NCBI GenBank assembly: GCA_017477245.1
Contig: JAFUWY010000035.1
Span: 17,152-81,151 of the forward strand
Origin: Bacteroidales bacterium
GTDB taxonomy: Bacteria > Bacteroidota > Bacteroidia > Bacteroidales > UBA932
DNA length: 64,000 nucleotides
Direction: 5' to 3'
Made by a program: the position numbers and the translations under genes. The notes under the pieces were generated by a model. That model saw only the letters and a list, made by a program, of their open reading frames with translations. It was not told where the DNA came from and made no database searches. Numbering within the stretch: position 1 is the first letter of the stretch; the number at the start of each line of letters is the position of its first letter. Of this stretch, positions 1-64,000 are shown in pieces.

Positions 1-99
1 GTACTCCAGGGGCTGTCCGGGGGCGGACTGGTCCGCAATCTTGCCTTCGACTTCCAGCGCGTAGCTCACGGCCACAACTTTGTTGTTCTCTACTTTCAT
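1..99 (-). CDS. slyD: FKBP-type peptidyl-prolyl cis-trans isomerase, SlyD-like (N-terminus only)
   Basis: Only the first 33 codons are in the window; the gene runs off the left edge. The visible start (MKVENNKVVAVSYALEVEG, then a PGQPLEY segment) matches the first strands of SlyD-type FKBP isomerases, which catalyse prolyl isomerization and act as chaperones and metal-binding factors in the cytoplasm. The ATG at 97-99 is the only sensible start. No clear TAnnTTTG promoter box was found upstream. Catalytic and insert-in-flap domains cannot be checked because they lie outside the window. Confidence 0.75.
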   Translation of the reverse strand, partial: MKVENNKVVAVSYALEVEGKIADQSAPGQPLEY

Positions 100-213
100 G
101 TTTTCTGTTTTATGTAATAATTTGTTTCTCAATCATTTGCGGAATCATACCGGGTCGAAACCGTGACGGTATGTTCCGTTAACCATTTGCGGGATAAGCG
201 CTTACGCAAAACG
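100..213. other. Intergenic region between tldE 3' end and slyD-like gene
   Basis: This 114-bp gap lies after the TldE stop and before the SlyD-like start, both on the minus strand. It contains an imperfect hairpin at about 192-219 (GGATAAGCG paired with CGCTATCC, partly overlapping the tldE stop), which could serve as a weak tldE terminator, and a second inverted repeat around 147-174 (CATACCG / CGGTATG). The 13-mer TTACGCAAAACGC at 202-214 recurs at 15033-15045, again immediately after a stop codon. Confidence 0.4.
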
Positions 214-1608
214 CTATCCGCTGAAGTCCACCTCCGCGAAGGCCAGGGTCGGTACGAGCTTGGTCTGGCAGGGGCGCGCGTCGTCGCCGGCGGCGACCAG
301 GCGCGACCACAGCTCCAGGAAGTTGCCCGTCATCAGCATGCCGCTGACGGGCCGCACGATCCGCCCTTCCTCGAAGAGGTAGCCTTCGATCCCGTAGGAG
401 AAGTCTCCCGTGACCGGGTTGCTGTTGCCTCCGTTGAAGTCCGTGACGAGGATGCCGCTGCCGCAGCGGCGCAGGATCGCATCGCGGTCCAGTCCGGCCT
501 CGGGCCAGGGGAGGACCTTCGGCCGGGTGGCGTCCTCGATGGTCGGGGCCATGCCCATCTTGTGGGCCATGTAGGTGTTGATGAAATACTCCCGGACGAC
601 GCCCCGTTCGATGATGGGGGCTTCGGCGGTGGCGACGCCTTCGGAGTCAAAGTACTTCGAGCAGGTCTGTCCCGGGATGCGGGGTACGTCCAGGATGGTG
701 AGGCCTTCCGGGAAGCGTTGCTGACCGAGGCTATCCATCAGGAAGGAATTGTTCTGCTGGATGCTGTACCCGCTCAGGGCGCGCAGCAGGGGAGAGACCA
801 TCTTGGAGGCCATCTCGGCGTCGATGACCGCCGTGTAGCGGCCGCTGGGCGCGGGCTCGGAGCCGATCTGCGCCACGGCGCGCGCGAGCGCCGCCCGTCC
901 GCAGGCCGCGGCGTCCAGTTCGGATCGGTGGGACGAGGCCTCCCACCAGTAGCCGCTGTATTTCTCGCCGTCGCTCTCGACCGTGATCTCCACACCGTAG
1001 TCGAAGGAGGTCTCGCTGTGCGCGCAGCACAGCCCGTTCGTGTCCATCACCACGGTCTCGTAGATGCTGTCCGAATATTCTCCTTCCTCGGAAATAATCT
1101 GATAATCTGTATTTTCGGTCTTCGCCTGCGCAGTGGAGACGGCAGCAGCCTCTCCAGGCGGCTGGCTACCGCGGAACGAAGCGGCGAAGACCGAGGCGTC
1201 CAGCGCGACCTGCTGGCGGTCGGCGGGGGTCAGGGTATCGCGGGACGGGTCGACCAGGCCGAGCTCGTCGCCGGTCACGGCGTCCCGGCAGCAACGCGCG
1301 GGATCCGGCAGGTCCCGGCAGGGATCCCCGGCCACCATGCGCGTAGCCGCCACGGCGCGGCGGATAAACCCTTCCAGCGCCGTACGTTCCAGCTTGTTGG
1401 TCGAATAGCTGCCGAAGCGCCCGTCCACGAACAAGGCCAGCGAGAGCGACCGGTCGGCGCAATGCGTCACCCGGTCCACCTCGCCGTCCAGCGTGGCCAC
1501 CAGGTCCTCCTCGCTCTTCGACAGCGTCGCCCGCGCTTTCTGCGCGCCAGCCTGCCGTGCAAGCGCCAGCGCCTCGCGGACAAATTGCAGTTCTTTCTCA
1601 GTGATCAT
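214..1608 (-). CDS. pmbA: TldE/PmbA-type subunit of the TldD/E metalloprotease
   Basis: A 464-aa protein of the PmbA/TldD family. TldE pairs with TldD to form a cytoplasmic heterodimeric protease; in E. coli the pair processes microcin B17 precursor and degrades CcdA. As in known TldE proteins no HExxxH metal site is seen, so catalysis would depend on the partner. The C-terminal half has the family's glycine-rich strands (e.g. SYGIEGYLFEEGRIVRPV). It starts 1 nt after the tldD stop (TAG-G-ATG), with a good GGAGGAG Shine-Dalgarno inside the end of tldD, so the two are translationally coupled. The gene is intact and of usual length. Confidence 0.9.
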   Translation of the reverse strand: MITEKELQFVREALALARQAGAQKARATLSKSEEDLVATLDGEVDRVTHCADRSLSLALFVDGRFGSYSTNKLERTALEGFIRRAVAATRMVAGDPCRDLPDPARCCRDAVTGDELGLVDPSRDTLTPADRQQVALDASVFAASFRGSQPPGEAAAVSTAQAKTENTDYQIISEEGEYSDSIYETVVMDTNGLCCAHSETSFDYGVEITVESDGEKYSGYWWEASSHRSELDAAACGRAALARAVAQIGSEPAPSGRYTAVIDAEMASKMVSPLLRALSGYSIQQNNSFLMDSLGQQRFPEGLTILDVPRIPGQTCSKYFDSEGVATAEAPIIERGVVREYFINTYMAHKMGMAPTIEDATRPKVLPWPEAGLDRDAILRRCGSGILVTDFNGGNSNPVTGDFSYGIEGYLFEEGRIVRPVSGMLMTGNFLELWSRLVAAGDDARPCQTKLVPTLAFAEVDFSG

Positions 1609-1609
1609 C

Positions 1610-3139
1610 CTACTCTCCTCCTACCGTTAAGTTGCCGATCAGCACGGACGGGATGCCGCACGACACGGCCACGCTCTGCTCCTTGCCGCAGGTCCACGTG
1701 CCCTCGTCCACCTTGAGGTCCCCGGCCACGGCCTGGATGTCGGCCAGCGCCTGCGGTCCGTTGCCGATGATGTTGATGTCCTTGACGGGCATCGTGAGCC
1801 GCCCGTTCTCGATGAGGAATCCGCTCTTGACGAAGAACGTGAAATCCCCCTCGCCGATCTTGACCTGCCCGTTGGCGAACTGGTCGACGTAGATGCCCTT
1901 GCGGACGGACGCCACCAGGTCCTCGCAGGTCCCGTCGGGACCGCTCTCCATGTAGGTGGCCCGCATCCGCGGGATGGGATTGTAGCGGAAAGACTCGCGC
2001 CGGCCGTTGCCGGTCGGAGCCACGCCGTAGAAGCCGGCGCTGATCCGGTCGTGCAGGTACGAGGTCAGGATGCCGTCGGTGACCATGTAGGTCTTCTGTC
2101 CGGGCACGCCTTCGTCGTCGACGTTGATCGCTCCCCGGCTGGCGGGCAGGGTGCCGTCGTCGAGGATGTTGATGCCCGGACGGCAGATGCGCTGTCCCAT
2201 CCGGTCGCTGAAGATGGATTGCCCTTTGCGGTTGAAGTCCGCTTCGAAGGCATGTCCCATCGCTTCGTGGAGCAGGATGCCGGAAGCGCCGGCGCCCATC
2301 ACCACGGGCATCTGCCCGCCTTTGGGGCGCCGCGCCTCGAAGCGGGCGTCCATGCCCGCTACCGCGCGGCTCACAAGGTCCTCGAGGACCTCGTCGCTGA
2401 TCATCTCGGCACCCATCCGCAGGCTCCGGGAGACGGTGTTGTTCTCCGTGCGGTCGCCCTGGCGGAAGATGACCTGTACGGACAGGCTGCCCAGGGGCCG
2501 GTGGTCTGCGGTCAGCTCGCCGAGCGAGTTGTACATCATGATGTCGCTGACCGAGTACGACAGGATCGCCACGACCTTCAGCACGCGGCTGTCCCGGGCC
2601 CGGATCCCGCTCTCGATCCGCTGCAGGAACGGCACGAACGCCGCGATCTCCGCATCCTCCCAGGCAAGTCGCTCCGGGTAGTAATTCCTGGAGGCAATCC
2701 CTGGCGCAGCGGAATCGGCAGTCGGGTCTGCAGACCGTGGCCACCCTCGGCCTCGTAAGAGGGAGGGGCCCGAAGCCGAAGGCTGTGGGAGGGGTCCGGC
2801 GGAGCCGGACGTCTGCAGACCCGAGCTGCCGTGGAGCGGAGCAGGGATTGCTAAAGCACCTGCAATCGACCCGGCAGCACGCGCTGCGGATTTCAGGGAA
2901 GGGAAGTCCGTCGACTCCGCGTAGGCGTAGCCCGTCTTCTCCCCCTTGAGGACCCGGATCCCGCAACCGAAATCCACGTGGTATCCCCCCGACCCGACCA
3001 CGCCGTCGCGCAGCAGCAGGTCATGGTAGGATGTGTCCTCGAAATACAGGTCGCACCAGTCGCCGCCGTCCCGCAGCCCCTCGGCCACGAGTGCGCGCAA
3101 CTGCTCTTCGGTCACGCCGAAACGCTCACAATTGTTCAT
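1610..3139 (-). CDS. tldD: TldD metalloprotease, catalytic subunit, with an in-frame palindromic-repeat insertion
   Basis: A 509-aa TldD protein. The zinc site HExxxH is present as HEAMGH (H291, E292, H296), followed by AFEADFNR as in the family. The ATG at 3139 (MNNCERFGV) is chosen over an upstream TTG; it overlaps the 3' end of the P-loop kinase gene by 14 bp, suggesting coupled expression. Residues about 106-140 are low-complexity (rich in S, G, P, R) and are encoded by a 103-bp element with perfect 14-bp terminal inverted repeats; this segment falls between the ALAIPAP and NYYPERL stretches in what is normally a variable loop before the catalytic half. The frame stays open throughout, so the protein is probably functional. 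Confidence 0.88.
   Translation of the reverse strand: MNNCERFGVTEEQLRALVAEGLRDGGDWCDLYFEDTSYHDLLLRDGVVGSGGYHVDFGCGIRVLKGEKTGYAYAESTDFPSLKSAARAAGSIAGALAIPAPLHGSSGLQTSGSAGPLPQPSASGPSLLRGRGWPRSADPTADSAAPGIASRNYYPERLAWEDAEIAAFVPFLQRIESGIRARDSRVLKVVAILSYSVSDIMMYNSLGELTADHRPLGSLSVQVIFRQGDRTENNTVSRSLRMGAEMISDEVLEDLVSRAVAGMDARFEARRPKGGQMPVVMGAGASGILLHEAMGHAFEADFNRKGQSIFSDRMGQRICRPGINILDDGTLPASRGAINVDDEGVPGQKTYMVTDGILTSYLHDRISAGFYGVAPTGNGRRESFRYNPIPRMRATYMESGPDGTCEDLVASVRKGIYVDQFANGQVKIGEGDFTFFVKSGFLIENGRLTMPVKDINIIGNGPQALADIQAVAGDLKVDEGTWTCGKEQSVAVSCGIPSVLIGNLTVGGE
2722..2824. repeat. 103-bp palindromic repeat element inserted inside tldD
   Basis: The ends are exact 14-bp inverted repeats: TCGGGTCTGCAGAC at 2722-2735 and its reverse complement at 2811-2824, each containing the self-complementary GTCTGCAGAC. 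Between them are nested hairpins (TCCGGC-GGA-GCCGGA and AGCC-GAA-GGCT) and GGAGGGG tracts. The structure resembles REP/MITE-like non-coding repeats rather than coding sequence, yet here it is translated in frame as an extra protein loop. I did not find another copy in this window. Confidence 0.7.
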
Positions 3140-3710
3140 CAGGATGTGCAATGTTCCAAATCACCCGGTACTTCTCGCTGTCCTTGATATAACGCAACTG
3201 CTTCGTGCCCTCGGCCACCACCGCGAAGGGGGGCTTCGAGTTGTCGGCCAGGATCCAGCGGTCGATCACCGGGATATAAGTGTCAAAAAAATACTGCAGC
3301 CCCATCACGTACCTGCGCCGTACCACCGGGTCGGGGATGTTGTGCCCGCCCGCCAGCACGCGGTCGTGCACGCGCTGGATAGCCAGTTCCGGCGAATTCA
3401 GCCAGAAATACAGCACCGTGGCTTCATATCCGAGCTCCTGCGCCTGGCGGACGATCTTGATCAGCGACCGGGTCGCCAGGGTGGTCTCGATGGCGAAGTC
3501 GGCACGCCGCTCCAGCAGGTAGTTGATCTTCATCAGCATGTACCGGCTGGCCGTGACCGAAGCCGCCGACGGATCGAACGGCGACAGGCTCTTGGCGAAC
3601 TCGTCCGAGTTCACGAACTCCCTGCAATTCAACAAATCCGGCAAGAGGGTGTATGACGCCGTGGTCTTGCCGGATCCGTTGCAGCCCGATATGATGTAGA
3701 GCTTGGGCAA
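3126..3710 (-). CDS. Zeta-toxin-like P-loop ATPase/kinase (COG4185 type)
   Basis: A 194-aa protein starting MPKLYIISGCNGSGKTT, a Walker A motif (GCNGSGKT) at residues 9-16. The rest fits the small zeta-toxin/AAA-type kinase family: a conserved NSDEFAKSLSPF segment, FAIETTLATRSL, and a C-terminal region rich in basic residues. Family members of this single-gene type are common in Bacteroidota; their substrate is not established, and kinases of the classical zeta family phosphorylate UDP-N-acetylglucosamine. No epsilon antitoxin-like gene is adjacent, so a role as a toxin is doubtful. It begins 3 bp after the pepD stop and overlaps tldD, so it appears to belong to a pepD-kinase-tldD-tldE operon. 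Confidence 0.75.
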   Translation of the reverse strand: MPKLYIISGCNGSGKTTASYTLLPDLLNCREFVNSDEFAKSLSPFDPSAASVTASRYMLMKINYLLERRADFAIETTLATRSLIKIVRQAQELGYEATVLYFWLNSPELAIQRVHDRVLAGGHNIPDPVVRRRYVMGLQYFFDTYIPVIDRWILADNSKPPFAVVAEGTKQLRYIKDSEKYRVIWNIAHPDEQL

Positions 3711-3713
3711 ATG

Positions 3714-5168
3714 CTACTTCTCGGGGATATTCTCCAGGATGGCCTTCAGCAGGTCCCAGGTCCGCTGGACGGACGGGATGTGGCAGCGCTCATCCGGGGA
3801 GTGGGGATACAGGATGGTCGGGCCGATGGAGACCATCTCCCAGTTCGGGTACTTGGCACCGAGCAGGGCGCACTCCAGGCCGCCGTGGGTGGCCATGACG
3901 TTCATCGGATCGCCGTACATCTTGATGTGCAGGTCGTTGATGAGCTTGTTGATGGGCGTGTCCGGTTTGGGCGTCCAGCCCGGGTAGCCGCCGAAGAACT
4001 TGATCTTGGCGCCGGCGAACTCGAAGATGTACTTCACCCGGAGGGCCAGGTCGTTCTTGGAGGTGTTGAGGGCGCTGCGGAGCAGGGAGGCGACCGTCAG
4101 GTGGCCGCGGCGGCAGCGCACGACGGCGAGGTTGATGGACGTCTCGGTGAGGCCGGCCATGGTCTGGCTCATGCGGATGACGTTGGACGGGCAGGCGGCG
4201 ATGGCCTTGCAGGCGTTCAGCATCACGGCGCTGTCGATGTAGCGGACAGGTTTGTTGACCCGGGTGACGATGCACTCCATGCCCGGATCGCTCTGCAGGT
4301 AGCGCTCCTTGGCGACCTTGAAGATCTGGGTGATGTAGCGGACCGCCTTGACTTCGTTCTCCTTCGGGATGGCCACGATGGCGTCGGCCTCGAACGGGAT
4401 GGCGTTGCGCAGGCTGCCGCCGTTGAAATCGGCCACCTTGGCGCCGTAGCGCTCGAGCAGCGGGATGAGGGCGCGGACCATGACCTTGTTGGCGTTGGCG
4501 CGGTACAGGGAGATGTCCATGCCGGAATGACCGCCGGAGAGGCCCTTGACCTCGATCTTGTAGCCGACGTGGGCACGCGGGGTCGGATAGGACTTGTACT
4601 TGAAGTCCGCGACGGCGTCCAGGCCGCCGGCGCAGCCGATGCAGAGCTCCTTCTCGTCCTCGGAGTCGAGGTTGAGCAGGATGTCGCCCTTGAGGATGCC
4701 CGGCTTGAGGGCATCGGCGCCGGACATGCCGGTCTCCTCGTCATAGGTCACGAGCACCTCGATGGGGCCGTGCTTGACGCTCTTGTCCTCGGCCACGGCC
4801 ATCGCCAGGGCGACGCCCATGCCGTTGTCGGCACCCAGCGTGGTGCCCTTGGCCTTGACCCATTCGCCGTCCACGACGGTCTCGATCGGGTCCTTGAGGA
4901 AGTCGTGCACGGTATCCGCCGTCTTCTGGGGCACCATGTCCATGTGGCCCTGGAGGACGACGCCCTTGCGGTTCTCGTAGCCCGGGGTGGCGGGCACGCG
5001 CATGATGACGTTGCCGGTCTCGTCGGCGAAAGCCTCGACCTGGTGCTCCTTGGCCCAGTCGAGGAGGTACTGCCGCACGATCTCCTCATGCTTCGAGGGG
5101 CGCGGGCAGCGGGTCAGTCCGTAGAAATTGTTCCAGACGACAGCTGGCTGTAAATCTTTGATGGTCAT
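3714..5168 (-). CDS. pepD: Aminoacyl-histidine (Xaa-His) dipeptidase PepD, M20 family
   Basis: A 484-aa cytoplasmic dipeptidase. Metal-site motifs of the M20/PepD family are present in order: QGHMDMVPQ (about residue 93), TLGADNGMG (about 130), the general base in DEETGMSGA (about 160), and a C-terminal MATHGGLECALLG. It hydrolyses dipeptides, classically those with C-terminal histidine such as carnosine. The length matches the family (about 485). It is the first gene of a run with the P-loop kinase and tldDE, suggesting a peptide-turnover operon. No clear promoter box was seen in the 18 bp after lpxL, so it may be transcribed from upstream. Confidence 0.93.
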   Translation of the reverse strand: MTIKDLQPAVVWNNFYGLTRCPRPSKHEEIVRQYLLDWAKEHQVEAFADETGNVIMRVPATPGYENRKGVVLQGHMDMVPQKTADTVHDFLKDPIETVVDGEWVKAKGTTLGADNGMGVALAMAVAEDKSVKHGPIEVLVTYDEETGMSGADALKPGILKGDILLNLDSEDEKELCIGCAGGLDAVADFKYKSYPTPRAHVGYKIEVKGLSGGHSGMDISLYRANANKVMVRALIPLLERYGAKVADFNGGSLRNAIPFEADAIVAIPKENEVKAVRYITQIFKVAKERYLQSDPGMECIVTRVNKPVRYIDSAVMLNACKAIAACPSNVIRMSQTMAGLTETSINLAVVRCRRGHLTVASLLRSALNTSKNDLALRVKYIFEFAGAKIKFFGGYPGWTPKPDTPINKLINDLHIKMYGDPMNVMATHGGLECALLGAKYPNWEMVSIGPTILYPHSPDERCHIPSVQRTWDLLKAILENIPEK

Positions 5169-5186
5169 AGCGATATGTTTTTAGTG

Positions 5187-6104
5187 TTAATTCCTTGCAA
5201 AGCGCTGGTGGGTCCAGAGGTAGTTGCCGGGCTGCTCCCGGATGTCCTTCTCCAGCAGCGTGTAATAAGTCTGCATGATTTCTTGCACGCTCATCTTGGA
5301 GGCGTCCTCGCAGATGGGCGTGTAGCGCATCAGGTAGTGTCCCTGGCGGTCGGGGCGCATGGTGAGGTAGGCGACCGACAGGCCGAGCTTGCGCGCCAGG
5401 GCGGCGGCGCCGGTCATGGTCTGCACGCGCTGGCCCATGAAGTCCACCTCGATGTTGCCGGGGGAGTCGAAATAGGGGCGCTGGTCGGTGTTGAGGTTGT
5501 AGACCTTCTTCTCGCCGCGGTGGGCGTAGGCGTAGCGGATGATGTCCCGGGACTCGATGTAGCCCGGGAAGTTCTTCCGGTCCTTGAGCGGGGCGAAGCG
5601 GTTGTCCCGCAGGATGTCGTCCCACATCTTGTCGGTCTGCTCGAGGTAGACGACGCAGTAGTTCTGCTCCGTGAAGGGGAGCGGGGTGTCGGTGTAGTTG
5701 TAGGAGGAGATGCCACCGTAGAGTTCCCAGTTGCCGCAGTGCGAGTACATGACGACCATGCTCGGCGCCACCTCGAACAGGTGGGCGGCCACCTCGGGAT
5801 TCTCCACCTCCACGAGGCGCTGGCGGTGCAGGCGCTCCGCATTGCGGCAGCCGCCGAACCAGACGGCCTCGGCCACCAGGTCGCCGAAGTGGCGGTAGAA
5901 GTCCTTGCGGATGGGCTTGAGGTCCCAGACATTCTTGTCCGGGAAGCACTTGGTCAGGTTGTGGATCACCACGTCGCGGCGGTAGTGGAACACGTCCTCC
6001 GCAAGCCAGGCGACCACGCGTCCAAGCGCATAGTGGACGCGCAGCGGCAGCAGCCCCAGCAGCCGGAGCAGAGCCTTTATCAACCAAGTACCGATCTTGC
6101 GCAT
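5187..6104 (-). CDS. Lipid A biosynthesis lauroyl/myristoyl acyltransferase (LpxL/HtrB family)
   Basis: A 305-aa inner-membrane acyltransferase that adds a secondary acyl chain to lipid A. An N-terminal hydrophobic/amphipathic helix (LIKALLRLLGLLPLRVHYAL) is followed by the family's catalytic H-x4-E motif, HCGNWE, near residue 122, and DQRPYF near 207. The length is typical for the Bacteroidota branch. A TATATTTG box (6110-6117) ends only 5 nt before the ATG, with a TTTG element 20 nt further up, so the mRNA is probably leaderless. Confidence 0.88.
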   Translation of the reverse strand: MRKIGTWLIKALLRLLGLLPLRVHYALGRVVAWLAEDVFHYRRDVVIHNLTKCFPDKNVWDLKPIRKDFYRHFGDLVAEAVWFGGCRNAERLHRQRLVEVENPEVAAHLFEVAPSMVVMYSHCGNWELYGGISSYNYTDTPLPFTEQNYCVVYLEQTDKMWDDILRDNRFAPLKDRKNFPGYIESRDIIRYAYAHRGEKKVYNLNTDQRPYFDSPGNIEVDFMGQRVQTMTGAAALARKLGLSVAYLTMRPDRQGHYLMRYTPICEDASKMSVQEIMQTYYTLLEKDIREQPGNYLWTHQRFARN

Positions 6105-6109
6105 TTATG

Positions 6110-6117
6110 CAAATATA
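6110..6117 (-). promoter_or_regulatory. Bacteroidota -7 promoter box of the LpxL-type gene
   Basis: TATATTTG on the minus strand matches TAnnTTTG exactly. A TTTG (-33-like) element lies 20 nt upstream. The box is 5 nt from the ATG at 6104, placing the transcription start at or next to the start codon. Confidence 0.65.
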
Positions 6118-6136
6118 ACAATTCTTCCTGACACGG

Positions 6137-6541
6137 TCAAAGGGACGACAGGATGCCGGCGATGGCGCTGAGGATGACCATCGCGGCAAGCAGTCCGGAC
6201 CAGGCCTGCGTGGTGGTCCGCGAGTCGGGCCAGCGCAGGCGGTTCAGGACCAGCAGGGCCAGGGTGAAGCCGGCGCCGATCCACAGTCCGGCGCAGCTGC
6301 GCAGCCCGCCCGTGGCGAAGACGGCGGCGAAGACGCCGGCCGGCAGGAAGCACACGGCATAGGAGATGAGGTTGCGGTGGAGTGACGGCATCCAGAGCAG
6401 GAACTGGAACAGCGTCAGCCCGGCGGCAACCGCCAGCGCGGCGGCCCAGTGGTGTGCGAACTTGAAGTTAAAATACAGGAATATCCCGGTGAAGAACACC
6501 AGGGATATTCCTGCGGCACAGTATTTCTGGATGCGTGTCAT
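6137..6541 (-). CDS. Small integral membrane protein of unknown function
   Basis: A 134-aa very hydrophobic protein with about four predicted membrane segments (around residues 8-25, 32-50, 58-80 and 112-132) and no recognisable catalytic motif. I do not recognise the family. Its ATG overlaps the stop of the peptide transporter gene by one base (TAATG), so it is translationally coupled to it and may work with or after that transporter, but no function can be assigned. Confidence 0.7.
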   Translation of the reverse strand: MTRIQKYCAAGISLVFFTGIFLYFNFKFAHHWAAALAVAAGLTLFQFLLWMPSLHRNLISYAVCFLPAGVFAAVFATGGLRSCAGLWIGAGFTLALLVLNRLRWPDSRTTTQAWSGLLAAMVILSAIAGILSSL

Positions 6542-8223
6542 TACTCAGCGGTAGCCGCCTCGAGCTTCTTGAGGAAGGAGAACATCACGAGGCCGGAGAT
6601 GACGCACAGCGACATGAGGACCACCCAGTTGACCCAAAGCGGGACGTGGGCCCAGAGGCTGGACGGCACGGAGGCCAGATAGTTGCCGATGGCGGTGGCG
6701 GCGAACCAGCAGCCCATCATGAGGCCCTTGTACTTGGGCGGGGCGACCTTGGACACGAAGGAGATACCCATCGGGCTGAGCAGCAGTTCGGCGAAGGTCA
6801 GGACCAGGTAGGTGCTGATGAGGTAGGTCGGGACCACCGGGTCCGGGGAGACGCCGCCGACGGCCGTGAGCTCCGAAGGAGCGGGCTGGCCCTTGGAGGC
6901 GGCGAGCATGATGAGGTAGCCCAGCGCGGCGACGAACATGCCCAGGCCGATCTTCTTGGGGGCGGAAGGCTCCTTGCCCTTGTTGGCAAGGGCTCCGAAG
7001 AGGGCCATCGAGACGGGCGTCAGGGCCACGACGAAGAACGGATTGAACTGCTGGAACTGCTGGGGCAGGATGTTCAGGGTCGGAGCCATGCCGGAATAGA
7101 TCCAGTATGCGCCGCCCCACAGGGCGAGGGTCGCTGCGGCGCAGATGACCTTGGACCGGGACGATTCGGACTGGAAGATGCCGAAGAGGGTGTAGACCGA
7201 AACGGCGATCAGGAACAGGGGCCAGATGCTGAATCCGATGCGGAGCGGACCCGAGACGGTGGTCTGGGTGTAGTCACGCGCGAAGTAGGTCAGGGACAAT
7301 CCGTTCTGGTGGAAAGCCATCCAGAAGAAGATTACCACGGCGAACACGAAGCAGAGGGCCACGATGCGGTCCTTGGTCTGCTTCGGGGTGAGCTCGACGG
7401 CCTGATCGCTGGCCGCAGCGGCCTGCTTGGCGTTGACGTCCGTATGCTTGAACCAGGAGCGGAAACCGAAATAGATGGCCATGGAGAAGATCAGCGACAC
7501 GCAGGCGACGGCGAAGCCGAGGTTGTAGGCGGTGGCCAGGTGGTTGACATAGTAGTGGCTGAAGTCGGTCAGGCTCATCGCGGTCACGTCGGCGCCGGGC
7601 ATGGCGGCCTGCAGGTCCTGCAGCAGGGACGGATCCTGGAGCGTGCCGTTGATGCACTGGTGCGCCAGGGCGGGGATGTCGGCCTTGTAGATCAGGCCGG
7701 ACTTGGCCAGGTGGCTGTTGGTCAGGGCCGTGGCGGCCGTCGGAGCGAACATGGCGCCGATGTTGATGGCCATGTAGAAGAGGCTGAATCCGGAATCGCG
7801 CTTGGCGGCATACTTCGGGTCGTCATAGAGATTGCCGGTCATCACCTGGAGGTTGCCCTTGAACAGACCCGTGCCGACGGCGATGAGCAGCAGGGCGCAG
7901 ATCATCAGGGCGAGCGCCAGCCCGCGGTTGGCGAAGGCATCCGTGGGGATCGCGAGGAGAAGATAGCCGAGGAACATGACGGATACGCCGGTGACGACAC
8001 ACTTGCCGAATCCGATCTTGTCGGCAAGCCATCCGCCGAGGACCGGCATGAAATAGACGGCAGCCAGGAAAATGGCGTAGAACTGGCCGGCCGCAGCAGC
8101 CGTGAAGCCGAACTTCGCCTGCAGGAACAGGAGGAAGATGGCCAGCATGGTGTAGTAGCCGAAGCGTTCGCCGGTGTTGGCGAGAGCAAGGGCGAAGAGC
8201 CCCTTGGGTTGTCCTTTGAACAT
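6541..8223 (-). CDS. POT/PTR2-family proton-dependent oligopeptide transporter
   Basis: A 560-aa MFS protein of the proton-coupled oligopeptide transporter family (DtpA/DtpT type), importing di- and tripeptides across the inner membrane. The N-terminus holds the signature GERFGYYTM in the first helix (ExxERFxYY-like) and the sequence forms about 12-14 hydrophobic helices. An extended central region (about residues 145-200) is likely a loop plus the extra helices common in bacterial POTs. It has its own promoter box at 8256-8263 and is followed by the coupled small membrane protein. Substrate cannot be read from the sequence. Confidence 0.9.
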   Translation of the reverse strand: MFKGQPKGLFALALANTGERFGYYTMLAIFLLFLQAKFGFTAAAAGQFYAIFLAAVYFMPVLGGWLADKIGFGKCVVTGVSVMFLGYLLLAIPTDAFANRGLALALMICALLLIAVGTGLFKGNLQVMTGNLYDDPKYAAKRDSGFSLFYMAINIGAMFAPTAATALTNSHLAKSGLIYKADIPALAHQCINGTLQDPSLLQDLQAAMPGADVTAMSLTDFSHYYVNHLATAYNLGFAVACVSLIFSMAIYFGFRSWFKHTDVNAKQAAAASDQAVELTPKQTKDRIVALCFVFAVVIFFWMAFHQNGLSLTYFARDYTQTTVSGPLRIGFSIWPLFLIAVSVYTLFGIFQSESSRSKVICAAATLALWGGAYWIYSGMAPTLNILPQQFQQFNPFFVVALTPVSMALFGALANKGKEPSAPKKIGLGMFVAALGYLIMLAASKGQPAPSELTAVGGVSPDPVVPTYLISTYLVLTFAELLLSPMGISFVSKVAPPKYKGLMMGCWFAATAIGNYLASVPSSLWAHVPLWVNWVVLMSLCVISGLVMFSFLKKLEAATAE

Positions 8224-8255
8224 ATCTAGCTTAAATTGGTTTTACACACATCAGA

Positions 8256-8263
8256 CAAAGATA
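8256..8263 (-). promoter_or_regulatory. -7 promoter box of the POT transporter
   Basis: TATCTTTG on the minus strand matches TAnnTTTG. It would give a leader of roughly 28 nt before the ATG at 8223. It lies just beyond the terminator of the ribosomal operon. Confidence 0.55.
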
Positions 8264-8278
8264 ATAAAAAATGTATAC

Positions 8279-8314
8279 AAAAGAAACCGGCCCCGTCGGG
8301 GACCGGTTTCTTTA
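8279..8314 (-). terminator. Rho-independent terminator of the rpsF-rpsR-rplI operon
   Basis: An AAAGAAACCGGCCCC arm pairs with GGGGACCGGTTTCTTT (one mismatch) around a GTC loop. In the minus-strand direction the stem is followed by a T-rich stretch (TTTTGTATACATTTTTT). It lies 36 bp after the rplI stop. Confidence 0.8.
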
Positions 8315-8320
8315 TCGCTT

Positions 8321-8345
8321 GTCATTCGCCGGCTTGACCGGCGAA
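8321..8345. repeat. Short palindromic repeat, copy 1 (GTCATTCGCCGGC family)
   Basis: GTCATTCGCCGG-CTTGA-CCGGCGAA: an 8-bp perfect stem (8325-8332 with 8338-8345) preceded by GTCA. A second copy lies at 40475-40500 inside a GH2 coding sequence. This copy sits between the rplI stop and its terminator. It has the form of a REP-like dispersed palindrome. Confidence 0.6.
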
Positions 8346-8349
8346 ACTC

Positions 8350-8805
8350 TTACTCAGCGGCGGGAGCTTCGTTCTCCACGAGCACCTTCACGTTGGCGAA
8401 GACGCCCTTGTAGCACTTCACCTTGGCCTCGTACTCGCCGAGTTCCTTGATCTCGGGGACGGTGACGTTCTTCTTGTCGACCTCGACGCCGGCGGCGGTG
8501 AGGGCCTCGGCCACCTGGGCGGCGGTCACGGCACCGTAGAGCTTGCCGCTCTCGCCGACCTTGGCGGAGAGCTTCACGACCACGGCCTCGATCTTGGCGG
8601 CGGCAGCCTGAGCATCAGCGACCAGCTTGGCCTCCTTGTGGGCGCGCTGGCGGAGGGTCTCGGCGTGCTGCTTGAGCGCGGACGGGGTGCCGACGGAAGC
8701 GAATCCCTGCGGGACGAGATAATTGAGCGCGTAACCGGTCTTGACTTCTACCACATCTCCGGCCTCGCCGAGATTGGCAACTTCTTTCTTGAGGATGATC
8801 TTCAT
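8350..8805 (-). CDS. rplI: 50S ribosomal protein L9
   Basis: A 151-aa L9 protein. The N-terminal RNA-binding domain (MKIILKKEVANLGEAGDVV, then NYLVPQGFA) is followed by the long connecting helix (ETLRQRAHKEAKLVADAQ) and the C-terminal domain (LYGAVTAAQVAEAL). It binds 23S rRNA at the base of the L1 stalk. The last residues are acidic and alanine-rich. It is the third gene of the S6-S18-L9 operon, 10 bp after rpsR. Confidence 0.98.
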   Translation of the reverse strand: MKIILKKEVANLGEAGDVVEVKTGYALNYLVPQGFASVGTPSALKQHAETLRQRAHKEAKLVADAQAAAAKIEAVVVKLSAKVGESGKLYGAVTAAQVAEALTAAGVEVDKKNVTVPEIKELGEYEAKVKCYKGVFANVKVLVENEAPAAE

Positions 8806-8815
8806 AACGCTTCAA

Positions 8816-9082
8816 TTATTTGAGGAGGTCAGTGACATACGGGAGAAGGGCGAGGGAGCGGGCACGCTTCACGGCCTGGGCCACCTTGCGCTGGAACTTG
8901 AGGGAAGTACCCGTGATGCGGCGGGGAAGGATCTTGCCCTGCTCGTTGAGGAACTTCTTGAGGAACTCAGGGTCCTTGTAATCGACATACTTGATACCGG
9001 CCTTCTTGAAGCGGCAGTATTTCTTCTTGCGAACCTCTACGGTAGGAGGGTTCAGATAGCGGATTTCGTTGTTGTTTGCCAT
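8816..9082 (-). CDS. rpsR: 30S ribosomal protein S18
   Basis: An 88-aa S18 with the usual core: [18 protein letters not shown], then [17 protein letters not shown] and [14 protein letters not shown]18 forms a heterodimer with S6 on the platform of the small subunit. It lies 17 bp after rpsF and shares its promoter. Confidence 0.98.
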
Positions 9083-9099
9083 AATTCGATTCCTCCTGA

Positions 9100-9513
9100 T
9101 TATTCTGCGTTGACTTCGGCTTCGGCGACTTCGGCGGCAGGCGCTTCCTCAGCCTTCGGGGCGGCGGCAGCGGCGGCCTTGGCGGCGCGCGTCTGGCGAC
9201 GGTGCTCGGCGTAGGCGATGGCGTGCTGGTCCAGGGACACGGTGAGGTAGCGGAGGATTCGCTCGTCACGGTGATACTGGGTCTCGAGGTTGGCCACGAA
9301 CTGCGGGTCGGCCTTGAATTCGATCAGGTAATAGAATCCTGACGTCTTGTGCTGGATGGGGTAGGCGAGCTGCTTGAGACCCCAGTCCTCTTCGTACACG
9401 ATCTCGCCGCCGTTGTCGGTGATGAGCTTGGTGTACTTGGCAACCGCTTCCTTCATCTGGATGTCAGACAAAACGGGAGTTGCAATGAAAACGGTTTCGT
9501 ACTGTTTGATCAT
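9100..9513 (-). CDS. rpsF: 30S ribosomal protein S6
   Basis: A 137-aa S6. The ferredoxin-like core ([50 protein letters not shown]) is followed by a 35-40 residue alanine/glutamate-rich tail ending in EVNAE, longer than in most bacteria but common in Bacteroidota. It leads the S6-S18-L9 operon; its 5' leader carries a strong hairpin (9541-9560) right after the promoter box. Confidence 0.98.
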
Positions 9514-9540
9514 TTTGTTAATATTAAAAAGTAAATAAAA

Positions 9541-9560
9541 GCCCCTTTACGGAAAGGGGC
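9541..9560 (-). promoter_or_regulatory. Hairpin in the rpsF leader (possible S6:S18 autoregulatory element or exporter-gene terminator)
   Basis: GCCCCTTT and AAAGGGGC pair perfectly around a 4-nt loop; on the transcribed strand the loop reads CCGT and the stem is followed by TTTTATTTA. The hairpin starts about where transcription from the TATCTTTG box should begin. Known S6:S18 leader motifs in other bacteria carry an unpaired CCG next to a stem, which this resembles. Equally, it could be the intrinsic terminator of the upstream ABC exporter gene. The sequence alone does not decide. Confidence 0.45.
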
Positions 9561-9562
9561 TG

Positions 9563-9570
9563 CAAAGATA
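9563..9570 (-). promoter_or_regulatory. -7 promoter box of the rpsF operon
   Basis: TATCTTTG on the minus strand matches TAnnTTTG, with a TTTG (-33-like) element 19 nt upstream. The predicted leader to the ATG at 9513 is about 43-45 nt. Confidence 0.65.
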
Positions 9571-9606
9571 GTGATTTTTTCTTGGAAAACAAATGTTTGC
9601 GCGCAA

Positions 9607-11418
9607 TCACCCGAAGAACCTGCCGTCGCCGTCGGAGTCGATCGTGTGGGCGAGTTTCTCGATGTTGAGGCTGCGGGCCGAGGCGTCCACGATCTGCTTG
9701 TAGATGCCTCCGGCACGGTAGACCTCGTCGGGGTCGCCGCCTTCCTCCACGCGTCCCTTCTGCAGGGCGTAGACGTAGTCGCTGTCGATGATCTGCGAGA
9801 TGGAGTGCGAGATCATGATCACGGTCCGGTCCTTCTTGATGGCGTCGATGCTGGCCTTGATCTGCTCGGTGGCGATGGCGTCGAGCGAGGCCGTGGGCTC
9901 GTCCAGGAAGATGACGGGCGGGTTCTTGAGGAACATGCGGGCGATGGCGATGCGCTGCTGCTGGCCGCCGGACAGGTCTGATGCCTTGTTCTGGAACCCC
10001 TTCGGCAGGGCCATGACCTGGTCGTAGATGTAGGCCTTGCGCGCCGCCTCCACGACTTCCTCGAAGCTGGCGTCGGGCTTGCCGTAGCGGATGTTGTCCT
10101 CGATGGTGCCGTCGAAGATATGGTTCTTCTGGAGGACGAGGCCGATGTTGTCGCGCAGGTAGCGGGTGTCCCACTCGCGGAGGTCGACCCCGTCGAGCAG
10201 GATCTCGCCGGTCTGCGGCGTGTAGAACTTGTCGAGCAGGTTCACGATCGTGCTCTTGCCGGCACCGGACAGGCCGACCAGCGCCGTGATCCGGCCCGGC
10301 TCGATGGTCATGTCGATGTCGAAGAGGGCCTGGTTGCCGTTGGGATAGGTGAAATCGACGTTCCGGAGCTCGAACCTGCCTTCCACCCGCTCCGGGCGGT
10401 AGCTGCCGGAGGGCTCGACCTCGCCGTCGGAGTTCAGGATGCCGAAGAAGCCTTCGGCGTAGATGAGCGCATCGTTGACGTCGTCGAAGATGCGCTGCAG
10501 CTGCGTGATCGGGGCGATGACGTTGCTGAAGAGCATCACGTGGTACATGATCTTGCCGATGGTCATGCCCGGGTACTCCTTCAGGACGAGGAAGGCCGTC
10601 AGGATGATGACGAGGACCGTGCCCACCTGCCGGACGAAGCTCTTGAGGCCGTTGTAGTAGAAGGCCACCCGGCGGGTCTTGAGCTGGTTGTCCGTGACCT
10701 GGTTCTGGATGTCCAGCTGCTTGCGGGCCTCGATCTGCTCGCGGTTGAAGCTCTTGATGACGTTGATCGAGTCGATGATGTTCTTGATGCCCTGGCTCTT
10801 GGTCTCGATGTGCGAGCGCATCTCGCGGCGCCAGCCCTTCAGGCGGCGCGCCTGCCGGTAGGTGATCCAGAAATAGACCGGCACGATGCCGAGCGCCACG
10901 AGGCCCACGTAGACGTTGGCAGCGAACATCAGGATCAGCGCGAGGAGCGCGCTCGTGAAGAGCGGCAGCAGGTCGATGAAGAAGTTCTGCACCGTGCGCG
11001 ACAGGCTGCTGACACCCTGGTCGATACGGGCCTGGAGCTTGCCGGTGGCGTTCTCGTCCGTGTTGAAATAGGCCATCCGGAAGGTGAGGACCTTCTCGAT
11101 GACGCTTTGCGAGAGGTCGCGCGAGACGAAGATGCGCATCCGCTCGCCGTAGTAGTTCTGGGCGAAGGTGATCAGGACGGAGAGCAGCTCCTTGCCCAGC
11201 AGCACGATGCTGATGACGGTGAGGATGCGCGCTGCCTGCGCCCAGGTGAAATCGGTGCCGATCAGGGCGTTGATGGCGTCGACGGTGCGGTCCAGCACGA
11301 TGGCGTTGACCTGCGCCATCAGGGAGCCGACGAGGGTGAGCACGAGGGTGATGACCACGAGCCACCGGTAGGGCCGCACGAAAGGCCGGATATTCCGGAA
11401 AAGGTTAATAAGGTTCAT
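9607..11418 (-). CDS. MsbA-like ABC exporter (fused permease and ATPase)
   Basis: A 603-aa half-transporter. The N-terminal six-helix exporter domain (residues about 1-320, e.g. WLVVITLVLTLVGSLMAQ) is joined to an ATPase domain with Walker A GLSGAGKST (about 388), signature LSGGQQQR (about 493), Walker B VIFLDEPTASLD (about 514) and a switch histidine in ISHSI. Homodimers of this type flip lipids or export hydrophobic compounds; the substrate cannot be told. The promoter box at 11424-11431 is 5 nt from the ATG, so the transcript is probably leaderless. It lies downstream of parE but has its own promoter. Confidence 0.9.
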   Translation of the reverse strand: MNLINLFRNIRPFVRPYRWLVVITLVLTLVGSLMAQVNAIVLDRTVDAINALIGTDFTWAQAARILTVISIVLLGKELLSVLITFAQNYYGERMRIFVSRDLSQSVIEKVLTFRMAYFNTDENATGKLQARIDQGVSSLSRTVQNFFIDLLPLFTSALLALILMFAANVYVGLVALGIVPVYFWITYRQARRLKGWRREMRSHIETKSQGIKNIIDSINVIKSFNREQIEARKQLDIQNQVTDNQLKTRRVAFYYNGLKSFVRQVGTVLVIILTAFLVLKEYPGMTIGKIMYHVMLFSNVIAPITQLQRIFDDVNDALIYAEGFFGILNSDGEVEPSGSYRPERVEGRFELRNVDFTYPNGNQALFDIDMTIEPGRITALVGLSGAGKSTIVNLLDKFYTPQTGEILLDGVDLREWDTRYLRDNIGLVLQKNHIFDGTIEDNIRYGKPDASFEEVVEAARKAYIYDQVMALPKGFQNKASDLSGGQQQRIAIARMFLKNPPVIFLDEPTASLDAIATEQIKASIDAIKKDRTVIMISHSISQIIDSDYVYALQKGRVEEGGDPDEVYRAGGIYKQIVDASARSLNIEKLAHTIDSDGDGRFFG

Positions 11419-11423
11419 AGCCC

Positions 11424-11431
11424 CAAATATA
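11424..11431 (-). promoter_or_regulatory. -7 promoter box of the ABC exporter (leaderless spacing)
   Basis: TATATTTG on the minus strand, followed by GGGCT and then the ATG at 11418. The 5-nt gap equals that at 6110-6117 and 13718-13725. No clear -33 element was seen. Confidence 0.6.
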
Positions 11432-11461
11432 CGAAAATCCAGGGTTTTGCAGCGGTGTCCG

Positions 11462-13360
11462 TCAAATATTGACGTCTTCGAGCTCCTCTTCCGAGCGGAG
11501 GTTCGCGCGGATGAAGTTCTGGCGTTCCAGCGTGTTGTCGCCCATGTAGAAGGACATGATGTCGGCGATGGACTCCTCCTCGGCCAGCTTGACGAGGTCG
11601 AGGCGCATGTCTGGGCCGATGAAGTGCACGAACTCGTCGGAGCTGATCTCGCCCAGGCCCTTGAAGCGGGTGATCTCCACGCCGGTCTTGAGGGCGGCGA
11701 TGGCCTTCTCCTTCTCCTCGGGGGAGTAGCAGTAGCGGTTCTCCTTCTTGTTGCGTACGCGGAAGAGCGGGGTCTGGAGGATGTGGACGTGGCCGCGCCG
11801 GATCAGGTCCGGGTAGTACTTCATGAAGAAGGTGAGCACCAGCATGCGGATGTGCATGCCGTCGTCATCGGCATCCGTCGCCACGATGATGTTGTTGTAG
11901 CGGAGGTTCTCGAGGTCGTCCTCGACGCCGAGCGCGGAGATGAGCAGGTTGAGCTCTTCGTTCTCCGCCACCTTCTTGCGGCTCTCCTTGTAGCAGTTGA
12001 TCGGCTTGCCGCGCAGCGAGAAGACAGCCTGGTAGTTGGCGTTGCGGGCCTTGGTGATCGTACCGCTTGCGGAGTCGCCCTCGGTGATGAAGATGGAGGA
12101 GTTCTCGATGTTCTCCTGGGTCTTCTCCGTCACCTTGTCATTGTAGTGGAAGCGGCAGTCGCGCAGCTTGCGGTTGTATACGTTGGTGCGCTTGTTGCGC
12201 TCGCGGGTCTTCTTCTGGATGCCGCTGATCTCCTCGCGCTCCTGCTGGGAGGCCTTGATCTTGTCCTCGATCACGGGGACGATCTCCTTGTGGATGCGCA
12301 GGTAGTTGTCGAGGTTCTTGGCGACGAAATCGTTGACGTAGGAGCGGATCGTCGGGCCGATGTCGGTCTTGAGGGCGCCGGACTCGTCGTGGACCTGCTT
12401 CTCCCACATGTAGTTGGACCCGAGCTTGGTCTTGGTCTGGCCTTCGAAGTTCGGCTCCTGGATCTGGATGCTGATGGCGCCCACGACGCCCTGGCGGCAG
12501 TCGGAGGGGTCGTAGTTCTTCTTGAAGAACTCCTTGAGCGTCTTGGCGATGGCCTCGCGGTAGGCGGCGAGGTGCGTGCCGCCGTCGCGGGTGTTCTGGC
12601 CGTTGACGAAGGAGGAGATGTTCTCGCCGTAGGCGTTGCAGTGGCTGAGCACGATCTCGATGTCCTCGCCCTCGAGGTGGATGGGCGGGTAGAGGGGTTC
12701 GTCGCTGAGATTCTCGTTGACGAGGTCCAGCAGGCCGTTCTCGGACTTGTAGGCCGTGCCGTTGAGGTTGAGGGTCAGTCCCTTCTTGAGGTAGGAGTAG
12801 TTCTTGACCATCGACTCCACGTAGTCCATGTTGTAGGCGTATTCGCCGAACATCATGGAGTCCGGGGTGAAGGTGACGAGCGTGCCGTTCTTCTCGCGCG
12901 TCTCGCCCTTGCCGCTCTCCTTGAGCTCGCCGCGCTCGAAGCGCGCCCAGGAGCTCTCGCCGTCGCGGAACGAACAGACGTAGAAATTCTCCGACAGGGC
13001 GTTGACGGCCTTGGTGCCCACGCCGTTGAGGCCGACGGACTTCTTGAAGACCTTGTCGTCGAACTTGCCGCCGGTATTGAGGATACTGACAGCCTTGACC
13101 ACGGAATCCAGGGGGATTCCGCGGCCAAAGTCGCGAACGGTCACTTCGTTCATCCGGATCGTGATGCGGATCTCCTTGCCGAACCCCATCGCGAATTCGT
13201 CGATGGAGTTGTCCACGATCTCCTTCAGCAGGACGTAGATGCCGTCACCGGGATTGTTGCCGTTGCCGAGACGCCCGATATACATGCCCGGGCGCATCCG
13301 TACGTGCTGTACACCTTCAAGGGTGCGTATGTTGTCGTCGGTGTAGCTGCTATTTGGCAT
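11462..13360 (-). CDS. parE: DNA topoisomerase IV subunit B (ParE type)
   Basis: A 632-aa type IIA topoisomerase ATPase subunit. The GHKL ATPase domain shows EIVDNSIDEF (Mg/ATP-binding Asn-Asp), DFGRGIPLD and GLNGVGTKAVNAL. The transducer follows, then the TOPRIM domain with ITEGDSASG and ATDADDDGMHIR, and the C-terminal GLGEIS region. The start (SYTDDNIRTLEGVQHVRMRPGMYIG) is typical of Bacteroidota ParE rather than GyrB. It partners ParC (not in the window) to decatenate chromosomes. Its ATG lies 11 bp inside the end of the DUF1573 gene, so both are co-transcribed from the box at 13718. Confidence 0.9.
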   Translation of the reverse strand: MPNSSYTDDNIRTLEGVQHVRMRPGMYIGRLGNGNNPGDGIYVLLKEIVDNSIDEFAMGFGKEIRITIRMNEVTVRDFGRGIPLDSVVKAVSILNTGGKFDDKVFKKSVGLNGVGTKAVNALSENFYVCSFRDGESSWARFERGELKESGKGETREKNGTLVTFTPDSMMFGEYAYNMDYVESMVKNYSYLKKGLTLNLNGTAYKSENGLLDLVNENLSDEPLYPPIHLEGEDIEIVLSHCNAYGENISSFVNGQNTRDGGTHLAAYREAIAKTLKEFFKKNYDPSDCRQGVVGAISIQIQEPNFEGQTKTKLGSNYMWEKQVHDESGALKTDIGPTIRSYVNDFVAKNLDNYLRIHKEIVPVIEDKIKASQQEREEISGIQKKTRERNKRTNVYNRKLRDCRFHYNDKVTEKTQENIENSSIFITEGDSASGTITKARNANYQAVFSLRGKPINCYKESRKKVAENEELNLLISALGVEDDLENLRYNNIIVATDADDDGMHIRMLVLTFFMKYYPDLIRRGHVHILQTPLFRVRNKKENRYCYSPEEKEKAIAALKTGVEITRFKGLGEISSDEFVHFIGPDMRLDLVKLAEEESIADIMSFYMGDNTLERQNFIRANLRSEEELEDVNI

Positions 13361-13712
13361 TCTTCGTGACGGAACCCTTGAGGTGCAGGATGATCGGTTT
13401 CTTCTGGGCGGAGGTGTACACGGTGAGGGTCTTGTCGAAAGTGCCCGCGCCTTCGTCGTTGGAGTAGGTCGCGGTGATCACGCCGGTCTTGCCCGGGGCG
13501 ATGGACTCGCGCGGCCACACGACGTCGGTGCATCCGCAGGAAGGAACCACGGCGAAGATGGACAGGGCCTCGGCGCCGTCGTTGGTCACGGTAAAGGTGC
13601 AGGTCTGCTTGCCGGCCTTGGTGCTGATCTCGCCAAAGTCGTGCACGGTCTTGTCAAACTGGATGGGTGCTGCGAGCAATGCAGCAAGCAAGATTGTCAA
13701 AATTGTCTTCAT
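13350..13712 (-). CDS. DUF1573 exported protein
   Basis: A 120-aa protein with a short signal peptide (MKTILTILLAALLAAPIQF) and one DUF1573 Ig-like domain, recognised by FDKTVHDFGEIS, TNDGAEALSI and SCGCTDVVWP. Such proteins are frequent in Bacteroidota and thought to lie in the periplasm; a molecular role is not established. The 11-bp overlap with parE is unusual in that it couples an envelope protein to a topoisomerase. The promoter box is 5 nt upstream of the ATG (probable leaderless mRNA). Confidence 0.88.
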   Translation of the reverse strand: MKTILTILLAALLAAPIQFDKTVHDFGEISTKAGKQTCTFTVTNDGAEALSIFAVVPSCGCTDVVWPRESIAPGKTGVITATYSNDEGAGTFDKTLTVYTSAQKKPIILHLKGSVTKNAK

Positions 13713-13717
13713 AACTG

Positions 13718-13725
13718 CAAAATTA
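13718..13725 (-). promoter_or_regulatory. -7 promoter box of the DUF1573-parE unit (leaderless spacing)
   Basis: TAATTTTG on the minus strand matches TAnnTTTG. CAGTT (5 nt) separates it from the ATG at 13712. It is divergent from the plus-strand box at 13738. Confidence 0.6.
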
Positions 13726-13737
13726 CGAAAAAATGAT

Positions 13738-13745
13738 TACTTTTG
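13738..13745 (+). promoter_or_regulatory. -7 promoter box of the ferredoxin-esterase unit
   Basis: TACTTTTG on the plus strand matches TAnnTTTG. It predicts a leader of about 45 nt to the ATG at 13797. It lies 12 bp from the divergent box for DUF1573-parE. Confidence 0.55.
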
Positions 13746-13796
13746 TCCTCGCTAATGCAAATAACACGCCGAAACACACACTAAATTTTATAAATT

Positions 13797-13970
13797 ATGG
13801 CTTACAAGATTAATCCTGACACCTGCGTGGCTTGTGGAACTTGCCAGGGTGAGTGCCCTTCCGGAGCGATCCAGGAGGGAGATGTCTACACCATCGACCC
13901 GAACATCTGCATTGATTGCGGTACCTGCGCCGACGCCTGCCCGATGGGCGCCATCGCACCGGCCGAATAA
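13797..13970 (+). CDS. 2[4Fe-4S] ferredoxin
   Basis: A 57-aa clostridial-type ferredoxin with two complete cluster motifs: CVACGTCQGEC (C10, C13, C16, C20) and CIDCGTCADAC (C38, C41, C44, C48), each followed by P. It is a low-potential soluble electron carrier, the expected partner of the PFOR at 27212-30742 and possibly of the EtfAB-dehydrogenase complex at 16589-20206. It is one of only two plus-strand genes in the window. The esterase gene begins 9 bp after its stop. Confidence 0.97.
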   Translation: MAYKINPDTCVACGTCQGECPSGAIQEGDVYTIDPNICIDCGTCADACPMGAIAPAE

Positions 13971-13979
13971 TCAACCGGC

Positions 13980-14930
13980 ATGAAAAAGATTTTACTGGGG
14001 GCTCTTGCAGCCCTCTTCTTGTTTATGGACGCGGCTGCCTTCGAGTTCCCGAAGCCCGCGATGACCGTCCGCCTGTACCCGGAGGGGCAGAACGTGGACA
14101 AGGGCATCGTGGAGAACGGCCGCGCGGTGACCCTCGGCCCCGCGGAGTCCAACGGACTCACGGGCGAGGTCACGGACCGCGGCGGCCACCGCTTCGGCAA
14201 CATCGGCGACCAGGCCTGGATCGAGATCTTCCTCCCGGAGAAATGCAACGGACAGATGATCGTGGTCTGCCCCGGCGGCGGTTATTCGTACTGCTCTTAC
14301 GAGGGCGAGGGCGCGCTCGTGGCCGACTGGTGCCTGCAGCGCGGCATCGCCGTCTGCGTGGTGCTCTACCGGATGCCTAACGGCCACGCCATCGTGCCCG
14401 TGACGGACGTTCAGAACGCGTTCCGCTACTGCCGGGCCCATGCCGCTGACTGGGGCGTGAAGCAGATCGGCGTGATGGGATTCTCCGCCGGCGGCCACCT
14501 GGCCGCGTCGGCTTCGACCCTGTTCGTGGACGAGGTCACGCGTCCGGACTTCTCCGTGCTCGTGTACCCCGTGATCACGCTCGAGGAGTTCACGACCCAC
14601 GCCGGGACCCGCTCCAACCTGCTGGGCCAGCGTGTCTTCCGGCAGGCCGTGGAGGCCTGGTCGCTGGATACCCGCGTGACGGAGAAGACGCCGCCCGCCA
14701 TCCTGTTCTGCAGCGCGGACGACCGCGCCGTGCCGCCGGAGAACAGCATCCGCTATTTCCGCGCGATGCAGCGTTTTGGCGTGCCGGGCGAACTGCATGT
14801 GTTCACCAGCGGCGGTCACGGATGGGGATTCGGCACCGTGCAGACGGTGGGCCGGGACGCCCTCGGCGACCAGCGGGACAACTTCTTCCAGACGCTGGAG
14901 CGCTGGCTGGCCGCGCGCCTTCCGCGCTAG
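13980..14930 (+). CDS. Secreted alpha/beta-hydrolase esterase (acetyl/feruloyl-esterase-like)
   Basis: A 316-aa protein with a signal peptide (MKKILLGALAALFLFMDAAA). The alpha/beta-hydrolase catalytic set is visible: oxyanion-hole strand VVCPGGGYSY (about residue 95), nucleophile elbow GFSAGGH (about 167), acid in SADDRAVPP (about 242), and histidine in SGGHGWGFG (about 279). The PGGGY pattern matches the COG0657/BD-FAE group acting on acetylated or feruloylated plant sugars, which fits the pectin locus further on, but the substrate is inferred. It is co-transcribed with the ferredoxin for no obvious reason. A convergent terminator follows at 14972-15009. Confidence 0.8.
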   Translation: MKKILLGALAALFLFMDAAAFEFPKPAMTVRLYPEGQNVDKGIVENGRAVTLGPAESNGLTGEVTDRGGHRFGNIGDQAWIEIFLPEKCNGQMIVVCPGGGYSYCSYEGEGALVADWCLQRGIAVCVVLYRMPNGHAIVPVTDVQNAFRYCRAHAADWGVKQIGVMGFSAGGHLAASASTLFVDEVTRPDFSVLVYPVITLEEFTTHAGTRSNLLGQRVFRQAVEAWSLDTRVTEKTPPAILFCSADDRAVPPENSIRYFRAMQRFGVPGELHVFTSGGHGWGFGTVQTVGRDALGDQRDNFFQTLERWLAARLPR

Positions 14931-14934
14931 TAGC

Positions 14935-15046
14935 TGCGTTTTGGACAAGTGATTGATTTTCTGTTACTTATACAAACTAACCGACCTGGATTCAGATCGG
15001 TTAGTTTGTGTTATAAGCAGTTAGTCAATACTTTACGCAAAACGCA
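14935..15046. repeat. 112-bp imperfect palindrome between convergent genes
   Basis: The outer arms TGCGTTTTG (14935-14943) and CAAAACGCA (15038-15046) are exact inverted copies; inner positions match more loosely until the strong core hairpin. It fills the whole gap between the esterase and amidohydrolase stops. Confidence 0.5.
14972..15009. terminator. Bidirectional hairpin terminator between convergent genes
   Basis: Arms ACAAACTAACCGACCTG (14972-14988) and CAGATCGGTTAGTTTGT (14993-15009) pair at 16 of 17 positions around a GATT loop. It would stop transcription of the esterase (plus) and the amidohydrolase (minus). The T-tract is short on both sides. Confidence 0.7.
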
Positions 15047-15048
15047 AT

Positions 15049-16473
15049 CTATTTCAACACGCGCCCCGCGCACAGCACATGCCGTATCACCGAGGTGTCG
15101 GCCGAGTAGACCCAGTTGGAGATGAGGTTGTGGCAGGGCTGCATCCGCGGCTCGTCCAGGCCGACCAGGATGGCGTCCGCCACCTTCCCGACAGCAATCT
15201 CACCGGCGTCGATTCCGAAGAAATCGGCGCCGTTTTTCGTGGCCCAGCGGAAGACTTCCTCCGCCGGGAGCAGGGAAGCGTCGCCGCCCAGCTTGGCCAG
15301 CAGGGCGGCGAATTTCATCTCCTCCCGCATGTCGAGGTTGTTGTTGGAGGAGACGCCGTCCGTGCCCAGGGTGATGCGGCAGCCGGATTCGAGCGCGAGT
15401 TCGTACGGGAAGCGGCCGCTGCCGAGCTTCATGTTCGAGCAAGGGCAGTGGGCCACCGTCACGCCCCGTTTGGCGAGGATCTTCCACTCCTCGGCGTCCA
15501 CGTGCACGCAGTGCGCGGCGATGACGTCCGGGCCCAGGAAGCCGAGCTTGTCGAGGTAGCGCACGGGCGTGGTGCCGTGCTCGCGGATGCAGTCCTCGAC
15601 CTCCTTGCGGGTCTCGGACAGGTGGATGTGGAGCAGCAGGCCGTTCTTGCGCGCGAACTGGGCGCAGCGCTTGAGGCGCTCGGCGCCGACCGTGTAGACG
15701 GAGTGCGGGGCCATCACCAGCTGGATGCGGCCGCCGGTGGGGTCCTGCCAGTTGCGGATATAGTCCTTGATGGCTTCGGTCTGGGATTTGGGATGGCCGT
15801 CCAGCACGGTGATGCCGATGGCGGCGCGCATCCCGGAGGCTTCCACCGCGGCGATGCACTCCTCGAAGTCGAAGTACATGTCGGAGAAGAAGGTCGTGCC
15901 GCCGGCGGTCATCTCCTTGATGGCGAGATCGTTCCCGCGCCGGATGTCCTCGGGCTGCAGGTTCGCCTCGAAGGGCCAGACGTCCTCTTCCAGCCATTGC
16001 TGGAGGGGGCGGTCGTCGGCATAGCCGCGCATCAAGGTCATGGCCGCGTGGGTGTGCGTGTTGTAGAAGGCGGGCAGGATGGCCGTGCCGTCCGCTTCGA
16101 GGACGCGGTCGGCCGGCGTGTCGGCCGGGGCGTCCAGGTCGGCGAAGCGGTCCTTCCGGATGAGGATGTTGGTCTTGCGCCCTTCGTGCAGGACGCCGCG
16201 GACCAGCACGCTCTCGGGAGTGCGGAACGTGCCGTCCAACTCCTTGTAGTCGTCCAGGATCCGGCTGCAGTGGGCGTGGAACGCCTGGCCGCGCGCGGTG
16301 AGCGCGGCGTTGCCGCGCCGGCGCTCGAAGAGCCGCCCGCCGGCGAACTTCTCCAGCTCGGCGATGTGCTGGCTGATGGCCGGCTGACTGACGCCCAGGG
16401 CCTTGGCGGCGGCGGTGAAACTGCCTGTCCTCGCAACTTCCGCGAATGCGCGCAACCTGAAATCTTCAAACAT
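15049..16473 (-). CDS. LysR-type HTH fused to an amidohydrolase (SAH/MTA-deaminase-like)
   Basis: A 474-aa protein with two parts. Residues 1-60 are a LysR/ModE-type winged helix-turn-helix (FAEVARTGSFTAAAKALGVS, QPAISQHIAELE). From about residue 88 an amidohydrolase of the 5'-methylthioadenosine/S-adenosylhomocysteine deaminase (TrzN/SsnA-like) group follows, with the full metal set: HTH at 140-142, HIHLSE, AHCVHVD and LGTDG. The enzyme part is complete, so this is a true fusion, not a truncated regulator. No LysR effector-binding domain is present. The start at 16473 (MFEDFRLRAF) is chosen because a promoter box lies just upstream at 16498, which rules out the longer reading frame. It could be an enzyme that also binds DNA, or one whose activity reports a purine-like metabolite. 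Confidence 0.85.
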   Translation of the reverse strand: MFEDFRLRAFAEVARTGSFTAAAKALGVSQPAISQHIAELEKFAGGRLFERRRGNAALTARGQAFHAHCSRILDDYKELDGTFRTPESVLVRGVLHEGRKTNILIRKDRFADLDAPADTPADRVLEADGTAILPAFYNTHTHAAMTLMRGYADDRPLQQWLEEDVWPFEANLQPEDIRRGNDLAIKEMTAGGTTFFSDMYFDFEECIAAVEASGMRAAIGITVLDGHPKSQTEAIKDYIRNWQDPTGGRIQLVMAPHSVYTVGAERLKRCAQFARKNGLLLHIHLSETRKEVEDCIREHGTTPVRYLDKLGFLGPDVIAAHCVHVDAEEWKILAKRGVTVAHCPCSNMKLGSGRFPYELALESGCRITLGTDGVSSNNNLDMREEMKFAALLAKLGGDASLLPAEEVFRWATKNGADFFGIDAGEIAVGKVADAILVGLDEPRMQPCHNLISNWVYSADTSVIRHVLCAGRVLK

Positions 16474-16497
16474 GGGGAAATAATTTAGGCTTATCTG

Positions 16498-16505
16498 CAA
16501 AGATA
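16498..16505 (-). promoter_or_regulatory. -7 promoter box of the HTH-amidohydrolase gene
   Basis: TATCTTTG on the minus strand matches TAnnTTTG and gives a leader of about 20 nt. It sits only 12 nt after the terminator of the preceding acyl-CoA dehydrogenase operon. Confidence 0.6.
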
Positions 16506-16517
16506 GCAAAAAAACGA

Positions 16518-16558
16518 AACATCCGCGGCGAAAACCTGGGGTGTCCGGCGCGGATGTT
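16518..16558 (-). terminator. Terminator of the ligase-fabH-fabF-etfBA-acd operon
   Basis: AACATCCGCG (16518-16527) and CGCGGATGTT (16549-16558) form a perfect 10-bp stem with a 21-nt loop; on the minus strand the stem is followed by TCGTTTTTTT. It lies 30 bp after the acyl-CoA dehydrogenase stop. Confidence 0.7.
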
Positions 16559-16588
16559 CACTAAATTAACGCGGATATTTCCTGCTCC

Positions 16589-18307
16589 CTATTCTTTCAC
16601 TGCGCGGAAGTCGGGAAGGTCCCCGACGGAGAAGTTGGCGATGTATGCGGCCTTGCCGATAACATTTTCTTCTGCCATCCGGGCGTAGACGCGGGCGCTG
16701 CCGGCGAACAGGTCGGGGGCGAGGCTGGCGTCGTGCAGCAGGAGCAGCGACATGATGATCTCGCCGGTCATGTCGTAGAGCCTGCGGGCGAGGAAGTCCT
16801 GCGCCTCCTGGTTGTCCAGGGCCTTGACGGCTTCGATGCTCTGCTCGTAGAGCCCCACCAGCTTGGAGACCTTCTCCTTGAGCGGCGCGAATTCCGGCGC
16901 GAAGGTCTCTTCCAGCATCTCCCGGATGATCCCGAGGTAGGTCCCGTTCATCATGTAGCGGGCGGCGGCGACCACCTGCAGCTGCGTCGTGCCCTCGTAG
17001 ATCGAGAAGATGCGCGCGTCGCGCATCAGGCGCTGGCACTTGTATTCCATGATGAAGCCGGATCCGCCGTGCACGGAGACGGCGTCGTAGGCGTTCTGGT
17101 TGGCATATTCGGAGGTCATGCCCTTGCAGATCGGGGTGAAGGCGTCCGCGAGGCGGTTGTATTTCTTGCATTCCTGGCGCTGCTCCGGCGTCAGCTTGGT
17201 CCCGCAGCGCTCGATGTCTTCCAGGGCCTTGTAGACGTCCACGTAGGAGGCGGTCTTGTAGAGGAGCGAGCGGCCGGCGTCGAGCTTGGCCTTCATCCGG
17301 CTCAGCATGTCGTAGACGCCGGGGAAGTGCTCGATGGTCTGGCCGAACTGGGCGCGGACGGAGGCGTAGCTGCGGGCTTCGTTCAGGGCTTCCTGGCTGA
17401 GGCCGGTGCTCTGGGCGCCGATGCCGAGGCGGGCGCCGTTCATCAGCGCCATGACGTACTTGATCAGGCCCAGGCGCGTGCTGCCCACGAGTTCGGCCTT
17501 GGCGTCCTTGTAGGTCAGCTCGCAGGTCGGGGAGCCGTGGATGCCGAGCTTGTGCTCGATGTGTCGGACGTTGACGCCGCCCTGCCGCTTGTCATAGATG
17601 AACATGGACAGGCCGCGGCCGTCGCGGGTGCCTTCCTCGCTGCGGGCCAGGACCAGGTGGATGTCCGAATCGCCGTTGGTAATGAAGCGCTTGACGCCGT
17701 TGAGCCGCCAGCAGTTCTCCTTCTCGTCGAAGGTGGCCTTGAGCATGACGCGCTGCAGGTCGGAGCCGGCGTCGGGCTCGGTCAGGTCCATGGACATCGT
17801 CTCCCCGGCGCACACGCGCGGAATGAAGCGCTCGCGCTGGTCGTCGTCGGCGAACTCGTAGAGGGTCTCGGCGCAGCTCTGCAGGCTCCAGATGTTCTGG
17901 AAGCCGGCGTCCGCCGCGGAGACGATCTCGCTGGCCATGGAGAAGACCACGGCGGGGCAGTTGAGCCCGCCGTAGCGGCGCGGCATCGTGATGCCCCAGA
18001 GACCGGCCTTGCGGGTCGCCTCGAGGTTCTCGAGCGTCTTGGAGGCATATTTCATGCGGCCGTCCTCGAGGTGCGGACCTTCGAGGTCCACGCTCTCGGA
18101 ATTGGGCTCGATGACATTGGCTGCCACGTCTCCGACGATCTCCAGCAGGCGTTTGTAGTTCTCGATGCAGTCCTCGTGGTCCACGGGGGCGTAGTCATAG
18201 TCCTTGCTCTCGCTGAAACCCTTCTCCTTGAGCTCGGTGATGCGGCGCATCAGCGGGTCCTGCAGGTAGAAGGCGATTTCGGGATGGTCCGTATAGTAGT
18301 TGGCCAT
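16589..18307 (-). CDS. Acyl-CoA dehydrogenase (FAD), with C-terminal extension
   Basis: A 572-aa flavoprotein. The N-terminal helical domain is followed by the middle beta domain (MDLTEPDAGSDLQ, FITNGDSDIH) and the C-terminal helical domain with ASVRAQFGQ and the catalytic glutamate in IYEGTTQLQ. It is about 190 residues longer than the short/medium-chain enzymes, because of an extra C-terminal helical region (from about residue 450) as in the larger ACAD subfamily. It oxidises acyl-CoA to 2-enoyl-CoA or runs in reverse, passing electrons to the EtfAB encoded just upstream. The ATG at 18307 is chosen: it is 2 bp after the etfA stop. Chain length cannot be predicted. Confidence 0.92.
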   Translation of the reverse strand: MANYYTDHPEIAFYLQDPLMRRITELKEKGFSESKDYDYAPVDHEDCIENYKRLLEIVGDVAANVIEPNSESVDLEGPHLEDGRMKYASKTLENLEATRKAGLWGITMPRRYGGLNCPAVVFSMASEIVSAADAGFQNIWSLQSCAETLYEFADDDQRERFIPRVCAGETMSMDLTEPDAGSDLQRVMLKATFDEKENCWRLNGVKRFITNGDSDIHLVLARSEEGTRDGRGLSMFIYDKRQGGVNVRHIEHKLGIHGSPTCELTYKDAKAELVGSTRLGLIKYVMALMNGARLGIGAQSTGLSQEALNEARSYASVRAQFGQTIEHFPGVYDMLSRMKAKLDAGRSLLYKTASYVDVYKALEDIERCGTKLTPEQRQECKKYNRLADAFTPICKGMTSEYANQNAYDAVSVHGGSGFIMEYKCQRLMRDARIFSIYEGTTQLQVVAAARYMMNGTYLGIIREMLEETFAPEFAPLKEKVSKLVGLYEQSIEAVKALDNQEAQDFLARRLYDMTGEIIMSLLLLHDASLAPDLFAGSARVYARMAEENVIGKAAYIANFSVGDLPDFRAVKE

Positions 18308-18309
18308 GG

Positions 18310-19332
18310 TTATTTGCTGTTCTTTTTGTAGTACTTGATGAATTTCGGGACGACGTCCTCGACGGTGCCCGTGATGACGTAGTCGGCGATCTGGTTGATC
18401 GGCGCGTCGGGATCGCTGTTGATGCTGATGATGATCTTGCTGTCCTGCATGCCGGCGATGTGCTGGATCTGCCCGCTGATGCCGCAGGCGATGTAGACCT
18501 TCGGGTGGACGGTGACGCCGGTCTGGCCGATCTGGCGGTCGGCGTCGCAGAAGCCTGCGTCGACCGCTGCGCGGCTGGCGCCGACCTCGGCGTGGAGGAC
18601 CCTGGCGAGTTCGAACAGGCTGTCGAACCCTTCCTTGCTGCCCATGCCGTAGCCGCCGGCCACGACGATCGGGGCGCCCTTGAGGTTGTGCTTCGCCGCC
18701 TCGACATGGTGGTCGAGGACCTTGACGACGCAGGCCTCGGGGCTTACGTATTTCCCGACCTCGGGATAGACGACCTCGCCGCGGGCGCTGCCTGCGTAGA
18801 GGGCCTTCTGCATGACGCCCGAACGGACCGTGGCCATCTGGGGACGGTGCTCGGGGTTGACGATCGTGGCGACGATGTTGCCGCCGAAGGCGGGCCGGAT
18901 CTGGTAGAGGAGGTCCTTGTATTCGGTCTTGGTCTTGGCGTCGGTGTACGAGCCGATCTCCAGCTGGGTGCAGTCGGCCGTCAGGCCGCTGGTCAGCGAG
19001 GAGGATACGCGCGGGCCCAGGTCGCGGCCGATGACGGTCGCGCCCATGAGGCAGATCTGGGGCTGCTCCTCGCGGAAGAGGCCGACGAGGATGTCGGTGT
19101 GGGGAGCGGAGGTGTAGGGGAAGAGCACGGGGTCGTCGAAGACGAAGAGCTTGTCCACCCCGTAGGGGAGGATCTGCGCTTCCACCTGGCCTTTCAGGCC
19201 GTCTCCCGCGGCGATGGCGTGGAGTTCGACGCCGAGTTCGTCCGCCAGCTTGCGGCCCTTGGTGAGCAGTTCCTGGGATACTTCGGCAACCTGGGTGCCT
19301 TCCGTTTCGCAATATACAAATACGTTGTCCAT
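18310..19332 (-). CDS. etfA: Electron transfer flavoprotein subunit alpha
   Basis: A 340-aa EtfA. The N-terminal domain (MDNVFVYCETEGTQVAEVSQ) is followed by the C-terminal FAD domain with VAGGYGMGS, GQTGVTVHPKVYIACG and SINSDPDAPINQIADY. It forms the heterodimer with EtfB that carries electrons to and from the adjacent acyl-CoA dehydrogenase. The ATG at 19332 is used; it is 4 bp from the etfB stop. Confidence 0.95.
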   Translation of the reverse strand: MDNVFVYCETEGTQVAEVSQELLTKGRKLADELGVELHAIAAGDGLKGQVEAQILPYGVDKLFVFDDPVLFPYTSAPHTDILVGLFREEQPQICLMGATVIGRDLGPRVSSSLTSGLTADCTQLEIGSYTDAKTKTEYKDLLYQIRPAFGGNIVATIVNPEHRPQMATVRSGVMQKALYAGSARGEVVYPEVGKYVSPEACVVKVLDHHVEAAKHNLKGAPIVVAGGYGMGSKEGFDSLFELARVLHAEVGASRAAVDAGFCDADRQIGQTGVTVHPKVYIACGISGQIQHIAGMQDSKIIISINSDPDAPINQIADYVITGTVEDVVPKFIKYYKKNSK

Positions 19333-19336
19333 AGCG

Positions 19337-20206
19337 TCAGCCAATGATTTTTTCTGCGAGCAATTCCTTGATGAGGCCCTCCACGTCGGCATCGGATGCC
19401 GTGAGGGTCTTGCTTTCTTTCGCCTGGAAGGCGATGTTCACGACGGATTTGACCTTCGTCGGCGAGCCGGAGAGGCCGCACTGGGCGGGGTCGCCGTCGA
19501 TGTCGGCGACGCTCCACTGCGTCAGCGTGAGGCCGGGCTTCTGCGCATAGAGCTCCGCCCGGGGATCGTCCGCCGGACGCTCCAGCGGGCAGGTGGCATA
19601 CTTGTATTTCATGACGAGCTTCGCATTCTGCGGGCGGCAGGGTGCGGCGCTTCCGTTCACGGTGACCAGCAGCGGCAGGGGAGCCTCGACCGTCTCGGTG
19701 CCGCCGTCGATGTGGCGGCGGATCGTGGCCTTGCCGTCGGCGATGCCGAGGATCTCCTCGGCGTAGGTGACCTGGTTGAGGCCCAGTTTCTGGGCGACCT
19801 GGGGACCGACCTGGGCGGTGTCGCCGTCGATGGCCTGGCGTCCGCCGATCACGACGTCGACGTCGCCGATCTTGCGGATGGCCGTCGCGAGGGCGTAGGA
19901 CGTGGCGAGGGTATCGGCACCGGCGAAGAGCCGGTCGGTCAGCAGCCAGCCCGTGTCCGCACCGCGGAAGAGTCCTTGGCGGATGATCTCACCCGCGCGG
20001 GGCGGACCCATCGTGAGGACGCCGACGGTGGAGCCGGGGTTCGATTCTTTCAGGCGCAGGGCCTGTTCGAGGGCGTTGAGGTCGTCGGGATTGAAGATGG
20101 CAGGCAGTGCCGCGCGGTTGACGGTCCCTTCCGGGGTCATCGCATCCTTCCCCACATTCCGGGTGTCAGGCACTTGCTTGGCTAGGACGACAATTTTCAG
20201 TTTCAT
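19337..20206 (-). CDS. etfB: Electron transfer flavoprotein subunit beta (resembles bifurcating EtfB)
   Basis: A 289-aa EtfB. The start is MKLKIVVLAKQVPDTRNV (ATG at 20206). It has INPDD-like FNPDDLNALEQALRLKE, VGVLTMGPPRAG, LLTDRLFAGADTLATSYALA and GGRQAIDGDTAQVGPQ. These stretches are very close to those of clostridial EtfB proteins that work with butyryl-CoA dehydrogenase and bifurcate electrons between crotonyl-CoA and ferredoxin. That function is inferred from resemblance; it would also need the NADH-site FAD, which cannot be judged here. Confidence 0.95.
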   Translation of the reverse strand: MKLKIVVLAKQVPDTRNVGKDAMTPEGTVNRAALPAIFNPDDLNALEQALRLKESNPGSTVGVLTMGPPRAGEIIRQGLFRGADTGWLLTDRLFAGADTLATSYALATAIRKIGDVDVVIGGRQAIDGDTAQVGPQVAQKLGLNQVTYAEEILGIADGKATIRRHIDGGTETVEAPLPLLVTVNGSAAPCRPQNAKLVMKYKYATCPLERPADDPRAELYAQKPGLTLTQWSVADIDGDPAQCGLSGSPTKVKSVVNIAFQAKESKTLTASDADVEGLIKELLAEKIIG

Positions 20207-20225
20207 GGGTTTCAGTATACTTGAT

Positions 20226-21491
20226 TCATTGATTTTCATATCTGCGGAAGGCCAGGCAGGCGTTGTGCCCGCCGAAGCCGAGCGAGTCGGAGAGGCCGAG
20301 GGTGAGCTCGCACCGCACGGCGGTGTTGGGCGTGTAATCCAGGTCGCACGCCGGATCCGGCGCGTCGAGGTGGATGGTCGGGGGGACGATGCCGTCCCGC
20401 AGGGCGAGCACCGTCGCGATGGCTTCCGCCGCGCCGGCCGCGCCGAACATGTGGCCGGTCATCGACTTGATGGAGGAGATCCGGGCCCGGTAGGCCTCGG
20501 GGCCGAGGGCGAGCTTGTAGGCCTGCGTCTCCGCGAGGTCGTTGAGGTGCGTGCCCGTGCCGTGGGCGTTGATGTAGAGGTGGTCCCGCTGCGGGTCGTA
20601 CCCGGCTTCGCGCAGGGCGATGCGCAGGCACTCCGCCTGCGTCGTGCCGTCGGGGCGCGGCGCGGTGGCGTGGTGGGCGTCGCAGGTGTTGCCGTAGCCC
20701 GCGACCTCGCCGTAGATGTGCGCACCGCGGTCCAGCGCGTGCCCGAGCTCCTCGAGGACGAGGACGGCGGCGCCGTCGCCCATCACGAATCCGCCCCGGT
20801 TGGCGTTGAAGGGCAGGGAGGCGTAGGCCGGATCCCCGGAGCGGCTGAGCGCCTTGGCGTTGGCGAAGCCGGCGATGCCGAGCGGGGTGACCATGTGCTC
20901 GCAGCCGCCGGCGATGATGGCGTCGGCGTAGCCGTGCCGGATGGCACGCAGGGCCTCGCCGATGCAGTGGGAGGAGGTGGCGCAGGCGGTCACGATGTCC
21001 AGGCAGGGCCCCGTGGCGCCGTGCCGGATGGCGATGTGCCCGGCGGCGATGTTGCTGATCATCGTGGGGATGAGCAGCGGCGAAATCCACTGACCGGAGG
21101 GGTCTTCGACCATCTTGGCCGCTTCGCGGTACTGCGTCTCGAAGCCGCCGATCCCGCTGCCCACGTACACGCCGAGCCGGCCGGGGGCGATGTTGGCTTC
21201 GCTGCCGTCGGCCGAGAGGCCGGCATCGTGCATGGCCTGCCAGGCGGCGGCCACGCCGTAGAGCGTGAAGCGGTCCTGCTTGCGGGCGAACCCCTTGTCC
21301 ATCCCGTAGGCGGACGGATCGAAATCCCGGACCATGCCGGCTATCTTGACGGGGAGGTCATCCGTGGGGAATTCACGGATGAATCCGATGCCGCAGACGC
21401 CTGCGACAAGGTTCTTCCAGAAGGTATCGACGTCGTTGCCCACGGGGGAGATGACGCCCATGCCGGTGATAACCACTCTTCGGTTCTCCAT
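20226..21491 (-). CDS. fabF: Beta-ketoacyl-ACP synthase II (FabF type)
   Basis: A 421-aa thiolase-fold condensing enzyme. The Cys-His-His triad of the KAS II class is complete: C in VTACATSSH (about residue 165), H in NAHGTGTHLND (about 305) and H in SMTGHMFGAAG (about 342). It elongates acyl-ACP with malonyl-ACP in the cytoplasm. It lies 26 bp after fabH and 19 bp before etfB. No acyl carrier protein, reductase or dehydratase is encoded nearby, so it either serves the housekeeping pathway or is a dedicated synthase of this operon. Confidence 0.93.
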   Translation of the reverse strand: MENRRVVITGMGVISPVGNDVDTFWKNLVAGVCGIGFIREFPTDDLPVKIAGMVRDFDPSAYGMDKGFARKQDRFTLYGVAAAWQAMHDAGLSADGSEANIAPGRLGVYVGSGIGGFETQYREAAKMVEDPSGQWISPLLIPTMISNIAAGHIAIRHGATGPCLDIVTACATSSHCIGEALRAIRHGYADAIIAGGCEHMVTPLGIAGFANAKALSRSGDPAYASLPFNANRGGFVMGDGAAVLVLEELGHALDRGAHIYGEVAGYGNTCDAHHATAPRPDGTTQAECLRIALREAGYDPQRDHLYINAHGTGTHLNDLAETQAYKLALGPEAYRARISSIKSMTGHMFGAAGAAEAIATVLALRDGIVPPTIHLDAPDPACDLDYTPNTAVRCELTLGLSDSLGFGGHNACLAFRRYENQ

Positions 21492-21517
21492 TGCCGTGCA
21501 AAGTTACATTATTTTTC

Positions 21518-22465
21518 CTACCACTCCAACACGGCGGCGGCGGACAGGAGACCCGCGCCGAAGGCGCTGAAGACGAGGATGTCGCCCGGCTTGAACATCC
21601 CTTTCCGGTTGCACTCGTCCAGCAGGATGGGGCAGGAGGCGGAGGAGGAATTGCCGTGGTCGGCGATGTTGGTGGGGAAGCGGGACGCGTCGACGCCCAG
21701 GTCCTCGCGGATGGCGTCGATGATGCGCATGTTGGCCTGGTGGATCATGAACCAGCCGACCTGGTCGATGGAGAGGCCGCAGCGGTCCAGGAGCTCGCGG
21801 ATGTCACGCGTGGAGGTGGTCACGGCGAAACGGAAGACTTCGCGGCCCTTCATCAGCAGGGGCGTGTCCTCTTCCTCCTTGGTGACGTAGGGGGTGGGCA
21901 TCAGCCGGCGGTATTCGCAGATCTTGTCGGGGGAGGGCTCGGCGTTGAGCTTGACGGCCTTGAGCTTGTCGCCCCGGGTGAAGACGGCCGCGCCGGCGCC
22001 GTCGCCGAAGAGCACGCAGGTGCTGCGGTCCTCCCAGGAGGTCATCCGGGTGGGCTCCTCGGCGCAGACGATCAGGACGTTCTGCACCTTGCCGGCCTGG
22101 AAATAGGTCTCGGCGATGTCCATCGCGTAGATGAAGCCCGGGCAGGCGCAGTTGATGTCGATCATCGGGCAGGTGATGCCCATCTTGTGGGCGATGATGC
22201 AGCTCAGGCCCGGGGTCAAGTATTCGTTGACGACGTTGGAGCAGATGAAGAAGTCGATGTCGGAGGGCGCGAGGCCGGCCATGTCCAGGGCCTTCTGCGC
22301 CGCTTCGACGCCGAGGTCTTCCAGCCGCTCGTCCGAGATGACGTGGCGGGAGCGGATGCCCGTGCGCGGGCAGATCCAGGCGTCGTTGGTGTCCAGGAAT
22401 TGGGAGATATCGTCATTGGTGACCTGCCGCTTGGGCAGGGCGCTGCCGGTTCCGATGAGTTTCAT
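21518..22465 (-). CDS. fabH: Beta-ketoacyl-ACP synthase III (FabH type)
   Basis: A 315-aa initiating condensing enzyme. The Cys-His-Asn triad is present: C in INCACPGFIYA (about 111), H in MIHQANMRI (about 242), N in HGNSSSAS (about 272). It condenses an acyl-CoA primer with malonyl-ACP. Being beside an acyl-CoA ligase and an ETF/dehydrogenase pair suggests it may use a primer other than acetyl-CoA, but nothing in the sequence fixes this. Confidence 0.92.
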   Translation of the reverse strand: MKLIGTGSALPKRQVTNDDISQFLDTNDAWICPRTGIRSRHVISDERLEDLGVEAAQKALDMAGLAPSDIDFFICSNVVNEYLTPGLSCIIAHKMGITCPMIDINCACPGFIYAMDIAETYFQAGKVQNVLIVCAEEPTRMTSWEDRSTCVLFGDGAGAAVFTRGDKLKAVKLNAEPSPDKICEYRRLMPTPYVTKEEEDTPLLMKGREVFRFAVTTSTRDIRELLDRCGLSIDQVGWFMIHQANMRIIDAIREDLGVDASRFPTNIADHGNSSSASCPILLDECNRKGMFKPGDILVFSAFGAGLLSAAAVLEW

Positions 22466-22506
22466 ATGTTCATTTTCGTTTTTGCAGGTTTAACTTGACA
22501 AATGGC

Positions 22507-24138
22507 TCAGACCCTGTAGAGGAGGCCGTTCTTGAGGTCTTCGAGGGCGATCTCCTTGATCCGGACGTGGAGTTTCTTGCCGGTGGCGTTGAAGGGGATC
22601 TGCGGCACGAAGCGGTAGTAGCGGGGACGCTTGAAGTTCGAGACGTCCGGGCTCTGCTTGCAGAAGGCGTCGAGCTCCTCGCAGGTGAGCGAGTCGTCCG
22701 CGCGGACGATGTAGGCGGTGACGATCTGGCCGCGGATCTTGTCCGGCACGGAGGTGACGATGCAGTCCTTGACCTTGGGGTGCTTGTTCAGGACGGCCTC
22801 GAGCTCGGTCGGGTAGATGTTCTCGCCGGAGGAGATGATCATGTCGTCCAGGCGGCCGATGATGGTGATGAACTGGTTCTCGTCCCAGGTGGCGAGGTCG
22901 TGCGTGTAGAGGAATCCCTTGTAGTATTTCTCCTCGGTCTGGGCGGGGTTGTCGGTGTAGGAATAAGGCGATTTGGCGGGGGAGCAGATGATGACCTCGC
23001 CGACCTCGCGGCCGTCCATGGCCACGAGCTCGTCGGGCTCGGTCCTGCGGTCCTCGTGGATCTTGACCACGCGGACGTCGTCGTCGACGCAGGAGGCGCC
23101 GGCGGTGCCGGCGTTCTCCGGCAGGTCGAAGGGCCGCAGGAAGGTGTTCCAGAAGGTCTCGGTGGTGCCGTAGCCGTTGTAGATGTTGGGGGTGAGCACC
23201 CGCTGGTAGCGGATGCAGGCCTGGCGCTCGAGCGGGCTGCCCATCGTCACGATGCCGTGCAGGCAGGACAGGTCCCAGCCCTTCTGCTCCTGCATGTCCG
23301 CGAGCGACTCGAGTACGGTGGGCACGCCGACGATGAAGGTGATCCCGTAGCGGGCGACGTACTGCAGGGTCGTGGCGGCGTCGAACTTGCGCAGCACCAC
23401 GACGGTGGCGCCGGCGTAGAAGGCCGGGCAGGGCCCTGCGCAGTGCAGGCCGCCGCGGTGGAACCAGGGCGTGGTGTTGATGGTGACGTCCCGGTGGCTC
23501 ATGGGGAAGTGGATCATCACGTCGTGGGCGGAGAGGACCTCGTTGATGGAGGTCAGGGGCACGGCCTTCGGGCGGCCCGTGGTGCCGGACGTGTAGAGGC
23601 GGGTGGTCTCGTCGAAGGTGTTGTACGGGACCTCGGGGATGATGGGGGCATCGACTCTTGCTGCGGTGTAGTCCGCGTAGGAGACGAAGCCGTCCTCCGT
23701 ACTGTCCGCATCGACGATGACCAGGCGGGCCGGCTTGTGGGCGGCCATCCGCAGGGCCTGGGCGACGCAGTCGCGGAATTCGGCACCGAACACGAGGACG
23801 ACGGGCTTGGAGTCGTCCAGGCAGAAGGCCAGCTCGCCGGCCGATACCCGGAAGCTGACCGGGCAGCAGACCGCGCCGTTCTTCTGGGCGGCGATGTAGC
23901 TGAAGGCGAATTCGGGACAGTTGGCGAGCAGCAGCATCACCACCTTGCCGTGGCCGGCGCCGTCGGCCGTAAAGGCCCGGGCGAGCCGGTTGCATTCGAG
24001 GTCCAGGGCGGCGTAGGTCCAGCTGCGGTCCCGCTCGGGGTCGATCATGGCGGTCTTGGCGGCGAAGCGGCGTACGTTGCGCGAGTATCCTTCCAGCCAG
24101 GTATAGTAGCGTTCGAATATTTCCTTGAAGGGTGTCAT
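22507..24138 (-). CDS. AMP-dependent acyl-CoA/acyl-ACP ligase (ANL superfamily)
   Basis: A 543-aa adenylate-forming enzyme. Core motifs: YTSGTTGRPKAVP (P-loop, about residue 182), NGYGTTETFWNTF (A5), YTHDLATW (A7-like), GRLDDMIISSGENIYPTELE (A8) and the C-terminal lysine in NATGKKLH. It activates a carboxylic acid to acyl-AMP and transfers it to CoA or a carrier protein. The overall shape matches medium/long-chain fatty acid ligases; substrate unknown. It is the first gene of the fabH-fabF-etfBA-acd operon, with a promoter box at 24166. Confidence 0.9.
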   Translation of the reverse strand: MTPFKEIFERYYTWLEGYSRNVRRFAAKTAMIDPERDRSWTYAALDLECNRLARAFTADGAGHGKVVMLLLANCPEFAFSYIAAQKNGAVCCPVSFRVSAGELAFCLDDSKPVVLVFGAEFRDCVAQALRMAAHKPARLVIVDADSTEDGFVSYADYTAARVDAPIIPEVPYNTFDETTRLYTSGTTGRPKAVPLTSINEVLSAHDVMIHFPMSHRDVTINTTPWFHRGGLHCAGPCPAFYAGATVVVLRKFDAATTLQYVARYGITFIVGVPTVLESLADMQEQKGWDLSCLHGIVTMGSPLERQACIRYQRVLTPNIYNGYGTTETFWNTFLRPFDLPENAGTAGASCVDDDVRVVKIHEDRRTEPDELVAMDGREVGEVIICSPAKSPYSYTDNPAQTEEKYYKGFLYTHDLATWDENQFITIIGRLDDMIISSGENIYPTELEAVLNKHPKVKDCIVTSVPDKIRGQIVTAYIVRADDSLTCEELDAFCKQSPDVSNFKRPRYYRFVPQIPFNATGKKLHVRIKEIALEDLKNGLLYRV

Positions 24139-24165
24139 GCCGGTTTATGGTTCTGGTTCGGGATG

Positions 24166-24173
24166 CAAATTTA
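24166..24173 (-). promoter_or_regulatory. -7 promoter box of the acyl-ligase operon
   Basis: TAAATTTG on the minus strand matches TAnnTTTG; the predicted leader to the ATG at 24138 is about 24 nt. It is the only consensus box I noted between 24138 and the terminator at 16518, consistent with a single six-gene transcript. Confidence 0.6.
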
Positions 24174-24227
24174 GCGTGCACCCGCAGGCAGGACAAGAAA
24201 GTGTGCCCGGCGGACCTAAAAAGTGAC

Positions 24228-24260
24228 AAAAAGCCGATTTGGCGGGCAAATCGGCTTTTT
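24228..24260 (-). terminator. Terminator of the M16 peptidase gene
   Basis: AAAAAGCCGATTTG (24228-24241) and CAAATCGGCTTTTT (24247-24260) form a perfect 14-bp stem with a 5-nt loop, with T-runs on either strand. It lies about 70 bp after the M16 peptidase stop. A weaker hairpin (CGTCCC / GGGACG) precedes it. Confidence 0.85.
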
Positions 24261-24331
24261 GGAGGGATGAATATCGTGTTTTCCGACTTTTCGTCCCAGA
24301 TGTTCCGGGACGGAAAAGGGGTGAAATCCGC

Positions 24332-27136
24332 TTATTCGGGACGCATGACGAGCTCGACGAAGTTGCCGTCGAGGAACTCCTGCGCGGCGGCCTTGACCTT
24401 CTCGGGCGTCAGGGCATTAACCGCGGCCTCGTACTCCTTGTCGTAGTCGATGCCGTAGCGGATGGCCCTGTTGAGCACGCTGTTCCAGTAGCTGTTGTGC
24501 TGGCGGTTCTCCGGGATGTTCTTCTGGAGGTTCTTGACGGTCTTGTCGAACTGGTCGGCGGTCGGACCGTTCTGGGCCAGGTTGGAGAAGCCCTTCTTGG
24601 CGAGATCGCGGAGCTTGTCGGCGGACTCGACGTTGGTCTGGAAGACGACCTGCATGACGCGGCGCTCGTCCGGGCTGTTGGTGACGCTGGCAGCGGAGCT
24701 GGCGCCATAGGTGCCGCCCTCATCCTCGCGGAGGGTCTCCACGTAGACCATGTCCAGGATGTAGGAAAGGGCGTCGCAGGCGACCTCGGCTTCCACGGAG
24801 TAAGGCTTGGAGGCGTTGTAGACCTGCAGGACCGTGACCATCGGCGTGGCCATCTGGGCCTTGAAGTCGTACTCGCGGTTGGCGCTCGTGATGCCGTCGC
24901 CGCGGTAGCTGGCCTGGGCGGCCTTCTTGCCCTTCGGCAGGGAACCGAAGTACTTGCAGATCAGCGGGGTGATCTCCTTCACATCGAAGTCGCCGATCAC
25001 GACGAGGTTGGCGCCGGCGGCGTCATTGTAGAGCCGCTTGTAGGCGCTTTCCAGGGTCCCGAGGCTGGCTTTCTCCAGGACTTCGGGGCTGATCATGAAC
25101 CGGCGCGGGCTGTCGTAGAGATAGTCGTAGAGGGCCTTGTTGAGCTTGTAGTTGGACTGGGACATGAGGTTCGGCAGGACGGCCTCGATCTGGCTTCTGC
25201 CCTGGTTGTACTCCGCCTCGTCGAAGCGCGGCTGCACGAAGTCGAGGTAGGCGAGCTGGAAGGCGGTCTCCAGGTCCTTGGGCGTGGTGGTGCCGCTGAT
25301 GCCGTGGGCGTACTCGTTGATGCCGGGAGCGACGGAGAGCTGCTTGCCGGCGAGCATCTTGCGCACGGTCGTGGCCGGGAATTCCGCCACACCGGTGTTG
25401 GATTGGTAGAGCTGCCAGATGTTGGAGTCGAAGGAATAGAGCTCCTCGTCGGAGAGGAGGCTGCGGCCGCCGTCCTTGAAGAGGCTGAAGCTGATGCGGT
25501 CCTTCTCGTATTCGGTCGGCAGGAGGTAGACGTTGATGCCGTTGCGCAGCTTGAAGGTCTGGGCGCCGTGTGCGAAAGGCTTGGCCTTGGAGGCCTTGCT
25601 TCCCTTGAGCGTGGACGGGTCGAGGAAGGCCGTCGGGACGTCCTCGGCGGCAGCCTGCTCAAGCTGGGCGTTCTCCACCTGGTCGATGATGGCCTTGATC
25701 TGCTCCACGGTCGGGTGCTGCAAGCCTTCCCGTTCGGGAGCCTGGTACAGGACCACCATGTTCTCGTGGGTGACCATCTGCTTGCCGAGCTGGTTGACGG
25801 CCTCGTTGGGCAGCTGCTGGAGGAGGGCCTGGACGACCTGGTATTCCGTCTGCGGATCCATGAAGGCGCGGTTGTCGAAGAAGTGGTTGATCATCGGCAT
25901 CACGAACTCGCTGTTCTTGCGCGTGTCGGCTTGCTTGGCGGCCGTCTCATACTGGGAGAGGATCTCGGTCTTGGCACGCTCGATCTCGGCGTCGGTCAGG
26001 CCGAAACGGTGGAGTTTCTCGGCTTCGAGCAGACCGGCGGCGAAGGCCGGCAGGGCCTGGCCGTCCTTGGAGGCGACCTGGAAGATCACCACGTCGGCGG
26101 TCTCGCAGAGGTTGCCCGCACCGAATCCGCCCGCGAGGAACGGGGCGTCAGGCTGGGCGGCGATGTCTTCGAAACGCTCGTTCATCGCCTGGGTGACAAT
26201 CTCCTGCGCGAGGTCGGTCATCAGGCCGACCGGCGTGCTGTTGAGGACCTCGGGAAGGGCCTCCCTGCGCCAGTAGGTCACGACGGCGGTGTTGCGGAGC
26301 TCCGGGTCGGTGAGGACGCCGATGGCCGGTTCTGCGTTGTCCGGGATCTTGATCACGTCTTTCTGCTTGGGGTTGACCGGGGCGGGGATGTCGGCGAAGG
26401 TGCTCTTGATCTTGGCTTCCACCTCGTCCACATTGATGTCACCGACGACGATGAGCGCCTGCATGTCCGGACGGTACCAGGTGTGGTAGAAGTTGGTCAG
26501 GCTCTCGGGCTTGAAGGTCTTGAGGTTCTCCTCGGTGCCGATGATGGTCGTGGTGGCATACTTGGTATTGCCGTACAGATAGGGGTTGCCGGCTTCGCGG
26601 ATGCGCCAGTCGGCGGTGTTGCGCGAACGCTTCTCCTCGAGGATGACGCCGCGCTCCTTGTCGATCTCGACCGGGTCGCAGGTCACGAAGTGGGAGTAGT
26701 CGTGCATGATGAGCAGGCACGTGTCCACCACGGTCGGGCGGACCAGCGGGATGTTGTTGAGCAGGTAGATGGTCTGCTCGACGCCGGTGGAGGCGTTGAC
26801 GTTGCCGCCGAAGGAGGCGCCGATGCTCTCCAGCCAGTTGAGGATCCCCTTGCCGGGGAAGTTCTTCGTGCCGTTGAAGCACATGTGCTCCAGGAAGTGG
26901 GCGAGACCGTCCTGGTCAGGCTCTTCCTGCAGGGCACCGACGTTGGTGGCGAGGTAGAACTCCGCCCGCTGGGCGGGCTTGTCGTTGTGCCGGATGTAGT
27001 AAGTCAGGCCGTTGTCGAGCTTGCCGACGCGAGCGGCAGGGTCGTTGGGGAGCTGCTGCATCTGCTGCGCATACCCCAAAGCAGCAGCGCTGAAGAGCGC
27101 TGCTGCGATGATAAGGAATTTCTTCATGATGGTCAT
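24332..27136 (-). CDS. Secreted M16-family zinc metallopeptidase (pitrilysin/insulinase-like)
   Basis: A 934-aa exported protease with an N-terminal signal peptide (MTIMKKFLIIAAALFSAAAL). The inverted zinc motif HxxEH is present as HFLEH in the first domain, with the third ligand in the following EIDKERGVILEE region. Three more M16-fold domains follow without the motif, as in full-length insulinase-like enzymes. It probably degrades peptides in the periplasm. The start at 27136 is used since a longer frame would begin upstream of the promoter box at 27156; 27124 (MKKFLII) is an alternative. It stands alone between two terminated units. Confidence 0.9.
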   Translation of the reverse strand: MTIMKKFLIIAAALFSAAALGYAQQMQQLPNDPAARVGKLDNGLTYYIRHNDKPAQRAEFYLATNVGALQEEPDQDGLAHFLEHMCFNGTKNFPGKGILNWLESIGASFGGNVNASTGVEQTIYLLNNIPLVRPTVVDTCLLIMHDYSHFVTCDPVEIDKERGVILEEKRSRNTADWRIREAGNPYLYGNTKYATTTIIGTEENLKTFKPESLTNFYHTWYRPDMQALIVVGDINVDEVEAKIKSTFADIPAPVNPKQKDVIKIPDNAEPAIGVLTDPELRNTAVVTYWRREALPEVLNSTPVGLMTDLAQEIVTQAMNERFEDIAAQPDAPFLAGGFGAGNLCETADVVIFQVASKDGQALPAFAAGLLEAEKLHRFGLTDAEIERAKTEILSQYETAAKQADTRKNSEFVMPMINHFFDNRAFMDPQTEYQVVQALLQQLPNEAVNQLGKQMVTHENMVVLYQAPEREGLQHPTVEQIKAIIDQVENAQLEQAAAEDVPTAFLDPSTLKGSKASKAKPFAHGAQTFKLRNGINVYLLPTEYEKDRISFSLFKDGGRSLLSDEELYSFDSNIWQLYQSNTGVAEFPATTVRKMLAGKQLSVAPGINEYAHGISGTTTPKDLETAFQLAYLDFVQPRFDEAEYNQGRSQIEAVLPNLMSQSNYKLNKALYDYLYDSPRRFMISPEVLEKASLGTLESAYKRLYNDAAGANLVVIGDFDVKEITPLICKYFGSLPKGKKAAQASYRGDGITSANREYDFKAQMATPMVTVLQVYNASKPYSVEAEVACDALSYILDMVYVETLREDEGGTYGASSAASVTNSPDERRVMQVVFQTNVESADKLRDLAKKGFSNLAQNGPTADQFDKTVKNLQKNIPENRQHNSYWNSVLNRAIRYGIDYDKEYEAAVNALTPEKVKAAAQEFLDGNFVELVMRPE

Positions 27137-27155
27137 TGATGGCTCTTTGCTTGCA

Positions 27156-27163
27156 AAGATAAT
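27156..27163 (-). promoter_or_regulatory. -7 promoter box of the M16 peptidase gene
   Basis: TATCTTTG on the minus strand matches TAnnTTTG, with a TTG (-33-like) 19 nt upstream. It predicts a 15-nt leader to the ATG at 27136. Confidence 0.65.
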
Positions 27164-27211
27164 CAATATTTATTGAAAAACAATAAAATTATATTGAATT
27201 CTAAAAATTAA

Positions 27212-30200
27212 TTATTCTTTTCCAGCCAGGCGCTTGTAAGTGCCGAGACGGACCTTCGCAAACTCCTCGGTCTTGGCGAGCAGCTCGGCAGCGCTCTCCG
27301 GGAAGAGTTTGTAGAGGGAAGCGAAGCGGACCTCGCCCTTGAGGAAGTCCTGGAACTTGCTCCAATCCGGCTCCTTGGAGTCGAGCGTGAACGGGTTCTT
27401 GCCCTGCTCCTCGAGGGTCGGGTTGTAGCGGTAGAGGTGCCAGTAGCCGCACTCGACGGCGAGCTTCTCTTCCTTCTGGCTCAGGCCCATGCCCGCCTTG
27501 AGGCCGTGGTTGATACACGGGGCGTAGGCGATGATCAGGGACGGACCGTCGTAGGCTTCGGCCTCCTTGATGGCGTTCATGTACTGGACCGGGCTGGCGC
27601 CCATGGCGACCTGGGCCACGTAGACGTAGCCGTAGCTCATGGCCATCATGCCGAGGTCCTTCTTGCGGATCTTCTTGCCGGAGGCGGCGAACTTGGCGAT
27701 GGCGCCGACCGGGGTGGCCTTGGAGGACTGTCCGCCGGTGTTGGAGTACACCTCGGTGTCGAGGACGAGGATGTTGACGTTCTCGCCGCTGGCAAGGACG
27801 TGGTCGAGTCCGCCGTAACCGATGTCATAGGAGGCACCGTCACCGCCGAAGATCCACTGGCTGCGGGCCGGGATGTAGGCCTTGAGCTGGAGCAGCGACT
27901 TGCAGATGTCGCAGCCGCAGGCTTCCATCAGCGGGACGAGCTTGTCGGCGACCTCGCGGGTGCAGGCATAGTCCTTCTTGTTGTCGAGCCAGGTCTTGAA
28001 CAGGGCCTTGATCTCGTCGGAGCAGCACTCGCACTCCAGACCCTTCTGCATCAGGGAAGCGACCGTCTCGCGGATGCGGTCGGAGCCGAGGTGCATGCCG
28101 AGACCGAACTCGCAGAAGTCCTCGAAGAGGGAGTTCTGCCAGGCCGGACCGTGGCCGTGGGCGTCGGTGCAGTACGGGGAGGCGGGGAAGGAGGCACCGT
28201 AGATGGAGGAGCAGCCCGTGGCGTTCGCGATCATCATGTGGTCGCCGAACAGCTGGGTGATGTTCTTGATGTACGGGGTCTCGCCGCAGCCGGCGCAGGC
28301 GCCGGAGAACTCGAAGAGCGGCTGGGCGAACTGGGCGGCCTTCATGTTGGACTTGGGATCGAGCGGGGTCTTGTAGCCCACCTTCGCGTTGAGGAAGTCG
28401 AACCCGGCCTGGTCGGCCTCGTGGTCCATGTACGGCTCCATCTTGAGGGCCTTGTCCTTGGCGAGGCAGACGTCCACGCAGTTGCCGCAACCGGTACAGT
28501 CGGCGACGGACACGGCGATGGTGTACTTGTACTGCTTGAGGTTGGCCTTGCCCTCGGCGACCTTGACGCCCTGGGCGGCGGCTGCTGCGGCCTCCTCGTC
28601 GGTCATCAGGAACGGACGGATGGCGGCGTGCGGGCAGACGAAGGCGCAGGTGTTGCACTGGATACACTTCTCAGCATCCCATACGGGCACGCTGACGGCC
28701 ACGCCGCGCTTCTCGTAAGCGGCGGTGCCGGCGGGCATCGTACCGTCCTGATAGGGGAGGAACACGCTGACCGGGAGGGTGTCGCCGGCCTGGGCGTTGA
28801 CGACGTCGGCGATCTCCTTGACGAACGGGGTCGCGAGGCGGCCGGCGTTCGGGTTGGAGAACTTGGCGTTGATGTCGGCCCACTCGGCGGGGACGTGCAC
28901 CTGGGTGTACTCGCCGCCGCGGTCGATGGCCGCGTAGTTCATGTTGACGACGTTCTCGCCCTTCTTGCCGTAGGACTTCAGGGCGGCGTCCTTCATGTAC
29001 TTGATCGCATCGTCCACCGGGATGATGCCGGTGATGCGGAAGAAGGCGCTCTGGAGGATCGTGTTGGTGCGTCCGCCGAGGCCGATCTCCTGGGCGATCT
29101 TGGTGGCGTTGATGATGTAGAGCTTGATCTTCTTGCGTCCGATCACAGCCTTGACGGCGTCAGGGATGCGCTTGATGGTCTCCTCTTCGTTCCACAGGGA
29201 GTTGAGCAGGAAGCTGCCGCCCTCCTTGATGCCCTTGAGCACGTCGTACTTCTCGAGGTAGGACGGGACGTGGCAGGCCACGAAATCCGGGGTACCCACC
29301 AGGTACGGGGCCTTGATGGGCTTCTTGCCGAAGCGGAGGTGCGAGCAGGTGTAGCCGCCGGACTTCTTGGAATCGTAGTCGAAGTAGGCCTGGCTGTAGA
29401 GGTCGGTGTGCGTGCCGATGATCTTGATGGTGTTCTTGTTGGCGCCGACGGTACCGTCGGATCCGAGGCCGTAGAACTTGCACTCGGTGGTGCCCTTCTT
29501 CACGATGGAGATCTCACCCTTGGTCGGGAGGCTCTTGAAGGTCACGTCGTCGACGATGCCGATGGTGAAGTCGGCCTTCGGGGACTTGCGCTCGAGGTTG
29601 TCGTAGACGGCGACGATCTGGGCGGGGGTGGTGTCCTTGGAGGAGAGGCCGTAGCGGCCGCCGATCACGAGCGGGGCGTTCTCACGGCCCTGGTAGATGG
29701 AGCGAACGTCGAGGTAGAGCGGCTCGCCCGGGGCGCCGGGCTCCTTGGTGCGGTCGAGGACCGCGATCTTCTTGACGGTCTTGGGGATGACGCGGAGGAA
29801 GTACTTCTCGGAGAACGGACGGTAGAGATGGACGGTCACGACGCCGTACTTGCGGCCGTGCTCGGCGAGGTAGTCGATGGTCTCCTTGATGGTCTCGGTG
29901 ACGCTGCCCATGGCGACGATGATGCACTCGGCATCCTTGGCGCCGTAGTACTCGAACGGGCGGTAGGTGCGGCCGGTCAGCTCGCTGATCTCGCCCATGT
30001 AGCGGGCCACGATGTCGGGGACGGCTTCGTAGACCTGGTTGCGGGACTCGACGGCCTGGAAGTAGACGTCGCCGTTCTGCGCGGTACCGCGGGTGACGGG
30101 CGCCTCGGGGTTGAGGGCGCGGGCGCGGAAGTTCTCCAGGGCCTTGTCGCTGACCATCTTCTTGAGCTCGCCCTCGTCGATGGCCTCGATCTTCTGGATC

Positions 30201-30742
30201 TCGTGGGAGGTGCGGAAACCGTCGAAGAAGTGCAGGAACGGCAGGGAAGCCTTGATGGCGGACAGGTGCGCCACTGCGGCGAGGTCCTGGGCCTCCTGCA
30301 CGGAGCTGGAGGCGAGCATCGCGAAGCCGGTCTGGCGGCAGGCCATCACGTCCTGGTGGTCGCCGAAGATGGAGAGGGCGTGGGAGGCCAGGGCGCGGGC
30401 GGACACGTGGAAGACGGCCGGGAGCATCTCGCCGGCGATCTTGTACATATTCGGAATCATCAGGAGGAGACCCTGGGAAGCGGTGAAGGTCGTCGTCAGC
30501 GCACCGGCCTGCAGGGAGCCGTGCACGGCGCCGGCGGCGCCTGCCTCGCTCTGCATCTCGGTGACCTTGACGGTCTCGCCCCAGAGGTTCTTCTTGCCGT
30601 GGGCAGCCCATTCGTCCACGTTCTCCGCCATGGTGGAGGACGGCGTAATCGGATAGATGGCAGCGTGCTCGCTGAACAGGTAAGCGATGTTCGACGCTGC
30701 CTGGTTACCATCACAGGTGATGAATTTCTTTTCTTTAGCCAT
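27212..30742 (-). CDS. nifJ: Pyruvate:ferredoxin (flavodoxin) oxidoreductase
   Basis: A 1176-aa single-chain PFOR, converting pyruvate and CoA to acetyl-CoA, CO2 and reduced ferredoxin in anaerobes. Domains in order: PFOR-I (FITCDGNQAAS, YPITPSSTMAE), PFOR-II, the gamma domain, a two-cluster ferredoxin domain (CIQCNTCAFVCPHA; CTGCGNCVDVC), and the thiamine-diphosphate domain (CAGCGETPY; GDGASYDIGYGG; NTGGQSSKATP). All cluster cysteines are present. The start at 30742 (MAKEKKFITCDG) is supported by a promoter box at 30809; the in-frame extension would cross it. Its ferredoxin partner may be the one at 13797. Confidence 0.97.
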   Translation of the reverse strand: MAKEKKFITCDGNQAASNIAYLFSEHAAIYPITPSSTMAENVDEWAAHGKKNLWGETVKVTEMQSEAGAAGAVHGSLQAGALTTTFTASQGLLLMIPNMYKIAGEMLPAVFHVSARALASHALSIFGDHQDVMACRQTGFAMLASSSVQEAQDLAAVAHLSAIKASLPFLHFFDGFRTSHEIQKIEAIDEGELKKMVSDKALENFRARALNPEAPVTRGTAQNGDVYFQAVESRNQVYEAVPDIVARYMGEISELTGRTYRPFEYYGAKDAECIIVAMGSVTETIKETIDYLAEHGRKYGVVTVHLYRPFSEKYFLRVIPKTVKKIAVLDRTKEPGAPGEPLYLDVRSIYQGRENAPLVIGGRYGLSSKDTTPAQIVAVYDNLERKSPKADFTIGIVDDVTFKSLPTKGEISIVKKGTTECKFYGLGSDGTVGANKNTIKIIGTHTDLYSQAYFDYDSKKSGGYTCSHLRFGKKPIKAPYLVGTPDFVACHVPSYLEKYDVLKGIKEGGSFLLNSLWNEEETIKRIPDAVKAVIGRKKIKLYIINATKIAQEIGLGGRTNTILQSAFFRITGIIPVDDAIKYMKDAALKSYGKKGENVVNMNYAAIDRGGEYTQVHVPAEWADINAKFSNPNAGRLATPFVKEIADVVNAQAGDTLPVSVFLPYQDGTMPAGTAAYEKRGVAVSVPVWDAEKCIQCNTCAFVCPHAAIRPFLMTDEEAAAAAAQGVKVAEGKANLKQYKYTIAVSVADCTGCGNCVDVCLAKDKALKMEPYMDHEADQAGFDFLNAKVGYKTPLDPKSNMKAAQFAQPLFEFSGACAGCGETPYIKNITQLFGDHMMIANATGCSSIYGASFPASPYCTDAHGHGPAWQNSLFEDFCEFGLGMHLGSDRIRETVASLMQKGLECECCSDEIKALFKTWLDNKKDYACTREVADKLVPLMEACGCDICKSLLQLKAYIPARSQWIFGGDGASYDIGYGGLDHVLASGENVNILVLDTEVYSNTGGQSSKATPVGAIAKFAASGKKIRKKDLGMMAMSYGYVYVAQVAMGASPVQYMNAIKEAEAYDGPSLIIAYAPCINHGLKAGMGLSQKEEKLAVECGYWHLYRYNPTLEEQGKNPFTLDSKEPDWSKFQDFLKGEVRFASLYKLFPESAAELLAKTEEFAKVRLGTYKRLAGKE

Positions 30743-30808
30743 AGTGATTGTAAGAGATAGTTTTAGTATGTTTTGTTTCGTTTTGGCAGGGACATATCCA
30801 TAATCACA

Positions 30809-30816
30809 CAAATATA
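30809..30816 (-). promoter_or_regulatory. -7 promoter box of the PFOR gene
   Basis: TATATTTG on the minus strand matches TAnnTTTG. It predicts a leader of about 60 nt to the ATG at 30742. No convincing -33 element was seen. Confidence 0.55.
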
Positions 30817-30821
30817 CGAAG

Positions 30822-30847
30822 AAATCCCGGATTTCCGTCCGGGATTT
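30822..30847 (-). terminator. Terminator of the pectin-degradation locus
   Basis: AAATCCCGGA and TCCGGGATTT form a perfect 10-bp stem around TTTCCG, 26 bp after the GH106-GH105 stop. On the minus strand it runs into TTCTTCGTATATTTG, i.e. straight into the PFOR promoter box. Confidence 0.7.
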
Positions 30848-30873
30848 CCAAGAATGTCCGAATAATTGACGGA

Positions 30874-33800
30874 CTATTTGGATAATTTACTCACTTCACT
30901 CGCCGCGAGCAGATAGCAACCCGTACCGAAGTCCTCGAAGTCGGGGATGCGGTCGTAGGTCACGGGCTGGGCCTCCTTCGGCTCCTTGCCGGAGCCCTGG
31001 GAGTAGCCGATGAAGCCGTTGGGGTGGATGCAGACGCGGTTGAGGCCGTTCCAGCCGCGGGCGACGACGGGACCGTAGGTCTCCGCGTCGAGCCGGCCGG
31101 TGTTGATGCCCCAGGCGAGTCCGTACAGGAAGAGCGAGGTGCCCGTGGCCTCGGGGCCGCCGAAGTCGTCGGGATCGGCGACGGACGGGTTCCACGTGCC
31201 GTCGGCGCGCTGGTACTTGAGGAGGGCCTTGCAGAAGTCGAGGAAGTCCTTCTCGTACACCGCGCGGTGCGGGTCGTTCGCGGGCAGTTCGCTGAGCACG
31301 CGCACGAACGCGGCAATCACCCAGCCGTTGCCGCGGGCCCAGTAGCAGTTCTTGCCGTTCGGGGTCTTGTAGGGCGGGCAGAAGTCCTTGTCGCGCCACC
31401 ACAGGCCTTCCTCCTTGTTGAGGAAGCGCTCACGGGCCCAGTTGTACATCTGCCAGGCTTTCTCGAAGTACTCCGGCTTGTTCATCGTCACGCCGTACTT
31501 GACCAGCACGGGCATGCCCATCTGGATGGCGTCGATCCAGGTCCAGTCGGAGACGGCCTCCGGCGTGGCAAGGATGTTCTCCATGCACTTCGTGACGTTG
31601 GCGATCATCTTCTCCTCGCCGTAGATGCGGTACATGTCGATGTAGGCCTGCGCGCAGCAGTAGTTGTCGGCGTTGCGGGTGAGGGTCTGGCCGTTGCGCA
31701 TGTTCCAGTCGAACTTGTCGCCCCAGTCCATCGTGTAGTCGAGGTAGCGCTGCTGCGGGTCCACGGCGTGGAGGGCCATCAGGCCTTCGTAGTAGACGCC
31801 GCGCGTCCAGATGTTGCCTTCGTAGACCTTGCGGCGGGACGGGAACGGGACCACGCGGAGCGGGTCGGGATACTTGTTCATGAAGTAGTCGTTGACCCGG
31901 CGGGCCTGGGCGATGACGGCCTCGGACGAGGGGACGTCGTAGTGGACCGGGATCAGGTTGACCTCGGAGCAGAGACCGGACGGATCCGTCTCCCATTTCT
32001 CGAAGGTTCTGGCTCCCAGGGTGTTGACGTTGGCGTCCTTGAAGATGCGCCAGTTCACGCCGCGGCGGTCGAAGTCGGCGATGCGGTTGGACTGCAGGTT
32101 GGTCACGTAGACCTCCAGCAGGTTGATTCCGGGCTTGAGGTACTTGCCCACGGGGATGCGGAACGGCACGCACCAGACGGTGCCGACCTCCTCGCCGTTG
32201 ATGACGACGCGGGCGCTCTCGCGCACGTCGCCCAGGTCGAGGATCCACTCGTCAGCCTCCTCGGGATGGAGCAGGTCGATGGCGGAGGAGTAGAGGGCGG
32301 TGCCGAAGTTGACCTTGGCGGCGTCCACGCGCAGCTTGGTCCAGTCCTGCGGCTTGTCGGTGAAGAAGTTGCCGGGGATGGCCGGGTCGCTCTCCGGGAA
32401 GGAGATGTTCCAGGCGCGGTCGATGGCCACGGGCTCGCCGCAGGCGGCGGCATAGTGCCAGTCCTCAGCCTGGACGGGCTCGGGGAAGGTCTTGATCAGG
32501 ATGGACTGCCCGGGCTCGAGCTGGAGGCGGATCTCGGCGCAGCCGTCGGCGGCCGTGCGCACCTGCGCCAGGCCGGAAGTGCCGGACACGGCGTCATAGA
32601 GCATGGCGGCGGCAGCCGGCGTGGCGAGCTTGACCCAGCCGTTGACCGGCTTGTCCTGCAGCATGGCGGCGAAGTAGTTCCAGCCACCGCACTCGTTGCG
32701 GCGGCGGATCATCTGGCCGCCCAGTTCGCTCTTGAAGGTCTCGGGCTTGTAGGCGGCGAACACCTTCTCGATGGTCGTGGCCTTACCCAGGCCCTTCACG
32801 GCTTGCTTGAATTCCTTGCGGCGGGCGGCGAGGTCATGCAGGCCGGGGACGTCCTTGGGCAGGTTGCCGATGAAGTAAACGGGCACGCCCTGCTTGCGGA
32901 GCTCGGCGAGCCGCTTGACGGTCTCGACCGGCATCAGCTGCGTGGCGGGCACGATCACGGGCTTGTCGATCTCGTGCTCGAGGAGCTGCTTGTCGGAGAT
33001 GTAGTCGGCGTCGAAGCCGGCGGCGACGATCCCGTTCATGGCAGCCTTGACGTCCGGCATCGTACGGCCCATGGAGTGGATGTCGAACATCATGTAGGCC
33101 GTCTCGGTGCGGCTGCTCCACAGGTCATAGACCGGGAAATACAGATAGAAGTCGCTGTCCGGGGTGCCTGCGGTCAGGAAGGCCTGGCAGCGCTCGATGT
33201 ACTTGAAGAGCGCGGGAGCGTCCTTCCACATTCCGCCGGTCGGGGACATGTTGATGGAGGCATAGAAGAGCCAGCCCGGGAACTCCGCTCCCTTCGGGGA
33301 ATACGGGGCGCCGTGGAAATAGACATGGTTCACGCCGGAGGCGAACATCTGGTCAATCTCCGGCTTGCACTGGCTCAGGGAGGTGCGGAAATGCTCCGTC
33401 ATCCAGGTCAGGGTCTCGCTGGAAGTGTACTTCTTGCCGGCCACGTGTGCGGCGGAGGAAGCGAGCTTCAGTACGGCGGGATCGCCGTCATTGGGCCGGC
33501 GGATCGGATCCTGGCGAAGTCCGGGAATGTCGAATTCGGAGCGGCCGAAAGTCTCGCACTCCGGGATGTCTACGGCGGCGTAGACGTCCAGCAGGTTGGC
33601 GGGGGAGCCGTGGGACTGGTTGCGCACCAGGGAGCCGTGGCTGTGGCACCAGGCGATCCAGGGATCGATGAAGTTCTCGACCAGCAGGCTGCCCAGGCAC
33701 TCGCGGTAGTCCGCGATGGCCCTGTCATAGTCGGTGATCTTGGCTGCGTTCAGCGATTCCGGCTGCTGGGGCTGCTGGGCCATCGGAGGACGCTGCCCGC

Positions 33801-34548
33801 CACGGCCGCCGCCCTGGGCGCGCATGGCCTCCATCTGGCGCTGGCGCTCGGCCTGCTGGCGGTCAGCCTCGGCCTTCATCTGCTGCAGGTAGGGCGTGAT
33901 GTCATAGCCGTAACGCTCGCGGAAGATCTCGGCGAACTTCGGGGTCCAGTCGGCTCCGTACACTTCGTAGGAGTCGTTGAACCAGGTGTGCGGCCATTTG
34001 GCGCCGCTCTGTGCGAAAGCCTTGTCAAAGCGGTCCAGATAGACCTTGAGGGCCTCGGGATTGTAATGGTCCATCACGAATCCCTCGCCGCCCGGGGCGG
34101 CACGCTTGACCATCTGGCGGGTCTGGACGGAATTGACGCCCTCCGGGGTGACCTCCATCTTCTGGGCTGCCAGTCCGGGGGTGATCTGCGGACCGCCAAA
34201 AGGCCAGCCCGTTCCGTTGTTGAGGTCGCACTCGAGACCGAGGCGGGCGGACTCTGAGACGAGCCACTTGTACATCTCCATCCATTTCGGGGAGAGGTAG
34301 TCGATGTCGTTGGCTTCGTTGCCCTGCACGCCGTAGATCGGCGTGACTTCGTAGCCGCCGATGCCGGCCTTGGCAAACTCTTCAAGATTGTAGGTCAGGC
34401 CTTCCTTGTCGACGGCGCTGCCGAGCCACCACCAGCGGACGAACGGCTTGTTCTCGTTGGTGGGGGTGTACCAGCCCGTGCCCTGGCCGAATGCGGCCGG
34501 GATGGCGAGCAGCCCGAGGGCTGCACTGAGCAGGAGTTTGGATTTCAT
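30874..34548 (-). CDS. GH106 alpha-L-rhamnosidase fused to GH105 unsaturated rhamnogalacturonyl hydrolase
   Basis: A 1224-aa exported protein (signal peptide MKSKLLLSAALGLLAIPAAFG). Residues about 20-850 are GH106: VRWWWLGSAVDKEGLTYNL, GGYEVTPIYGVQG, LNNGTGWPFGGP, SSETLTWMTEHF and HVYFHGAPYSP, which release L-rhamnose. Residues about 870-1224 are GH105 (YteR-like): WTRGVYYEGLMAL, NADNYCCAQ with a catalytic aspartate, WTWIDAIQMGMP with the second, and WARGNGW; these remove the unsaturated galacturonic acid left by lyases. A Q/G/R/P-rich insert lies at about 229-266. The two activities act on successive residues of rhamnogalacturonan I, so the fusion is functionally coherent. It is the last gene of the locus. 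Confidence 0.9.
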   Translation of the reverse strand: MKSKLLLSAALGLLAIPAAFGQGTGWYTPTNENKPFVRWWWLGSAVDKEGLTYNLEEFAKAGIGGYEVTPIYGVQGNEANDIDYLSPKWMEMYKWLVSESARLGLECDLNNGTGWPFGGPQITPGLAAQKMEVTPEGVNSVQTRQMVKRAAPGGEGFVMDHYNPEALKVYLDRFDKAFAQSGAKWPHTWFNDSYEVYGADWTPKFAEIFRERYGYDITPYLQQMKAEADRQQAERQRQMEAMRAQGGGRGGQRPPMAQQPQQPESLNAAKITDYDRAIADYRECLGSLLVENFIDPWIAWCHSHGSLVRNQSHGSPANLLDVYAAVDIPECETFGRSEFDIPGLRQDPIRRPNDGDPAVLKLASSAAHVAGKKYTSSETLTWMTEHFRTSLSQCKPEIDQMFASGVNHVYFHGAPYSPKGAEFPGWLFYASINMSPTGGMWKDAPALFKYIERCQAFLTAGTPDSDFYLYFPVYDLWSSRTETAYMMFDIHSMGRTMPDVKAAMNGIVAAGFDADYISDKQLLEHEIDKPVIVPATQLMPVETVKRLAELRKQGVPVYFIGNLPKDVPGLHDLAARRKEFKQAVKGLGKATTIEKVFAAYKPETFKSELGGQMIRRRNECGGWNYFAAMLQDKPVNGWVKLATPAAAAMLYDAVSGTSGLAQVRTAADGCAEIRLQLEPGQSILIKTFPEPVQAEDWHYAAACGEPVAIDRAWNISFPESDPAIPGNFFTDKPQDWTKLRVDAAKVNFGTALYSSAIDLLHPEEADEWILDLGDVRESARVVINGEEVGTVWCVPFRIPVGKYLKPGINLLEVYVTNLQSNRIADFDRRGVNWRIFKDANVNTLGARTFEKWETDPSGLCSEVNLIPVHYDVPSSEAVIAQARRVNDYFMNKYPDPLRVVPFPSRRKVYEGNIWTRGVYYEGLMALHAVDPQQRYLDYTMDWGDKFDWNMRNGQTLTRNADNYCCAQAYIDMYRIYGEEKMIANVTKCMENILATPEAVSDWTWIDAIQMGMPVLVKYGVTMNKPEYFEKAWQMYNWARERFLNKEEGLWWRDKDFCPPYKTPNGKNCYWARGNGWVIAAFVRVLSELPANDPHRAVYEKDFLDFCKALLKYQRADGTWNPSVADPDDFGGPEATGTSLFLYGLAWGINTGRLDAETYGPVVARGWNGLNRVCIHPNGFIGYSQGSGKEPKEAQPVTYDRIPDFEDFGTGCYLLAASEVSKLSK

Positions 34549-34559
34549 ATCTTCTTGTC

Positions 34560-37500
34560 TTATTTCAAATATTTGGCAAGGGGATGTCCGGCTTTCCGGA
34601 GTCCTTCGGCGAAGGACTTGGCGTTGCGCTCGGCACCGAGCCGGGAAGTGTGGGTGTGGTCGTTCTTGTAGTAGGCCTTGGTGGCGTCCGCACCGATGCT
34701 GTCGAAGTAGTCGGCGGAGATGTTGTGCATGTCGATGAGCTCCACGCCGGTTTGCCTGGCGACGTCGCGCAGCCAGATACCGTAGAAGTCATCGCGACGC
34801 TCGATCTTGCCGTCGGACCAGATGTTGCGCGGGGTTACGCTCACGAGGATGGGGGTGCCGCCCTTCTCGCGCACGTCGTCGATGAACTTGCGCAGGTACC
34901 AGCCGTAGGTATGGATGACCATGTACTTGCGGACGTTGGGCATGAAGATGTTCTCGGTCTCTTCGCCGTTGCCGGGGATCTCGGAGCGGTACGGGGAGGT
35001 GCCCAGGGGTCCGAAGTCGTTGTGGCCGAACTGGATGACCACGTAGTCACCCGGCTGGATGCTGTTGTAGGCGCGGTCCCACAGGCCCTCGTCGAGGAAT
35101 GTGCGGGCGCTGCGTCCGGCGCGTCCGGCGTTCACGAGCGTGATGCGGGACGGGTCGAAGACCGTCTCCAGCACGCTGCCCCAGCCCCACATCCCGTCGG
35201 GGGCGGAGTCGGAGTTCTTGATGGTGCTGTCGCCGGTCACGATGAGGGCCGGCTTGCCGGCCTGGCGGTCGATGTCGAGGTGGGGGAGTTCCAGCGGCTT
35301 GAGGTAGTCCTTCAGGTCGCTGCCGGGCAGCTCGGCGATGCCGCGGGCCACGCAGTAGGCGTTGTGGGCGGCGCCGAAGGCGCTGGAGTGGATGTTGTCG
35401 TTGTAGAACATGTAGTTGACCTTCTCCTTGCTCCAGCTCTCGAAATCACGGGCGGAGATCTCCTCCAACTCGATGATGGGGACGTTTTTCTCGGCGGCCA
35501 CCTCGCGGATCCAGATGTTGTAGGAGTCGTTCTTGCGGCGGACCTTACCGTTGTCCCACTGGTTGCGGGGCGTCAGGGTGGAAAGCAGCGGCGTGGCACC
35601 CTTGGCGCGGGTCTCGTCGATGTAGCGGCGCAGGTACTCGCCGTAGCTCAGCACGGTCTCGGTCCGGCCGTCGCGCAGGGTCACCTGCACGGTCTCCTTG
35701 CCGGTGCCGGGGATCGAGGATCGTCCGCCGGCCGTATCGTAAGGGCCGCTGTCGTTGTGGCCGATCTGGATGATCACGTAGTCGCCTTTTCCGACGCCCT
35801 TGATCACGTCCGGCCACCAGTCGCGGTAGAAGGTGCGGCAGGAGAGCCCGCCGAGGGCGTGGTTCTCCACGGTGATCCGGTCGGCGTCAAACCAGTCCTG
35901 GGCGTAGTAGCCCCAGCCCCACTGGCCGTTGTCACCGTTGCCGCGGGTGCCGGTGCGGGTCGTCGAGTCCCCGACGAGGAAGAGGACCGGGTTATTTCCC
36001 TTGCGGGAGCTGCCCGCTACGGGCCGCGCGGTCTTGGCGAGGTCGAGGGAGTCGGGGGTGTTGTCGCGGTAGCTGTTGTCCCGGGCAATCGCCTGGGGAC
36101 GCTGGCCCTGGTTCTGTCCCTGCGCCTGTCCCTGCGGGCGCTGTCCGCCCTGCTGCTGCATCTGCTGCATGCGCTGCATGAACTGCTGACGCTGCTCGGG
36201 AGTCATCTGCTGCATGAACTGCTGCATCTGCTCGGGTGAAAACTGGCCCTGCGGGGGCATCTGTCCCTGCGGGGGCATCTGTCCCTGCGGGGGACGTTGT
36301 CCTTGCGGCTGACCCTGCGGAGGACGCTGACCCTGCTGACCCTGCTGCATCTGCTGCGGCTGTCCCTGCTGGCCAGGGCGCGGGCGCTCGGGCGTGCCGT
36401 TGGGGTTGCCTGCGGCGCCCTGCGGTACGGTCTGCATCCGCTGGCGGCCGATAATCACGGAGTCGAGCAGGACATCCTCCAGGAGATTCTTGGGCTCGGT
36501 GACCTTGATGCCCTTGACGGTGGTGCCGCGGAACTTTCCGTTGAGTTCCTCACCGAAATAGAATCCGGTCTCGGGCGGCTGGTTGTAACATACATTCTCC
36601 GTAGCGATGCTGGTCCGGTAGACAGGGTCCTCCAGGAAGGTGTGGAAGCGGTAGCCGGTCGGTTCGGTGGAGACGTACAGGCGGAGCTCCTTGTTGTCCG
36701 CGGAGCGGAGCAGCACTTCCTCGCGCCAGTCGCCGAAGAGGTCGCCGGAGATGGCGGGGTTGGACTTGGAGCCGTTGTTGGACTGGGTGCCCTCGAACTC
36801 CTTCAGGACCTCGACCTTCTTGGTCTGCGGGTTGTACTTCTGGACATGGGTGCGGTCCATCAGCTCGCGCGTGAGGTCACCGTCCCACCAGATGGCGAAA
36901 TTGACGGAGTTCGGCTGGTCGCCGATCACGTCTCCCTTGTAGTTGCGCATGCCGCCGGAGGCGCTGCTCCACATCTCCCAGCCAGGATTCGTGGGGTCGA
37001 TGTCGGCGGCCATCGAGCGGCCGACGTCGGTGTTGGACGGGATCCGGTAGATGATCTTGCCTGTGGCGGCGTCCACGAGTGCGGAGCCCACGCCCCGGGT
37101 CTCATGGCCGATCCAGACCTGCAGCTTCTTGCTGCCGGGGATCATGGCGCCGAGGTGCATGGAGTCGCCATGTCCCAGGCGGTTGCTGTACAGGCCGGTG
37201 CCGTCGTTGTCGATGCAGCAGGAGCCGTAGATGATCTCGTCACAGCCGTCGCCGTCCACGTCGGCGGCGCGCAGGTTGTGGTTGCCCTGGCCGTCCCAGG
37301 CGCGCAGGGCGTCATCGCTGTGAGAGTCGAAGAACCACTTCATCTTGAGGTCCTTGCCGTCCCAGTCCCAGGCGGCGAGGGTGGCGCGGGTGTAGTAGCC
37401 GCGGCACATCACCGCACTCGGGTGGACACCGTCCAGGTAGGCGACGGTGGCCAGGTGGCGGTCGGAGCGGTTGGCGTTGGTGTCGCCCCAGGAACCGTTC

Positions 37501-38354
37501 TCGCCGCGCCCGGGGACATAGTCCACCGTGGCCATCGCGGCGCCGGTGCGGCCGTTGAAGACCGTCAGGTATTCATTGCCTTTCATGATGCGGCCGAGGG
37601 TCCGGCTGCCGTGCTCGCGGTAGTCCGCGTCCGGGTTGCCGATTACCTTGCCGGTGCCGTCTACGGTGGCGTCGGAGGTCTTGCAGACCAGTTCCGCGCA
37701 GCCGTCACCGTCCAGGTCGTAGACGATGAACTGCGTGTAGTGGGCGCCGGCGCGGATGTTGCGGCCGAGGTTGATGCGCCACAGGCGCTCGCCCGAGAGC
37801 TTGAGACAGTCGATATAGACCTCGCCGGTGTAGCCGGTATGGGCGTTGTCGTGAGCGTTGGATGGATCCCATTTCAGGAAGATCTCGTACTCGCCGTCAC
37901 CATCCACGTCGCCCACCGAGCAGTCGTTGGGGGAATAAGTGGCGCGCTCGCCGTTGGGCATCGTCCGGTCTGCCGGGATGTCGACCGGGATGGGGATATA
38001 GCCGAGCGGGGCGCCGGCGGGCAGGGTGAAACGCCCGGACTTGCCGCCGCTGACCGGCTGGACCTCATAGGTGGCCGCTGCGGAAGAAGCGTTGTCGTCC
38101 ACGAAAAAGGTCACGTCCGCGATGGGCTTTGCGTTGAGCTTCACGCCGTCGCGCAGGACGTTGAATTTGATGTTCGCGGGATCCTGGGTCAGGTAGCGCC
38201 AGGTTACGAATACCTCGGAAGGGCTCTTGCGCACGGCGATCACGCCGCGGCCGAGGTCTTCCATCTTCAGCTTGCTGAAGTCGTACGCCGTCTGTGCTGA
38301 CGCGCCGAGGGCGCACAGGCAGAGGAGCAGGAGTGTGGTTAATCTGTGTTTCAT
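34560..38354 (-). CDS. PL11 rhamnogalacturonan lyase fused to two CE12 acetylesterase domains
   Basis: A 1264-aa secreted multi-enzyme (signal peptide MKHRLTTLLLLCLCALGASA). Residues about 20-640 are a PL11 lyase: an eight-bladed propeller with Ca-binding repeats DVDGDGEYE, DLDGDGCAE and DVDGDGCDE. Residues about 650-756 are a low-complexity Q/P/G/M-rich linker. Two SGNH esterase domains of the CE12 type follow: domain 1 (about 788-1020) with GDSTTRTG, IGHNDSGP and DNIHSS; domain 2 (about 1033-1264) with GDSTIKNS, FGHNDFGP and DHTHTS. Both keep the Ser and Asp-x-x-His catalytic residues. The lyase cleaves the RG-I backbone, and the esterases remove O-acetyl groups that block it. It starts 14 bp after the GH2 stop. 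Confidence 0.92.
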   Translation of the reverse strand: MKHRLTTLLLLCLCALGASAQTAYDFSKLKMEDLGRGVIAVRKSPSEVFVTWRYLTQDPANIKFNVLRDGVKLNAKPIADVTFFVDDNASSAAATYEVQPVSGGKSGRFTLPAGAPLGYIPIPVDIPADRTMPNGERATYSPNDCSVGDVDGDGEYEIFLKWDPSNAHDNAHTGYTGEVYIDCLKLSGERLWRINLGRNIRAGAHYTQFIVYDLDGDGCAELVCKTSDATVDGTGKVIGNPDADYREHGSRTLGRIMKGNEYLTVFNGRTGAAMATVDYVPGRGENGSWGDTNANRSDRHLATVAYLDGVHPSAVMCRGYYTRATLAAWDWDGKDLKMKWFFDSHSDDALRAWDGQGNHNLRAADVDGDGCDEIIYGSCCIDNDGTGLYSNRLGHGDSMHLGAMIPGSKKLQVWIGHETRGVGSALVDAATGKIIYRIPSNTDVGRSMAADIDPTNPGWEMWSSASGGMRNYKGDVIGDQPNSVNFAIWWDGDLTRELMDRTHVQKYNPQTKKVEVLKEFEGTQSNNGSKSNPAISGDLFGDWREEVLLRSADNKELRLYVSTEPTGYRFHTFLEDPVYRTSIATENVCYNQPPETGFYFGEELNGKFRGTTVKGIKVTEPKNLLEDVLLDSVIIGRQRMQTVPQGAAGNPNGTPERPRPGQQGQPQQMQQGQQGQRPPQGQPQGQRPPQGQMPPQGQMPPQGQFSPEQMQQFMQQMTPEQRQQFMQRMQQMQQQGGQRPQGQAQGQNQGQRPQAIARDNSYRDNTPDSLDLAKTARPVAGSSRKGNNPVLFLVGDSTTRTGTRGNGDNGQWGWGYYAQDWFDADRITVENHALGGLSCRTFYRDWWPDVIKGVGKGDYVIIQIGHNDSGPYDTAGGRSSIPGTGKETVQVTLRDGRTETVLSYGEYLRRYIDETRAKGATPLLSTLTPRNQWDNGKVRRKNDSYNIWIREVAAEKNVPIIELEEISARDFESWSKEKVNYMFYNDNIHSSAFGAAHNAYCVARGIAELPGSDLKDYLKPLELPHLDIDRQAGKPALIVTGDSTIKNSDSAPDGMWGWGSVLETVFDPSRITLVNAGRAGRSARTFLDEGLWDRAYNSIQPGDYVVIQFGHNDFGPLGTSPYRSEIPGNGEETENIFMPNVRKYMVIHTYGWYLRKFIDDVREKGGTPILVSVTPRNIWSDGKIERRDDFYGIWLRDVARQTGVELIDMHNISADYFDSIGADATKAYYKNDHTHTSRLGAERNAKSFAEGLRKAGHPLAKYLK

Positions 38355-38368
38355 GTTGTATGTAACGG

Positions 38369-41209
38369 TTATTGGAAGTCGAACCAGACTTTCATCCGGA
38401 GACCCTCGTCGCCGGACTTGATACGGATGTTGCCGGGCTGGCTGTGCGGACCCTGCTGGGGGATGGGCTTGAAACTCTTGATGGCCTGGATATCCAGCAG
38501 CAGGGAGATGTCGCCCTCGGGCAGGGTGGGGAAGAAGCGGGAAGGGGGCATCTGGGCCTCGTCCGGGTTGTAGACCTTCACGAAGAGGCCGTCGGTCTCG
38601 CTGTAGAGGGTGATCGGAGCCTTGCCCTCGAGGCGGGCCCAGTAGACGTTGCCGTGGTAGCCCTTGAATTCAGGATATTCCAGGCGGCCGCGCACGGCCC
38701 GGCCGGTCACGGTCTCGTTGTAGGCCTTGTGCCAGAGGTCGATGTTGTGGCCGCGCTGGCGGTTCTTCCACACGCGGTACGGGCCGCGGCCGAGCCACTG
38801 CATCCCGCTGACGTTCTCCTTGGGGTAGTCGAAGGTGAAGCCGAGGTCCAGGACCTCGGTGTCCATGAAGCCGTCGTCGAAACCGCCCCGGGCTCCGCCG
38901 TTGTCCCGGTTGAGCAGGAGGGCGTCCATGCCGAGCTTGCCGTCCGGCTTGAGGCGCCAGACGATGGAGTCCACGGCGCCGAGATACCGGGCCGTGAAGA
39001 CGGCGTCGTCGCCGTCGCGGCGGACCTTGCCCTCCGTGAAGCGGTACTTGATGCCCACGGGCCGCATCTTGCCGAACGGGACGGCCTTGCCGGCCACGCG
39101 GATCTCTCCGAGCTCGCCGGTGTTGGCGTTGAAGTCCACGGAGACCTGTCCTGCGCTCAGGGTGACGGTCGAGTCGCGCTGAGCTGTGCGGGCGGCGGAG
39201 CCGCCGCGGAACGGGCTGTGCGCGGCGAGGTAATCACCGGCATAGTGGATCGGCCAGGTCCAGGTGCAGATGCTCTTGCCGTCCTCGCCGAAGGCTTCCA
39301 GCTCCAGCAGGTCGCCGTCGAAGAAGCCGGCCGGCAGGTCCATGTGCAGGATGCCGGTGGTGTTGGGCGCCAGCGCAGGCATCTTGATGGAGCCGCTGGC
39401 GACGACCGCGCTCTGCGCCCCCTCCGCCGGGGTACCGAGCCGCTTGACGCGGTACTGCATGGTGGTGCGGTCGAGGTTGGTGAAGAGGTACTTGTTGGTG
39501 ACGTAGAAGTCGCCGCGCCAGGACGGGGTGATCAGGAGCTTGCGCAGCTGGACCGGCGCCCAGATGTCGCGGATGGCCCAGAAACTGCCTTCCTTCTCGC
39601 GGTAGGGGCCCAGGACGCCGTCGTTGCCCTGGTCGAAGTTGGTGTCGAGGGTGCCTTCCCGGTCGGTGCGGACGATGGCCTCGTCCACGAAGGCCCAGAT
39701 GAAGCCGCCGGCGAAGAGCGGGTGCTCGGACCAGCTGGCCCAGAAGTCCTCGAGGCCGGCGCCGCCGCCCTGGTCGGAATTGGTGTGCATGAACTCCGTG
39801 GGCATGAAGACCTTATAGCCGTTGGTGAAGCGGGCCACGCCGGTCAGGTAGGTCGGATAGTGGTGCGTGTCGAGGTCGTCGAAGTCGGCCCAGGGATGGA
39901 TCACATGGCGCTTCTGCGGATCGAACTTCGTGAAAAGGGGATCGAGGTGGGTGTTCCAGCCGCCTTCGTTGCCGTTGTCCCAGATGATCACGGACGGGTG
40001 GTTGACGTCGCGCCGGACCATCTCTTCGACGAGCTGCGGGCCCACGACGTCGTCGTAGCGGCCGTGCCAGCCGGCCAGCTCGTCCAGGTAGAAGATGCCG
40101 AGCGAGTCGCAGGCATCCAGGAAGTGGTCGTCCGGGGGATAGTGGGAACGCACGGCGTTCATGTTCATCTGCTTGACCAGCGCCGCGTCGGAGCGGCTGA
40201 TGGCCGGGGAGGAGCAGCGGCCGCTCTCCGGATGGAAGACGTGGCGGTTGATGCCCTTCAGGACGACCTTGACATCATTGACGTACAAGCCGTCCCGGGG
40301 CCGGAGCTCCACGGTGCGGAAGCCCACGCGGGTGTCGACCTCGTGCAGGACCTTGCCGGCGGGGGAGAGCAGCTCGGCCTTCAGGACGTAGAGGTTGGGG
40401 TGCTCGCACTCCCAGGGGCTGACGCCTGCCCATTGCATCTCGTGGCGGACTTTGCCGTCCTGTTGGCCGCTGCCGTCATTCGCCGGCACCGACCGGCGAA
40501 TCTCCTGCCTGGCCATCGCCGGGGCGGTCAGGGACGTCAGCGAGTAGCGCACGGAAGCGCCTGCAGGCGCGTTCTCAAGCTCCAGGTCGACGGCCATCGA
40601 ACCGTCCGCGCGGGCGTCGATGGCGTGGTGCGCGATGTGCTCGGGCGCCGTGGCCGTGAGGTAGACCGGGCGGAAGATGCCGCCGAAGTTCCACCAGTCG
40701 GCGCGGCGTTCGGCGCTGTTGACCGAGTTGTTGGCCGACTCCTTGTGGACGGTCACCTCGAGCTTGTTGGTGGCGCCGTACTTCAGGAGCCGTGTGATAT
40801 CATACGAGAAACGGTAGAAGCTGCCCTGGTGCACGGGACCGGCGGACTGGCCGTTGATGCGCACGTCCGTGTCGGTCATCACGCCCTCGAAGACGATGCG
40901 CACGTTGCGGCCCCGCCAGGCGGCCGGGACCTTGAAGCTGTAGCGGTACTCGCCGTATTCGTTGACGGGTCTGACGCCGAAACCGGCCGAAAAGCCGTAG
41001 GTGTACTGGCCGAAGCCCTGCAGCTCCCACTGCGAAGGGACTTCGATCGTGGTCCATTTGCCGCTGTTCTGTCCGTCCGAGCAGCGGAACTGCCAGGTCC
41101 TGGTGTCGTCGGAGCCGGTGCCGGAGAGATACAGCTTCTGGGCCTGCTGGGCGGAGGCCATCAGGCAGCAGGACAGCAGCACGAGAAAACAAGCGATACG
41201 TTTGTGCAT
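38369..41209 (-). CDS. GH2 beta-galactosidase (rhamnogalacturonan side chains)
   Basis: A 946-aa exported enzyme (signal peptide MHKRIACFLVLLSCCLMASA). It shows the GH2 sandwich, Ig-like and barrel domains, then a beta-galactosidase small chain (bgal_small_N) at the C-terminus. The acid/base is E415 in DNGNEGGWN and the nucleophile E472 in PTEFMHTN. It would remove terminal beta-galactose from RG-I side chains. The segment RRSVPANDGSGQQDG (about residues 235-250) is encoded by a palindromic repeat inserted in frame (40475-40500). The ATG at 41209 is chosen for its signal peptide. A near-consensus promoter box (TATATTTA) lies about 50 bp upstream. Confidence 0.88.
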   Translation of the reverse strand: MHKRIACFLVLLSCCLMASAQQAQKLYLSGTGSDDTRTWQFRCSDGQNSGKWTTIEVPSQWELQGFGQYTYGFSAGFGVRPVNEYGEYRYSFKVPAAWRGRNVRIVFEGVMTDTDVRINGQSAGPVHQGSFYRFSYDITRLLKYGATNKLEVTVHKESANNSVNSAERRADWWNFGGIFRPVYLTATAPEHIAHHAIDARADGSMAVDLELENAPAGASVRYSLTSLTAPAMARQEIRRSVPANDGSGQQDGKVRHEMQWAGVSPWECEHPNLYVLKAELLSPAGKVLHEVDTRVGFRTVELRPRDGLYVNDVKVVLKGINRHVFHPESGRCSSPAISRSDAALVKQMNMNAVRSHYPPDDHFLDACDSLGIFYLDELAGWHGRYDDVVGPQLVEEMVRRDVNHPSVIIWDNGNEGGWNTHLDPLFTKFDPQKRHVIHPWADFDDLDTHHYPTYLTGVARFTNGYKVFMPTEFMHTNSDQGGGAGLEDFWASWSEHPLFAGGFIWAFVDEAIVRTDREGTLDTNFDQGNDGVLGPYREKEGSFWAIRDIWAPVQLRKLLITPSWRGDFYVTNKYLFTNLDRTTMQYRVKRLGTPAEGAQSAVVASGSIKMPALAPNTTGILHMDLPAGFFDGDLLELEAFGEDGKSICTWTWPIHYAGDYLAAHSPFRGGSAARTAQRDSTVTLSAGQVSVDFNANTGELGEIRVAGKAVPFGKMRPVGIKYRFTEGKVRRDGDDAVFTARYLGAVDSIVWRLKPDGKLGMDALLLNRDNGGARGGFDDGFMDTEVLDLGFTFDYPKENVSGMQWLGRGPYRVWKNRQRGHNIDLWHKAYNETVTGRAVRGRLEYPEFKGYHGNVYWARLEGKAPITLYSETDGLFVKVYNPDEAQMPPSRFFPTLPEGDISLLLDIQAIKSFKPIPQQGPHSQPGNIRIKSGDEGLRMKVWFDFQ
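40475..40500. repeat. Short palindromic repeat, copy 2, inside the GH2 coding sequence
   Basis: GTCATTCGCCGGCACC followed by GACCGGCGAA: the same GTCATTCGCCGG...CCGGCGAA palindrome as 8321-8345, with a 6-nt loop. Here it is read in frame as part of a surface-loop-like stretch of the GH2. Confidence 0.55.
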
Positions 41210-41322
41210 ATAATTGGTTGTTAGTCCGGGAGGGCATACGCCTTCCAACTTGTAAATATACAAAAGATTTGCGGACATTCCATGCTTTCCGGGCCGCTTG
41301 TTCCCGGATATGCCGGACCCTA

Positions 41323-41364
41323 TATAAAACAACTCCGGGGGAAATGCCCCGGAGTTGTTTTATA
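41323..41364 (-). terminator. Strong hairpin terminator after the first GH28 gene
   Basis: TATAAAACAACTCCGGGG (41323-41340) and CCCCGGAGTTGTTTTATA (41347-41364) form a perfect 18-bp stem with a 6-nt loop, 35 bp after the GH28 stop. It would divide the locus into an upstream transcript and a GH2-PL11-GH106 transcript, or attenuate read-through. Confidence 0.85.
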
Positions 41365-41398
41365 AGAGATTAATAATCAGCCGGAACCGGAAACGGCG

Positions 41399-42823
41399 CT
41401 ACAGCGCCTTTCCGTTGACGGTCGTATTCTCGAAGCGGACCTCCCCGACGAGGCCGGACTGCAGGACCGGCTCGCGCTGCACGCCCTCGAAGGTGCAGTT
41501 GCGCAGCGTGATGCCGTTGATCTTCGTCTGGTCGTCCAGGCCGTCGAAACGCACGCCGTAGGTGGATTTCTTGCAGGTCACGTTCTCGAGCGTGACGTCG
41601 CGCACCTCGGGGATGAAGCCGCGCTTGGCGACTTCGTTCTGTTCGTACTTGAGGTTGATGCGGAGCACCGCTTCGCGGCACTGGCCCACCTCGACGTTAC
41701 GCACGTGGATCCCCTCGATCACGCCGCCGCGGGCGGTGGAGGTCTTGATGCGGATCACGCGGTCCAGGTTGGGGGAGTCCATCTTGCAGTTCTCGACGTA
41801 GAGGCCCCGGTATCCGCCGGAGATCTCGCTGCCGATCACTACGCCGCCGTGGCCGTTGGCCATCTGGCAGTCCCGGACGATGATGTTCTCGGACGGGATG
41901 CCCCATTTACGGCCGTCTTCGTTGCGGCCGCTCTTGATGGCGATGCAGTCGTCACCCGTGTTGAAGACGCATTTCTCGATGAGGACGTTCTTGCAGGACT
42001 CGGGGTCGCAACCGTCGCCGTTGGGGCCGTTGTTGTTGATCGTGACGCCCCTCACTGTCAGGTCGTTGCACATCAGCGGATGGATCACCCAGAACGGGGA
42101 ACGCAGCAGGGTCACCCCCTCGATCAGCACGGTGGTGCAGCGGTTGAAATGGATGGTCTGCGGCCGCAGGCCGTCCACCTCGGTGTAGGTGCGCTCATAC
42201 AACGGCGCGCCGCTCTCGCCCCAGGCGAGCAGGCGCACGCGCGAACCCTCCATCATCGGCGAATCCGGGTTGGTAGGGTCCAGCTGCCAGGGACGGCGTT
42301 CGGTGACGCGCCCGCGGCCCCACCAGTTCTCGTTGGCGGCGCAGCCGTCGATGGTTCCGTTCCCGGTCAGGGCGATGTTGGTCTCGCCGTAGGCGTAGAT
42401 GAGGGGATGCGTGTTGTTGCAGTCAATGCCTTCCCAACGGGACGGCACGGCCGGGAAATACTGTTTGACGTCCGTGCTGAACTTCAGGACGGCGCCGTCC
42501 TCGAGGTGCAGGTTGACGTTGCTCTTGAGCGTAATCGGGCCGGTCCAATAGGTCCCGCCGGGCACGATGACGGTACCGCCGCCGGCCTGGTTCATCGCCA
42601 GGATGGCGTTATTGATGGCATCCGTGGCCAGCTGCAGGGAGTCTCCGGCCACGGCGCCGCATTCGGTGATGGAAATGCTGCGGTCGGGGAAATGGACCTG
42701 GCTCATCGTGGCGAGGATCCGGTCGGCCTGCGCCCAGGGATCGGAGGCGGCATCTTTCTGACCGCAAGCCGCCGCGATCAGTATCGCAGCGGCCAGCAGA
42801 AGGGATTTGGGATAGGATTTCAT
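41399..42823 (-). CDS. GH28 polygalacturonase/rhamnogalacturonan hydrolase, lipoprotein
   Basis: A 474-aa lipoprotein: hydrophobic leader followed by the lipobox-like IAAACGQKD. It has a parallel beta-helix with the GH28 catalytic motifs GPNGDGCDPES (first Asp), TGDDCIAIKSG (Asp-Asp), GHGGVVIGSE (His) and IRIKTS (Arg-x-Lys). All catalytic residues are present. It hydrolyses alpha-galacturonic acid linkages in pectin; specificity for RG-I or homogalacturonan is not readable. It starts 7 bp after the PL22-like gene's stop. Confidence 0.92.
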   Translation of the reverse strand: MKSYPKSLLLAAAILIAAACGQKDAASDPWAQADRILATMSQVHFPDRSISITECGAVAGDSLQLATDAINNAILAMNQAGGGTVIVPGGTYWTGPITLKSNVNLHLEDGAVLKFSTDVKQYFPAVPSRWEGIDCNNTHPLIYAYGETNIALTGNGTIDGCAANENWWGRGRVTERRPWQLDPTNPDSPMMEGSRVRLLAWGESGAPLYERTYTEVDGLRPQTIHFNRCTTVLIEGVTLLRSPFWVIHPLMCNDLTVRGVTINNNGPNGDGCDPESCKNVLIEKCVFNTGDDCIAIKSGRNEDGRKWGIPSENIIVRDCQMANGHGGVVIGSEISGGYRGLYVENCKMDSPNLDRVIRIKTSTARGGVIEGIHVRNVEVGQCREAVLRINLKYEQNEVAKRGFIPEVRDVTLENVTCKKSTYGVRFDGLDDQTKINGITLRNCTFEGVQREPVLQSGLVGEVRFENTTVNGKAL

Positions 42824-42830
42824 TCCGGTG

Positions 42831-44327
42831 TTACTTGTTGTTCTGGACGAAGAGCGGAATCTTGGTCAGGTCCACCATGACGAGGTTGAGCCGCTTGGCG
42901 TCGGAGTAGTGTCCGGTTTGGAAGCAGATCTTGGTGCCGTCCGGGCTGAAGAACGGCTGGGCGTGGTCCGGCTGCATCTTGAGATCGGAAGCGATCTGGA
43001 TGCGCAGGCCGTTGGCCACGTTGACGATATAGACGCTGCCGCCGAAGGTGTCACCGCAGGCCCACTTGTTGTCGCGGGTGGAGTTGCAGTGCCAGAAGCC
43101 GCGGCCGGTGAGCTGGGAGGAGCGGTCCTTGTCCATCTCCACCTGGCCGATCACCTCGACGTCGTCGGTGCGGAGGTTGATGCGGAAGATGCCGCTGGCC
43201 TGCTTGCGGAGGCGGTCCTGCCATCCGAGGACGTTGAAGTAGACATAGTCCTCGGTACCGAAGGTCTCGTGGGTCACCCAGTCGAGCGGAGTCTCCTTGT
43301 AGAGGGGCTTGTACTCGTTGGTGTTGGCGTCGCAGTACCACATGCGCTGGCCTGCGTCACCGCCGGTCTCGCAGCAGAAGAGGATCTCGTTGGGGCGGAA
43401 GCGGCTGGCCTGGATGTGGCCGACGCGGAACGGGACATTGCGGATGAAACTGACCTCGCCCGTGCGGAGGTCCATCTTGCGCAGGCCGCTCATGCCCTGA
43501 CCCACCTTGACCGGCTGGTCCTCGCGGGGTTTCTGGGCGACCTTCTCCTGGATGGCCAGTTCTTCTTCATTTGGCATGACGTTGCGGCTCACGGTGATGT
43601 AGGCGAAGGTGTCGTCGCTGTTGATGCACCAGCCGCCCGGCGTACCCATCTCTTCGGAAGTCGGGAACGTACCGATCTTCTTGATGTAGTCGTCCATGGA
43701 GCGGGTCTTGTTGGGCTGCTTCTTCGCATCGGCGAACAGCTTGTCCAGATCCATCACGTACATGACCCACTTGGAGTCATCCTGCCGGCGCTGCATCTGG
43801 CCCTGGGGAGGCTGCTGGCCTCCCTGTCCGGCCTGCGGGCGCTGTCCGCCTTCGGGACGGCCCTGCCCGGCCTGCGGGCGCTGTCCGCCCTGCGGGGCGC
43901 CGCCCATCTGGCGCTGGGTGCCGCCTTCGCGGCGGTTGATGTAGAGGGTGTTGGCGGTATTGCCGAGGAAAACGCTGCCGACGCTCCCTTCGGTGACCTG
44001 CATAATCTTGCCGGTGGCGACCTCGATCATAAAGTACTGGGTCGAGCCCATGCGGCGGGTGGAGCCGTCAGGCAGGGTGACCTCCTGTGCGCCGGCGGCG
44101 CGGTCCGACGAGCGGAACAGCAGGTATTTGCAGTCCGGCGTCCACATCGGGTCGGTCTGGTACAGGAATTTGTCGTTGCCTTCGGTTTTGGTCAGCACGT
44201 TGAGTTCGATGCCGGTCTGCTCGTCCTTGATCTTCTGGGTCTCGGAAGCGGTCCACTGGCCGAACTGGGCGTTGGCGCTGAAGGATGCGGCCATCAAGAA
44301 GGCCGCTGCGAAAAGGAATCTTTTCAT
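42831..44327 (-). CDS. PL22-like oligogalacturonide lyase (beta-propeller), exported
   Basis: A 498-aa protein with signal peptide MKRFLFAAAFLMAASFSANA and a seven-bladed propeller. Motifs of the PL22 family are visible: MWTPDCKYLLFRS, GHIQASRF then CCETGGDAGQRMW, DWVTHETFG, and DHAQPFFSPDG. The histidines expected for metal binding and catalysis (GHIQ, THETFG, DHAQ) are kept. It would cleave short unsaturated oligogalacturonides. Residues about 130-185 are a Q/G/P/R-rich low-complexity loop, explaining the extra length over the usual 390-430 aa. Confidence 0.82.
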   Translation of the reverse strand: MKRFLFAAAFLMAASFSANAQFGQWTASETQKIKDEQTGIELNVLTKTEGNDKFLYQTDPMWTPDCKYLLFRSSDRAAGAQEVTLPDGSTRRMGSTQYFMIEVATGKIMQVTEGSVGSVFLGNTANTLYINRREGGTQRQMGGAPQGGQRPQAGQGRPEGGQRPQAGQGGQQPPQGQMQRRQDDSKWVMYVMDLDKLFADAKKQPNKTRSMDDYIKKIGTFPTSEEMGTPGGWCINSDDTFAYITVSRNVMPNEEELAIQEKVAQKPREDQPVKVGQGMSGLRKMDLRTGEVSFIRNVPFRVGHIQASRFRPNEILFCCETGGDAGQRMWYCDANTNEYKPLYKETPLDWVTHETFGTEDYVYFNVLGWQDRLRKQASGIFRINLRTDDVEVIGQVEMDKDRSSQLTGRGFWHCNSTRDNKWACGDTFGGSVYIVNVANGLRIQIASDLKMQPDHAQPFFSPDGTKICFQTGHYSDAKRLNLVMVDLTKIPLFVQNNK

Positions 44328-44357
44328 GTGTGAAGCGGTGTTAAATTGGTATATGGA

Positions 44358-45701
44358 CTATTGTTTGATGCCGTTGACGTAAGTCTCGTTCACGACAAGG
44401 TTGTCGATGGCGCTGCGCTCCCAGTCGGGGCGGCCGGTCTGCACCTTGACGTTGTCGAAGGTGATGTCGTTGAGCGTGTACTGCTCGTCCACGCGGCGCA
44501 CGTTCGCGAAGCTGCGGCACTCCAGGTCGAGGTCCTTGAAGACGATGTGCTCGCCGTAGGAGCGGGGGATGTCCTCGCGGCCCTTCAGGTCGAAGAACTG
44601 GGTCCAGGGCGCGCAGCTGACCACGGCGGCGCAGCTGCCCTTGATGTTCTCGATGCGGATGTACTCGTAGTGTTGCGGGGTGTCCGGGCGCATCTTGAGC
44701 TGGAGGAGGGTCTGGCCCTGCTCCACGGTGCAGTTGCGCACGATGATGTTGCGGGTCTGGATGCACTCGCTGCCGCAGGTCACGCAGCTGCCCGTCGTGT
44801 GGTCGAAGAAGACATCCTCCACGAGGATGTTCTCGTTGGCGCCGTTGACCGGGTCCTGGTCGGCCCAGGGGCCCTTGCCGCCCTTGAAGCAGACGGCGTC
44901 GTCGTTGACCGTGATGCGGCAGCCCTTGACGAGCACGTTGGTGCAGGCGTCGAGGTCCACGCCGTCCGCGCTCGCGGAGCGGATCGGGGCCACGGGCGAG
45001 AAGAGGCGCAGGCCGATGACCTTGACGTGGTCGGACTTGTAGATGTGGCAGGTCCAGAACGGGCTGTTCTGCAGGGTGGCCTCGGCGATGGTGACGTTCT
45101 TGCTGTGCGAGACGTGCAGCAGGCGCGGGCGTTGCTCATCCTTGTTGGTGCACTGCGGGTTCCACTGGCGGCGCAGGCGGAAGGCCTGCCAGTAGGGGCT
45201 GCCGTTGCCGTCGATGGTGCCGGGGCCCGTGAGGGTGAAGCCGTCCAGGTGGTCGACGTTGATCAGGGCGGAGAAATACTTGCAGATCTCGCCCTCGATG
45301 CGGGTCTCGATGATCGGGAAGTCGCCGATGAACTCGCTGCCCAGCAGCACGGCGCCGCGGCTCATGTAGAGGTGCGTGCCCTGCTTGAAGAAGAGGGCGC
45401 CGGTCTTGTAGATGCCCTCCGGGATCACGACCACGCCGCCGCCTTCCGCGGCTGCCTTGTCGATCACGCCCTGGATGAGGGCGGTCTGCTTGGTATTCGG
45501 GTCGCTGATGGCGCCGAAGTCCCGGATGTTGTAGGTCTTGCCGAGGGTCTCCGGAGCGGGGACCTCGCTCTGGAGGAACCATTCGGGCACGGCCGTGCCG
45601 TCCGGCCAGAGGAGCGGCTGCTCCTTGACTTTCTTGGGGGTCTTGGCCCCTGCCGGCAGCACGACGGCCAGCGCGAGCAGGGAGAGGAGGAGTGTTCTCA
45701 T
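44358..45701 (-). CDS. GH28 family glycoside hydrolase (rhamnogalacturonidase-like)
   Basis: A 447-aa exported beta-helix enzyme (signal peptide MRTLLLSLLALAVVLPAGA; ATG at 45701 preferred over 45710). GH28 motifs: SADGVDLDAC, VNDDAVCFKGG and LKMRPD. The usual histidine motif is altered (TGSCVTCGSE rather than GHG), as seen in rhamnogalacturonidase-type GH28 members. It is the first PUL gene downstream of the toxin island, 35 bp from the second immunity-like gene. Confidence 0.88.
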   Translation of the reverse strand: MRTLLLSLLALAVVLPAGAKTPKKVKEQPLLWPDGTAVPEWFLQSEVPAPETLGKTYNIRDFGAISDPNTKQTALIQGVIDKAAAEGGGVVVIPEGIYKTGALFFKQGTHLYMSRGAVLLGSEFIGDFPIIETRIEGEICKYFSALINVDHLDGFTLTGPGTIDGNGSPYWQAFRLRRQWNPQCTNKDEQRPRLLHVSHSKNVTIAEATLQNSPFWTCHIYKSDHVKVIGLRLFSPVAPIRSASADGVDLDACTNVLVKGCRITVNDDAVCFKGGKGPWADQDPVNGANENILVEDVFFDHTTGSCVTCGSECIQTRNIIVRNCTVEQGQTLLQLKMRPDTPQHYEYIRIENIKGSCAAVVSCAPWTQFFDLKGREDIPRSYGEHIVFKDLDLECRSFANVRRVDEQYTLNDITFDNVKVQTGRPDWERSAIDNLVVNETYVNGIKQ

Positions 45702-45736
45702 AATAAACAAAAGAGGAGATGTAACTGTTTAAAAAC

Positions 45737-46324
45737 TTAATTATTTAACTGACAAGGAGAATAAAACGTATCCCAGAAGAAGGATGGGCCGATTATATAT
45801 AGCCACCCCATTGAAGAAACTAGTCTCCCATTCTTTATCTCAATTCTAATAGATACATCATCTGGGACATCAGTCGCAAGAGGTTCATCATATTTATTGT
45901 AAATGTAGGTGAATATATGTGGATTATTTCTTATTATTCTTTCGAGTAAATTATCAGCAATATAAGAATTATTGCTTTGACTTGAATCGGTATTAATCAT
46001 TAAGTGAGATTCATGTGTTGAAGAATAAGCATCTACGTATGCAGAAAGAGAATCTAGTCTTACTAATAGGTCAGTATAAAGGATATGAATGACAATAGTA
46101 TCTTTTTCAATATTATAAGTAAAGTTATCAGCTTGAAGAGCTTGGGTTATTGTACATAGTATCTTTTCATGTATCAATCTTTTCGGAGATTCTATAATAC
46201 CATGATTGTGGACTTGACAAGAATCATTAGCTTTCTTCAACAAGCAAGTTAGGGACTCTTGGGGTGTAGTTGAAAAATGTTCCATGAGAACAAAGAAACT
46301 TATCAGTAAAGGGAGGATTCTCAT
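45737..46324 (-). CDS. Probable immunity protein for the spare RHS toxin tip (unknown family)
   Basis: A 195-aa protein I do not recognise. It is AT-rich in codon use unlike all PUL genes. The N-terminus (MRILPLLISFFVLMEHFS) looks like a signal peptide; the rest is acidic and hydrophilic with no known motif. It starts 6 bp after the stop of the toxin-tip gene, the position expected for a cognate immunity gene in polymorphic toxin loci. Function is inferred from position alone. Confidence 0.55.
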   Translation of the reverse strand: MRILPLLISFFVLMEHFSTTPQESLTCLLKKANDSCQVHNHGIIESPKRLIHEKILCTITQALQADNFTYNIEKDTIVIHILYTDLLVRLDSLSAYVDAYSSTHESHLMINTDSSQSNNSYIADNLLERIIRNNPHIFTYIYNKYDEPLATDVPDDVSIRIEIKNGRLVSSMGWLYIIGPSFFWDTFYSPCQLNN

Positions 46325-46330
46325 GATAAA

Positions 46331-47725
46331 TCAATATTTAAAACGAATGCTCGGGGGAATCATATTATAAGTAGTTTTCCCCTGGTTATTGTAATATAAG
46401 CTTTTCCCAGAGCTATCTATAATTCGGGACATAACCGTATAAGGAGAATCATTTCCAATAAGATATGTTGAGCGTAGCGGGTAGTTATGCTCCGCGCGTA
46501 TCATGTTTTCTATATGCGTGGAAAACAGTTCATTAAAAGGAATATCTTTTTGTAAGGTATAATCATCAAGTGTTCCTCTAGGAATCCAGATATCATTATT
46601 CATTGTTCCCCTCATGTCGTCTAGCGCGTGAGCAAGTTCATGCCCAAGAGAAATGAATGGAGCAGAAAAACTACCATTGTCAAAAGCCCAACCAACAGCT
46701 TTTTGATTAGGAAAGTATTCATTGCTCCTAAAGGATTCTATTCGAATTCTTGTATTGTAAGCAACCAGTTCTTTTATCATGGAGGAACCTGTATTTCCTT
46801 CCATCAAGGTTGATAAAGCCCTAGACGTTTCAAGAATATGCTTTTCCGTTCCAGAGTACTTGTTCATATTGTCATCGAAAAAGCCCCATTCGCCATCATG
46901 CTCAAGCCATTCAAACTCGGTAAACGAGTTGTCTTCGTTTAAGCTTCTAACGACAATTTTGTTTCCCGTCGGATCCACAAACTTCATTGGATTCCCAGCA
47001 CAGAAGAGATACGGAGAGTGGAGATAATATTTCTCCGCGAGCGGGTCCTGCGAGATCCATCGTCCGAGGGCGGGGTCGTAGAGGCGTGCGCCGAAGTCGT
47101 TGACGTTGAAGGAGGCGGCGGGGTTCCAGTCCTTGCCCTGGTACTTTTCGGGCTGTAAGGCTGTGTTGGAGCCTGTCGGCAACGGTCCGCCGAGCGGGTA
47201 GTAGTCGTCGGTCTCCAGGACCGTTCCGGCATCGTTCACGACCGCGCGGACGGAACCCAGGTGGTCCCGGACGAAGTACCTCCGGGCGGAGTTCCCGCTG
47301 GCGAGGTCCACGTATCCGCCGTCGAGCCGCAGGCGTTTGGCGGCACGTGTACCGCTGCCCTCCTTCTCCAGCACAAGGTCGCCGCACCAGTCGATGGTGG
47401 TCGTGGTGCCGGAGACCGTACGCACTTCCCGGAGCTTGGAGCCGTCGGCGGCGTAGTAGTAGTTGATCGTCGATCCGGTCGAGAAGGTGACGGTCTGCGG
47501 GAGGTCGATCTCGTTCCAGGTGACGGAGGAGATCTTGCGTCCGGTGTCCGAGGTCAGTGCCCCGTTGGCATTGTAGGTACTGGTGCCGGCGGCAGCGTTG
47601 AAGTTCCCGCTGTAGCCCTCCGAACCTGAATCAGACACCGACGTCACCTGTTTCCCGGTGCGGGAGAGGTTTACGTTATGTGATAATCCATCGATTAGCA
47701 AACAGATATAAGAATTGATCAACAT
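46331..47725 (-). CDS. Orphan RHS C-terminal cassette with HExxH (M91-like) metallopeptidase toxin tip
   Basis: A 464-aa open frame. Residues 1-20 are unrelated to RHS. Residues about 21-252 reproduce the RHS core end of the large upstream gene almost residue for residue, ending in FCAGNPMKFVDPTG, the usual core boundary. Residues about 253-464 are a different tip with zinc motif HELAH (H362, E363, H366) and a downstream FSTHIENMIRAEHN segment, as in M91/NleD-like effector proteases. The tip is AT-rich. The frame has its own ATG, 6 bp after imm1's stop, but no secretion signal or RHS N-terminal shell, so it fits a silent or donor cassette for recombination into the main gene. A pseudogene remnant is possible, but the frame is intact. 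Confidence 0.8.
   Translation of the reverse strand: MLINSYICLLIDGLSHNVNLSRTGKQVTSVSDSGSEGYSGNFNAAAGTSTYNANGALTSDTGRKISSVTWNEIDLPQTVTFSTGSTINYYYAADGSKLREVRTVSGTTTTIDWCGDLVLEKEGSGTRAAKRLRLDGGYVDLASGNSARRYFVRDHLGSVRAVVNDAGTVLETDDYYPLGGPLPTGSNTALQPEKYQGKDWNPAASFNVNDFGARLYDPALGRWISQDPLAEKYYLHSPYLFCAGNPMKFVDPTGNKIVVRSLNEDNSFTEFEWLEHDGEWGFFDDNMNKYSGTEKHILETSRALSTLMEGNTGSSMIKELVAYNTRIRIESFRSNEYFPNQKAVGWAFDNGSFSAPFISLGHELAHALDDMRGTMNNDIWIPRGTLDDYTLQKDIPFNELFSTHIENMIRAEHNYPLRSTYLIGNDSPYTVMSRIIDSSGKSLYYNNQGKTTYNMIPPSIRFKY
46971..47665 (-). repeat. Direct repeat, copy in the orphan cassette
   Basis: About 695 bp near-identical to 49398-50092. The start (GGATCCAC...ACTTCATTGG) and end (CCCGGTGCGGG) of the similarity are offset by exactly 2427 bp at both ends, so there is no net indel between copies. 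Only scattered substitutions are seen. Confidence 0.85.
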
Positions 47726-47731
47726 TTATTG

Positions 47732-48721
47732 TTAATTCGCCGGTTTAGTTAAATTAGTTAAATAAACATAGAACTGTAGAAACTTGGGATTATATTTGAT
47801 TATATACGACTCTTCACCAACTTGGATAGACCGTTGAATAATTGGTTCGCCTTCTTTGTAAATAGCGAATTCAATACTCGGATAATTAGTTTTGACAGGA
47901 TTGGGATTAATTACCCTGTTGTATTCAATTGGTTCGTCTTTAGAAACGAAGAAAACATCAATACAACTTGCAATATAGTTTATGCATTCCTTATCATGCA
48001 AATGCTTTTCAAACGGAGGGGAAAGGCTTTGGATGATCAATTCTTTTTTTGCATTATCCATTAAAACGGTACAACTCCATGAGTAGTGGATGGAAAGACT
48101 ATCCCATACAAAACCAATGTGTTCTTTTAGTGGCTGTGGGGCCGACGGAGGTCTTCGGAATCTTGGATCATTTACCAGAGAATCAATGAGACCCAAAAAC
48201 TCCAAAAAACGTGGGTTATACGTGATATCGTATTGCTCTTCTCCAATTTGGATTGTTTTATTGATTGTCTGTTTGTTAAATGCCCTGATCTCAAAAGATA
48301 ATCGTGAATAATCCGTTATGATCGGATCCTCACGTATTACTCTGCTGTATTCAATCTCTTCTGTCTGTTGGATAAAAAAAACATTAATACATTGAATAAA
48401 GTAATCTATGATATCTGTATCATCAATCTCTTTTTCACTGATAGGACTGGTCACAAGAATCCTATTATTAGAATACTCTATGGAATAATTGTCAGTGTCA
48501 GAAAGATCTATATAATTTACTGTAACACTAGATAGTTTCGGAATCGAATCAAACTTCTCAATGCCGTTCTTTTGTGTACTGTCCATCAAAACCGCAGAAG
48601 ATTTTGGAATCGAATTAGGATTCTCAGAACTGTTCTTTGTATTTGAAACCGACCTAATACTCGAAGACAGATTACAAGAAACACACACGATAATTATTAT
48701 CAAAAATAGGAGAGACCTCAT
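47732..48721 (-). CDS. Probable immunity lipoprotein for the main RHS toxin, with internal duplication
   Basis: A 329-aa AT-rich protein of unknown family. The leader MRSLLFLIIIIVCVSC ends in a lipobox (VCVSC), so it is likely anchored in the envelope. Two copies of a domain of about 110-120 aa are recognisable: EYSRVIREDPI / EYNRVINPNPV, then IQIGEEQYDITYNPRFLEF / IQVGEESYIIKYNPKFLQF. It begins 15 bp after the stop of the RHS gene, the standard place for a cognate immunity gene. The ATG at 48721 is preferred to the TTG further up. Confidence 0.6.
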   Translation of the reverse strand: MRSLLFLIIIIVCVSCNLSSSIRSVSNTKNSSENPNSIPKSSAVLMDSTQKNGIEKFDSIPKLSSVTVNYIDLSDTDNYSIEYSNNRILVTSPISEKEIDDTDIIDYFIQCINVFFIQQTEEIEYSRVIREDPIITDYSRLSFEIRAFNKQTINKTIQIGEEQYDITYNPRFLEFLGLIDSLVNDPRFRRPPSAPQPLKEHIGFVWDSLSIHYSWSCTVLMDNAKKELIIQSLSPPFEKHLHDKECINYIASCIDVFFVSKDEPIEYNRVINPNPVKTNYPSIEFAIYKEGEPIIQRSIQVGEESYIIKYNPKFLQFYVYLTNLTKPAN

Positions 48722-48736
48722 ATATGGCGACAATGA

Positions 48737-51700
48737 TTAATTTTTCTTATACTTCTTATACAAGTTTCTGTATGGAGGATCGACAGTGGTTCGCCCCGTC
48801 TCAATATTTGTATACTTTAATAATTGCTCCAGATTGAATGCTTTATATGATGGTGTCGTTTTGTCCCACAACAATTTATAATTGATAACGTTTTTATATG
48901 CTAAGCGATGAGATTTGTATCGGTCATGATTGCCTTTCATTATATGAGAGTACCATTCGTGAACAACGACAGATGATTGGATATTCTCGACAGTAGTTTC
49001 GTAAGAATACTTATCTGTTCCAGTAATGGTTTTAGCATTAATTCTTGAATTCCAAGAGCCCTTATCGGTGGAAGAGAAACCTATTATACCATTACTTAAT
49101 GTAGACAAAGAGAATACCTCATCATAAACTCGCAGGCCTTCCATTTGAGAAGCGATATGAGTCCATATTTTTGACCTTGCGGTTTCCGTCAGTTCATTTC
49201 TAACAGTATCATAAGAGTTAGCTTCTCCCCGTTGAGTCAAGATATTAAAGCTTTCATTATAAAGCAAGTCAGATGCTGATACATTTGAGAAGTCTTTGTC
49301 TCCGTCATATATAATAACGATACCAGTAAAACCTTCAAGTGTATTTCCACGAAAAGACCCATCTGATCCATACACGGGGTTAATTGTGGTCCCATCCGGA
49401 TCCACGAACTTCATTGGATTCCCCGCACAGAAGAGATACGGAGACTGTGGATAGTACTTCTCTGCCATCGGATCCTGCGAGAGCCATCGTCCGAAGGCTG
49501 GGTCGTAGAGGCGTGCGCCGAAGTCGTAGACGTTGAAGGAGGCGGCGGTGTTCCAGTCCTTGCCCTGGTACTTTTCGGGCTGTAAGGCTGTGTTGGAGCC
49601 AGTGGGCAACGGTCCGCCCAGCGGGTAGTAGTCGTCGGTCTCCAGGACAGTCCCGGCGTCGTTCACGACCGCGCGGACGGAACCCAGGTGGTCCCGGACG
49701 AAGTACCTCCGGGCGGAGTTGCCGCTGGCCAAATCCACGTATCCGCCGTCGAGACGCAGGCGTTTGGCGGCACGTGTACCGCTGCCCACCTTCTCCAGCA
49801 CAAGGTCGCCGCACCAGTCGATGGTGTTCGTGGTGCCGGAGACCGTACGCTCTTCCCGGAGTTTGGAGCCGTCAGCTGCATAGTAGTAGTTGATCGTCGA
49901 TCCGTTGGAGAACGTGACGGTCTGCGGGAGATCGATCTCGTTCCAGGTGATGGAGGAGATCTTGCGCCCGGTGTCCGAGGTCAGTGCTCCGTTGGCATTG
50001 TAGGTACTGGTGCCGGCAGCAGCGTTGAAATCCCCGCTATAGGCCGCCGATCCAGTGTCTGAGACAGAGGTCAGCTGGTTCCCGGTGCGGGTGAAGGTCA
50101 GGTTGTCCACGATTTCCCAGGTCGAAGTCCCGGTCCTCCCGTATCGTTGCAGCCCGGTGATATTGCCGTTGCGGTCATAGCCGGTGACTTTCTCGGTGTA
50201 GTGGTCGTTGACCAAGGATACTTCCTTGTAGACTGCATCCTTGAGCCGGTGGAGCCCGTCGTAGGTGAAGTCATAGGCCTTCCGTGTGTCGCCGCTGCTG
50301 CGCTTCCAACCGGAGGCGGAGACATCGGAACCGAAAGTGTATGCCAGGTCCTGGATGAAGGAGGGATGTGTGATGCCCGTCGTCCGGCTGCGGATGTCGT
50401 AGGTATAGGATTCGGCATTCGTAGTGCTTCCTGCAAACTTCCTCGACGAGAGCCGTCCGAGGTCGTCATAGGTATAGGTGGCGAGGGTCGTCGTGCCTGT
50501 CCCGGGCAGCGTCAAGGTCTCGGCGGTGAGCCGGTCGACGTGGTCGTAGGACCAGGTGCGTGTCTGGCTGGCCGGCGTGCCGCTGACCGAGGACGTGCGC
50601 GTCGTAGTGACGGAGGCGGGTTGTCCTGTGTATGTGTAGGTCGTCACGCGGGTATCATATCCCAGGTTATCATAGTGGCCTATGACTTCCTTGGTGACCT
50701 GCCCGCGGCTGTCGTAGTACCAGGCTCGGGGGACGTTGCTGGAGGACGATGCGCCGAGTACGCGAAGCTCCTGCCCGGTCTGCCGACCGATGCACCAGGA
50801 ACCCGTGGACGGGAAATAGCTTGACGGGAATCCTGTCGTCCCGGCGAAGGAGTAGTTGTCGTAGTAGTTCTTGACCAGGACCGTGGGAGAAGTGGTGTTG
50901 GACTGGCCGGTGCATTCGCCTTCGGTAACGATGCGCCCGAGGTTGTCATAGGTGAAGTAGTGCCAGCGGTTGGTGCCGGCCGCCCTGCGGCGGCCGTCCT
51001 GGACATAGGCGGGACGGTCGTGCGCGTCGTAGACATACTGCACATAATCGGCTCCGGGCAGTTGCTTCTTCGAGAGGTTGCCGCGGTCGTCGTAGGTGTA
51101 CTGGAAGGCGAACTTCGCCAGGAGGTCCGTCCCCGTTGCGACCTGATACTCGGGCTGGAGGACGAACCGGAGCTGCCCGCGGTCGTCGTAGACGTAGTAG
51201 GTGTCGCTGTAGGTGGAGGTCCCATCCACCTGCCGAGTCAAGACGGTACGTCCCAGTTTGTCGGTGAAGGTGAGGCTGACGGCCCCGTCCTCGTCGGTGG
51301 TGCGGACGACGGAGAGAGTGCCGGCGGCGTAGTTGCCGTTTTGGGACAGCCCGGAACTGCCCACATAGTAGTACTTGCAGGCGGTAACCCCGGAAGCGGT
51401 GTTGCCGAGCCATTCGGTGCGGACGGGATGTCCTCCTCCGGAAGCGGCATACCAGGCGGCGCCGGGGCCGTATGCGTAGGGGACGCGGTCGAGGGAGGAG
51501 GCTTCCAGGACCTGCTCGGAGAATGGCCGGGTTTCCGAAGTGCCGTAGGTGGAACTGGCGGCGGACGAGAAAGCGGAAGCGGACAGGAAGGAGGAAGAAG
51601 TCACGACGGGCAGCCAGGTACGCGTCTGCCTTCCGGCCAGATCATATTCCGTCCTGGTGAGCAGGTTGGACTGTGTGGGCGTCGCCTGTGAGGCCAGTTC

Positions 51701-54700
51701 CTGAATCTGCCGTCCGAGTCCGTCATACCATACGGAGGATTCGATGCGCTGGGTGTTGGATACGCCGGCATTCTTCTTGATGGACCGCAGGACGCGGTTA
51801 GGTGTCCAGGTCGTCCCCGAGCCGGAAGCGTAAGAATAAGAGAAGGTCTCGATCTCGCCCTGGCTGTCCGCTGCACGGGAGAGGCGTCCCAGGGCATCGT
51901 AGATATAGAACTTCTCGGCACCATCCGGGGCAGTTTCCGTCGAGATGCCCATGCCGGGAACATATTCATAGGTGGTAACGAGGTGCGGGAAAGAGGCCAA
52001 CGACGTGGGCGACACGATGGCGGAGCGCAGTGAGGTTAGGTAGGTGGACGCGTTGGATGTGGTGCAGGACGCCAGGTTGTTGATGAGGGTGGTACCTGCG
52101 GCAGACTGGACCTGGCTCCAGGTCAGGCCTTCGATGACCGCCACTGGGTAGCGTTTGTTATATCCCCAGAGGAAGACGAACTTGCGTCCGTCGACAGTGG
52201 TGGCGTAGCGCAGGTTGCCGGCATTGTCGTATTGGTCATAGGTAACCAGCGTACGTGTCGTACTGCCAAGTTTCTCCTTGAGGGTGTCCGGGAGGTGCAT
52301 GGTGCCGTTAAAGACACCGTAGGTCGTCTCCCGGGTTCGCTGGAGGGTGTTGCCGTAATAATACTCTTCCTTGACGGGAGTATCCACCCGGTTGGCGTCG
52401 GTCATGGCCGTGTAGGGCGAGTCAGACAGCGCGAAGGGATAGGTGTAGACTGTCTTGGAGACCTTGCCGTCGCTGTTGGTCGTGGACTCGGTGAGAGGCT
52501 TGAGCGTGCGGAGTCCGTCTGTATCGTATGTGTAGGTGGTCGTGATGGAGACACCGGTAGTGTGGTCGGTAGCCGTTTTTCCTGTGAGTTGGCGAAGTCG
52601 CCGATAACCGTTACAAGAGGTCGCGATGACGTTGTCCCGGAAAGTGTCCTCATCCGGATACGGAGCAAATGCGTCAGGATCGCTTTGTGCATAAATGACT
52701 CCGATCCCTTTGCGCACAAGACGGACACCGGTCTGGAAGTTTGCAGTTGCGGGTTCCAGTTCCGTGTATGAATAATCTTCGGTGAGTTGCAACGTGTAAT
52801 CGCCCCCTGCGTTGGATATGTAGACTTCCTTCTTTGTCAGCAAGGCGGGAACGGTACCTTCGTCGTTGTTATAAAGGTTGGAATAAAACCTGTAATGAAG
52901 AGGAAGGTTATACCAGTCTTCGTCGGAGCCGGGATAGGTACTTTCCTCATCCAGCATATAGTGATAGATATTTTTCCCAAGATTAGCGGAGGCCGTCCCT
53001 CCGACATATTCGGTGACCGTGCTGTAAAAAATGGGAGAGCCGCTTCTTCCGGTCAGAGGAAGGACAGGAGAAGCTGTGGCGAAGAAGTGCTCTTTAACCC
53101 CGTCACACTGAGAGTACTGACCGTCATTGAGATAATACCAGACATCATCGTACCAAGAATACAGGTCATCTGAGATTGGTATTGTTTCATGCCCGCCAGC
53201 GTAACTATATGAATGTTTCTCCAATAGGGTACCATCATAATCATAGTTGGAAACGGAAGAGATTCTCAAACCTCCAATTATGCTTGTCCCTATCCGGTTT
53301 GCCTCAAAGGCAAAAGTGGTTTTTCCTTTGGTAGGATAGGTAATGGTCTCCAGCGAACACATTTTCATGGCAGGTTCGTAGGGCGTCCGATTCGCGGTAA
53401 CCCGCCCAGGAATGATTCCGTTCGGGATATAATACTCATTGAAACGTGCATTGTTGAATCCCCAGTAGTCTTCGTTCGTGTACGAGTCTGTTCCCGATGG
53501 AGTTGTCCCAATACCAGAATTATAATGGTTGGGAGGCGAAGTGGAGTTGTAAGAGAATGTCCATTCTTCTGCCGGAGAAGCAGAGGAACCTTTAATGGAG
53601 ATGCCGTTCAGTTTTAGGCGATAGTTCTTAACCGTTGAACCGAAATAAGAACTGTTGTCAAAAATGACTTGGCGGCGAACTGAACCGGCTTCTGTGACAG
53701 TCAGGGAAGTAAGACGCTCCTTTTGTGCATCCAGCCGATCAGTAGCATAGGAAAAAGAGATGGAGATGTTGTTCCAAGTAATGGAATTCAAGCGGGGGGA
53801 AACAAAATAGTAGGTTGTGTACGTTGGTTGAAGGGTAGAGATATTGCCGGTGTGTTGCCTATATGCCACATCTCCGGCCATATGGATTTGTTCCCAATAG
53901 AGTGTTTCTCCTTGCTCGAAGTATTCTCCCCGGTATCGGATATTGTGTCCTTGCCCCTGGGTATAGTTGAACTGGATAATATTGTGTCGGGTTCCGGTGA
54001 TGATCTTGGAGAGATACCAGGCGCTGGTGACAATCATGGCTCCTCCGGCGCTGCAAGACTCCGTATTCTCGAAGAAGTATTGTGATCCGTCTGTATCTGT
54101 AATCATGAACCCGGAAGAAGTTTTTTCTATCTTTATGGGATCGTGAGGAATGGACAGGAACTGGTTGGTGGAAGCGGCATTCATGCGGAAGAGGCCGGCC
54201 TTGCCGCCGAAATTGTATGAGTAACGGTCGCTCTCGCTGTCGTGATAAATGCTTCCGGCGAAAACGCTGTTCCAGAATTGTCCGCCATGTCCGGCATATA
54301 GATGGGTCTGAACGTCGGATTTGGTCTTGAAAAACAAGTTATAATTTGCACCTGCGTAATCTGGAGCAGCACATACGGAACGGGAAATAACTCCGCCGGC
54401 GTTGAGCACCCAACCGAGCCCGACCGGTGTGGAGACATCGGTGACCTTGATGCCGGAGGCGTGATAGGAGAGGGATATCGGGAGTTGATAGTCTCCGGTG
54501 TCGAGGGTATAGAGCGGGATCTCGATCTTGGGAACGCCGGTAGAGTAGTCGACGGGATACTCGCCATAACGGGCGTAAGCGGCTGACTGCGGACTGGGAT
54601 GAACCACCGACTTCAGCAGGTCGTCGGAGACGGAGCGGGTGTGCGCCTCCTGGCGGACCTGCCGGACTGAGTCTCGCCGAGATGTGGTGTCGCGGCGGGA

Positions 54701-54778
54701 AATCGTCTCAGGTTGTGCGGATGCAGTTGCTGAAAACAAACAGCCGGCACATATTAAAAATACTAGAACCCGTTTCAT
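48737..54778 (-). CDS. Secreted RHS-repeat polymorphic toxin with putative metallopeptidase tip
   Basis: A 2013-aa protein. It has a signal peptide (MKRVLVFLICAGCLFSATASA) and a Bacteroidota RHS/SpvB-like N-terminal region (DYSTGVPKIEIPLY, GLGWVLNAGGVISR). Many YD/RHS repeats follow (YDDRGQLRF, YDDLGRLSSR, YDGLHRLKDA), then the RHS core ending in RLYDPAFGRWLSQDP...CAGNPMKFVDPDG near residue 1793. The last 220 residues are a variable tip with HEWYSH (H1940, E1941, H1945), an HExxxH pattern like that of TldD; a zincin-type protease is plausible. RHS shells encapsulate and deliver such tips to competitors or hosts. The tip and much of the first 700 residues are AT-richer than flanking PUL genes. 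It starts 18 bp after the preceding PUL gene. Confidence 0.88.
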   Translation of the reverse strand: MKRVLVFLICAGCLFSATASAQPETISRRDTTSRRDSVRQVRQEAHTRSVSDDLLKSVVHPSPQSAAYARYGEYPVDYSTGVPKIEIPLYTLDTGDYQLPISLSYHASGIKVTDVSTPVGLGWVLNAGGVISRSVCAAPDYAGANYNLFFKTKSDVQTHLYAGHGGQFWNSVFAGSIYHDSESDRYSYNFGGKAGLFRMNAASTNQFLSIPHDPIKIEKTSSGFMITDTDGSQYFFENTESCSAGGAMIVTSAWYLSKIITGTRHNIIQFNYTQGQGHNIRYRGEYFEQGETLYWEQIHMAGDVAYRQHTGNISTLQPTYTTYYFVSPRLNSITWNNISISFSYATDRLDAQKERLTSLTVTEAGSVRRQVIFDNSSYFGSTVKNYRLKLNGISIKGSSASPAEEWTFSYNSTSPPNHYNSGIGTTPSGTDSYTNEDYWGFNNARFNEYYIPNGIIPGRVTANRTPYEPAMKMCSLETITYPTKGKTTFAFEANRIGTSIIGGLRISSVSNYDYDGTLLEKHSYSYAGGHETIPISDDLYSWYDDVWYYLNDGQYSQCDGVKEHFFATASPVLPLTGRSGSPIFYSTVTEYVGGTASANLGKNIYHYMLDEESTYPGSDEDWYNLPLHYRFYSNLYNNDEGTVPALLTKKEVYISNAGGDYTLQLTEDYSYTELEPATANFQTGVRLVRKGIGVIYAQSDPDAFAPYPDEDTFRDNVIATSCNGYRRLRQLTGKTATDHTTGVSITTTYTYDTDGLRTLKPLTESTTNSDGKVSKTVYTYPFALSDSPYTAMTDANRVDTPVKEEYYYGNTLQRTRETTYGVFNGTMHLPDTLKEKLGSTTRTLVTYDQYDNAGNLRYATTVDGRKFVFLWGYNKRYPVAVIEGLTWSQVQSAAGTTLINNLASCTTSNASTYLTSLRSAIVSPTSLASFPHLVTTYEYVPGMGISTETAPDGAEKFYIYDALGRLSRAADSQGEIETFSYSYASGSGTTWTPNRVLRSIKKNAGVSNTQRIESSVWYDGLGRQIQELASQATPTQSNLLTRTEYDLAGRQTRTWLPVVTSSSFLSASAFSSAASSTYGTSETRPFSEQVLEASSLDRVPYAYGPGAAWYAASGGGHPVRTEWLGNTASGVTACKYYYVGSSGLSQNGNYAAGTLSVVRTTDEDGAVSLTFTDKLGRTVLTRQVDGTSTYSDTYYVYDDRGQLRFVLQPEYQVATGTDLLAKFAFQYTYDDRGNLSKKQLPGADYVQYVYDAHDRPAYVQDGRRRAAGTNRWHYFTYDNLGRIVTEGECTGQSNTTSPTVLVKNYYDNYSFAGTTGFPSSYFPSTGSWCIGRQTGQELRVLGASSSSNVPRAWYYDSRGQVTKEVIGHYDNLGYDTRVTTYTYTGQPASVTTTRTSSVSGTPASQTRTWSYDHVDRLTAETLTLPGTGTTTLATYTYDDLGRLSSRKFAGSTTNAESYTYDIRSRTTGITHPSFIQDLAYTFGSDVSASGWKRSSGDTRKAYDFTYDGLHRLKDAVYKEVSLVNDHYTEKVTGYDRNGNITGLQRYGRTGTSTWEIVDNLTFTRTGNQLTSVSDTGSAAYSGDFNAAAGTSTYNANGALTSDTGRKISSITWNEIDLPQTVTFSNGSTINYYYAADGSKLREERTVSGTTNTIDWCGDLVLEKVGSGTRAAKRLRLDGGYVDLASGNSARRYFVRDHLGSVRAVVNDAGTVLETDDYYPLGGPLPTGSNTALQPEKYQGKDWNTAASFNVYDFGARLYDPAFGRWLSQDPMAEKYYPQSPYLFCAGNPMKFVDPDGTTINPVYGSDGSFRGNTLEGFTGIVIIYDGDKDFSNVSASDLLYNESFNILTQRGEANSYDTVRNELTETARSKIWTHIASQMEGLRVYDEVFSLSTLSNGIIGFSSTDKGSWNSRINAKTITGTDKYSYETTVENIQSSVVVHEWYSHIMKGNHDRYKSHRLAYKNVINYKLLWDKTTPSYKAFNLEQLLKYTNIETGRTTVDPPYRNLYKKYKKN
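49398..50092 (-). repeat. Direct repeat, copy in the main RHS gene
   Basis: The partner of 46971-47665. It encodes the last ~230 residues of the RHS core, just before the variable toxin tip. Beyond the left end (towards 48737) the two sequences are unrelated, as expected for swapped toxin tips; beyond the right end they also diverge. Confidence 0.85.
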
Positions 54779-54796
54779 CTCTTAAGAGAATCTAGA

Positions 54797-55495
54797 TTAA
54801 TTAACCTTTACAATAAATCCCCGGAGCTGCGTCCGCGAGAGGGTGGTGCGGAAGCCGAACCAGCCGCGCGTGAGCGGCTCGGGGTCAGTGTAGTCGAAGA
54901 GGGTCTGCCCGTCGATGGTATAGGTCACCCGGCCGCCCTGGCAGGCCAGCCGGATGTGGTACCAGTGGTTGGGCTGCAGCAGGTGCGCCGGATCGGTGTA
55001 TTCCTGCAGCAGGTCGGGGTTGGGCATGCCGTTGTAACGGCGGAAGCGGGTGGTGCTGTTGTAGTTGCCGCCGTAGCCGACGTAGTAGAGTTGCAGCGTG
55101 GCGCAGTTGGCGAATTTGCCGCCGCGCTCCACGCTCCGCGCGAAAATGTCCTCCGCGGCCGGGTCCGTGGCCATCCAGAAGCAGTTGAGGTCGCTCAGGC
55201 GGTCGCCTTCGCGCTCCTGCATCACGCGGGCCTCGTACTCGATCACGACGTCGCCTTCCATCGGCTTGCGGTACCACAGCGTCAGACCCTTGGGGGCGAG
55301 GATCTCGACGCCCTCACCGACGAAGTCCACCTTGTAGTCCGGCGATTCCGACTCGACCATCCAGTAGCTGTCGAATGCCTTGATGTTCAGTCCGTCCGGG
55401 TACTTCTCGTAGCCGGACAGCAGCCAGGCGATCCCGGCTCCGAGGAGCAGGACCAGGATGCCGGAGACGATACCGATTTTCGTGCCTTGTTTCAT
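54797..55495 (-). CDS. Membrane-anchored jelly-roll protein (DUF6250/LamG-like) of the pectin locus
   Basis: A 232-aa protein with one N-terminal membrane helix (IGIVSGILVLLLGAGIAWLL) and a concanavalin-like beta-sandwich suggested by LWYRKPMEGDVVIEYEARVM, NCFWMATDPAAEDIF, HWYHIRLACQGGRVTYTIDGQ and GWFGFRTTLSRTQLRGF. The pattern resembles DUF6250-type proteins found with pectin or rhamnogalacturonan enzymes in Bacteroidota; the match is from memory and not certain. It may bind or cleave a glycan. It starts 1 bp after the GH2 stop and is followed directly by the RHS island. Confidence 0.6.
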   Translation of the reverse strand: MKQGTKIGIVSGILVLLLGAGIAWLLSGYEKYPDGLNIKAFDSYWMVESESPDYKVDFVGEGVEILAPKGLTLWYRKPMEGDVVIEYEARVMQEREGDRLSDLNCFWMATDPAAEDIFARSVERGGKFANCATLQLYYVGYGGNYNSTTRFRRYNGMPNPDLLQEYTDPAHLLQPNHWYHIRLACQGGRVTYTIDGQTLFDYTDPEPLTRGWFGFRTTLSRTQLRGFIVKVN

Positions 55496-55496
55496 C

Positions 55497-58484
55497 TTAT
55501 TGCAGGAGGGTTTCCTTGAATTCGATCTCTACGATGCGCAGCTCGTTGTTGGGCTCGCCGGCGCCCTTGGCCTTGAAGAGGTCCAGCTCGCCGGCTGCCG
55601 GCGCCACCACCTCCACGATGCCGCTGAAGGCATCCTGCTCGGTGGCGGAGCCCTTCAGGCGCAGGGTGATCTCGCGCGTGGTCACGGGCTTGACCGGGAT
55701 GTGGACGTAGCCCAGGCTCTGGGGCGTCTCGCCGCTCCAGATGAGCTCCTCGCCCGCCCAGATCTCGATCGGGTAGGAGCGCATGCGCCAGCCGGTGAAC
55801 TTGACGCAGATGTCGTCGATCGTGGCCATGCGGCCCAACCGGTAGGTGATCCAGCCCGTGCTGAGCTTGCCGTCGTTGGTCCACTCGCTGAGCTCGTTGT
55901 CGTCCCAGCTTGCGGCGACCTTGTCGGCGTTGGCGCCGGCTGTTGCACCGACGATCTCCACGTCGACCGCCCGGTCGATGTAGGACGGCGTGCGGGGCGT
56001 CTCGCCGCGGTCCAGCCGCGCCGCGAGGTGGTCACCAGGGATATAAGTCGACAGACCGCCCTTCACCTCAAACGGAATGGTCTCCAGGGAGATGGAGGCG
56101 CCCTTGAGGCCCTCGGCGCTCGCCGTGAGCGTAATCTTGCCGGCCGTCGTCGTGGAGCGGAGGATCGCGCGGTTCACGCCGCACTCCACCGGGAAGTCCT
56201 TCGCGAGGATGTCGTTGTCCGGACCCTGCGCGATGCCGCCGCGCCACTCCGCGGGGCCCTGCAGGTCGTAGTGGATCATGTCGTTCGCCAGCGGACAGCG
56301 GCGGCCCTGCGCGTCGACGACCTCGATCTGGACGAGGGCCACATCGGCCCCATCGGCCTTCCAGCCGCTCGGGTTCTCGATCTTCGTCAGTTTCAGGGCG
56401 GCCGGGGAGCCGGCCGTCTCGAGCGCATAGCGCGCGACGGCCTTGCCGCCGTTGTAGCCCACCGCCTCCAGCTTGCCGGGGGCGAAAGCCACGTCCTTGT
56501 AAGTAAAGAGGAACTGATACTGCTGCTCGGGGGCAGGGAGCTCACGACCGTTCAGATAGAGTTTGACCGTCTCTGTATTGGATACTACGTACACGGGCTT
56601 CACGGTCCCGGCATCGTAGTTCCAGTGACCCACGATATAAATATGGGGTCTCTCGATATCCACCCAGCCGTCCCACATCACCTGATGGGCGAAGTAGGTG
56701 TCCTTCGGGATGCGGAGCGGGTCGACGTTGCCGCTGCGGCGGTAGTTCTCCACGCCGCGGAAGTGGGTGTTGGAGTCGGAGAAGATGATCTTGACGCCGC
56801 CGCTGCTCACGCGCTTGCCCGTGCCCGGGCGCTCGCGCCAGTAGTCGTACCAGCGCGCCACGTGCTCCACCACGAAGTTGTCCTGGTTGTGATTGTAAGG
56901 GGCGGAACTGCCTGGTACATAGGCGTTCTTCTCGGCGGACCAGACCATGTTGCCGCCTTCGCCCTCCTTGTGGCCCGGGTAGGACCAGTCGTCCCAGTAC
57001 TTGCGGAGCGCCTCGTCGCGGCAGTACTCCATGGCCCAGAAGGGGGAGTGGGCGCTCTTGTTGATATAGAGCATCTCGCCGCCGTACTCGGCCTCGCGGA
57101 TGTCCAGCATCTCGCGCGAGCCGATCGCCCGGCCGCCGTAGAAGTCGTATCGGTCGCGGATCTCCCGCATCTCGAGCATGTGCTCGCGGCTGATCGATTC
57201 GTTGCCGCACTCGTAGTAGATGATCGAAGGGTTGTTGCGGTTGTAGATGATGGCGTCGCGCATCAGCTCCTTGCGCTGCTCCCACTGCTGGCCGAAGCAA
57301 TCTTTCTCTGCATCGCCGGCCTGCATGGACATCATCAGGCCCACGCGGTCGCAGGATTCGACGTCCTGCTTCCAGGGCGTCACGTGCATCCAGCGCACGG
57401 TATTCGCGTTCTGCTCCACCATCAGGCCGTTGGAATAGTCGCTCAGCCACGCCGGCACGCTCATGCCCAGCGCCGGCCACTCGTTGGAGGTGCGCTGCGC
57501 GAAGCCCTTGACCTGCAGCACGCGGTCGTTGATCCAGATCTTGCCTTCGGCGAAACGCGTCTTGCGGAAGCCCGTGCGCGTGGTGACTTCGTCCACGACC
57601 TTGCCGTCCACGACCAGGCAGGTCTTGACATCATACAGATAGCCGTAACCCCAGCTCCAGAAATGAAGCCCCTCCACGGGAGCCTCGGCGCAGAGCGTCG
57701 CCGTCGCGCCGGCCGCTACCGTCACGGGCTCGCTCCCGAAGGTCTTCAGGACCGTGCCGTCGCGGTCGATCAGGGCCACGCGGTACTCCGCCGCCTGCGG
57801 CTTGCCGGTCTCGTTGCGGACCTCGGACTCCGCGTGGAGCAGCGCCGTGCGCGCTGCCACGCGGATGTCAGCCGCGTAGATGTATACGCCCGTCGTGCCC
57901 AGGTTGCTGTAGAGCGGCAGGGTCTGGTAAAGCTTATCCGTCACATGCAGCCACACGTTCTTCGGCAGGCCGCCGTAGTTGGCGTTGAAATTCTTGTTGG
58001 ACCACTGGTACTTGACGCCCGTGCTGCGCTCGGCGTAGTCCCAGTTGTTGTCCACCCGCACGGCGATGACGTTTGCTCCGGGCTTCACATACGGGGTGAG
58101 ATCAAAGCCGAACGCCATCACGCCGTTCTCATGCTGGCCGACCATCTTGCCGTTCACGTACACGTCCACGCCCTGGCGGGCGCCTTCGAATTCGATGAAT
58201 ACCTTCTTGCCCTTCGTCTCCTTGGGGAGCACGAAATGCTTGCGGTACCACATCACCGTGTCGGTGAGGACGTGGATGTCCACCTTGAAAGCTTCATCTT
58301 CGTTGAAGGCATGGGGGAGGGTGACCTTCTGCCAGCCCCGGTCGTTGAAGCCGGGGGCTTTGGCGGCAGGGAAGTCGCCCACCTTGAGGAGCCAGTCGGA
58401 ATTGAAATTGTATTTCTCGCGCGCGCCGGCGCAGAGGGTGGCGAGGATCGCCATGGATACGACAAGCAGGAATTTTGGTCTCAT
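55497..58484 (-). CDS. GH2 glycoside hydrolase with C-terminal discoidin-like domain
   Basis: A 995-aa exported enzyme (signal peptide MRPKFLLVVSMAILATLCAG). The GH2 sandwich domain (MWYRKHFVLPKE, FEGARQGVDVYVNG) is followed by the Ig-like and barrel domains with acid/base E429 in YECGNES and a probable nucleophile E486 in FWAMEYCRD. After the barrel come a DUF4982-like Ig domain and, from about residue 850, a discoidin-like binding module (WDDNELSEWTNDG). Likely a beta-galactosidase or related exo-enzyme on RG-I side chains; the substrate is inferred from the locus. It is the first enzyme after susD, beyond a terminator. Confidence 0.85.
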   Translation of the reverse strand: MRPKFLLVVSMAILATLCAGAREKYNFNSDWLLKVGDFPAAKAPGFNDRGWQKVTLPHAFNEDEAFKVDIHVLTDTVMWYRKHFVLPKETKGKKVFIEFEGARQGVDVYVNGKMVGQHENGVMAFGFDLTPYVKPGANVIAVRVDNNWDYAERSTGVKYQWSNKNFNANYGGLPKNVWLHVTDKLYQTLPLYSNLGTTGVYIYAADIRVAARTALLHAESEVRNETGKPQAAEYRVALIDRDGTVLKTFGSEPVTVAAGATATLCAEAPVEGLHFWSWGYGYLYDVKTCLVVDGKVVDEVTTRTGFRKTRFAEGKIWINDRVLQVKGFAQRTSNEWPALGMSVPAWLSDYSNGLMVEQNANTVRWMHVTPWKQDVESCDRVGLMMSMQAGDAEKDCFGQQWEQRKELMRDAIIYNRNNPSIIYYECGNESISREHMLEMREIRDRYDFYGGRAIGSREMLDIREAEYGGEMLYINKSAHSPFWAMEYCRDEALRKYWDDWSYPGHKEGEGGNMVWSAEKNAYVPGSSAPYNHNQDNFVVEHVARWYDYWRERPGTGKRVSSGGVKIIFSDSNTHFRGVENYRRSGNVDPLRIPKDTYFAHQVMWDGWVDIERPHIYIVGHWNYDAGTVKPVYVVSNTETVKLYLNGRELPAPEQQYQFLFTYKDVAFAPGKLEAVGYNGGKAVARYALETAGSPAALKLTKIENPSGWKADGADVALVQIEVVDAQGRRCPLANDMIHYDLQGPAEWRGGIAQGPDNDILAKDFPVECGVNRAILRSTTTAGKITLTASAEGLKGASISLETIPFEVKGGLSTYIPGDHLAARLDRGETPRTPSYIDRAVDVEIVGATAGANADKVAASWDDNELSEWTNDGKLSTGWITYRLGRMATIDDICVKFTGWRMRSYPIEIWAGEELIWSGETPQSLGYVHIPVKPVTTREITLRLKGSATEQDAFSGIVEVVAPAAGELDLFKAKGAGEPNNELRIVEIEFKETLLQ

Positions 58485-58537
58485 TGGCATGCGGTTGATT
58501 CCGCTAATGTAGCGATTTCTCGCCGGAAAAACAAAAT

Positions 58538-58565
58538 AGGGGGACGGCCTTCAGACCGTCCCCCT
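58538..58565 (-). terminator. Terminator after susD
   Basis: AGGGGGACGG (58538-58547) and CCGTCCCCCT (58556-58565) form a perfect 10-bp stem with an 8-nt loop, followed on the minus strand by ATTTTGTTTTT. It lies 29 bp after the susD stop and would cap susCD messages, giving more transporter than enzyme transcript. Confidence 0.8.
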
Positions 58566-58593
58566 GTCAGTACGTGCGTTATTCGCAGCCCGA

Positions 58594-60807
58594 TTACTTA
58601 TTGGGGCTGTTGAATCCGTAGCCATTCTTCAGGCCGGTGGTGAGACAGGTCGTCTCGTTCATCGGCATGAGATAGATCGGAGCCTTCTTGGCCGCGTAGT
58701 CAGCATCGGTATAACCGCACATGAACTCGCTGCTCCACTGAGCCTCGACAGCGGGGCTGTACTCCTCTCCGAGGCTCTTGAGGGTGTAAGTGCCAGAACC
58801 CCAAGCGGTCTTCGTGTAGCCGCGTGCCTCGAGGGCCTTTGCCTCGGCGGAGTCGGGATCGATGTAACGGAACAGACCCTGAATGGCGACGTTGGTGTTG
58901 TCCATCACGATAGCTCCCTTCTTTCCATCTTCCTCGGCAACTGCATTCCAATCGTCGTGCTGTCCACGCCAGCCCGGGACCAGCAGGCCGTACTCGTCGG
59001 TGCCCTCGGTCAGGCCGGCAGGCGTCTGCATGGTCAGGCGGTAACCGAGGATTTCCTTGGCATTCAGTGTCTTGATCCAGATCCAGTCAGGGTACTGGTT
59101 CCCGTTGTCGAACTGGACGTAGCCGTTTTTGCGGAGTTCGGCCATCTGGTCAACCAGTTGCTTGCGGAACTCGTAGGCGACATGCGGGAGCTTCCCGGTG
59201 CGGATCAGGTCGAAGCGGCGGTTGGTCTCGCCGACGAACTCGAGTTTGCGCTCCTCGATGACAGCCTCATAGAGGTCACCGTCCACGGAAGCGAGCAGTT
59301 CGGAGAACTTGGCATCCTGGATATCGTCGGCGAAGGCGCGGTCGTGAATCTTGCGGAGTTCGGTCGTGGCCTTGGCGTTGTCACCGTTCACGGCGTAGGC
59401 TTCGGCAAGCATCAGGATGATGTCGGCCTGGCGCATGTAGACATAGTTGATGCCGGAAAAGAGTTGGCGGGCATCCGGATTGACCTGACGGTTGAGGTCG
59501 TACTTGTTCATGCCGATACCAATGGTAAGTCTGTTGGACAGGGCATAGGTGTAGATTGCTTCTACACCGGAACCGTTGGAGCCGGTCACGTTGACGGAGG
59601 CATCACGACGCATATCCTGCGGGTCGAACATGCCGTAGAAGACGGCGGGATAGGTGCAGGTCTGGGCATTGGCCTTCGGCGGGTATGCAGGCGAACCACC
59701 ACTGCTGCCGCGTCCGAAGTTGTAGGCGATACGGCTGTTGCCATTCTGCTCTTTGATGGACCATTCGAAGATGCTCTCCTCGGGCATGATCTGTTTGGTG
59801 ACCTGGTCGAAGTAGTACTGGAACGGGTTGCCGTAGGTGCGACCTTCCTTGTCAGAACGCGGGTCGACGGTGGTCAGGGAAGCACCGGCAGGCTGGTTGA
59901 CACCCTTCTCAAGATAAGGAATAGCCTTGGTATAGAATTTCTTCCAGTCGCTGCGTCGGCCGTAGCTGGCGTTGCGGGCAGGATCTTCACCCCAGGTCTC
60001 GAAGGAAATGGCTTTGCCGTCGATATCCGTGTAGAAGGCCATGCCTCCTTCGAGGTCGGTACGGCGGGTCTGGAAACCGGCAGCCCAGAAGCAGAGTCGT
60101 CCGATCAGACCGTCGGCGTAGTTGCGGGTCATCTGGTCCGGCAGGTGGCTCTGCTCACCGATGGCGTACATCCATTTCTCAGCCTTCTCCATGGCGGCGA
60201 TCTCACTCTCGAGGATGTAGTCACGGTTGGTCAGTTCCTTGATGTCCTGGCCCAATTCTTCCTCGGTATAATAGATCACGTCTCCCCAGTGGATGATAAG
60301 TTCGAGATACATTGTGGCGCGCATGGCATAGGCCTGGCCGAGCAGGTCGGACCAGTCGTTGGGAGCGGTGGCGATGATCTCGTCATAGTCAGACAGCGCC
60401 TGGATGTTGGCGATGACCTGGTTGCAGCGGTTGATGGCGCTGTAGAAGGTATTCCAGTTGCCACCGGGCACGCTACCGTCGTTAATGTTGTAATTTTCAA
60501 CGGTATAGGAGGGTTGCCCGCCATAGAGTTGGGCAGCGCCGACCAGGGCGGCAACCATGCCGACCGAGCAGCGCTCCGTATCGGAGCCGATATCGTCGAA
60601 ATTGGTCGGAAGACCGCTGGTATAGGACCCGGTCACGGTATTGTAGGCCCCGAGCATGACGGTCTTGCCGGTCTCATAACTGGAGAAGACGAAGTCGGCA
60701 TCTACCGTCGAAGGGGAAGAGGCACTCAGGAAGTTCTGGCAGGACACGACGGAAGCGCCGGCCAGGACGGCCATCATCAGATGAAATATCTTTTTCATTG
60801 TCTTCAT
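58594..60807 (-). CDS. SusD/RagB-family glycan-binding lipoprotein
   Basis: A 737-aa surface lipoprotein with leader MKKIFHLMMAVLAGASVVSC, the cysteine being the lipidation site. It shows the SusD fold: SusD-like N-terminal region (YNTVTGSY, NRCNQVIANIQ), AMRATMYLELIIHWGDV, and the C-terminal EERKLEFVGETNRRFDLIRTGK hallmark. At 737 aa it is longer than the usual 500-650. It captures oligosaccharides at the outer surface and forms the lid on the SusC channel encoded 6 bp upstream. Confidence 0.95.
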   Translation of the reverse strand: MKTMKKIFHLMMAVLAGASVVSCQNFLSASSPSTVDADFVFSSYETGKTVMLGAYNTVTGSYTSGLPTNFDDIGSDTERCSVGMVAALVGAAQLYGGQPSYTVENYNINDGSVPGGNWNTFYSAINRCNQVIANIQALSDYDEIIATAPNDWSDLLGQAYAMRATMYLELIIHWGDVIYYTEEELGQDIKELTNRDYILESEIAAMEKAEKWMYAIGEQSHLPDQMTRNYADGLIGRLCFWAAGFQTRRTDLEGGMAFYTDIDGKAISFETWGEDPARNASYGRRSDWKKFYTKAIPYLEKGVNQPAGASLTTVDPRSDKEGRTYGNPFQYYFDQVTKQIMPEESIFEWSIKEQNGNSRIAYNFGRGSSGGSPAYPPKANAQTCTYPAVFYGMFDPQDMRRDASVNVTGSNGSGVEAIYTYALSNRLTIGIGMNKYDLNRQVNPDARQLFSGINYVYMRQADIILMLAEAYAVNGDNAKATTELRKIHDRAFADDIQDAKFSELLASVDGDLYEAVIEERKLEFVGETNRRFDLIRTGKLPHVAYEFRKQLVDQMAELRKNGYVQFDNGNQYPDWIWIKTLNAKEILGYRLTMQTPAGLTEGTDEYGLLVPGWRGQHDDWNAVAEEDGKKGAIVMDNTNVAIQGLFRYIDPDSAEAKALEARGYTKTAWGSGTYTLKSLGEEYSPAVEAQWSSEFMCGYTDADYAAKKAPIYLMPMNETTCLTTGLKNGYGFNSPNK

Positions 60808-60813
60808 GCTTTT

Positions 60814-63800
60814 TTAGAAAGTGATGTTCAGACCGAAGGTGTAGGTGCGGGCCATCGGGTAATTGCCGTTGTCTACGCCCGGGGTCGTACTGCTGGAGAT
60901 GTTGACTTCGGGGTTGAGTCCGGTGTACTTGGTCAAGGTGAAGAGGTTGGTGGCGGTCACATAGGCGCGCAGGTTCTTCATGCCGATCTTCTGGGAGATG
61001 TTGGAAGGGATCGTGTAGCCGATCGTGAGGTTCTTCAGGCGCAGGAAGGAAGCCGGCTCAAGATACTTGTCCACAAGCATGCCGACCATGGAAGTCGGGG
61101 TCCAGTATTTGGCATTGGCATTCATCTTGGCAAGTTCGGTCGGGTCGGAAACGAACTCCAACTCTCCGTTGTTCCAGCGGTAAGGGCTATAGGCATCCTT
61201 GACGAAGGCCAGGCGGTTGGCGCCGAAACGGTTGTTCTTGGAGCCATAGAGGTTGGTCAGGGCAGGGACGTTCATGATGTAGCCGCCGAGGACATAGTTG
61301 AACGCGGCGTTGAAGTCGAGGTTCTTCCAGCGGCCGCTCAAGGCGAAGGAGCCGGAAGCCGGCGGGACCATGCACCCGAAGGTGTAGGAGTCAAGGTTCG
61401 TGATCTTGTCATCAGGGCCGCCGTCGGCTGCGCCGTGGAGGTCCTTGAGCTTAAGCGCACCCGGGAAGGCAGTCTGGCCGGCAGGCCGGTTGAAACTGGT
61501 CCAGTAGGAATCTTCCGCCCAGTCGGGAATGCCCTCTTTCAGGGTGTAGACCCCCGTGGCGGGATCGTAGTCGAAATCGTCCACGGTATACCAGCCGTCA
61601 TAGGCGTAGGCCGTGACCATACCCATCGGTTTACCCTCCTCGATGAAGAATTCGGCAGGGTTGTTGGGACGGTGCTCGGAGTTGGCCCAGGAGCCGAAGT
61701 GCGTCGAAGTGACGGCCGGGTCGATGTACTCGACACGGTTGGCGTTGTACTGGAACACGAGGTTGGCGCGCAGGGTGAAGTCGTGGTTGCGGACGATGTC
61801 GCCGCCGACGGTTAGCTCGATACCCTTGTTGGAGATGGTGCCGAGGTTCTGGTACTGGGTGCTGTAGCCAGAGGCACCGTTGACTGGCGTGCTCATCAGC
61901 AGGCCGTCGGTGACCATCCAGTAACCCTCGATGCTACCGTAGATACGCTCCTTGAGGAAACCGAAGTCAATACCCAAGTTGGCCGTGGAAGTCGCCTCCC
62001 AGCGGAGGCTCGGGTTCTGCATCTGGCTGCCAGGGTAGTAGGCCTGGCCGTAGTCGTTCTCCGTGTTGTCGCGGGTCGTACTCACGGTGGAGTTGGTGTT
62101 GCCGCTCAGGGACCAGGTCTCACGCCAGAGGTTGGCGTCGATGTTGTCGGAGCCGGAGATACCGTAGGAGAGCCGGAGCTTCAGGTTGGAGAGCCAGCTG
62201 TGGGTGTCTGCCATGAACGGCTCGTCGATGACGCGCCAGGCGAAAGCCGCGGAGGGGAAGTAACCCCAGCGGTTGTTCGGGGCGAAGTTGGCGGAGCCGT
62301 CGGCGCGGAACGTCAGCGTGAACAGGTACTTGTCCATCAGCGTGTAGTTGGCGCGGCTGAAGAAGGAGACTACGCGGCCTGGCGTGTTGTATCCGGTACT
62401 GAAGGTGAAGTCCTTGGTGTACTGGTTCAGGAAGGCGAAGGTGCGCTCCCGGTCGAAGTTCTCCGGATACTCGTAGCCGTAGAAGTACATGTTGGAACCG
62501 TTCGAGGTCCGGATTTCGTTGCCGACCATGATGTCGGCGCGGTGGTTCTGGCTCTTGAACGGAATCTGGTACTGGGCCGTCGTGGTCCAGTTCAGGCGGC
62601 TGCTCTCGGAGCGGCGAAGGCTGGCGGAGCGGGTCTCGTTGCCGTAGCCTTTATTGAAGGTTTCCGTGCGGCCGAAGCCTTTGTTCAAGCCAAGCTCTGT
62701 GCGGAGGGTCAGGCCCTCGACCGGACGCCAGTTGATGGCACCGATGCCCCGGAAATTGTGGCTGATGTTAGCCGGCTCTTCATTGTATGTGAGTTCGACC
62801 GGGTTGTTGGCCGTATTGACATAGGACAAGCCGTTACCGAAGCCATTGTAGTTGTTGGGCTCCGGTCCTAACGGCTCCACGGGGCGATACTGATAGGCGT
62901 TTCCCTGTCGGCTATTGCCTTGGCTGGTGGAGTTGTTGTAAGAGATATTCAGATCCAGATCGAGGTTGCTTGTGAGCTTCTGCGTGCTCTTGATCGAGGC
63001 GTTGATCCGGCGGAACCAGGAGTTGATGACCGTACCGTCATCGTACATGTAGTTGAGGTTGAACATTGTACGGTTACGGCTGGTGCCCGTGCTGACGGAC
63101 AGGTTGTGGCTGTGGGAAACGGCGGTCTTGAGCAGGTCTTCCTGCCAGTTATGCGAGGGCTGTCCTGCATAACGGGAGAAAGTGTTGCCATAGTTAGCTC
63201 CGATGCCGAAGAATTTCAGCATATCCGTATAGTCAGAGAGGCTGTAGTCGCGTGCATACCCGAGGGTGAACTTCAGGTAGTCCTCGGCGTCGAGCACGTC
63301 GTAGATCTGCGTGGAGGAATCCCGGACCTGGACATAACCGTTGTAGGAAACGGTCGTCTGGCCCTCGATGGCGCTCTTCGTCGTGACGAGGATAACGCCG
63401 GCGGCGCCGCGGCTACCGTAGATGGCGGTGGAAGCGGCGTCCTTGAGGACGTTGATGCTCTTGATCTGGTCGGCGGGGATGTCGGTCAGGCTGGATACCG
63501 GGAAGCCGTCCACCAGGATCAGCGGGTCGTTGGAACGGGAGATGGACTTGGAACCGCGGACGCGGATAGTCGGAGCGGAGCCCGGGGATTGGCTGCCCAC
63601 GGAGACGACCACGCCGGCCATCTTGCCCTGCAGGGCCTCCGCCACGTTGGAGACGGGGATCTCGAGATCCTTGCTTCCGACGGCGGCGACAGAGCCGGTC
63701 AGGTCCTTGACCTTGACGGAGCCGTAACCGATGACCACGGTCTCTTCGAGCATCTCCGCATCGTCGGAGAGCGTGAAGTCGTAAACGTTCTTGCCGGCGA

Positions 63801-64000
63801 CCACGGTGAAGGTCTGGTCCACGTAGCCGATGCAGGAGACGGTGAGATTGGAACCTGCGGGGACGGAGAGTTCGTACTTGCCGTCCAGATTGGTGACTGC
63901 GCCGGTGGTGGTGCCGGGGATCATCACGCTTGCGCCGATGACGGGCTGGCCGGACAGGTCAACAATCGTTCCCGAGATTTTCTGCTGGGCGAACGCAATC
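60814..64000 (-). CDS. SusC/RagA-family TonB-dependent outer-membrane transporter (5' end outside window)
   Basis: 1062 codons are in the window; the signal peptide start is missing, with the frame open through 64000 (IAFAQQKISGTIVDLSGQP). The carboxypeptidase-like regulatory domain (GTIVDLSGQPVIGASVMIPG, NLDGKYELSVPAG) is followed by the plug (LEETVVIGYGSVKVKDLTGS, ILVDGFPVSS, IKSINVLKDAASTAIYGSRG) and the 22-strand barrel ending in TYTFGLNITF. It imports the oligosaccharide bound by SusD using TonB energy. The plug shows the complete SusC signature. It should be the first gene of the locus or follow its regulator outside the window. Confidence 0.96.
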   Translation of the reverse strand, partial: IAFAQQKISGTIVDLSGQPVIGASVMIPGTTTGAVTNLDGKYELSVPAGSNLTVSCIGYVDQTFTVVAGKNVYDFTLSDDAEMLEETVVIGYGSVKVKDLTGSVAAVGSKDLEIPVSNVAEALQGKMAGVVVSVGSQSPGSAPTIRVRGSKSISRSNDPLILVDGFPVSSLTDIPADQIKSINVLKDAASTAIYGSRGAAGVILVTTKSAIEGQTTVSYNGYVQVRDSSTQIYDVLDAEDYLKFTLGYARDYSLSDYTDMLKFFGIGANYGNTFSRYAGQPSHNWQEDLLKTAVSHSHNLSVSTGTSRNRTMFNLNYMYDDGTVINSWFRRINASIKSTQKLTSNLDLDLNISYNNSTSQGNSRQGNAYQYRPVEPLGPEPNNYNGFGNGLSYVNTANNPVELTYNEEPANISHNFRGIGAINWRPVEGLTLRTELGLNKGFGRTETFNKGYGNETRSASLRRSESSRLNWTTTAQYQIPFKSQNHRADIMVGNEIRTSNGSNMYFYGYEYPENFDRERTFAFLNQYTKDFTFSTGYNTPGRVVSFFSRANYTLMDKYLFTLTFRADGSANFAPNNRWGYFPSAAFAWRVIDEPFMADTHSWLSNLKLRLSYGISGSDNIDANLWRETWSLSGNTNSTVSTTRDNTENDYGQAYYPGSQMQNPSLRWEATSTANLGIDFGFLKERIYGSIEGYWMVTDGLLMSTPVNGASGYSTQYQNLGTISNKGIELTVGGDIVRNHDFTLRANLVFQYNANRVEYIDPAVTSTHFGSWANSEHRPNNPAEFFIEEGKPMGMVTAYAYDGWYTVDDFDYDPATGVYTLKEGIPDWAEDSYWTSFNRPAGQTAFPGALKLKDLHGAADGGPDDKITNLDSYTFGCMVPPASGSFALSGRWKNLDFNAAFNYVLGGYIMNVPALTNLYGSKNNRFGANRLAFVKDAYSPYRWNNGELEFVSDPTELAKMNANAKYWTPTSMVGMLVDKYLEPASFLRLKNLTIGYTIPSNISQKIGMKNLRAYVTATNLFTLTKYTGLNPEVNISSSTTPGVDNGNYPMARTYTFGLNITF

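Follow-up and report, generated by a model that had tools for sequence, protein, structure and literature searches.

A probable polymorphic RHS toxin locus with an orphan toxin-tip cassette in a Bacteroidales genome

A 64,000 nt stretch of DNA from a Bacteroidales bacterium (GTDB Bacteroidota; Bacteroidia; Bacteroidales; UBA932), corresponding to positions 17,152 to 81,151 of the forward strand of contig JAFUWY010000035.1 in assembly GCA_017477245.1 and referred to here as the window, carries a large RHS gene followed by three small genes, one of which contains a second copy of the RHS core end. This raises the question of whether the four genes together form a polymorphic toxin system. In the published scheme for such systems, a shell with its toxin tip is followed by an immunity gene and then by standalone tip-immunity cassettes, and recombination at the 3' end is proposed to swap tip and immunity gene together (Zhang 2012, PMC3482391). 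We consider it likely, with a probability of roughly 0.87, that the locus is a system of this kind, consisting of an RHS shell with a first tip (tip 1), its immunity gene (imm1), an orphan cassette with a second tip (tip 2) and a candidate second immunity gene (imm2). The initial annotation had reached the same reading, which is supported by the assignment of tip 2 to a curated toxin family (PF14891), by the way in which imm1 tracks tip 1 across genomes, and by the reuse of the same core on a second contig of this genome (C34). The layout matches that of the toxin-immunity cassettes of the published scheme, with the difference that tip 1, imm1 and imm2 here fall below every Pfam cut-off.

Layout of the locus, shared core and genomic setting

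The four genes are codirectional on the minus strand (45737-54778) and are separated by gaps of 15, 6 and 6 nt according to their ORF coordinates, in the order RHS shell with tip 1, imm1, orphan cassette with tip 2, and imm2 (Table 1). The coordinates, lengths and gaps agree with those of the initial annotation. The start of imm1 is the ATG at 48721, from which the gap of 15 nt follows; an in-frame TTG is also present at 48733. The two small genes described earlier as AT-rich are indeed so, with a GC content of 0.348 for imm1 and 0.326 for imm2, and the tips are similar (0.365 for tip 1 and 0.381 for tip 2), compared to 0.62-0.63 in the two core stretches and 0.613 in the whole window.

Table 1. 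Coordinates of the features of the RHS locus in the window and of the second array on contig C34.
Feature	Sequence	Coordinates	Strand	Remarks
RHS shell gene	window	48737..54778	-	2013 aa; N-terminal signal peptide (by eye)
Tip 1, C-terminal toxin domain of RHS shell	window	48740..49396	-	
Predicted metal motif HEWYSH of tip 1	window	48944..48961	-	residues 148-153 of the 221-aa query
RHS core end in shell, common to cassette	window	49397..50094	-	698 nt, 92%
imm1 lipoprotein, two tandem domains	window	47732..48721	-	pieces in alignment A4: 48132-48547 and 47735-48130
Orphan toxin cassette	window	46331..47725	-	464 aa; ~20 unrelated residues, core end, tip 2
Cassette core block	window	46970..47667	-	homologous to 49397-50094
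Tip 2, Peptidase_M91 (Tox-HopH1)	window	46334..46969	-	HELAH at 46628-46642
imm2, candidate tip-2 immunity protein	window	45737..46324	-	exported, 195 aa; signal sequence (by eye)
Block without counterpart in one congener	window	44353..54827		toxin locus and GH28 gene
Shell fragment, N-terminal	C34	9812-10168		
Cassette with tip 3	C34	7576-8568		sub-cut-off Ntox44 match, E = 0.0024
Lipoprotein-like protein behind tip 3	C34	7010-7585		
Cassette with tip-2 paralogue	C34	5905-7092		tip 47-49% identical
imm2 paralogue	C34	5226-5930		

Scans against Pfam and NCBIfam place DUF6443 at residues 990-1114 of the RHS protein (E = 1.4e-25) and Rhs_assc_core at residues 1717-1796 (E = 4e-14). The protein thus has the composition of a secreted shell with an RHS core and a variable tip, where secretion is predicted from the signal sequence by eye. 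The core repeats of the shell and the cassette are identical at 640 of 698 nt without a single gap, and the similarity extends as far as the VDP codons in each copy, beyond which the tip families are unrelated (profile comparison probability of 0.2%). The cassette therefore begins with a copy of the core end, after ~20 unrelated residues, and continues into a different tip, as had been noticed from the sequence. The differences between the two core copies are mostly at third codon positions (11, 7 and 40 at positions 1, 2 and 3, respectively), and 19 of the 230 residues differ, a pattern that suggests evolution of both copies as coding sequence.

The same core was found with other tips in a second array of this genome, on contig C34 (locus L041, 5226-10168; Table 1). 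The C34 core pieces are 83-97% identical to the window core at the DNA level, both cores have internal deletions, and each tip is followed by a small exported-looking protein. A core end shared between the shell and orphan tip-immunity cassettes is thus seen both in the window and on C34. Tip 1 is attached to this core in the shell and other tips in three cassettes, and a single RHS core type is joined to four tips of three kinds within one genome. A different core (38-39% protein identity) is found in an RHS frame of 1185 aa on contig C11 (L042, 4236-10507), where the RHS frame is followed by a small gene, an orphan cassette and another small gene. The tip of this RHS frame contains the sequence HEVGHSLGLH. 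A degraded-looking RHS locus with fragmented frames is located on contig C16 of the same genome (L043, 5173-7171).

The toxin locus lies inside a pectin-type polysaccharide-utilisation locus with GH28, GH2, RGL11, SusD and TonB-receptor genes. The neighbouring DUF6250 gene is present in one of the 64 congeners searched (L051), in which 24 nt separate the aligned end of this gene from that of its neighbour in the utilisation locus. The 10.5 kb block of the window that holds the toxin locus has no counterpart in 19 kb of this congener, a single comparison that is consistent with gain and loss alike. The RHS protein has no N-terminal PAAR domain of the kind seen in T6SS Rhs effectors, since DUF6443 and a weak RHS repeat are all that the Pfam scan of the whole protein reports. 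VipB of the type VI secretion system was not found in the genome in a search with a positive E. coli control. The TssC model, which covers Bacteroidota systems, was silent in the genome and in its controls alike, and the controls of the search for a type IX secretion marker were silent. No machinery that would deliver the shell was identified, VipB being the search with a working control, and this counts against the reading of the locus as a toxin system.

Tip 1 and its six-residue motif

Searches of Pfam, NCBIfam and the PDB sequences with tip 1 gave no match. Relatives were found at four loci in the genome contigs, in 10 of 393 genomes of the order, in four of 295 of the class and in five of 296 of the phylum, two of which had already been found in the class search; each of the three genome counts includes the genome studied here, and the counts take in matches that are decayed or cover the linker only. 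Fourteen tips were compared, and 12 of them have a six-residue motif, HExx[GS]H. The motif reads HEWYSH in tip 1 and in loci L002, L003, L004 and L046, and HExxGH in the other seven (L005, L006, L007, L008, L010, L011 and L014). The two most distant tips (L021 and L044), both found by the tip-1 profile, have the usual five-residue HExxH and then His or Glu at the equivalent position. The next conserved place after the six-residue motif is His in 11 of the 12 tips and Asn in L010; in tip 1 it is residue 165, 12 residues past the motif. His148, Glu149 and His153 are invariant in a 10-row alignment (A3). The tip of L007 is interrupted by a stop; this locus is absent from the alignment and from the fold prediction, and it enters the motif count solely with its second piece, which is unbroken. 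The motif count leaves out L009, L013, L022 and L047, which are mainly linker matches with other tips by eye, as well as L020 and L048, neither of which was read through.

Tip 1 itself does not match Tox-MPTase2 (PF15638) at the curated cut-off of that family, and it has HEWYSH in place of HExxH. Since L044 matches the Tox-MPTase2 model and L005 scores below its cut-off (E = 4.4e-4, 20.4 bits, with a cut-off of 25), we read tip 1, on the basis of sequence, as a probable distant relative of Tox-MPTase2 with one extra residue between the two histidines. Tox-MPTase2 is an RHS-associated toxin of Bacteroidetes (PMC3482391), and the tip-1 relatives align with it over the metal motif and the [HE]xxx[YF] segment behind this motif, although Tox-MPTase2 has HExxH as opposed to the HExx[GS]H of the tip-1 family.

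An AlphaFold model of tip 1 (mean pLDDT of 79.7, pTM of 0.82) places the motif at the end of a predicted helix (residues 138-154), with His165 opening the next one. The model has no significant or usable fold match in the PDB or BFVD, and therefore none to a known zincin. This result, together with the departure of HExxxH from the usual HExxH, would suit a different metal-dependent enzyme that uses the same His/Glu set, for example a nuclease. We consider such an enzyme to be on the unlikely side, given the ties to Tox-MPTase2 through L005, and through L021 and L044 with their HExxH and equivalent His or Glu. Furthermore, HExxxH is reported as a metal site in other peptidases: HEXXGH is described as a hallmark of DPP III (family M49) (PMC5805324) and HExxxH is reported in TMCP tubulin carboxypeptidases (PMC10499314). 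The six-residue motif is the sole link of tip 1 to either group. The M49 enzymes named in that source are ~550-738 aa long and have the Glu of an EECKAD-type motif as the next ligand (PMC5805324), whereas tip 1 is ~220 aa long with a conserved His 12 residues on, and no match between tip 1 and M49 was seen in the Pfam scans, in PDB sequences or among the fold matches listed. Tip 1 would be a zinc-binding peptidase by prediction, and with its six-residue HExxxH its peptidase nature is less certain than that of tip 2. Should the HExx[GS]H of tip 1 bind zinc, this tip would provide a compact case of an unusual metal motif, known chiefly from M49 enzymes of far greater size.

Tip 2 and the orphan cassette

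Tip 2 (residues 253-464 of the cassette) matches Peptidase_M91 (PF14891) above the cut-off of that family (E = 1.5e-10, 42.1 bits, with a cut-off of 25). We take PF14891 to be the Tox-HopH1 family, and a match to the XopG/HopH model (E = 3.6e-5, below its cut-off) is in support of this. Tip 2 also has the HExxH of the family as HELAH, in which H110, E111 and H114 are invariant in eight alignment rows. The profile search that the initial annotation had suggested as a check on this tip therefore leads to a curated family of peptidase toxins. The earlier claim that the locus has two different metallopeptidase tips stands for tip 2, with its standard HExxH, and is less secure for tip 1, with its HEWYSH. 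The HopH1-like metallopeptidase domain is listed as Tox-HopH1 and is common to HopH1 and NleD, type III effectors aimed at plants and animals (PMC3482391). Here, in contrast, the domain forms the tip of an orphan cassette of RHS type, next to which lies a candidate immunity gene.

The arrangement of main and orphan genes has a close counterpart in Salmonella, where rhs-main, rhsI-main, rhs-CT-orphan and rhsI-orphan follow one another and the repeated stretch is 95% identical over 522 bp (Koskiniemi 2014, PMC3967940). The order is the same in the window, with 92% identity over 698 bp and in another phylum. This length and identity would allow exchange as in the published scheme. Recombination within the ~700 bp of shared sequence would join tip 2 to the shell and place imm2 directly behind this tip, and the exchange would either remove tip 1 and imm1 or keep both following a duplication. 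The evidence for fusion in Salmonella comes from experiments (PMC3967940), whereas for the locus studied here we infer the exchange from the DNA sequence alone. The cassette, a truncated core with an M91 tip and a candidate immunity gene behind it, would then be a silent reserve for the secreted shell, from which the tip in use would be released as the toxic part.

The cassette might also be translated as it stands, given its own ATG behind imm1, which counts against its role as a reserve. If so, it could be a separately translated and unsecreted protein, such as the toxin of an intracellular toxin-antitoxin pair or a regulator. The ATG sits 6 nt past the stop codon of imm1 and the frame is open for 464 aa, with the bias of core changes towards third positions described above, and the frame of the tip-2 paralogue on C34 likewise has an ATG, 1 nt past the preceding stop. 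We nevertheless regard this alternative as distinctly improbable. The cassette has no signal peptide (by eye), the start of the core differs in each of the three cassettes of the genome, and the two on C34 have the internal deletions noted above. In addition, the signal sequence that imm2 carries at its N terminus (by eye) would keep it from meeting a toxin in the cytoplasm. The orphan Rhs toxin of Salmonella is likewise described as having no initiation and export signals until it is fused (PMC3967940).

Candidate immunity genes and their pairing with the tips

The two halves of imm1 are a tandem duplicate (43% identity across 91 aa, E = 1e-26 in a pairwise comparison), and homologues elsewhere are 187-208 aa long with a single such domain. 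The Cys that closes the signal stretch is invariant in a five-row alignment of the family. Both halves match a domain profile built from them and four other sequences. A search of 1520 ORFs from 48 loci with this profile gave matches in six distinct places only (the window, L002, L003, L004, L012 and L046), each directly behind tip 1 or a remnant of it; the profile had been built from sequences of five of these, and L046 is independent of it (E = 2.2e-25). The distance from the tip stop to the imm1 start nearest the signal sequence is 14 nt in L002, 13 nt in L003, 1 nt in L004, 1 nt in L046 and 2 nt in L012, and for the homologues of L003 and L004 there are further in-frame starts upstream, from which the gene would overlap the tip. 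In L012 (1155-2030) the tip-1 fragment has decayed and contains stops while the frame of the single-domain imm1 homologue is intact, as expected of an orphan immunity gene. Within the order, the domain was found in two of 393 genomes (the one studied here and that of L012), both with tip 1 or its remnant. A conserved pairing of tip and immunity gene, which the initial annotation had proposed to look for in related genomes, is thus found for tip 1: an imm1 homologue adjoins all four of its close relatives and one decayed tip in a fifth genome. The imm1 profile misses the genes behind the distant tip-1 relatives (L005, L006, L007, L008, L010, L011 and L014), which counts against the reading of the locus as a toxin system. 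These genes are small and mostly signal-bearing by eye.

Neither imm1 nor imm2 has a family assignment and both look exported, as might proteins that help the RHS shell to be secreted or attached, yet this role is scarcely credible, since imm1 tracks the tip and not the core (it lies behind tip 1 on core ends that differ by eye in L002, L003, L004 and L046), the same core on C34 precedes other small proteins, and in the L012 genome (G256) the tip has decayed with the imm1 homologue behind it still intact. The export signals of both candidate immunity proteins suggest that they act in the envelope, which we take to be the likeliest place of toxin neutralisation. The imm1 lipoprotein would sit in the cell envelope with its two domains and protect the cell from tip 1. 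If immunity in the envelope is true, both peptidase tips would be neutralised outside the cytoplasm. PMC3482391 describes polyimmunity proteins, single polypeptides that contain several immunity domains in tandem, and imm1 is likewise a tandem of two such domains, with the differences that its domain is uncatalogued, that it is a lipoprotein and that its two copies are of one type.

The initial annotation suggested that tip 1 and both immunity families may be undescribed, and indeed none of the three reaches a Pfam or NCBIfam cut-off; the L012 imm1 homologue has a sub-cut-off match to DUF6567 (23.9 bits, with a cut-off of 27, over the N-terminal 68 residues). The design of the locus is ordinary. 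Its novelty lies in the tip-1 subfamily with HExx[GS]H, together with two immunity families that have no Pfam or NCBIfam entry, and these add to the catalogue of interbacterial toxins of uncultured Bacteroidota. Tentatively, we go one step further and propose that tip 1 founds an unregistered RHS metallopeptidase family, with a zinc site made of HExx[GS]H and the downstream His, that an unregistered family of lipoproteins neutralises it in the envelope, and that the duplicated imm1 is two-headed, covering tip 1 and an allelic variant.

The imm2 protein has a relative in the gene behind the tip-2 paralogue on C34 (24% identity across 156 aa, E = 6e-8 in a pairwise comparison), and matches of an imm2 profile among the gathered loci are confined to imm2 and this paralogue, which also counts against the main reading. 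Seven other genomes contain M91 tips related to tip 2 (eight of 295 including the one studied here), at eight places. In seven of these eight loci a different exported family lies behind the M91 tip, which argues against the pairing of tip 2 with imm2; no gene of this family was seen behind the eighth (L032). The family does not align with imm2 (hhalign probability of 1.9%). Because the only relative found for imm2 is on C34 and another family lies behind seven of the eight M91 tips, the pairing of tip 2 with imm2 is plausible and much less supported than that of tip 1 with imm1, being represented by one paralogous pair in the same genome. Of the spare tip and second immunity gene described by the initial annotation, the tip is confirmed as a member of M91 and the immunity gene is the weaker part.

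The exported family behind the M91 tips (L024-L030) is without a Pfam match. Six of its seven loci supplied an M91-immunity profile, with L030 left out of the alignment as nearly identical to L029, and the gene behind the distant tip-1 relative L008 has a weak match to this profile (E = 0.002).
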